A stretch of DNA of 21,521 nucleotides, from positions 1-21,521 of the IMG/VR virus record IMGVR_UViG_3300036893_000010. One strand, written 5' to 3'. The notes below the pieces were generated by a model. The model was not told the origin of the DNA and did not search any database. It saw only the letters and a list, made by a program, of their open reading frames with translations. The DNA comes from a virus. A program made the translations under genes and the position numbers. This document shows, in pieces, positions 1-21,521 of this stretch (its first letter is position 1; each line of letters begins with the position of its first letter).

Positions 1-764
1 TAGGTATAGTTGGCCCCATCCCAGAACAGAATATATCCCACGTTGGTGTTCAATGTTCCGGGGCCCGACGCAGTGCCAATGGCTAGCATCTGATTGGCGA
101 GATCCAGAGACCGGACATAACTGCCTACTGGTACGGTCAGACGATTAGGCGTCCAGGTCGTACCGTCAAAAGTCCCAACATTATTACCGTGGCCGATCGC
201 GAGGAATGGTAGATCGGTATTGATAGGAGCTATCCCGGTGTTGGCTGTATTATTTAGTCCTTGGGACAGATAACTGTCATTGTGAGTTGGGTTAGGCGAA
301 CCAAGCGGCCCGTAGATTCCTATAGATGAGTTGGTCGTGTAGTACAAGTAGCCCTGCCACATCCCAAGGCCATTGCCCTGAGAATCTTGGGCCTGGAACA
401 GCCATGTATATTCGCCGTTTTGGTCCCGGGAGTACATATTCCCCAAAGCGTCATAGATAAATACATCGGAGACATAGGGCTGCCCCGACACCATCCACTT
501 AGGTAGAGCTTTAATCATTCCCGCAGGAGAGTCGAGGACGGTAGAACGGTTACACTGCACCCATCCACCATCGTTTAAGACGTTAACATTGGCCCCAAAG
601 TAGAACTGATATTGTTTTTCTAGGAGGTAGGTAGTTCGGACTATCTGTTTCTCGGTATCGCTTATTCCACCGTACCATTGGTCGATGATCCACTGTTTCT
701 CGGTTTCATCACCCTGAGCGTCTGGCGACGAAGGCGGTACAAATGAGGCTGTATTAGGAGGCAT
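1..764 (-). CDS. Structural (tail or receptor-binding) protein, N-terminal part, cut by the window edge
   Basis: An open frame of 254 codons runs from ATG at 764 to the left edge with no stop. An AGGGG Shine-Dalgarno lies 6 bases before the start, and the gene begins 9 bases after the stop of the gene before it. The protein opens with a polar region in which ETEKQ (residues 20-24) and DTEKQ (36-40) recur. It then becomes rich in Gly, Asn, Thr, Trp and Tyr with short beta-like stretches such as VFIYDALGNMYS, GYLYYTTNS, FLAIGHGNN and GYILFWDG. This alternation resembles propeller-like or beta-solenoid phage virion proteins. Its place at the end of the fibre gene run supports a tail or host-contact role. 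The exact family is not recognised, and the missing C-terminus may carry the diagnostic domain. Confidence 0.75.
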   Translation of the reverse strand, partial: MPPNTASFVPPSSPDAQGDETEKQWIIDQWYGGISDTEKQIVRTTYLLEKQYQFYFGANVNVLNDGGWVQCNRSTVLDSPAGMIKALPKWMVSGQPYVSDVFIYDALGNMYSRDQNGEYTWLFQAQDSQGNGLGMWQGYLYYTTNSSIGIYGPLGSPNPTHNDSYLSQGLNNTANTGIAPINTDLPFLAIGHGNNVGTFDGTTWTPNRLTVPVGSYVRSLDLANQMLAIGTASGPGTLNTNVGYILFWDGANYT

Positions 765-773
765 AATCTACCC

Positions 774-2000
774 CTAAGAACTGACGCCGGCGGCCGGGAA
801 CCAACCCGGGTAACTGTGCCAGCGACTGAGTCCGTTTTTACTCCTGATAATCGAGCTACGACTCTTAGTAGCCCAGTTACCCTTAGCGGCCGCCAGCCGT
901 GCAGCATAGGATGCAGCGTAATAATCGCGCCACTTGGCATCTTTTTTGTATTTGTAGTATTTCCACAAAGCCCAGTCCTCTGGGATGTCCTGCATATCGA
1001 CGTGCAGCGACATAATCTGATTGACCGACCAGCCGTTTGTAGAGTGGGTGGTGATTGATTGATAGACGTTTCCGATGGTGACATTAGAGCTGTTATTAAC
1101 TTGGACGATTTTATACCAGTTACCATCGCCGTCGTCACCGGTAGAAATATAGGTTGAGCCAAGCGCCATCCAGGGCAGGAATATTGGAACGGTAGAGCTA
1201 ACGATATTGCTGTTATAGGTGAATGTCAGGGTCGGTGCCAACGGACTAACAGTAGTAGGCGTAATGCCTACATGGTCTAGTTTGATATCCGAAGACTCAT
1301 AGACTATCTGCATTGGAACTCCAGTCCCCGTCGTGCCTTGCATAGTACCCATAGTCGTAATAGTGTCGTTTACGGTGGTGTCGAGGGTAATCGTAACAGT
1401 ATTTCCCGTAACTAGTTGAATAGTATATTGGCCGTTTATGTTAGTCCCTGAAGCCATAACAAAGCCAGCTAAGTCGACTGTAGCTCCGACTGTCGCAAAA
1501 CTAGGCAGAGAAGAGAAGGTTAGGTTTAGCTCCGTGCCCGTCTCATTACCAGAAGTCGGAGTATAGGTAGAACCTGAACCGACATAGTTCACAGCCGTAC
1601 ATATAGGGTCTATTTGAAGCTCGGCCGAACCAATACCGAAATTCTCATTTATGTAGTATAGAGAAGGTATTCCGCCAATATCATACTCAATGCGATAGTT
1701 CCACATCTCGGTTGATTCCTCTTCTTGAAGCTGGTACCAGCGTGAGCCGATTTGAATCTTTACTGTTTTAATGAATAGATAATCGGGAGGCAACTGATAA
1801 TTGCGGTTAGAATCAGTTAGAGGGTTACCAGGCACTTGTGTGGTTGTGTTTGTAATCTTCTCAATGCCAGGACGGCCGAATGTAGCAATAAGGTTCTGGT
1901 AGCCTTGATTTAACCAGCGAATGAACTTCTCTTGAGAGTCAGAGGTTGTATCTGAGGTCTGGTCTTGGCAGTCTTGAAGTGCTTCATCTAGGGTAATCAT
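774..2000 (-). CDS. Head-to-tail adaptor candidate (gp4-like) with a large beta-rich insertion
   Basis: 408 residues. The N-terminal 60 or so residues (LDEALQDCQDQTSD, then KFIRWLNQGYQNLIATFG) match the pattern of phage adaptor proteins that sit under the portal: an acidic helix followed by a W/FLN-x-GYQ-like helix. The C-terminal part returns to a helical, basic and aromatic segment (ALWKYYKYKKDAKW, then SYAARLAAAKGN). Between about residues 115 and 320 is a Thr/Ser/Gly-rich beta region that looks like an inserted domain. The start ATG lies two bases after the upstream stop with GGGA as ribosome site. The adaptor assignment rests on pattern recognition only; a tail fibre or other minor virion protein is the alternative. 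Confidence 0.6.
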   Translation of the reverse strand: MITLDEALQDCQDQTSDTTSDSQEKFIRWLNQGYQNLIATFGRPGIEKITNTTTQVPGNPLTDSNRNYQLPPDYLFIKTVKIQIGSRWYQLQEEESTEMWNYRIEYDIGGIPSLYYINENFGIGSAELQIDPICTAVNYVGSGSTYTPTSGNETGTELNLTFSSLPSFATVGATVDLAGFVMASGTNINGQYTIQLVTGNTVTITLDTTVNDTITTMGTMQGTTGTGVPMQIVYESSDIKLDHVGITPTTVSPLAPTLTFTYNSNIVSSTVPIFLPWMALGSTYISTGDDGDGNWYKIVQVNNSSNVTIGNVYQSITTHSTNGWSVNQIMSLHVDMQDIPEDWALWKYYKYKKDAKWRDYYAASYAARLAAAKGNWATKSRSSIIRSKNGLSRWHSYPGWFPAAGVSS

Positions 2001-2001
2001 A

Positions 2002-3207
2002 TTAGTTCCCGCTTACTAGAGATCCTGTTACAAAACACGTTCCTATACCAGTTACAATGGCGGTAGATCCGCCTGAACCTAGGTAGATCTGGATGTAATC
2101 ACCAGTAGCTAACTGTATCTCGTCGTAAACATTTGAGGAGACGTTGCTCACCGCAGCTCCGTTGATACCGTTTGTGAGCACACTACCGTTCTTATAAATG
2201 AACACCTGCCATGCTGTCGCTGGAGTTCCGCTGGCTTGGATGAAGGAATAGAATCTATAAAACCCTGGTATTGGCGCGGTAAACTTACCTGTCGAGGTCG
2301 AATAATTATCGCCACTATCATAGACCTCCGTATCGAATGTGATCAATTCATTACCGCTTGCAGAGTTCAGTGAAGCATTACGGTATGCCCTAAACTTATA
2401 ATTATTAGATACTTTGTTCAAATAGACTGGTCCAGGCGGAGAATATAAATTACCTAGAGAATCGCCGCCTATTTGAGTGATTGAACTTATAGATGATGCT
2501 CCAGTAACTACTTTGGCTAGTCGGATAGAGTTAGCAGCCAAAGAAGGAGAGGCAGAGCCATTAGAAACGGCCGTATAAGTTATCCCCGTCCCCACTGTGT
2601 AGTCCACATAAGTATCATCTGAAGCTCCAAAGGTATGACTACCGACTGCAACTTGAGAGTATTGGACACCAGCAATCCAAAATACCCCTGCGGTCATAGA
2701 TCCGACTAATCCCGACCCAGTGCTCCAGACCGCTCCAGACTGCACAAAGTTTCCCATTGAAGATCTAAAGTCTATCATATTCGAACCGTTATCTTGGACT
2801 TTACCAGCGCCTTTGGGGACTAGGTTGAGTGAAATGTTATTATCGGTTCCAAGTACGGAAATAGTTGGAGCATTTCCTGTTGAACTATTCCCGATATTTA
2901 TATAATTAACTGCTCCTGCAGTTGGAGTCTGGCCGATCCACTCATTATTATTAGCGTCTATTAGGCTCGTAGTGATGCTAGGGCTTGTAAGGGTATTGAC
3001 CCATTCACTATCGTTAGGGCCTATTCCGACAAGGAAACTACTCGCAGATGCCACGGACGCACCGGCACCAAGCTTGGTCTCAATCGCTACGATAGCGTCA
3101 TTAGCAAATCCGTGTTGCAAATGGTGCGGTGCGGAGGCTAATGTATCGGTCGTTTGAGGATCGTATTGTTCGGGGTCAAGTGCGCCTGGATAAAGTGTAT
3201 TAGACAT
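2002..3207 (-). CDS. Tail fibre protein with C-terminal C1q-like domain
   Basis: 401 residues from ATG 3207, preferred because AGGT sits 7 bases upstream; a GTG at 3234 would add nine residues. The N-terminus carries a typical fibre segment (HHLQHGFANDAIVAIETKLG, residues 28-47). Residues 104-140 read like fibre repeats seen in many phages (GNAPTISVLG, then NLVPKGAGKV). The last 130 residues (about 268-398) fit a C1q/TNF-like jelly roll: FDTEVYD, then GKFTAPIPGFYRFY, WQVFIYKNG and GDYIQIYLG. C1q domains are trimeric and bind diverse ligands, so a receptor-binding fibre tip is a reasonable inference. The start overlaps the stop of the repeat protein by 8 bases, so translation is probably coupled. 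Confidence 0.75.
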   Translation of the reverse strand: MSNTLYPGALDPEQYDPQTTDTLASAPHHLQHGFANDAIVAIETKLGAGASVASASSFLVGIGPNDSEWVNTLTSPSITTSLIDANNNEWIGQTPTAGAVNYINIGNSSTGNAPTISVLGTDNNISLNLVPKGAGKVQDNGSNMIDFRSSMGNFVQSGAVWSTGSGLVGSMTAGVFWIAGVQYSQVAVGSHTFGASDDTYVDYTVGTGITYTAVSNGSASPSLAANSIRLAKVVTGASSISSITQIGGDSLGNLYSPPGPVYLNKVSNNYKFRAYRNASLNSASGNELITFDTEVYDSGDNYSTSTGKFTAPIPGFYRFYSFIQASGTPATAWQVFIYKNGSVLTNGINGAAVSNVSSNVYDEIQLATGDYIQIYLGSGGSTAIVTGIGTCFVTGSLVSGN

Positions 3208-4357
3208 CGTTATTACCTGACCATATTGTATCACTTGAGGGGTAAACTGACACTAGGTTATCTGTTCCGTCATAAGGGATTGAAGCGTCGTAGAAAACTG
3301 GAGCATCGTATAGAGTTGCTCCGTCTAAGTAGTTAGGGTTCTGCGACCACAATGTATCACCTATAACGTCTTGATTTTCCCACAGTACATCAGTCGCAGG
3401 GTAAACTGAGGTAATGTTCCCTGTAACAGCTCCGTCAAAAGGATAGCTAGCATCATATAAGGTATTGGGATCGTCGTAATCCACCGCACCTTGTAAGTAA
3501 GTAGGGTTTTCATACCATAGAGTATCTACTGGAAGTTCGTAGTTAGGGGTAAAGCTCGGTAATACGGGAATTACTGGATTAACTACCTGAGGAGGTCGTA
3601 ACTTTGTACTGTGTTGTCTAGCAAGATGTACTATTTGGGATTTATTGATAGCATAAAAGAACCTCCCTATTGTTGGTAGGAATATAAGTATCGGGTTAAT
3701 CACGCTCGCGGGTTGTAGTTTCGTACTATATGGTTTTTTCTGTTTCTGATTAAGCGCTCTTGGTATTGCCTGTAAATGAGTGCCTAGCGTTGGCAAGAAT
3801 GGCGGTTTCCTGAGTAGCAAATAAGGTATGCCAGTATACTGTGACTTACCACGGAACTTGTAGTCATTGCGGTCAGTTGTGACAGCTATTAAATGAGTGC
3901 CTAAAGTCGGTAAGAAGAGGTTTGGCTTAGGATTGATGGTAGTCGCCGGGAATAACTTAACTTCATACTTAAAGCGTCTGGTGATGACTTGGTTTGTTTT
4001 TACGGCTTGTAACTTAACGCCGAGTGTAGGCAGGAATACAGGAGGATTTAATAATGAATAATTAGTCCCAGTATACTGGGACTTACCCTTAAATTTATGT
4101 GCATCCATGGACCTTTGGATGGCGGTAAGATGAGTTATAAGTGTAGGAAGAAACAGGTTAGGCTTCGGGCTGATTACAGTTGGTGGAAATAATTTGGTAG
4201 ATTTCGGTCGCCTAAGAGAAGATTCTTGAGACCGCCTAACCGCCTGAGTATGACCCCCTAGTGTTGGTAGGAATATAATAGACGGCGCAGGATTAACTAC
4301 GCCAGCTTGTTTGAGGCCAGATCCCCTCCAAGGGTATGAACGTCCTAAACGCGCCAT
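3200..4357 (-). CDS. Repeat protein: seven 39/40-residue FLPTLG units plus duplicated acidic C-terminus
   Basis: 385 residues. The core FLPTL (or FLPTI, VLPS) begins at residues 29, 69, 108, 148, 187, 226 and 265, a period of 39 or 40. Units alternate, so the true repeat is about 79 residues: KLFPPTVISPKPNLFLPTL-type and GKSQYTG-type segments recur 79 residues apart. Up to residue 270 I count 38 Lys/Arg and only about 5 acidic residues. From 271 to the end there is no Lys or Arg and about 19 acidic residues. That half is itself two copies of a roughly 53-residue unit (278-331 and 334-385), each beginning DTLW and containing YDAS-x-P-x-DG and SVYP. The start ATG overlaps the upstream stop as TAATG. 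Its place among fibre genes suggests a virion surface or tail protein. I do not recognise a family for the FLPTLG repeats. Confidence 0.8.
   Translation of the reverse strand: MARLGRSYPWRGSGLKQAGVVNPAPSIIFLPTLGGHTQAVRRSQESSLRRPKSTKLFPPTVISPKPNLFLPTLITHLTAIQRSMDAHKFKGKSQYTGTNYSLLNPPVFLPTLGVKLQAVKTNQVITRRFKYEVKLFPATTINPKPNLFLPTLGTHLIAVTTDRNDYKFRGKSQYTGIPYLLLRKPPFLPTLGTHLQAIPRALNQKQKKPYSTKLQPASVINPILIFLPTIGRFFYAINKSQIVHLARQHSTKLRPPQVVNPVIPVLPSFTPNYELPVDTLWYENPTYLQGAVDYDDPNTLYDASYPFDGAVTGNITSVYPATDVLWENQDVIGDTLWSQNPNYLDGATLYDAPVFYDASIPYDGTDNLVSVYPSSDTIWSGNNDV
3203..3526 (-). repeat. Two tandem copies of an acidic unit of about 53 residues
   Basis: Copy one is encoded by 3526-3365 and copy two by 3358-3203, in the 3' end of the repeat-protein gene. 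Both run DTLW..NP.YL.GA, then YDAS.P.DG, then SVYP..D..W, and both end in N-x-D-V. Neither contains Lys, Arg or His. Confidence 0.75.
3548..4312 (-). repeat. Tandem coding repeats, about 117-120 bp (super-unit about 237 bp)
   Basis: This stretch encodes the seven FLPTLG-type units. DNA similarity is visible between alternate units: for example ccagtatactgtgacttacc at 3831 and ccagtatactgggacttacc at 4069, 238 bases apart. Such spacing points to duplication of a two-unit block rather than of single units. Confidence 0.75.
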
Positions 4358-5091
4358 TAGTAAGTACCCGATCTGTTAACAGCTTGTAATCTAACTATCC
4401 CAGGATTAGGTAAAAGAACTCTATCTATATAAGGATCTAAAACGACTTCACCTATCGCCCAACTGTCCAAGCTTCCTACAGCACTCCAACTCATGACTTG
4501 AGTGCCAGCAGGAGTGACAGGGCCAATGTCACTCATAGCACCTGTGCCTAAAGCACCAGTGTTATTAGTGCGTTGCGTAGCACCTCCTGCCACTGTCATA
4601 GAAGTATTGGAAGTGGTTAATCCGCTGACTACCCAAGCATTGTTATCTATTGTTGTGGCAGTGACACTGGGGGTACTCACTCCGCTACCAGTCGATCCGT
4701 TACTGGATTCTACACAATCATATTGGTCGACATTATTATAGGATGAAGCACTCGCTATTGAGGTGACACTGGTATTCAGAGTAACCGTTACGGTGTTAGA
4801 ACCATAGGCAGGAGCGGGCAGTGACCACATCTCATTCCTATAGACACCTATAGTGTTAGCTTGCTCGAACACCATATTAACTCCACCGTAGGTTATAGAG
4901 GCAACTTGTCCTGTAAGGAATATGGAAACGTTTACTATCAACCCTCTTAGAGGCCCAGCACAGGTATGGCTCCAACTGTAAGTCGATAGACTAGCCTCAT
5001 ACCCCGATGAAGAAGAGTTATCGAATAGAATACCGGGGACTGGATATCCTTGGCCGAAGTATGGTTGGCCAAAATAAACGCCGCCAAACAT
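4357..5091 (-). CDS. Beta-rich virion protein ending in one FLPTLG-type half-repeat
   Basis: 244 residues with a strong AAAGGAG ribosome site 6 bases before the ATG. The N-terminus has the aromatic FGQ repeats common at the start of small phage structural proteins (YFGQPYFGQGY). Residues 22-125 form a beta-sandwich-like region (SLSTYSWSHTCAG, SITYGGVNM, NEMWSLPAP, NTVTVTLN, SYNNVDQ) resembling an adhesin-type domain found in many environmental secreted proteins. Residues 126-220 are Ser/Thr/Gly-rich. The last 20 residues, VLLPNPGIVRLQAVNRSGTY, match the core of the repeats in the next gene (FLPTLG..LQAV), so the two products are probably related or partners. The stop is shared with the next start (TAATG). 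Confidence 0.75.
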   Translation of the reverse strand: MFGGVYFGQPYFGQGYPVPGILFDNSSSSGYEASLSTYSWSHTCAGPLRGLIVNVSIFLTGQVASITYGGVNMVFEQANTIGVYRNEMWSLPAPAYGSNTVTVTLNTSVTSIASASSYNNVDQYDCVESSNGSTGSGVSTPSVTATTIDNNAWVVSGLTTSNTSMTVAGGATQRTNNTGALGTGAMSDIGPVTPAGTQVMSWSAVGSLDSWAIGEVVLDPYIDRVLLPNPGIVRLQAVNRSGTY

Positions 5092-5102
5092 TTAAAGCTC
5101 CT

Positions 5103-5834
5103 TTAGCAACACTCCACTAAGATAGATATTGAGTTACCAGAACCAACATAGGTTATGAAGCCGTCTGAGGCGTTGGTCGTTTTATAGGCTAGCGAATAGT
5201 ATTGTGCCCCTGCACTTGGAGAGTTGTCTATAACGACTGCAGATTTAAAATATTCACCAGCATTTATATTAAAATCCTGAACTAGAGTAGTTAGTGCCCC
5301 AGAAGTAGCACCTTTATATATGGCAACATTTCCAGTAGCTCCACTAATGTTTCCCATCAAGTAAGCACTAACACTTACTTTAACTTTCGTCACCCCTGTT
5401 GGCACAGTTACACCTGTCGTTACTCCTGTTACTAAAACATATGACGTACTAGCGGTGCTTGGAGTTGCTGTAATTGATGTAGATCCTAAATATTGCCAAA
5501 CGGGTGCACCGGCTACTATAAGCCCCTCTATATCAGTTATGACTTTAGGAGTAATCGTGTTAGATATCTGGTCGCCCACTAAAATAGAACGTGCCGAACT
5601 TCCTTCCTGCATGCGAGTAATGGTAAAAGTGTCCGTTGAGATATTAGTGATACGAACTACCTCAGAATTAGCCGTGGTTGGTTGGGCTCCAGCTGGCCAG
5701 ACTGTACAGTTTTGAGGATTACCAAATAACGCTCCGTTTCCACTCTGCACAGTTAAAGATGTTCCGCTACTAGCTGGAGAGGGAGCTGTTAAGACTGTCG
5801 AGTAGCCTTCCCTAGAGTGAACATCATAGCTCAT
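5103..5834 (-). CDS. Phage fibre or baseplate-like structural protein
   Basis: 243 residues, start supported by GAGAGGAG upstream. The first half (SLTVQSGNGALFGNPQNCTV, then NSEVVRITNISTDTFTITRM) resembles a small beta domain often found at the N-terminus of phage fibre-like proteins. It is followed by a short helix (KVITDIEGLIV). The second half (about residues 112-243) is a Thr/Ser/Val-rich beta region (VTVPTGVTKVKVSVSAYLMG, then NVAIYKGATSGAL) ending GNSISILVECC, plausibly a jelly-roll tip. It lies between other virion genes. The role is inferred from composition and context; no catalytic motif is visible. Confidence 0.7.
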   Translation of the reverse strand: MSYDVHSREGYSTVLTAPSPASSGTSLTVQSGNGALFGNPQNCTVWPAGAQPTTANSEVVRITNISTDTFTITRMQEGSSARSILVGDQISNTITPKVITDIEGLIVAGAPVWQYLGSTSITATPSTASTSYVLVTGVTTGVTVPTGVTKVKVSVSAYLMGNISGATGNVAIYKGATSGALTTLVQDFNINAGEYFKSAVVIDNSPSAGAQYYSLAYKTTNASDGFITYVGSGNSISILVECC

Positions 5835-5847
5835 GCGCTACTCCTCT

Positions 5848-6021
5848 CTAGGTTATTTTAGATTCAGCCCAAAGCTTTACTGATTCCCAGTTTTGAAAAT
5901 GATAATCTTCGCCATTTACCTTAAGGACTAAGAACGGTGCGGTGATTGTTTTCCCTGTAGCAGAGTCGGTTAAAACTGACTGAGTTGCAATTTGCTCAGG
6001 AGTATCTTGAGTATCAGCCAT
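5848..6021 (-). CDS. Small virion-region protein, 57 residues
   Basis: The protein starts MADTQDTPEQIATQSVLT and ends WESVKLWAESKIT. The ATG at 6021 follows the upstream stop after one base and has an excellent GGAGG site 6 bases upstream; the next gene starts 13 bases after this stop. Ribosome site, spacing and lack of conflict with another gene make it real. It is acidic at the N-terminus, has a central beta-like stretch (KTITAPFLVLKVNGEDYHF) and a C-terminal aromatic helix. No family is recognised; small adaptor-like or chaperone-like proteins occur at such places in phage tail modules. Confidence 0.75.
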   Translation of the reverse strand: MADTQDTPEQIATQSVLTDSATGKTITAPFLVLKVNGEDYHFQNWESVKLWAESKIT

Positions 6022-6022
6022 T

Positions 6023-6526
6023 CTATTCCTCCCAGACGATGTTGGCGTAAGCGCTCACTGCAGCAGTGGCAGTCACGCGCAGCCGGAGGAAAGTACCGAC
6101 GGCAATTTCAGGCTCTTGGCCAAGAGGATACTGAATAAGAAGTCCGCCGGTTGGAGGAACTAGGTGAGATTCAAAGCCTGATACACCAGAGACGGAACCT
6201 TCAGCAGAAGCGGTATAGCCTGAAAGTGCTGTACCCAATTGGATAGACGTGGCTGGAGAGTTCGGATCGTTAACTTTGGCAATATCAGCAGCGGCATAAG
6301 CAGTCACGGTGGCGGCCACGGACGCTACCCTAATAAGTTCGACTTCAATCGGAGTGGCTGCGGTAGAACCGTCAAACTCGATTGACCACTGTTTGACACG
6401 AATGGCGGTAGTAGTAGCATTTGTAGCCAACTGAATGAGCGTCTTGATTGCCGTACCGGTAGTGACTTTAACTGGAGCTGCAGCTCCGGCAACTGCACCG
6501 TTTACGACTGAGTAGATCTTTGACAC
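6023..6526 (-). CDS. Small beta-rich virion protein under its own promoter
   Basis: 167 residues with a GTG start at 6526 (GTG TCA AAG) and an AGGAG site 7 bases upstream. The protein is Ala/Thr/Val-rich with alternating beta pattern (TTAIRVKQWSIEFDGSTA, then IEVELIRVAS) and ends GTFLRLRVTATAAVSAYANI followed by VWEE. This resembles small head-fibre or tail-associated proteins. It has a dedicated TTGACA-N18-TATACT promoter with the shared leader element, which suggests many copies per virion. Whether it decorates the head or the tail cannot be told from sequence alone. Confidence 0.75.
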   Translation of the reverse strand: MSKIYSVVNGAVAGAAAPVKVTTGTAIKTLIQLATNATTTAIRVKQWSIEFDGSTAATPIEVELIRVASVAATVTAYAAADIAKVNDPNSPATSIQLGTALSGYTASAEGSVSGVSGFESHLVPPTGGLLIQYPLGQEPEIAVGTFLRLRVTATAAVSAYANIVWEE

Positions 6527-6558
6527 TAGATTTCTCCTAGAAAGAGATTAAAGAGTTG

Positions 6559-6574
6559 GCCGCTGGAAACGCGT
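6559..6574 (-). promoter_or_regulatory. Conserved 5' leader element, copy 3
   Basis: Minus-strand sequence ACGCGTTTCCAGCGGC. It starts 10 bases after the -10 box, so it should lie at the 5' end of the mRNA for the 167-residue virion protein. It shares ACGC-N3..5-CAGCGGC with elements at 7038-7051 and 10997-11010. Confidence 0.6.
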
Positions 6575-6584
6575 ATTTGCTCTA

Positions 6585-6614
6585 AGTATATTATTAAAGA
6601 CAGGCGCTTGTCAA
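6585..6614 (-). promoter_or_regulatory. Sigma70-type promoter before the 167-residue virion gene
   Basis: -35 TTGACA (6609-6614, perfect), 18-base spacer, -10 TATACT (6585-6590, five of six). It lies in the 91-base gap between two structural genes, which holds nothing else except the leader element and the ribosome site. Confidence 0.75.
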
Positions 6615-6617
6615 ACA

Positions 6618-7016
6618 TTATCCTGCGTTTTGTGCGCTAGCTCCTGAGGAGTTGATATTCACCAATACCGAACCCGAACCAGTAATAGCGACTGAAAGGC
6701 GTACCCTGAAGTCACTGAATCCGTTCACATTGGCGTAGAAATAAGCTGAACCGGTGGTCAAGGTATAAGTCGTCGCGATAGTGGCGGCCGTAGTTCCTAG
6801 CGTAGTCGGTACAACATACCAGTTATAACCATCCCAGGCTTCCCAAGTGATAGTTCCGGCGCTGACGGTGCCAGTATTTTGAGTAGTGATAAGCGCACTT
6901 TGGTAACCCCACTCGTAAGCCTGTACGGTAGCACCAGTTCCTGCAGCACCAGCTGTCGTGCTAGAGTTCCAGGTGGCCTGATTAAGGGTAGTCGAGTCTT
7001 GAAACTTCATTCCCAT
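6618..7016 (-). CDS. Small beta-rich virion protein under its own promoter
   Basis: 132 residues, starting MGMKFQDSTTLNQATW. It is Thr/Ser/Ala/Gly-rich with aromatic beta strands (VQAYEWGYQSALITTQN, then TITWEAWDGYNWYVVP and FSDFRVRLSVAITGSGSVLV), a pattern usual for small jelly-roll virion proteins. A dedicated promoter with perfect -10 and the conserved leader element precede it, which argues for high expression as a head decoration or tail-associated subunit. AAAGGA lies upstream at a somewhat long distance (about 10 bases). The precise position in the virion is unknown. Confidence 0.75.
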   Translation of the reverse strand: MGMKFQDSTTLNQATWNSSTTAGAAGTGATVQAYEWGYQSALITTQNTGTVSAGTITWEAWDGYNWYVVPTTLGTTAATIATTYTLTTGSAYFYANVNGFSDFRVRLSVAITGSGSVLVNINSSGASAQNAG

Positions 7017-7037
7017 GAGGGAAAATCCTTTGAGGTT

Positions 7038-7051
7038 GCCGCTGAGAGCGT
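7038..7051 (-). promoter_or_regulatory. Conserved 5' leader element, copy 2
   Basis: Minus-strand sequence ACGCTCTCAGCGGC, starting 12 bases after the -10 box of the promoter at 7064-7092. It differs from the capsid-gene copy (10997-11010) only at two central positions. Confidence 0.6.
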
Positions 7052-7063
7052 ATCTATACGAGT

Positions 7064-7092
7064 ATTATATCAGTACTGCCTAGTATTGTCAT
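7064..7092 (-). promoter_or_regulatory. Sigma70-type promoter before the 132-residue virion gene
   Basis: -35 ATGACA (7087-7092, five of six), 17-base spacer, -10 TATAAT (7064-7069, perfect). The -35 lies inside the 3' end of the preceding coiled-coil gene, whose stop codon is at 7070-7072. Confidence 0.75.
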
Positions 7093-7360
7093 CCACAAGT
7101 AATTGACGGTCATTTGCTTTCAATTCTCGGGCCTGAATAGAGCGTTTCTGCTTATTTAGGAGCACAAATGCCCGATCGAGTTTCTTTTGGCGCTCTTTTA
7201 GGATAATTTCGAACTTCCGAGCGTTAGACATCCGGATATTGGCCTCCTGGAGCAGCTTTTCGGCCTTTTCCAGCTTGATTTGAGCGTCTGCTAAGGTTTT
7301 GCCGGCCTCAACCGAGTTATCATGCGCTTGGCGCTGGAGGTCCGACAGGTTGGGTTCCAT
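7070..7360 (-). CDS. Coiled-coil protein of unknown function
   Basis: 96 residues, almost entirely charged helix with heptad-like spacing (KTLADAQIKLEKAEKLLQEA, then FEIILKERQKKLDRAFVLLN), ending NTRQY. It overlaps the upstream 83-residue gene by 41 bases in a different frame; GAG just before the ATG is a weak ribosome site, so coupling to the upstream gene is likely. Small coiled coils in head modules can act as assembly or connector proteins, but nothing here fixes a role. Confidence 0.65.
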   Translation of the reverse strand: MEPNLSDLQRQAHDNSVEAGKTLADAQIKLEKAEKLLQEANIRMSNARKFEIILKERQKKLDRAFVLLNKQKRSIQARELKANDRQLLVDDNTRQY

Positions 7361-7571
7361 CTCGCTCGGCTTTCCTGAGCTGTTTCAGCATATCGGGAGG
7401 GATTTTTACAATATCAATGCGTGCGGCGACTTGCCCAGCTCGTAGTTCGATAATCGGCACCATCGAACAGCCCATTTTCTTGAGCCAATAAGAGATGTGC
7501 TCGCCGCAGGTTTTCTCGTCTAGCGCTGCTTGGTCTTGTTCGGGTGTTTGTGGACCGGGTTCTGGGGGCAT
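7320..7571 (-). CDS. Small protein of unknown function, 83 residues
   Basis: The start is set by AGGAG 6 bases upstream and follows the preceding stop after one base. It has an acidic, Pro-rich N-terminus (MPPEPGPQTPEQDQAALDEK). The folded-looking centre is HISYWLKKMGCSMVPIIELR followed by AGQVAARIDIVKIPPDMLKQ, and the tail is Pro-rich. Two Cys (about residues 22 and 35) are too far apart for a simple zinc knuckle. It sits between the 265-residue protein and the coiled coil, with which it overlaps. No family is recognised. Confidence 0.65.
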   Translation of the reverse strand: MPPEPGPQTPEQDQAALDEKTCGEHISYWLKKMGCSMVPIIELRAGQVAARIDIVKIPPDMLKQLRKAERDGTQPVGPPAPSA

Positions 7572-7572
7572 A

Positions 7573-8370
7573 TTAAACTCCTGCTATTTTCTTTAATATA
7601 CTTACTAACTGAGCCTTGGTAGTCTCTTGGGGGAATTTATAAGCCGGATCCATGTTACGAATTTGCTGGATTAGCTCCACACGCGAGTAGCCTTTCCAAT
7701 CCTCAGGAACATTCATGCCATCTTCAGGCGTTTCAACACCAATTCTCTTAATGACGTCCTCGGTCTCTTCTGGGGGGGCTTCAACGTGGTGCAGCGGATC
7801 GCGGGCTATCTGCTCGTCTTCCTTGAGTTCAGCGCCCTTAGCACCGCCGTGATTGAATTCTAGGCCAGCAACCTCGGTTATAGGGGCATTTCCCTCGTTT
7901 AGATCCTGCACGGTTTTTAGAGCAGCTGTGCCAACTGAGTCAGCCACGGCGCTAAAGAAGGGTTCTTCTTGGATAATAATCTTTTCTAGTTCAGCAGGAC
8001 GGAGCATAGGATTGCTCCGCGCGTTTGGGCCTCTTTTATCGAGCATATGATTAACCAAGTGAGTAGCAAAGTGCTCGCCTAAATAACGTGGCATCTTAGC
8101 TGTCTCACCAGGCTTCAAGGTGAAGGGTTGGCCGGCCCAGCGAACCTGAAAACCATCGGCGTGGTTGAAATGAAAGTTAAGCTCTTTAAAAGTGGTGAGA
8201 ATCCGACCAGATTCAGGATCTCGGAATCTTTCGGACACCCGGACTGAATCATAAGTATCTTCGGCGCAATCAATGTCTACATTTTTAACATATAAAGTAT
8301 CGTTTTCGTTCGTTTTGGATGTCGGCTGTTCGATCCGCTCTAAGCGTTCTTCAAGGTCCTGTGGTTGCAT
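7573..8370 (-). CDS. Head-region protein with C-terminal SAP-like motif
   Basis: 265 residues; ATG with AAGG 8 bases upstream and an extended -10 promoter candidate further up. Residues 25-135 look like one compact domain (SERFRDPESGRILTTFKELN, then RWAGQPFTLKPGETAKMP and YLGEHFATHLVNHMLDKRG). Residues 160-225 are acidic and probably flexible. Residues about 227-262 (GYSRVELIQQIRNMDPAYKF, then TTKAQLVSILKKI) fit the two-helix SAP/HeH pattern, a fold that binds nucleic acid in some proteins. Position after the capsid genes suggests a virion or assembly role. The domain match is by eye. Confidence 0.7.
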   Translation of the reverse strand: MQPQDLEERLERIEQPTSKTNENDTLYVKNVDIDCAEDTYDSVRVSERFRDPESGRILTTFKELNFHFNHADGFQVRWAGQPFTLKPGETAKMPRYLGEHFATHLVNHMLDKRGPNARSNPMLRPAELEKIIIQEEPFFSAVADSVGTAALKTVQDLNEGNAPITEVAGLEFNHGGAKGAELKEDEQIARDPLHHVEAPPEETEDVIKRIGVETPEDGMNVPEDWKGYSRVELIQQIRNMDPAYKFPQETTKAQLVSILKKIAGV

Positions 8371-8397
8371 TGTGTATGCCTTGTATTAAGTATTTGA

Positions 8398-8406
8398 AGT
8401 ATAACA
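8398..8406 (-). promoter_or_regulatory. Extended -10 promoter candidate before the 265-residue gene
   Basis: TG-T-TATACT (-10 at 8398-8403, TG at 8405-8406) lies 27 bases before the ATG. No good -35 is seen at 16-18 bases. The gap 8371-8443 holds nothing else that I recognise, and the leader element found at other promoters is absent. Confidence 0.45.
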
Positions 8407-8443
8407 CGTTCAGTTTATCACAACCAGAGCGAGCAAGTCTATA

Positions 8444-8959
8444 CTAAGCGGTGCGCGAGAAAGTGTAGGCTGTAGCCGAGGAGAACATCAGCGTGAACTG
8501 ACCTTGGCCTGTAACTCCTGAAGGCACAGTCAAGAGACCAAATCCAGCGCCTGATCCGGCGGCGGCGGCGGCCGATAGGATACCGTTTACGGCTACGGCG
8601 ATAGTAACCGTGTTAGCACCAGCAGTGTTGTCTATAATTAGTTCAAATTCAGTGCCTTGGGTTGCGCCAAGAGCTGCACCGAGTAAGGTTCCAGTAGGCA
8701 AGGTCATAGTTACGGCCGCAGCTGAAGTCGAGGTAATGTAACCTGTGGCTACCTGTGCCGCAGTAAGTGTGGCTGTAACATTGACCGCCACAGGCGTGAA
8801 GGTATTAACTGGGGCATTCGTCTTACTATTCGCGCCAGTAGAAGTAATCGTACCATTAACCGTTAGGTTAGCGTTGGTCGTGGTTGACCCAATCGTGACG
8901 CCCTTTTTAAAGTTTACGCCACTGAGCCAGTCTGGAAAGTTATCTTCAAAAAATTTCAT
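8444..8959 (-). CDS. Beta-rich virion protein
   Basis: 171 residues. It starts MKFFEDNFPDWLSG, then has a fibre-like stretch (GVTIGSTTTNANLTVNGTIT) and a C-terminal domain rich in Ala/Thr/Val/Gly (AAVTMTLPTGTLLGAALGAT, EFELIIDNTAGANTVTIA). This wording recurs in phage fibre and head-decoration proteins. GAGG sits 7 bases before the ATG. The start overlaps the stop of the 38-residue gene as ATGA. Virion location is inferred from composition and its place right after the capsid genes. Confidence 0.7.
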   Translation of the reverse strand: MKFFEDNFPDWLSGVNFKKGVTIGSTTTNANLTVNGTITSTGANSKTNAPVNTFTPVAVNVTATLTAAQVATGYITSTSAAAVTMTLPTGTLLGAALGATQGTEFELIIDNTAGANTVTIAVAVNGILSAAAAAGSGAGFGLLTVPSGVTGQGQFTLMFSSATAYTFSRTA

Positions 8960-9072
8960 GTGGTTTCCTCAAGGATGTCTACGGTTACTTCAGCGTTTTG
9001 GGGGCGCGACTCATCTAAGTCGGAGCCGTCCTCTGTGCCTTGTGTTTCGACGACAACCTCCTTGGCTTCCAT
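8956..9072 (-). CDS. Acidic 38-residue protein between capsid-region genes
   Basis: The protein starts MEAKEVVVETQGTEDGSDLD and ends AEVTVDILEETT. Its ATG overlaps the upstream stop (TAATG at 9072) and its TGA overlaps the downstream start (ATGA at 8956-8959). That two-sided coupling, and the fact that it fills a 112-base gap exactly, are the reasons to believe it. It is strongly acidic with no hydrophobic core. No function can be assigned. Confidence 0.6.
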   Translation of the reverse strand: MEAKEVVVETQGTEDGSDLDESRPQNAEVTVDILEETT

Positions 9073-9887
9073 TAGTCGATACTTAGTAAGATTGGCTTGG
9101 CGTTGGTAGCGATGGCGCTCTGCAGGCCGGCAACACCAACCTTGATTTGAGCTACGGCGGTCGAGTAGGTCGTTGAGCGACCGGTGACAGCTCCAGCAGT
9201 TGAGTTAGACAGTACAAGTTCCGTACCAACAGCGACCGTACCATCTCCGATACAAGCGGCCAGACCTTTAGTGGCTACCCATACACCGTATGAGGCAGCT
9301 CCAGCAATCATACACACACCGGCAGCGCGGATAGTTTGGTCAGACGAACCAGTGCTTTGCAAGATGTTAGCCCACTGGTTGTGAACCAGGTCGACTGTGT
9401 CGGACGTAGCAATAGCATTTTGCCAGTAGTCGTAGATGTTAACTACGAAAGTGGTAGCAGACGACAGAGCTGCAAGATGTGAGGAAATCTGGTAAGAGAT
9501 ACCTACGTTAGATCCCGAACTGAAGTTGATGAAGCCCTCAGCATATTCGTTAGCGACTACGGCGGTTGCACCGATGGTCAAAGTGACCTGGTTAGTCGAC
9601 TGGTAAGGTGGAACGGTAGTCGAGGTAACAGCAGTTGTCGGGCTAATCTCGTAGTGGTTAGCTTTCTCAGCAGCCGGAGTGTTCATCGTTCCAGCTACTA
9701 GAGGGTTGGAAGAGTTAACTACGGCGTAGCGAAATGCCCGGCCGTCGGCTAGGAACACGACTTCGCCGTTGTGATGAGTTGGGACGTACTGAAACTGTGA
9801 TCCAGTTACAGGACCAGTAACTGCACCGGCCTGTTCGCTCTGGAACGGATCGAAATCTATTGCTGTGGGTTGACCTTCTAAGTGCAT
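9072..9887 (-). CDS. Probable head decoration or second capsid protein
   Basis: 271 residues; AGGAG 6 bases before the ATG. The gene starts two bases after the stop of the likely major capsid gene and would be co-transcribed with it. The N-terminal part is loop-rich (QYVPTHHNGEVVFLADGRAF then RYAVVNSSNPLVAG). The middle and end are Ala/Val/Thr-rich beta sequence (QVTLTIGATAVVANEYAEGF, then TVAVGTELVLSNSTAGAVTG). Pattern and location fit a protein covering the capsid or closing its pores. It lacks any enzymatic motif. A second shell protein or head fibre base is the alternative. Confidence 0.7.
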   Translation of the reverse strand: MHLEGQPTAIDFDPFQSEQAGAVTGPVTGSQFQYVPTHHNGEVVFLADGRAFRYAVVNSSNPLVAGTMNTPAAEKANHYEISPTTAVTSTTVPPYQSTNQVTLTIGATAVVANEYAEGFINFSSGSNVGISYQISSHLAALSSATTFVVNIYDYWQNAIATSDTVDLVHNQWANILQSTGSSDQTIRAAGVCMIAGAASYGVWVATKGLAACIGDGTVAVGTELVLSNSTAGAVTGRSTTYSTAVAQIKVGVAGLQSAIATNAKPILLSID

Positions 9888-9888
9888 A

Positions 9889-10974
9889 CTAGACTCCTGT
9901 TACTCCGTACAGCTGACCATTGCGGCGTGGCTGCCAGCTCATTAAGTTACCAAGCAGGATAACGTCTGCGATACCGGCGAATTGGTTGAATGGTGCGCGG
10001 AAACCGCTCCAGCCGAAGCCAGACCATTGACTCATTGGGTAGTCAGTGTACAAACCATCAACAGTGGTTGTACCCATCTTGACGGAGTTGTAGCCGAATA
10101 TACCCTTTGGATCCCAACCATACCAGTCAATCCAGTTCTCGTTCAAGAACCAGATAGTGCCAGTAGGACTCTTGTTGTCGCGGACCACCGGGACACCCTT
10201 ATAGGTAAGTGCTACGAAGCCGCCTTGACCTGAAAGACCTTGCTGAGGTACTCGCTCAATTGGACCTAATCCGACGTTGTAGTAACCCAATTGCTGATAA
10301 TTCTCGCGGATGCTTGGAGTATATAGCTGCTCCATGTAGTCCCAGGTCGTGTTGTTAGCAGCGCCCAAAGTAGGCGTGCTCATGTCGGAACCGTCGGAAA
10401 TGTTCGAGTAAAGTGTAGCTAACTGTGGGAACGAAATTGCGCCGTTTGAAGCAGCAGTTCGTGTTGCTTTAAGTACCGGGTAAGTCGTGCGTGAAAGGTA
10501 ACCGATGTAGGTAACGTTAGTACCGTCATCAACGATAGCTCCCAGACCAACGGGATCCTTGTTAGAGTTACCAAGGCCGGTGCCGTATAGGTAGCCGCCC
10601 AGTGCGTCTGAGAGCTCCTGAGCACCCTCGTCCAAGGTCTCTTTAACTAGGTCAGTGATTTGCAAGTCACCAGAGTTCTGGTTGGCAACGCCTTCCATAC
10701 CATCTATTGCTAGAGGAATGCGGATACCGCGCATATCATAAGACATACGAACTTTAGTGACGAATTGAGAGGCAACGAATGTGTCTAGACCTGCGAACGA
10801 AGTAGCGTAACCGGAGATTGCGTACTTGATCGGTTTCTTGATACTTTCACCCTTACCCTGCTTGCCGCGGCCAATCCAGCGGAGACCGATAATGTTGGAG
10901 CGGAATGCGTTATCAGCAACCTTGGGCAGTAAGTAGTTTTGTGTGAGGGCGAGGACACGTTCAGGAAAATACAT
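9889..10974 (-). CDS. Likely major capsid protein
   Basis: 361 residues, AAGGA upstream of the ATG. It follows the scaffold-like gene and has the strongest-looking promoter of the window with a conserved leader, as expected for the most abundant virion protein. It begins MYFPERVLALTQNYLLPKVA. Residues about 30-75 (GESIKKPIKYA, then FAGLDTFVASQF) look like an N-terminal arm and E-loop. The helix ITDLVKETLDEGAQELSDAL (about 106-125) is followed by GGYLYGTGLGN, a usual spine-helix pattern for HK97-fold capsid proteins. The C-terminal region (VALTYKGVPVVRD, TIWFLNENW) fits the axial domain. HK97 fold is inferred from these patterns, without a computed match. Confidence 0.8.
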   Translation of the reverse strand: MYFPERVLALTQNYLLPKVADNAFRSNIIGLRWIGRGKQGKGESIKKPIKYAISGYATSFAGLDTFVASQFVTKVRMSYDMRGIRIPLAIDGMEGVANQNSGDLQITDLVKETLDEGAQELSDALGGYLYGTGLGNSNKDPVGLGAIVDDGTNVTYIGYLSRTTYPVLKATRTAASNGAISFPQLATLYSNISDGSDMSTPTLGAANNTTWDYMEQLYTPSIRENYQQLGYYNVGLGPIERVPQQGLSGQGGFVALTYKGVPVVRDNKSPTGTIWFLNENWIDWYGWDPKGIFGYNSVKMGTTTVDGLYTDYPMSQWSGFGWSGFRAPFNQFAGIADVILLGNLMSWQPRRNGQLYGVTGV

Positions 10975-10996
10975 TTAGATCCTTATAAATGATTTA

Positions 10997-11010
10997 GCCG
11001 CTGAACGCGT
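10997..11010 (-). promoter_or_regulatory. Conserved 5' leader element, copy 1 (capsid gene)
   Basis: Minus-strand sequence ACGCGTTCAGCGGC, starting 12 bases after the -10 box of the capsid promoter and 22 bases before the ATG. It contains a possible three-base-pair stem (CGC with GCG around a five-base loop). Confidence 0.6.
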
Positions 11011-11022
11011 TGTGTTACGTTA

Positions 11023-11052
11023 AATATAACGCAGTTGGATTGTGCTTGTCAA
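11023..11052 (-). promoter_or_regulatory. Sigma70-type promoter before the major capsid gene
   Basis: -35 TTGACA (11047-11052, perfect), 18-base spacer, -10 TATATT (11023-11028, five of six). It occupies the 88-base gap between the scaffold-like and capsid genes, one of the few long gaps in the head module. Confidence 0.8.
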
Positions 11053-11062
11053 CTATAAAATA

Positions 11063-11851
11063 TTAGAATCCGCCGGGCTGGTCTACAACAGAGGTCGGAA
11101 CTGGGCCATAGCCACGTTGTTCGGCCAGAGAAATTAGATCGTCCATGCTAGCATTTCGCAATTCACGCGTAGTAGGACCATTGAATCGGGATGGCGAACT
11201 TGTAGAGCTATTACCGACTGGAGCGTTCTTGCCAGGCAGTGGAGCCAGTGAACCTTCGGCTGATATGTAGGTCTTGGTTTGAGTATCGAATAACATATTG
11301 CTCCTGTGCATTTGCGTTAGGGTGTCGGCCACTTTATCTAATTCTGGAGTGCCCATGTGTGAAGCGGCGCCGAGAAGTTCACGGCGTGCGGCAACTCCCG
11401 GATCGTTGAAATCGTTAGGATTATAGACCGGAGGTAGATAACCGTTTTGCTCTAGAGCTTGCAAAGCGCGGTCAATCTCAGCTTCCATTTGCGCCTCTTC
11501 ATTGACTTGGCGTTGGGCCTCAGCCGTTTGCTGCTGCTCACGTTGCTTTCGCTCGGTGTCCATACGCTGGTAAGCATCGTTGGCGGCATCTTGCCTGACT
11601 TGCTCCCAGGTTTTAGGAACGTAGTCTGGTTGTTGCTGGCGCTGCAGCTCTTGCTGACGTTGGGCAGCCTCTAATTGAGATTGGCGAGCCTTTTCAAGAG
11701 TGTCGCTAATATCGTCAATTGGCTTCAGCCGCTCTTCTAACTCGGTTTTCTGGGCCTCGATACGGTCATTAAAGCTCTTTTCAAGGTCGGTTTTCAGTCC
11801 TTGAATAGCTGCCATTACGTCGGCGTTGCTTTGTGTGCCATTAGGATCCAT
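11063..11851 (-). CDS. Scaffold-like head assembly protein
   Basis: 262 residues, start with AGGAGG 8 bases upstream, overlapping the previous stop as TAATG. Residues 10-130 are a long charged and Gln-rich coiled coil (GLKTDLEKSFNDRIEAQKTE, then EKARQSQLEAAQRQQELQRQ). A less charged part follows (EQNGYLPPVYNPNDFNDPGV, LDKVADTLTQMHRSN) and then a Ser/Pro-rich linker. The end has a short helix (TTRELRNASMDDLISLAEQR). Coiled coil, acidic/Gln-rich composition and location just before the capsid gene fit an internal scaffold. No serine protease motif was seen, so a self-cleaving scaffold is not supported. Confidence 0.75.
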   Translation of the reverse strand: MDPNGTQSNADVMAAIQGLKTDLEKSFNDRIEAQKTELEERLKPIDDISDTLEKARQSQLEAAQRQQELQRQQQPDYVPKTWEQVRQDAANDAYQRMDTERKQREQQQTAEAQRQVNEEAQMEAEIDRALQALEQNGYLPPVYNPNDFNDPGVAARRELLGAASHMGTPELDKVADTLTQMHRSNMLFDTQTKTYISAEGSLAPLPGKNAPVGNSSTSSPSRFNGPTTRELRNASMDDLISLAEQRGYGPVPTSVVDQPGGF

Positions 11852-12234
11852 TACTGAATCCTCCTATTGATTACGTCCATCTTGGCCTGAGCCATAGGCT
11901 CTAGAGTCTTAAGGATTTCACGCTGCGGCGATACCACGGTGCCAGGTTGCGGCGAGGCTGGAGTTGCGGGGGGTTGCTGAACCGGTATTTGAGTAGGCTG
12001 AACTGGAGCGTTTGGTTGTTGCGGAGGTTGTACTGGCTGCGGTGGTAGAGTTTCAGCAGCTTGTGTAGGCTGTTGTGGGAGTTCAGGCTTGAACTGAGTT
12101 TGTGGTTGTGTCGGTGGATTTACGACTTGGCCAGGTTGGGGAGCTAAAGGTTGTAGTGGCTCAAAGAGGAACTTATCGGCAAAGAGCCTTAGTGCTTTTC
12201 GTCTTATAAAGTAGTGTCGAATCTTGTGTATCAT
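11851..12234 (-). CDS. Pro/Gln-rich protein of the head module
   Basis: 127 residues in three parts: a basic amphipathic N-terminus (MIHKIRHYFIRRKALRLFAD), a long Pro/Gln-rich low-complexity linker (about 27-100, with PQQPTQ-like runs), and a C-terminal helix (REILKTLEPMAQAKMDVINR). It lies directly before the scaffold-like gene. Helix-linker-helix layout suits a tether between two assembly partners, but that is inference. Low complexity will limit homology searches. Confidence 0.65.
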   Translation of the reverse strand: MIHKIRHYFIRRKALRLFADKFLFEPLQPLAPQPGQVVNPPTQPQTQFKPELPQQPTQAAETLPPQPVQPPQQPNAPVQPTQIPVQQPPATPASPQPGTVVSPQREILKTLEPMAQAKMDVINRRIQ

Positions 12235-12253
12235 AATCCGCTTTCTGCGTTTG

Positions 12254-12565
12254 TTAATATGATGATGCTTTGTTCTTGATCGCTTTCATTTTATCACTAC
12301 TCGTTTTAGTTGTCGAGTCTACCGGTTTAATACTGATAATCCGAAACCGGCCGCGGATGACATTAGGAAGTTTGTCATCGTCGCCAAAGTAACTATCAAC
12401 GCCCTGATGTTTACTAATCATCTCGCAGTGAATGATAGCATCATATGTTTGGCCAACATCATAATCAGCAACTTCTGGCATATCGGTTGAGTCTAAAGAG
12501 ATAGTAGGCAGTACGTGGACTACTTTGGTCTTACTGGCAGAGATTGGTTCTATTTGCTCGCTCAT
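12254..12565 (-). CDS. Small head-module protein with basic C-terminal motif
   Basis: 103 residues. The start overlaps the upstream stop as ATGA; GGGGT serves as ribosome site. Residues 35-82 look like a small beta domain (YDVGQTYDAIIHCEMISKHQ, then GRFRIISIKPVD). The last residues, DKMKAIKNKASSY, match the C-terminal basic motif of the two genes before it (12562-12759 and 12746-12916). A capsid-associated role is suggested only by location between portal and scaffold. Confidence 0.7.
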   Translation of the reverse strand: MSEQIEPISASKTKVVHVLPTISLDSTDMPEVADYDVGQTYDAIIHCEMISKHQGVDSYFGDDDKLPNVIRGRFRIISIKPVDSTTKTSSDKMKAIKNKASSY

Positions 12566-12759
12566 CTGGTGACCCCGTTCTTATCAGCTAGGCCGAAAGT
12601 CTTGGCTTTCTTACGCACCGCAGCCATTTTCTTGGCTGTGTCGAATTTAATCTTTATTTTAACAGACTTCATTTTGGACTTTTGGTCGTCGGCCATTCCG
12701 AGCACGGATTTAATAGCCTGTTGGCTAGCTTGGACTTTCTGATCTTTACTTGGCTCCAT
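12562..12759 (-). CDS. Small basic head-module protein, 65 residues
   Basis: Lys-rich, mostly helical (MEPSKDQKVQASQQAIKSVL, then KSKMKSVKIKIKFDTAKKMA) with KKMAAVRKKAKTFGLADK near the C-terminus. This matches the tail of the 56-residue protein encoded just before it. It overlaps that gene by 14 bases in another frame and the following gene by 4 bases. A nucleic-acid or scaffold-binding role is possible from charge alone. Confidence 0.65.
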   Translation of the reverse strand: MEPSKDQKVQASQQAIKSVLGMADDQKSKMKSVKIKIKFDTAKKMAAVRKKAKTFGLADKNGVTR

Positions 12760-12916
12760 ATTGTTTGGCCTTCTTTTTAATAGCTCGCATATCGCGGCTC
12801 TTGCGGGTAGTAGGTAGTTCAGGCTTTTGCTTCATTTTAGCCTCTCGCCTTTTCTGATCCAGTAACAGTGTGCCGGCGTTAACAAGGGTTGGGGGCGTTG
12901 CAGATTTTTCATCCAT
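12746..12916 (-). CDS. Small basic head-module protein, 56 residues
   Basis: The ATG at 12916 overlaps the previous stop as TAATG, and the TAA lies inside the next gene. This gene fills an otherwise empty 156-base gap. The sequence starts MDEKSATPPTLVNAGTLLLD and ends MRAIKKKAKQYGAK. The C-terminal motif (M-x-A-I/V-K/R-K-K-A-K-x-Y/F-G) recurs in the next gene, which supports both being real and related at the tail. No ribosome site is obvious, so coupled translation is likely. Confidence 0.7.
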   Translation of the reverse strand: MDEKSATPPTLVNAGTLLLDQKRREAKMKQKPELPTTRKSRDMRAIKKKAKQYGAK

Positions 12917-13254
12917 TACTGTGCTCGTTTAGCCATTATAGCCACCTTGCCCTTACGCACATCATTATATGTACGGTCCGGCTTTAGGGTTTTAATCGTA
13001 TTCATCGAAGCCTCGCGTTCGGCTATGACTTTCTTGATAGTCTTATTATCTTTGACGTGACCAGCTATGTGATCGCGGTTGTAGGCAGCCGATTTGGGAT
13101 TATCGGTTGATGACGCTGCGGCGCGGTGTTCACTAATCTTATCACTATTGAGCTTAAGCTCCTTCTTTTTGAGCTTCAGGGTCTCTTTAAGATGCTTTTT
13201 AGCCATATCAATATCGGTGTCGGTGACTGGCGTAGGACCGTGATAGCTATTCAT
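12916..13254 (-). CDS. Lys-rich helical protein following the portal gene
   Basis: 112 residues, highly charged helix (DIDMAKKHLKETLKLKKKEL, then DNKTIKKVIAEREASMNTIK). It ends RKGKVAIMAKRAQ, a weak relative of the basic tails found in the next three genes. It starts 8 bases after the portal stop. AAAGG lies only one base before the ATG, and GGAG within the portal end is 13 bases away, so ribosome entry may depend on coupling. Function unknown; internal head or portal-associated proteins often sit here. Confidence 0.7.
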   Translation of the reverse strand: MNSYHGPTPVTDTDIDMAKKHLKETLKLKKKELKLNSDKISEHRAAASSTDNPKSAAYNRDHIAGHVKDNKTIKKVIAEREASMNTIKTLKPDRTYNDVRKGKVAIMAKRAQ

Positions 13255-13262
13255 GCCTTTAT

Positions 13263-15404
13263 TTATACTCCTGGTGGTGGTTGTGGTGCAATAGGCGCTG
13301 GAGGTAGATTGCCTGGATTAGTAGGTGGAGCTGCCGGCAAAGCTGGACCTTGGGTGAACGCTGAACCAGGAGTATTTACTGCGAAGTTCTGGAAGTTTTG
13401 AGATAATTGCTGCACAAAGTCTCTGAAATTGCCCTGGATATCCTCAGGTAGCGACTGGAACTGGCCGGAGTGTACGAAATCTAGGACCGTTTGTACATAC
13501 TTGGAATCAAACTTATCGGGTGGCGCGATGATGTTGTCCTGGACCATTTGCTGAATGTCGTGTTGAGCATCTTCAGCCGACTCAGTTTGGTCACCACCAA
13601 CTGTGAATGGTGGCTGAGGGTTCTGATTAGCTTCGAGTTCGACCTGAATCTCTTTCAGATAAGTAGCGTAGGCATCTTGGCCGCCATTTAAGAAGGCAAT
13701 CAGCCTACGAGTGCGCTCTTTTGGATTGCTTTTATCCATGTCTTCAAACATCGAGAGTGGATCAATCGCTTTTCGGCTAGCCATATTTAGAGCATCAGCA
13801 CGATTAGTCATAGCATCTACTGAGTTGGCTTTGACATCAACATCGATACCTTCAACGAAACTTTTACGTGAAAGTTCCGCGCTCAGGACTGAGCCATCCT
13901 TACCGGTGGTCTTTAGGAAGTGGGGTTCGTCATAGAACATTTTACCCATTTGCATGGCCCAGCCAGCCATCTCGTAAACTACTCGCTCCACGACTATGTC
14001 GACTAAGTCGTCGGATTGGGTTAAATCACCCTCGCGAGTAATTTGTTTGGCAGTGCCAGATTCACTGGCTGCACCTTGCTCGCCCTTTATAGGGCCGTGC
14101 GTATTAAATAGCGCATCCATCCGCGAGCGAGCGTCCTGCAGCAACTGCATTAGCTCAGGACTTGGTGGGTTCGCTTGGATCCAAGTCATCGCTTTGTCGA
14201 CTTCCGGGGCATCCAACCAAATAGACTCGTCCGGGTCGCTTGATACTCGGCGCGCATCTTCCTTCGTGATGAGGTTTCCAAATACTTTCTTAGGAACAGC
14301 GTTGTCGGAGATCTCTACGATCTGCCGGCCGACGCGGTTAATCAACCTTTGAGTCGGAATTGACTGCTCCATCGGGGTAGTGTCGTCGTAAGGAGAGTTA
14401 CCAAGATTCTGATAGGTAAAGAACATATACGGTTTGCGAGGAACATCGAAGTAATTATAGAAGCGCTCCTCGCTATCGAGCGTAGCAGTCTGTTTGTAAT
14501 TGCCGTCTTTATCCATCTTAGGCAGGTAGACCTTGTAACCATCCCAATCATAATAAGGATTCTTTTGCTGATCTAAACAGAGGGTCATATAGAACCAGCA
14601 GGTTGCCTCGTAAGTCTGGCCGTCTTTGTAGTACCGTAGCCACCACTCTTCGTATTTGATTTTACTCGGCGTCGGCACGCCGCTGATACTAGATGATGAT
14701 TCAAGCAAGTTACGCAGATCGGCCGCTTTCTTGGGGAACTTAGAATAGACTACTTCAACCGGCTCTTCCAATAGTTCGCCAATAAACTCCATATTGTCGG
14801 CTGTAAAGCCGTCGTGGGGAATCGTGGAAGTTGGATCCAGCATCAAACGATCAGGTTGGACTAGCACGAACTTAAAGTCGCCGGTGCCTTTAGCAAGCGA
14901 CGGATCCCACAGACATTTGATGGCGGCGGTGTAGTTGATCTCGTGTTGCCGCAGACCATCCTTCATCATACGTTGGGAGACTTTGTTGTTCACCTTCTTG
15001 TTTAGGAACTTCTCGATAATCTGAGCGTCCTCGACAGCCTTTTGATTGTCATCGTGCGGTGTGCAGATGATATCCGGCATACGTTGTGAGGCAAGCGTAA
15101 AGCGAGTCTCCGAGTTCTCGTAGATAATTGGATCCATATAATCGGAGTGGTAATCGCCCGGCGAGCCTGCATCTTCAGCGTAGTGCTTGCCGCGCCAGTA
15201 ATCCCGATTGCGCTTACGGCGATCCTCAAGCTTTAAATCACTCTCAGCGAACTGTTTAGATTGCTGGCGTTTCTGTTGTATTAAAGTGTACAAATCGTTG
15301 TCATCCAAAGGTAGCGAATAGCGGGCACTCTGGTCAGATATACCAGGAGTATTATCGTCTCGGTACTGCGGGTAGTAGTCAGATGGGCTGACGGAGTTAT
15401 CCAT
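13263..15404 (-). CDS. Portal protein
   Basis: 713 residues, AGAGG site 5 bases before the ATG. The N-terminal half has the signs of a large portal: a charged helical start (LIQQKRQQSKQFAESDLKLE), WRGKHYAED, then VLVQPDRLMLDPTST, the usual mid-clip strand pattern, and MEFIGELLEEPVEVVYSKFP. The centre has YDDTTPMEQSIPTQRLINRV with the long helix that follows, and the TAKQITREGDLTQSDDLVDI segment. A basic and acidic helical part and a Pro/Gln-rich tail (last 40 residues) end the protein. Length is in the range of P22-like portals (about 700). Location after terminase and lysis genes, and before scaffold and capsid, agrees. No protease fusion is visible. Confidence 0.85.
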   Translation of the reverse strand: MDNSVSPSDYYPQYRDDNTPGISDQSARYSLPLDDNDLYTLIQQKRQQSKQFAESDLKLEDRRKRNRDYWRGKHYAEDAGSPGDYHSDYMDPIIYENSETRFTLASQRMPDIICTPHDDNQKAVEDAQIIEKFLNKKVNNKVSQRMMKDGLRQHEINYTAAIKCLWDPSLAKGTGDFKFVLVQPDRLMLDPTSTIPHDGFTADNMEFIGELLEEPVEVVYSKFPKKAADLRNLLESSSSISGVPTPSKIKYEEWWLRYYKDGQTYEATCWFYMTLCLDQQKNPYYDWDGYKVYLPKMDKDGNYKQTATLDSEERFYNYFDVPRKPYMFFTYQNLGNSPYDDTTPMEQSIPTQRLINRVGRQIVEISDNAVPKKVFGNLITKEDARRVSSDPDESIWLDAPEVDKAMTWIQANPPSPELMQLLQDARSRMDALFNTHGPIKGEQGAASESGTAKQITREGDLTQSDDLVDIVVERVVYEMAGWAMQMGKMFYDEPHFLKTTGKDGSVLSAELSRKSFVEGIDVDVKANSVDAMTNRADALNMASRKAIDPLSMFEDMDKSNPKERTRRLIAFLNGGQDAYATYLKEIQVELEANQNPQPPFTVGGDQTESAEDAQHDIQQMVQDNIIAPPDKFDSKYVQTVLDFVHSGQFQSLPEDIQGNFRDFVQQLSQNFQNFAVNTPGSAFTQGPALPAAPPTNPGNLPPAPIAPQPPPGV

Positions 15405-15405
15405 T

Positions 15406-15690
15406 TTAACCTCTATTTAGAATGTACATTGTCTTGCAGCGCCCAGTGTGCCCTTTGGCATCCACCCATCTGTTTTGACACATAACTTCGGTTAAGGCAT
15501 TCTTAAGCTTTTGGATCCGTTCAGTTTCTCCGTTAGGTATAAGAATCTGGGCTGTATCATAATAACTAAAGACTACGTGGCCGCATAGTGAACAATGAAA
15601 CTTCTTCAAGTCCTCGGTATTTGTGTTGTCTAAAGATATTGTGATGACGGCAACGGTTTGATCTTTGCGAGCCGGAGTAGGTACAATCAT
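15406..15690 (-). CDS. Small CxxC protein, possible zinc ribbon
   Basis: 94 residues. Cys33 and Cys36 (FHCSLCGHVVF) form a zinc-knuckle-like pair, with Cys71 and Cys85 (VMCQNRW, TGRCKTMY) as possible second pair. The centre is amphipathic helix (ETERIQKLKNALTEV). Ends one base before the portal start's upstream region, so the two genes are likely co-transcribed. The ribosome site AAGG is only 2 bases from the ATG and a strong hairpin lies just upstream, so translation may be controlled. No family is assigned; a DNA- or protein-binding role is possible. Confidence 0.65.
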   Translation of the reverse strand: MIVPTPARKDQTVAVITISLDNTNTEDLKKFHCSLCGHVVFSYYDTAQILIPNGETERIQKLKNALTEVMCQNRWVDAKGHTGRCKTMYILNRG

Positions 15691-15706
15691 GACCTTATAT
15701 TAGCAT

Positions 15707-15747
15707 AAAGCGCCTGCGATGAGGCGCTTGTTTTGTTTTAGCGCTTT
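15707..15747 (-). promoter_or_regulatory. Leader with two competing inverted repeats before the CxxC gene
   Basis: Plus-strand aagcgcc (15708-15714) can pair with ggcgctt (15723-15729), a 7-bp stem with 8-base loop. The overlapping aaagcgc (15707-15713) can instead pair with gcgcttt (15741-15747). The two hairpins exclude one another. In the leftward transcript the structure ends 17 bases before the ATG. No U-run follows on that strand, so it is not a standard terminator for these genes; a T-rich run follows on the plus strand. Confidence 0.45.
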
Positions 15748-15845
15748 GCCAGTCGTTTTGATTTTATTGCTTAACGGTTTGAGAGACTTATGTGTGAGGT
15801 GGAGTGTAATTGAGAAATGTACAACCGCATCGCCAGTATGCGCTT

Positions 15846-15875
15846 ATGATAATCCTGACCCCCCCCCATTGTCAA
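15846..15875 (-). promoter_or_regulatory. Sigma70-type promoter with a nine-G spacer
   Basis: -35 TTGACA (15870-15875) overlaps the stop codon of the holin-like gene; the -10 is TATCAT (15846-15851, five of six). The 18-base spacer contains nine consecutive G on the minus strand (C at 15859-15867). It is the only good promoter in the 181-base gap before the CxxC and portal genes; between it and the hairpin at 15707-15747 I see nothing further. Confidence 0.6.
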
Positions 15876-16267
15876 CGCGGAGCGTTGGGGTCTGTAACTA
15901 GGTTGCCGGCTTCGTCAGTGACTTCAATCTTGGTTGGAGGTGCGGCCGGGGCTGCAGGTTCGGGCGTTGTAAGTTGGTCTACGCCATTCAAGACCGGCTC
16001 CTCGGACTCAATTTTAGCGACCACTTGATTTACTTCCGGCTGCAATGCTGGCGGTACTTCGGCTAATGCTTGCTGCTCGTCCTTAGTGATCAGCTGCTTC
16101 AAGGTGACCAGTGCCACGTTGATCGGCACGGCTAGGGCGATATAGGTAGCGTTGTGGGCTAACCATACCGGTAATGCTGCCAGCAGGAACGATACGCCGA
16201 CATAGAAAAACGCCTGGACGATTTTGCCCCATTGCTTCTTGGTGACTGGTGTGATTGAAAGTGCCAT
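15872..16267 (-). CDS. Holin-like membrane protein with DPNAPR tail
   Basis: 131 residues; AAGG 7 bases upstream, start overlapping the endolysin stop (TGATG). Two hydrophobic segments, about residues 17-37 (VQAFFYVGVSFLLAALPVWL) and 41-58 (TYIALAVPINVALVTLKQL), are followed by a soluble acidic and Pro/Ala-rich tail. Size, two membrane spans and place next to the endolysin fit a holin. The last 16 residues (VTDEAGNLVTDPNAPR) match the end of the protein encoded at 16964-17347. A membrane anchor for a virion-associated lysis factor is the alternative. Confidence 0.7.
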   Translation of the reverse strand: MALSITPVTKKQWGKIVQAFFYVGVSFLLAALPVWLAHNATYIALAVPINVALVTLKQLITKDEQQALAEVPPALQPEVNQVVAKIESEEPVLNGVDQLTTPEPAAPAAPPTKIEVTDEAGNLVTDPNAPR

Positions 16268-16956
16268 CAGTTTACCTTATATACCCCAGGCGCGAGCACA
16301 GTAGGCTGTGCGCCTGCATTTTTGCCGGCTTCCATCCAGCCAGTGATTTCTTGGTACTCGGATGTGGTTGCTAGATTATCGATGCATTCGTCGAACTGGT
16401 GGCCAGTCCAGTACTGAATTTCCTCTGGTGTTGGCGGCCGCCTAAAGCACGCTTGTATAACTACGGTTACGCCGTTCGCATTCATGCCTGTGGGTTGGGA
16501 TGGTTGCATAGTACCTCCATTATATCTTAAATAACCTAAAACGTCAGTATAGTTGTGCTGCACTTGATGGGCTACAGGGTAGCCTTGGGCGTTATAATCG
16601 CCTCCCCAATTTGAGTCAAACCCGGTATAGCCGCTTGGTCCGCCAACCGCTATGCAGATATCGATGTGCCCATAAAGCGGTGAGTTGATACTATTGCTGG
16701 CGCCAAACACCACGATATCACCCGGCTGCGGATAGACTCCGCTGGTGTAGGGGATCCGTGTAAAGTTATCGGCCAGGACTTGCGTGCTACCGTAGTCGTT
16801 CCACCAATCCACGGCGTTTAGCATTGGCGGCGTAATGCCAAGGACATCGACACAATAATAGGCTACTAGTTGTACGCACTGCCCAGTATCAGCCGGGATC
16901 TTATCATAATCCAGCGCCTGAGAGTTTTCGGTGGCTACAAACTGGGTGAGTGTCAT
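16267..16956 (-). CDS. Endolysin with CHAP domain and a C-terminal DUF4214-like segment
   Basis: 229 residues; TAGGAG lies 4 bases before the ATG and includes the stop of the upstream gene. The CHAP domain covers about residues 15-145: catalytic Cys27 in TGQCVQLVAYYC, GDIVVFG (79-85), His97 in YGHIDICIAVGG, and SNWGG (115-119) with Asn116 as likely third residue. CHAP enzymes cut peptidoglycan as amidases or endopeptidases. Residues 164-205 (VIQACFRRPPTPEEIQYWTG, then NLATTSEYQEI) resemble DUF4214-type repeats, possibly a wall or polysaccharide binding part. There is no signal peptide, so release would need the neighbouring holin. Confidence 0.85.
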   Translation of the reverse strand: MTLTQFVATENSQALDYDKIPADTGQCVQLVAYYCVDVLGITPPMLNAVDWWNDYGSTQVLADNFTRIPYTSGVYPQPGDIVVFGASNSINSPLYGHIDICIAVGGPSGYTGFDSNWGGDYNAQGYPVAHQVQHNYTDVLGYLRYNGGTMQPSQPTGMNANGVTVVIQACFRRPPTPEEIQYWTGHQFDECIDNLATTSEYQEITGWMEAGKNAGAQPTVLAPGVYKVN

Positions 16957-16963
16957 GCTACTC

Positions 16964-17347
16964 CTAGCGAGGAGCGTTGGGATCGTTGACTGGCTCGCCT
17001 GCTTCGTTGGTCACAGGTTCGCTGCCGTCAACAGGAGGTGTTACGACGTCAGTCGGAGGTGTTTGTGGTTCTGAGCTTGGAACACTTGGATCAATTTCGG
17101 ACACCAGCAGATCATCGACTGGTGCAGGGTCTACTGGGGGTTCAACTGGTGCCGCAGGGTCGACAGGCGCTTCAGGAGCAACTGGAGCATCAGTAGGTGG
17201 AGTCGTGTCTACTGGCTGACTGTTCAGGAAAGATTGCAGATCAAGCAGTTTCGCCTTAATGACCTGTGCTACTTCGTTTTCAATATCAACTTCTACAGCC
17301 TCAAGTGCTGCTTCTACGTTTTGCTTAACTGTGTCGAATGATGCCAT
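16964..17347 (-). CDS. Ala/Pro-rich protein of the lysis cassette with DPNAPR tail
   Basis: 127 residues from ATG 17347, chosen because GGAG lies 6 bases upstream; an upstream ATG at 17434 lacks a ribosome site. The N-terminal 40 residues form an acidic helix (FDTVKQNVEAALEAVEVDIE then NEVAQVIKAKLLDLQSFL). The rest is Pro/Ala/Val/Asp low-complexity sequence. The final VTNEAGEPVNDPNAPR matches the C-terminus of the holin-like protein, and the DNA of both tails is also similar. No membrane segment. Function unknown; it lies directly before the endolysin. Confidence 0.65.
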   Translation of the reverse strand: MASFDTVKQNVEAALEAVEVDIENEVAQVIKAKLLDLQSFLNSQPVDTTPPTDAPVAPEAPVDPAAPVEPPVDPAPVDDLLVSEIDPSVPSSEPQTPPTDVVTPPVDGSEPVTNEAGEPVNDPNAPR

Positions 17348-17430
17348 GTGAATCTCCGTGGGGTTAATTATATATTCGTCTGCCTTTAAAATATCACGTT
17401 GGCCAAAATGGCGCAAGTAGGCAAGTAGAC

Positions 17431-17499
17431 TCATCGCCGTTTAAACAGCCAAATCACGCCTAAGACAATCACGACTATCAGTATAATCTCGCCAACCAT
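17431..17499 (-). CDS. Tiny single-span membrane peptide, 22 residues
   Basis: MVGEIILIVVIVLGVIWLFK then RR. It is one hydrophobic span with a positive C-terminal end, starting 2 bases after the stop of the 60-residue membrane protein, which itself ends FKRRV. No strong ribosome site is visible, so it would rely on coupling. Very short hydrophobic frames arise by chance, hence modest confidence. It sits in the lysis region where antiholins and small holins occur. Confidence 0.4.
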   Translation of the reverse strand: MVGEIILIVVIVLGVIWLFKRR

Positions 17500-17501
17500 T
17501 G

Positions 17502-17684
17502 CTATACCCGGCGCTTGAAGTTGATTGGAAAGTCCGCGGCAAACAGCCAGAGCAATGCTCCGACTAGGCCGATAATACCGATAACTACGAGGCCAGTTTT
17601 GCCGAACTGTACCCAGTTAATGAAGTACTGCGAGATAGAGACTAAAACGATCCAGAGTGCGATTAGTAAGTTAGATAGGTTCAT
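17502..17684 (-). CDS. Small two-span membrane protein
   Basis: 60 residues with AAGGA 7 bases before the ATG. Two hydrophobic segments (LSNLLIALWIVLVSISQYFI and TGLVVIGIIGLVGALLWLFA) are joined by a short polar loop, with a basic end (NFKRRV). It lies between the large terminase gene and the endolysin. Size and topology suit a class II-like holin or an antiholin partner of the 131-residue protein, which is inference. No other motif is present. Confidence 0.7.
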   Translation of the reverse strand: MNLSNLLIALWIVLVSISQYFINWVQFGKTGLVVIGIIGLVGALLWLFAADFPINFKRRV

Positions 17685-17715
17685 AGAGAAATCCTTATAT
17701 TACAATCCCAGTATA

Positions 17716-19152
17716 TCACGTTGGTCTAGGTCTGCTTGGCGGCCGGCTGTTATATTTAGCCACTGCTTCCATCAAATCAGGCGGTAGTATCGAGTTATCG
17801 GGTAGTACACTGAACGGATTGCTTTTGATTTCGCGGACTGATTCGTTGTATTTGATAGGGCCTGACTGAGCAAAATGAGGAACGACCATGATAAGCGCAC
17901 ACGTTAAGGCATCATAAGCGTGGTCCTCGCCGTCGGTGTCTATATCCTCGGGATCATTATCGTCGTTAATTAGCTCCGGTATAGTTCTAATCAGATTACG
18001 GTTGTTCGAATGTATTTGGATTATAGGTCGGCCGTCATCGGCATCTGCTAGTACCGAGTGCAGTAGTGCTTTACGCATATGCCTACTTCCACTAGGAGTT
18101 TTAGCCTGCAATATGTTCATATTGCCTTCGCGTGAAAAGATATCAGCGATTGACTCGCCCATTTCCTTGTTGAAACAATCGGGTGGTAACCATAGGTCGC
18201 GTACTCCGTCTAGCTTCTGCAGCATCTTGAACTGCCGAGCCCACTCGCGAGGTTCGGTTTGAGTTAGGTACAGCTCACGATAAACGTAGATCCGTACAAT
18301 ACCGTACTTATTCTCTGGAGTGATAGCACACCATAGCGCACATCCAGGAGCGGAGTATCCCCAGTCGAAACCTATAAACTTCTTGCACTCTGATAGCTTG
18401 AACTCAAAGCTATCGTTGACGTGCATATTCGGGTTCCACTCTCTAAATGCTTGGCCGGCGATGATAGACCAATCACCCATGCGCCAGGCTTTCCAAAGGT
18501 CCGGGTCGGTATCTTTCAAGGCATCCATCTGACGAACGTAATCAGGATCGTTCTGCGATAGCATCGGGTTGTCTTCAATAGTGGCCGGGATGTAGATACG
18601 TCTTAGTCCATAAGCATCCTTGTAGATCGAGTAGTGGGGGGCGATGTCTATAAAACGTTTCTTGACCCAGCTATGTCCAATACCACCGGGGTTTCCGGTC
18701 AAGAATGTTTGAGCCCGCAATCCTGGAACGGTAGAGCGATTGGATGCTTTGAGCTGCAGATAACGTTTCTCGTCGCGGATCTGGGTAATCTCTTCAATCA
18801 ACTGGCGTTGGTATTCTTGACCTTGGTATTTGGTGTAGCTCTGATCGTCTTTCAAGTGACCGGTTATGATTTTAGCTCCACTTGGAAATGATAACTCCCA
18901 CGGTCTGTAAGCGATGTGCACGCCTTGACCAGAGTACATACGACTAGCGCGGTCCACCCAGTCTTGTAAATCGTTGGCGTTCTTACGAATTACCAAGCCA
19001 CGGAACAACGGCTCGTCTACCTTCTCGCCCATCCAAACTATGCCGGTGTCAGTCTTACCACCGCCACGAGCCCCGCCATAGAATATCTCGTTGACGTCGT
19101 CAGGGGTCGAGAGGGCGAATGTCTGAGGACCCGGTTGGGCTGTCCACTGCAT
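17716..19152 (-). CDS. terL: Large terminase subunit (packaging ATPase and nuclease)
   Basis: 478 residues. The ATPase domain has Walker A GGARGGGKT (26-34), a Walker B-like LIEEIT with acidic residues at 120-121, and the coupling motif LTGNPGG (151-157). The nuclease domain (from about 250) has Asp263 in GFDWG, Asp325 in PPDCF, and Asp410/Asp414 in DGEDHAYDAL, the usual RNase H-like acidic set. The protein translocates DNA into the prohead and cuts it. The gene overlaps the small subunit by 53 bases. Length and motifs are complete. The type of packaging (headful or cohesive ends) cannot be read from sequence by eye. Confidence 0.95.
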   Translation of the reverse strand: MQWTAQPGPQTFALSTPDDVNEIFYGGARGGGKTDTGIVWMGEKVDEPLFRGLVIRKNANDLQDWVDRASRMYSGQGVHIAYRPWELSFPSGAKIITGHLKDDQSYTKYQGQEYQRQLIEEITQIRDEKRYLQLKASNRSTVPGLRAQTFLTGNPGGIGHSWVKKRFIDIAPHYSIYKDAYGLRRIYIPATIEDNPMLSQNDPDYVRQMDALKDTDPDLWKAWRMGDWSIIAGQAFREWNPNMHVNDSFEFKLSECKKFIGFDWGYSAPGCALWCAITPENKYGIVRIYVYRELYLTQTEPREWARQFKMLQKLDGVRDLWLPPDCFNKEMGESIADIFSREGNMNILQAKTPSGSRHMRKALLHSVLADADDGRPIIQIHSNNRNLIRTIPELINDDNDPEDIDTDGEDHAYDALTCALIMVVPHFAQSGPIKYNESVREIKSNPFSVLPDNSILPPDLMEAVAKYNSRPPSRPRPT

Positions 19153-19591
19153 CTAGTACCTCCGCTTCAACAGCTCGCTCGGCACGTTGACGTAATTGTT
19201 CGGCGGCGCTCTCCATTTGAGCCAGTGCTAATTTCTCTGGCTTCATTATGTGAACAACCTCAACCTGTGCTTGTCCGCCAACATTTACAGTTCTGCCCCA
19301 ACCGGCCTCACGTAGAGCATTGAAGGCGCTCGTGTCACCCGTGAGAGCTTTTGACACTTGAACCCAAACTAACGCCTCGGCTACTTTCTTTTTGCCGTAA
19401 CGACGTTCCAAACGGCTAACATCCTTGACGTTTAAGAACTGCCTATTTTTGTGCATTGAGGCGTTGGCAACTCGCTGCACGATAGTAGACATATTGAGCG
19501 AGCCTTTAGGACGGCCTGCTGGGTTATGGCCAGGTTCGCCTTTTACTTGGGGGATTAGGTTGGCTGCGCCTGCATTGGCTTCGTATGCCAT
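19100..19591 (-). CDS. Small terminase subunit-like protein
   Basis: 163 residues from ATG 19591, selected by AAGGA 7 bases upstream; an ATG at 19642 would add 17 residues but reads through the promoter region. The N-terminal NPAGRPKGSLN is the GRPKG motif of DUF5681-type small terminases. It is followed by helical, basic sequence (VQRVANASMHKNRQFLNVKD, then VSRLERRYGKKKVAEALVWV) and FNALREAGWGRTV. The C-terminal part is a helix (AQMESAAEQLRQRAERAVEA) that would suit oligomer formation. Overlap with the large subunit gene supports the assignment. DNA recognition and start of packaging would be its role. Confidence 0.8.
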   Translation of the reverse strand: MAYEANAGAANLIPQVKGEPGHNPAGRPKGSLNMSTIVQRVANASMHKNRQFLNVKDVSRLERRYGKKKVAEALVWVQVSKALTGDTSAFNALREAGWGRTVNVGGQAQVEVVHIMKPEKLALAQMESAAEQLRQRAERAVEAEVLDAVDSPTGSSDIRPLDP

Positions 19592-19627
19592 GATAAATCC
19601 TTGATATTTCAGGTTAGATACTGCTTC

Positions 19628-19655
19628 ATTATAGCACTCCAAATAGCATTGTTTC
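19628..19655 (-). promoter_or_regulatory. Extended -10 promoter before the terminase genes
   Basis: -10 TATAAT (19628-19633, perfect) preceded by TGC (extended -10). The best -35 is only GAAACA (19650-19655), three of six, at 16 bases. It lies in the 87-base gap after the small overlapping gene. This gap also holds a direct repeat of ctattttgtg (19659 and 19679, 20 bases apart) that flanks a short GCCC/GGGC inverted repeat. Confidence 0.55.
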
Positions 19656-19678
19656 TGCCTATTTTGTGCCCTTTTGGG

Positions 19679-19903
19679 CTATTTTGTGGCTGGTTTTGGC
19701 ATGTTTGCTAGCTTGCGCTTCATGAAATCAAGCTGCAGTTTGCGGGTTGCCGGTTTCTTGCTGAGGCTCGGGTTGATTGATCCGTCCGGGTTCAGGGCTG
19801 CCGACCGTTGCAGTGTTCGCCGTAGGGACGACTGGCCTTGATACTGGGACTGTGGTGTCAGGTTGGCTTGCTGCGGGCTTGGTGTTGGTAGCGGCTGGTT
19901 CAT
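19679..19903 (-). CDS. Small gene overlapping the methyltransferase 3' end in another frame
   Basis: 74 residues from ATG 19903 (an earlier in-frame ATG at 19942 would give 87). It starts MNQPLPTPSPQQANL and ends in a basic helical tail (TRKLQLDFMKRKLANMPKPA then TK). 176 of its bases also encode the Pro/Thr/Ala-rich tail of the methyltransferase in a different frame. Neither start has a strong ribosome site. The protein-like basic tail and the extension beyond the methyltransferase stop favour a real gene; the low-complexity overlap leaves doubt about which frame is under selection. Confidence 0.45.
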   Translation of the reverse strand: MNQPLPTPSPQQANLTPQSQYQGQSSLRRTLQRSAALNPDGSINPSLSKKPATRKLQLDFMKRKLANMPKPATK

Positions 19904-21137
19904 TCCCTGATTGTACCACCGGGGTGTTTTCTTGCCAACCATCGTCTTTGCCGTTTATGAACTTCCAGTAGCGCTTGCGGATCACGTCGCAGTATTTGGG
20001 GTCTAGCTCCATGCCATAACAAGTTCGGTCTGTTTGTTCACAGGCTATAAGAGTTGAGCCAGAGCCGAGGAATAGGTCTAGCAATACGCCTGGGTTATGA
20101 TTAGCGATTGCGGTTGCTGCTAAGAATACAGGCTTTTGTGTAGGATGCTCATAATTACTGTCCCTGCCAGACTCCCAAACAGTGGTTTGTGTCCTATCAG
20201 TTACTCTCTCTTTGCGTGTTCCTTTCCATCCATATAAGCAAGGTTCGTGCCTGCTTCGGTAGTCTTGGAACCCCATACTTGCTTGCTTCTTTAGCCAAAT
20301 AATTGTTGCCGATAACTTAAACCCTGCTCCAATGAATGCTCTTTCAAACAGCGGTCTTAGTTCTGGCTTAGAGTCTGCGTGCCATACAAAGCAAGTAGTC
20401 CCGTCCCTACTAACATCAAATGCGTTCTTTAATGCACTACTAACCATAATCTCAGTGTCTTCTATGCTTAACGCATCATTCTCAATCTTGTTACTTGTAT
20501 TCTGGCCTCGGCCAGAATAGTCCACTCCATAAGGTGGATCAGTAAACACCATATCAGCCTTATTGCCGTCCATCAGCAAATCAACATTCTCTTTGACCGT
20601 ACTATCCCCGCACATAACTCTATGTCTGCCTAGCTTGTAGATTTCCCCTAATTTGCTGACCGCAACATCGGCAACGGGGGGGGCTTCATCCTCTTCAAGC
20701 GTATCGTCGTCACCCTGGGCCACGAACTGCAACGCATCGAAAGCTACGTTCTCAAAGTCCTCGTTCTCTAGCTCATCCGTAAACTCGTCAAAGCCCTCCT
20801 GCGTGATAGTTTGGTACTGGCTGGATATTTCCAGTAATTGAGCTTTGGCATCGCGACGATCCTTGGCTTCAATCAAGATATAGGGCACAGCGTAATTGCC
20901 TTCGTCGTTCATTTGCTCCCGGAGCATTACCCGCTGCCGGCCGTGCCCGTCCATCAGGTAATTCACGCCGTCATGCTTCCAGATGAACACCGGCACGGTG
21001 AAGCCGCGGCGGTTCAATACGGTCTTGAGCTTATTGTAGTTTTTCTCGGTCAGGTCTTTAAGGTTGCCTTGCAGAGGCTCGAGCCCCCGGTAGTCTATGG
21101 TTGGTAGGCGGTTCGGATTATGTATCTTGATTTCCAT
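19728..21137 (-). CDS. ParB-domain / adenine-type DNA methyltransferase fusion
   Basis: 469 residues; GGGGGAG 8 bases before the ATG. Residues 1-105 are a ParB-like N-terminal domain (PVFIWKHDGVNYLMDGHGRQ with RV, then LLEISSQYQTITQEGFDEFT). Residues about 163-395 form a methyltransferase of the beta type: catalytic DPPY at 200-203, then HPTQKP (331-336) and the SAM-binding motif DLFLGSGST (354-362). It probably methylates adenine N6 (or cytosine N4) in phage DNA, giving protection from restriction or marking for packaging. The last 70 residues are Pro/Thr/Gln low-complexity and overlap another frame. The domain fusion is common in phages. Target sequence unknown. Confidence 0.9.
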   Translation of the reverse strand: MEIKIHNPNRLPTIDYRGLEPLQGNLKDLTEKNYNKLKTVLNRRGFTVPVFIWKHDGVNYLMDGHGRQRVMLREQMNDEGNYAVPYILIEAKDRRDAKAQLLEISSQYQTITQEGFDEFTDELENEDFENVAFDALQFVAQGDDDTLEEDEAPPVADVAVSKLGEIYKLGRHRVMCGDSTVKENVDLLMDGNKADMVFTDPPYGVDYSGRGQNTSNKIENDALSIEDTEIMVSSALKNAFDVSRDGTTCFVWHADSKPELRPLFERAFIGAGFKLSATIIWLKKQASMGFQDYRSRHEPCLYGWKGTRKERVTDRTQTTVWESGRDSNYEHPTQKPVFLAATAIANHNPGVLLDLFLGSGSTLIACEQTDRTCYGMELDPKYCDVIRKRYWKFINGKDDGWQENTPVVQSGNEPAATNTKPAASQPDTTVPVSRPVVPTANTATVGSPEPGRINQPEPQQETGNPQTAA

Positions 21138-21351
21138 CGAGTAGACTCCCCCACACCTTTTGGAACGCTAGGCCCCTAAAAGCTTTTATGCCCTCAATTT
21201 TTTGGGGACCATTGATAAATAACCACACTGAATGTTTGGCGAAGGAGTTAATAGGCTTGCCGACTCCAATTGAAATATTGAATAGTAGGTGCTGCTTTTT
21301 AGATATGGCTCGGAAAGTAAAACCCAGTTTGTGACGATAGAAGTTAATCAT
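21118..21351 (-). CDS. Small protein of unknown function between deformylase and methyltransferase
   Basis: 77 residues, starting MINFYRHKLGFTFRAISKKQ. It is basic and aromatic with a hydrophobic stretch (LLFNISIGVGK) too short for a membrane span. Its start overlaps the deformylase stop by 8 bases and its end overlaps the methyltransferase start by 20 bases, so the three are probably one operon. AGGGG lies 9-10 bases before the ATG. Near the C-terminus is FRGLAFQKVWGSLLDGNQ. No family recognised. Confidence 0.65.
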   Translation of the reverse strand: MINFYRHKLGFTFRAISKKQHLLFNISIGVGKPINSFAKHSVWLFINGPQKIEGIKAFRGLAFQKVWGSLLDGNQDT

Positions 21352-21521
21352 TGCACATTACCCCTTTCAGGTGGTCCATTTCGTGTTGAATTATAACGGC
21401 TGCATCGTCATTAAAGTATTGCCGATGAGCCGTCCGAGACTTGTCTAACCAATATAGATTAACAGACCGATGACGCTTCCGATCGGTTTGTTCTTTTCTG
21501 TCTAGTGATAAGCATCCTTCG
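21344..21521 (-). CDS. def: Peptide deformylase, C-terminal part, cut by the window edge
   Basis: 58 residues are visible before the stop at 21344. They begin with EGCLSL, the second signature motif of peptide deformylase (its Cys binds the metal), and end IIQHEMDHLKGVMCND, with the third motif HExDH supplying two His ligands and the catalytic Glu. The enzyme removes the formyl group from new N-terminal Met. The protein stops about six residues after motif three, so it lacks the C-terminal helix of bacterial enzymes, as in known phage-encoded deformylases. The first motif (GxGLAA-type) lies outside the window. All visible catalytic residues are intact. Confidence 0.9.
   Translation of the reverse strand, partial: EGCLSLDRKEQTDRKRHRSVNLYWLDKSRTAHRQYFNDDAAVIIQHEMDHLKGVMCND

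Follow-up and report, generated by a model that had tools for sequence, protein, structure and literature searches.

The question raised by this locus is what a 385-amino acid (aa) protein with a basic, repetitive half followed by an acidic half does in a virus, and whether its two oppositely charged halves work as one unit. We analysed the window, i.e. the whole stretch of DNA, a 21.5-kb IMG/VR record in which all genes with family matches (Pfam/PHROGs-type profile matches) are encoded on the minus strand.

Gene Order and Features of the Locus

The gene order in the window is TerL, portal, major capsid protein (MCP), head-proximal genes, fibre/minor-tail-like open reading frames (ORFs), the repeat ORF, a C1q protein and an adaptor. 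The features on which our analysis draws are:

17716-19152, minus strand: TerL (family match)
13263-15404, minus strand: portal (family match)
9889-10974, minus strand: MCP (family match)
5103-5834, minus strand: fibre/minor-tail-like ORF (family match)
4357-5091, minus strand: upstream gene, 244 aa, minor-tail-like (phrog_2106; YFGQxYFGQ N-terminus)
3200-4357, minus strand: repeat ORF, 385 aa, basic repeat half and acidic half
3554-4318, minus strand: seven basic FLPTL half-units (profile A3, E 1e-22 to 5e-8; periodicity; codon test)
4202-4318, minus strand: FLPTL half-unit
4082-4201, minus strand: FLPTL half-unit
3965-4081, minus strand: FLPTL half-unit
3845-3961, minus strand: FLPTL half-unit
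3728-3844, minus strand: FLPTL half-unit
3611-3727, minus strand: FLPTL half-unit
3554-3610, minus strand: FLPTL half-unit, partial
3365-3535, minus strand: acidic W/YD module copy 1, residues 275-331 (E 6e-26 with profile A4, which contains both window copies; match over the whole ~58 positions)
3431-3478, minus strand: triple Tyr/Phe-Asp motif YDDPNTLYDASYPFDG, residues 294-309 (from the sequence; threefold motif in all homologues)
3203-3364, minus strand: acidic W/YD module copy 2, residues 332-385 (E 2e-22 with the same profile, likewise over its whole length)
3266-3310, minus strand: triple Tyr-Asp motif YDAPVFYDASIPYDG, residues 350-364 (from the sequence and homologues)
2002-3207, minus strand: next gene, fibre-type protein (C1q PF00386, E 1.9e-9; N-terminal alignment)
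774-2000, minus strand: SU10-type adaptor homologue (PF24175, just below the curated cut-off)

The coordinates, frame and length originally predicted for the repeat ORF were correct. The stop codon of the 244-aa upstream ORF overlaps the start codon of the repeat ORF in the sequence TAATG, and the repeat ORF overlaps at its end, by a few bases, the fibre gene, whose ATG is at 3207. The C-terminus of the upstream ORF (VLLPNPGIVRLQAVNRSGTY) resembles one FLPTL half-unit at a level that is not significant (E 32), and homology between this ORF and the corresponding protein of a related record, L102, was not significant either. The fibre protein combines an N-terminal region common to relatives with a C1q domain in its C-terminal part; as we take C1q domains to be trimeric folds from what is known of the family, the fibre is presumably a trimer. 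The adaptor is orthologous to the adaptors of relatives and scores 26.1 bits against PF24175 (cut-off 27); the adaptor of G002, the nearest long relative (41 kb; MCP 86%), scores 23.3 bits. Compared to the 324-aa G002 orthologue it contains an insertion of ~80 residues. The proteins encoded past the adaptor in G002 are without confident family match; a comparison with SU10-type short-tailed phages (nozzle and ejection proteins, no tape measure) is one of layout only. The virus of the window is probably a short-tailed phage.

Three further ORFs were noted on reading the sequence. Upstream of the terminase genes, a 469-aa ORF (19728-21137) seemingly joins a ParB-like N-terminal part to a DNA methyltransferase-like part. 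Between the large terminase and portal genes lies a seemingly CHAP-like lysin ORF (16267-16956), with a small membrane ORF nearby (17502-17684) that is possibly a holin.

The Basic FLPTL Repeats

The seven FLPTL-type cores were found at exactly the positions predicted, with the predicted alternation of 40 and 39 residues: Phe or Val of the FLPT/VLPS cores occupies residues 29, 69, 108, 148, 187, 226 and 265, and LP of the cores falls at residues 30, 70, 109, 149, 188, 227 and 266. Self-comparison of residues 1-285 against 500 shuffles gave peak offsets of 79 (z 13.2), 39 (z 7.4) and 118 residues (z 6.6), confirming the proposed period of about 79. The half-units of 39 or 40 residues are Pro-rich and basic, and the charge counts of the original prediction proved exact, with 38 Lys+Arg versus 5 Asp+Glu (14% versus 2%) in residues 1-270 and 0 versus 19 in residues 271-385; the pI is 11.4 for the basic and 4.05 for the acidic half. 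AlphaFold, run without relatives, returned no usable model (pLDDT 33 for the whole 385-aa chain and 52 for one repeat unit).

The two clearest 79-aa units, residues 54-132 and 133-211, share 53% nucleotide identity, with a saturated pS of 0.78 and a pN of 0.38. These values show that the FLPTL duplication is old and that selection has maintained the encoded protein; since synonymous sites are saturated while the protein sequence is kept, both the frame and the repeat are genuine.

Searches with the whole chain and with pieces of it, and in the case of PDB also with the unit profile, revealed no match to the FLPTL repeats in Pfam, PHROGs, NCBIfam or PDB. Likewise, no match to the repeat protein was found in isolate phages and plasmids or by direct search of IMG/VR. 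The repeat-unit alignment A1 gave 23 pattern matches in IMG/VR and 39 in GTDB contigs, none of them homologous, and a DNA pattern for FLPT-35 aa-FLPT, which as a control recovered the window's own three pairs, gave 45 matches in IMG/VR, most with an internal stop codon and the open ones without profile support. When profile A3 was run against 380 genomes of the small-genome phylum discussed below, the 4 single weak matches equalled chance expectation. An approximate query modelled on Pro/Arg-rich soil-phage repeats matched nothing, and a kinship with these was dropped. These negative results apply to the collections searched, and strongly diverged or metagenomic relatives may exist. The original prediction had placed the repeat outside the recognised phage-fibre repeats, which is supported, given that the profile and sequence searches came back empty while the profile recovered its own seven units. 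It had also proposed a profile search with the seven units and a search for the same repeat in related phage contigs; none of the four family and structure databases provided a matching family, and the unit profile, which recovers all seven units of the window, found no FLPTL repeats in 31 related phage records. Judged by its sequence, the FLPTL repeat is thus an unclassified family, previously unseen. Similar to the shaft repeats of phage fibres, its units are arranged in tandem within a fibre cassette, but they differ from these in being 39/40-residue, Pro-rich and basic half-units that are matchless in Pfam, PHROGs, NCBIfam and PDB.

The Acidic Module in the Window and in Related Phages

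Given the composition of the protein, the chance of finding 0 Lys/Arg in its last 115 residues is 6e-7. Lys/Arg-free stretches of 86-136 residues are nevertheless common among the structural proteins of the window; because stretches of ~100 residues of this kind are ordinary there, it is the basic half that is unusual. The acidic half itself consists of two tandem copies of a ~55-aa module, at residues 275-331 and 332-385. For this module, referred to here as the W/YD module, an independent pairwise match with the G002 homologue showed 44% identity (E 5e-7). A Kelch repeat was rejected for this module, with 0 Pfam matches at E 10; in the only lead, to designed six-fold Kelch proteins (E 8e-5), no single stretch passes.

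In G002 the slot of the repeat ORF holds only a 62-aa acidic ORF homologous to the acidic half. Three records close to the window, L002, L010 and L011, have head genes with 88-93% identity but stop short of this locus. Profile searches detected the W/YD module also in L018, together with records near-identical to it, and in L028, L029/L101 and L102; the L102 module was absent from the search profile, yet it was matched at E 9.5e-11. In these relatives, which are uncultured phages, the module occurs in single copy and without basic repeats, forming an unannotated 58-68 aa protein of its own whose gene immediately precedes that of a fibre-type protein, whereas in the window two copies are fused behind the repeats. 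The order of module and fibre was the same in the window, G002, G005/L018, G009/L101, G033/L102 and G031/L028, with the adaptor gene downstream of the pair in all but G031/L028, whose contig ends. Moreover, the N-terminal ~50 residues of the fibre (FPTSLDSLTNP... type) are kept across the module-bearing phages, as shown by alignment. All seven module copies (7/7) contain exactly three [YF][DN] motifs spaced 6-7 residues apart (e.g. YDQSGVTYDQAGLTYDG), and all seven carry [STD]xW-type motifs on both sides of the triple motif. The single-copy proteins have 0 to 5 Lys/Arg and 5 to 13 acidic residues; therefore acidity is kept, while the total absence of Lys/Arg is not. The module profile matched 6 of the 36 records searched, the window and L028/G031 among them, so that other members either are without the module or carry a diverged form of it.

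A triple YD motif (TYDIDGLTYDMPGLTYDG) was also found close to the N-terminus of a 376-aa phage protein that is different in other respects (L019 1-1128, minus strand), as would be expected of a portable motif, and an IUPAC pattern for it had only four matches in all of IMG/VR.

These results do not support the earlier view of the charge split as a functional design: in line with the refuting condition set by the original prediction, G002 and four further relatives have retained the acidic module alone, with neither the repeats nor a basic half. The acidic half very likely belongs to the fibre cassette, and the bipolar layout is, by this comparison, a fusion in one lineage and no conserved unit.

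A weaker, partial parallel was found in MW202566.1, an uncultured phage from Manatee Spring, in which a hypothetical 704-aa protein (22625-24739) is encoded directly before the adaptor gene. It starts with YLGQQYLGQYYP, similar to the window's upstream ORF, which starts with GVYFGQPYFGQGYP, and thus shares a Y[FL]GQ N-terminus with it. It further contains several Arg/Lys-Tyr-Pro stretches and a Lys/Arg-free acidic W/D tail, and among ORFs of at least 110 aa in the loci compared its charge polarity is second after that of the window protein. However, it is without FLPTL repeats, and because alignment with the window protein was not significant for either half, the parallel is one of layout only. 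In L044, a 115-aa protein with TDW repeats (TDWTPATPNNTDWDPNQAPDTTDW) is encoded shortly before the adaptor gene (12456-12803); it had no match in isolate phages and is perhaps another form of the predicted W/YD dock. Homology with the module was rejected for the W/D tails of both MW202566 and L044, whose alignments were not significant.

A Predicted Fibre Dock and Its Alternatives

In the nozzle of phage SU10, a fibre dock loop presents Trp839, 847 and 857 with pseudo-threefold symmetry, and each Trp contacts one chain of the short fibre, a trimer (PMC9509320). In the SU10 genome the sequence at the dock, GPIWSDFQEITWDDPSIKELVWRKD, shows those three Trp. The dock of SU10 gp17 (Kuravirus) and the W/YD module have in common that a short segment presents aromatic residues three times beside acidic ones, with a spacing of 8-10 residues in SU10, where the dock holds one trimeric fibre; moreover, an SU10-type adaptor gene, in the window a putative one, occurs in both phages. 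The SU10 dock is, however, a loop inside a nozzle (beta-propeller) protein, whereas the module resides in a separate 385-aa protein in the window and stands alone in relatives, and its Tyr/Phe-Asp motifs at 6-7 residue spacing contrast with the Trp anchors of SU10; the likeness is one of layout and not of homology.

The overlapping gene for a probably trimeric fibre, the threefold motif and the SU10 dock loop together lead us to infer a fibre-docking role for the W/YD module. The 385-aa protein, whose gene sits between those of the head and that of the adaptor, would then be a modular virion linker of the fibre cassette. Each copy of the acidic module would present three equivalent Tyr/Phe-Asp motifs, and these would dock the three chains of the C1q-type fibre from the next gene, the window phage thus carrying the predicted dock twice. 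The seven basic units may represent a body or stalk added in this lineage, by which the dock is attached either to the virion or to some acidic surface; binding to an acidic surface of virion or host is a natural guess. We favour this reading of the whole protein, an acidic fibre dock with an added basic stalk, tentatively and at somewhat less than an even chance. Among the functions originally suggested, a tether from the virion to another partner agrees better with the context than head-to-tail self-assembly does. In a bolder and more doubtful version, the module with its triple Tyr/Phe-Asp motif would be a portable docking peptide matching the threefold symmetry of trimeric fibres, and the FLPTL units would constitute a novel structural repeat with which one lineage made a long two-site fibre carrier of this small dock. 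The mode in which receptor-binding fibres are attached decides what phages can exchange during evolution; if the reading is true, a ~60-aa module with a threefold motif, conserved while the neighbouring fibre genes change, would serve as a simple plug, recognisable from sequence alone. The FLPTL repeat is a target for structure determination.

Alternatively, the basic repeats might be an adhesive domain that binds either host-surface polyanions (teichoic acid, LPS, capsule) or acidic partners within the virion, with the acidic module only anchoring the chain in the virion. The strong local basicity of residues 1-270, the protein-level selection on the repeats and the site itself, a variable fibre region in which relatives carry other fibres, are all in line with this explanation. 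However, homology to any known adhesin or lectin was not found, AlphaFold gave no usable model, and a basic stalk is explicable without binding, so that we consider an adhesive role unlikely, though it is the strongest of the alternatives.

The high pI, Pro-richness and lineage specificity of the basic half, together with head genes not far off, could also indicate a nucleic acid-binding or internal head protein that was recombined onto an acidic protein. The gene overlaps fibre/tail-type genes on both sides and not genes for internal proteins, and the regularly spaced hydrophobic FLPTL cores are unlike unstructured DNA-binding tails, which makes this origin improbable. Slightly less probable still is head-to-tail self-assembly, in which the basic half of one chain would bind the acidic half of the next. 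Although the charge split is clean and the MW202566 protein has a similar split in a similar place, that protein is without sequence homology in either half, and five relatives have the acidic module without a basic half, indicating that the latter is not the usual partner of the module. A recent chance fusion or frame error without function, with which the absence of the repeats from every relative searched would agree, is disfavoured by the codon test (saturated pS, far lower pN), which points to a frame long under selection, and is very improbable.

Related Phages and Possible Hosts

Next to the predicted fibre linker, the relatives of the window phage are of interest for their link to Saccharibacteria (TM7), whose phages are little known. 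The nearest annotated relatives are MW202566.1 (MCP 49%, TerL 44%) and MG269973, a phage assigned to TM7/Saccharibacteria (MCP 33%, TerL 38%). The only related MCP in GTDB contigs (34%) was found in L099 (CAIJKW010000051.1), with a genome of ~1.0 Mb, in a phylum that as sampled has genomes of similar small size. These relationships are consistent with Patescibacteria-like hosts, of which they are no proof. Both annotated relatives encode chaperonins (L006 5695-7646; L007 22216-23658), namely groEL and mhsp60 in MW202566 and a Cpn60/TCP-1 protein in the TM7 phage.
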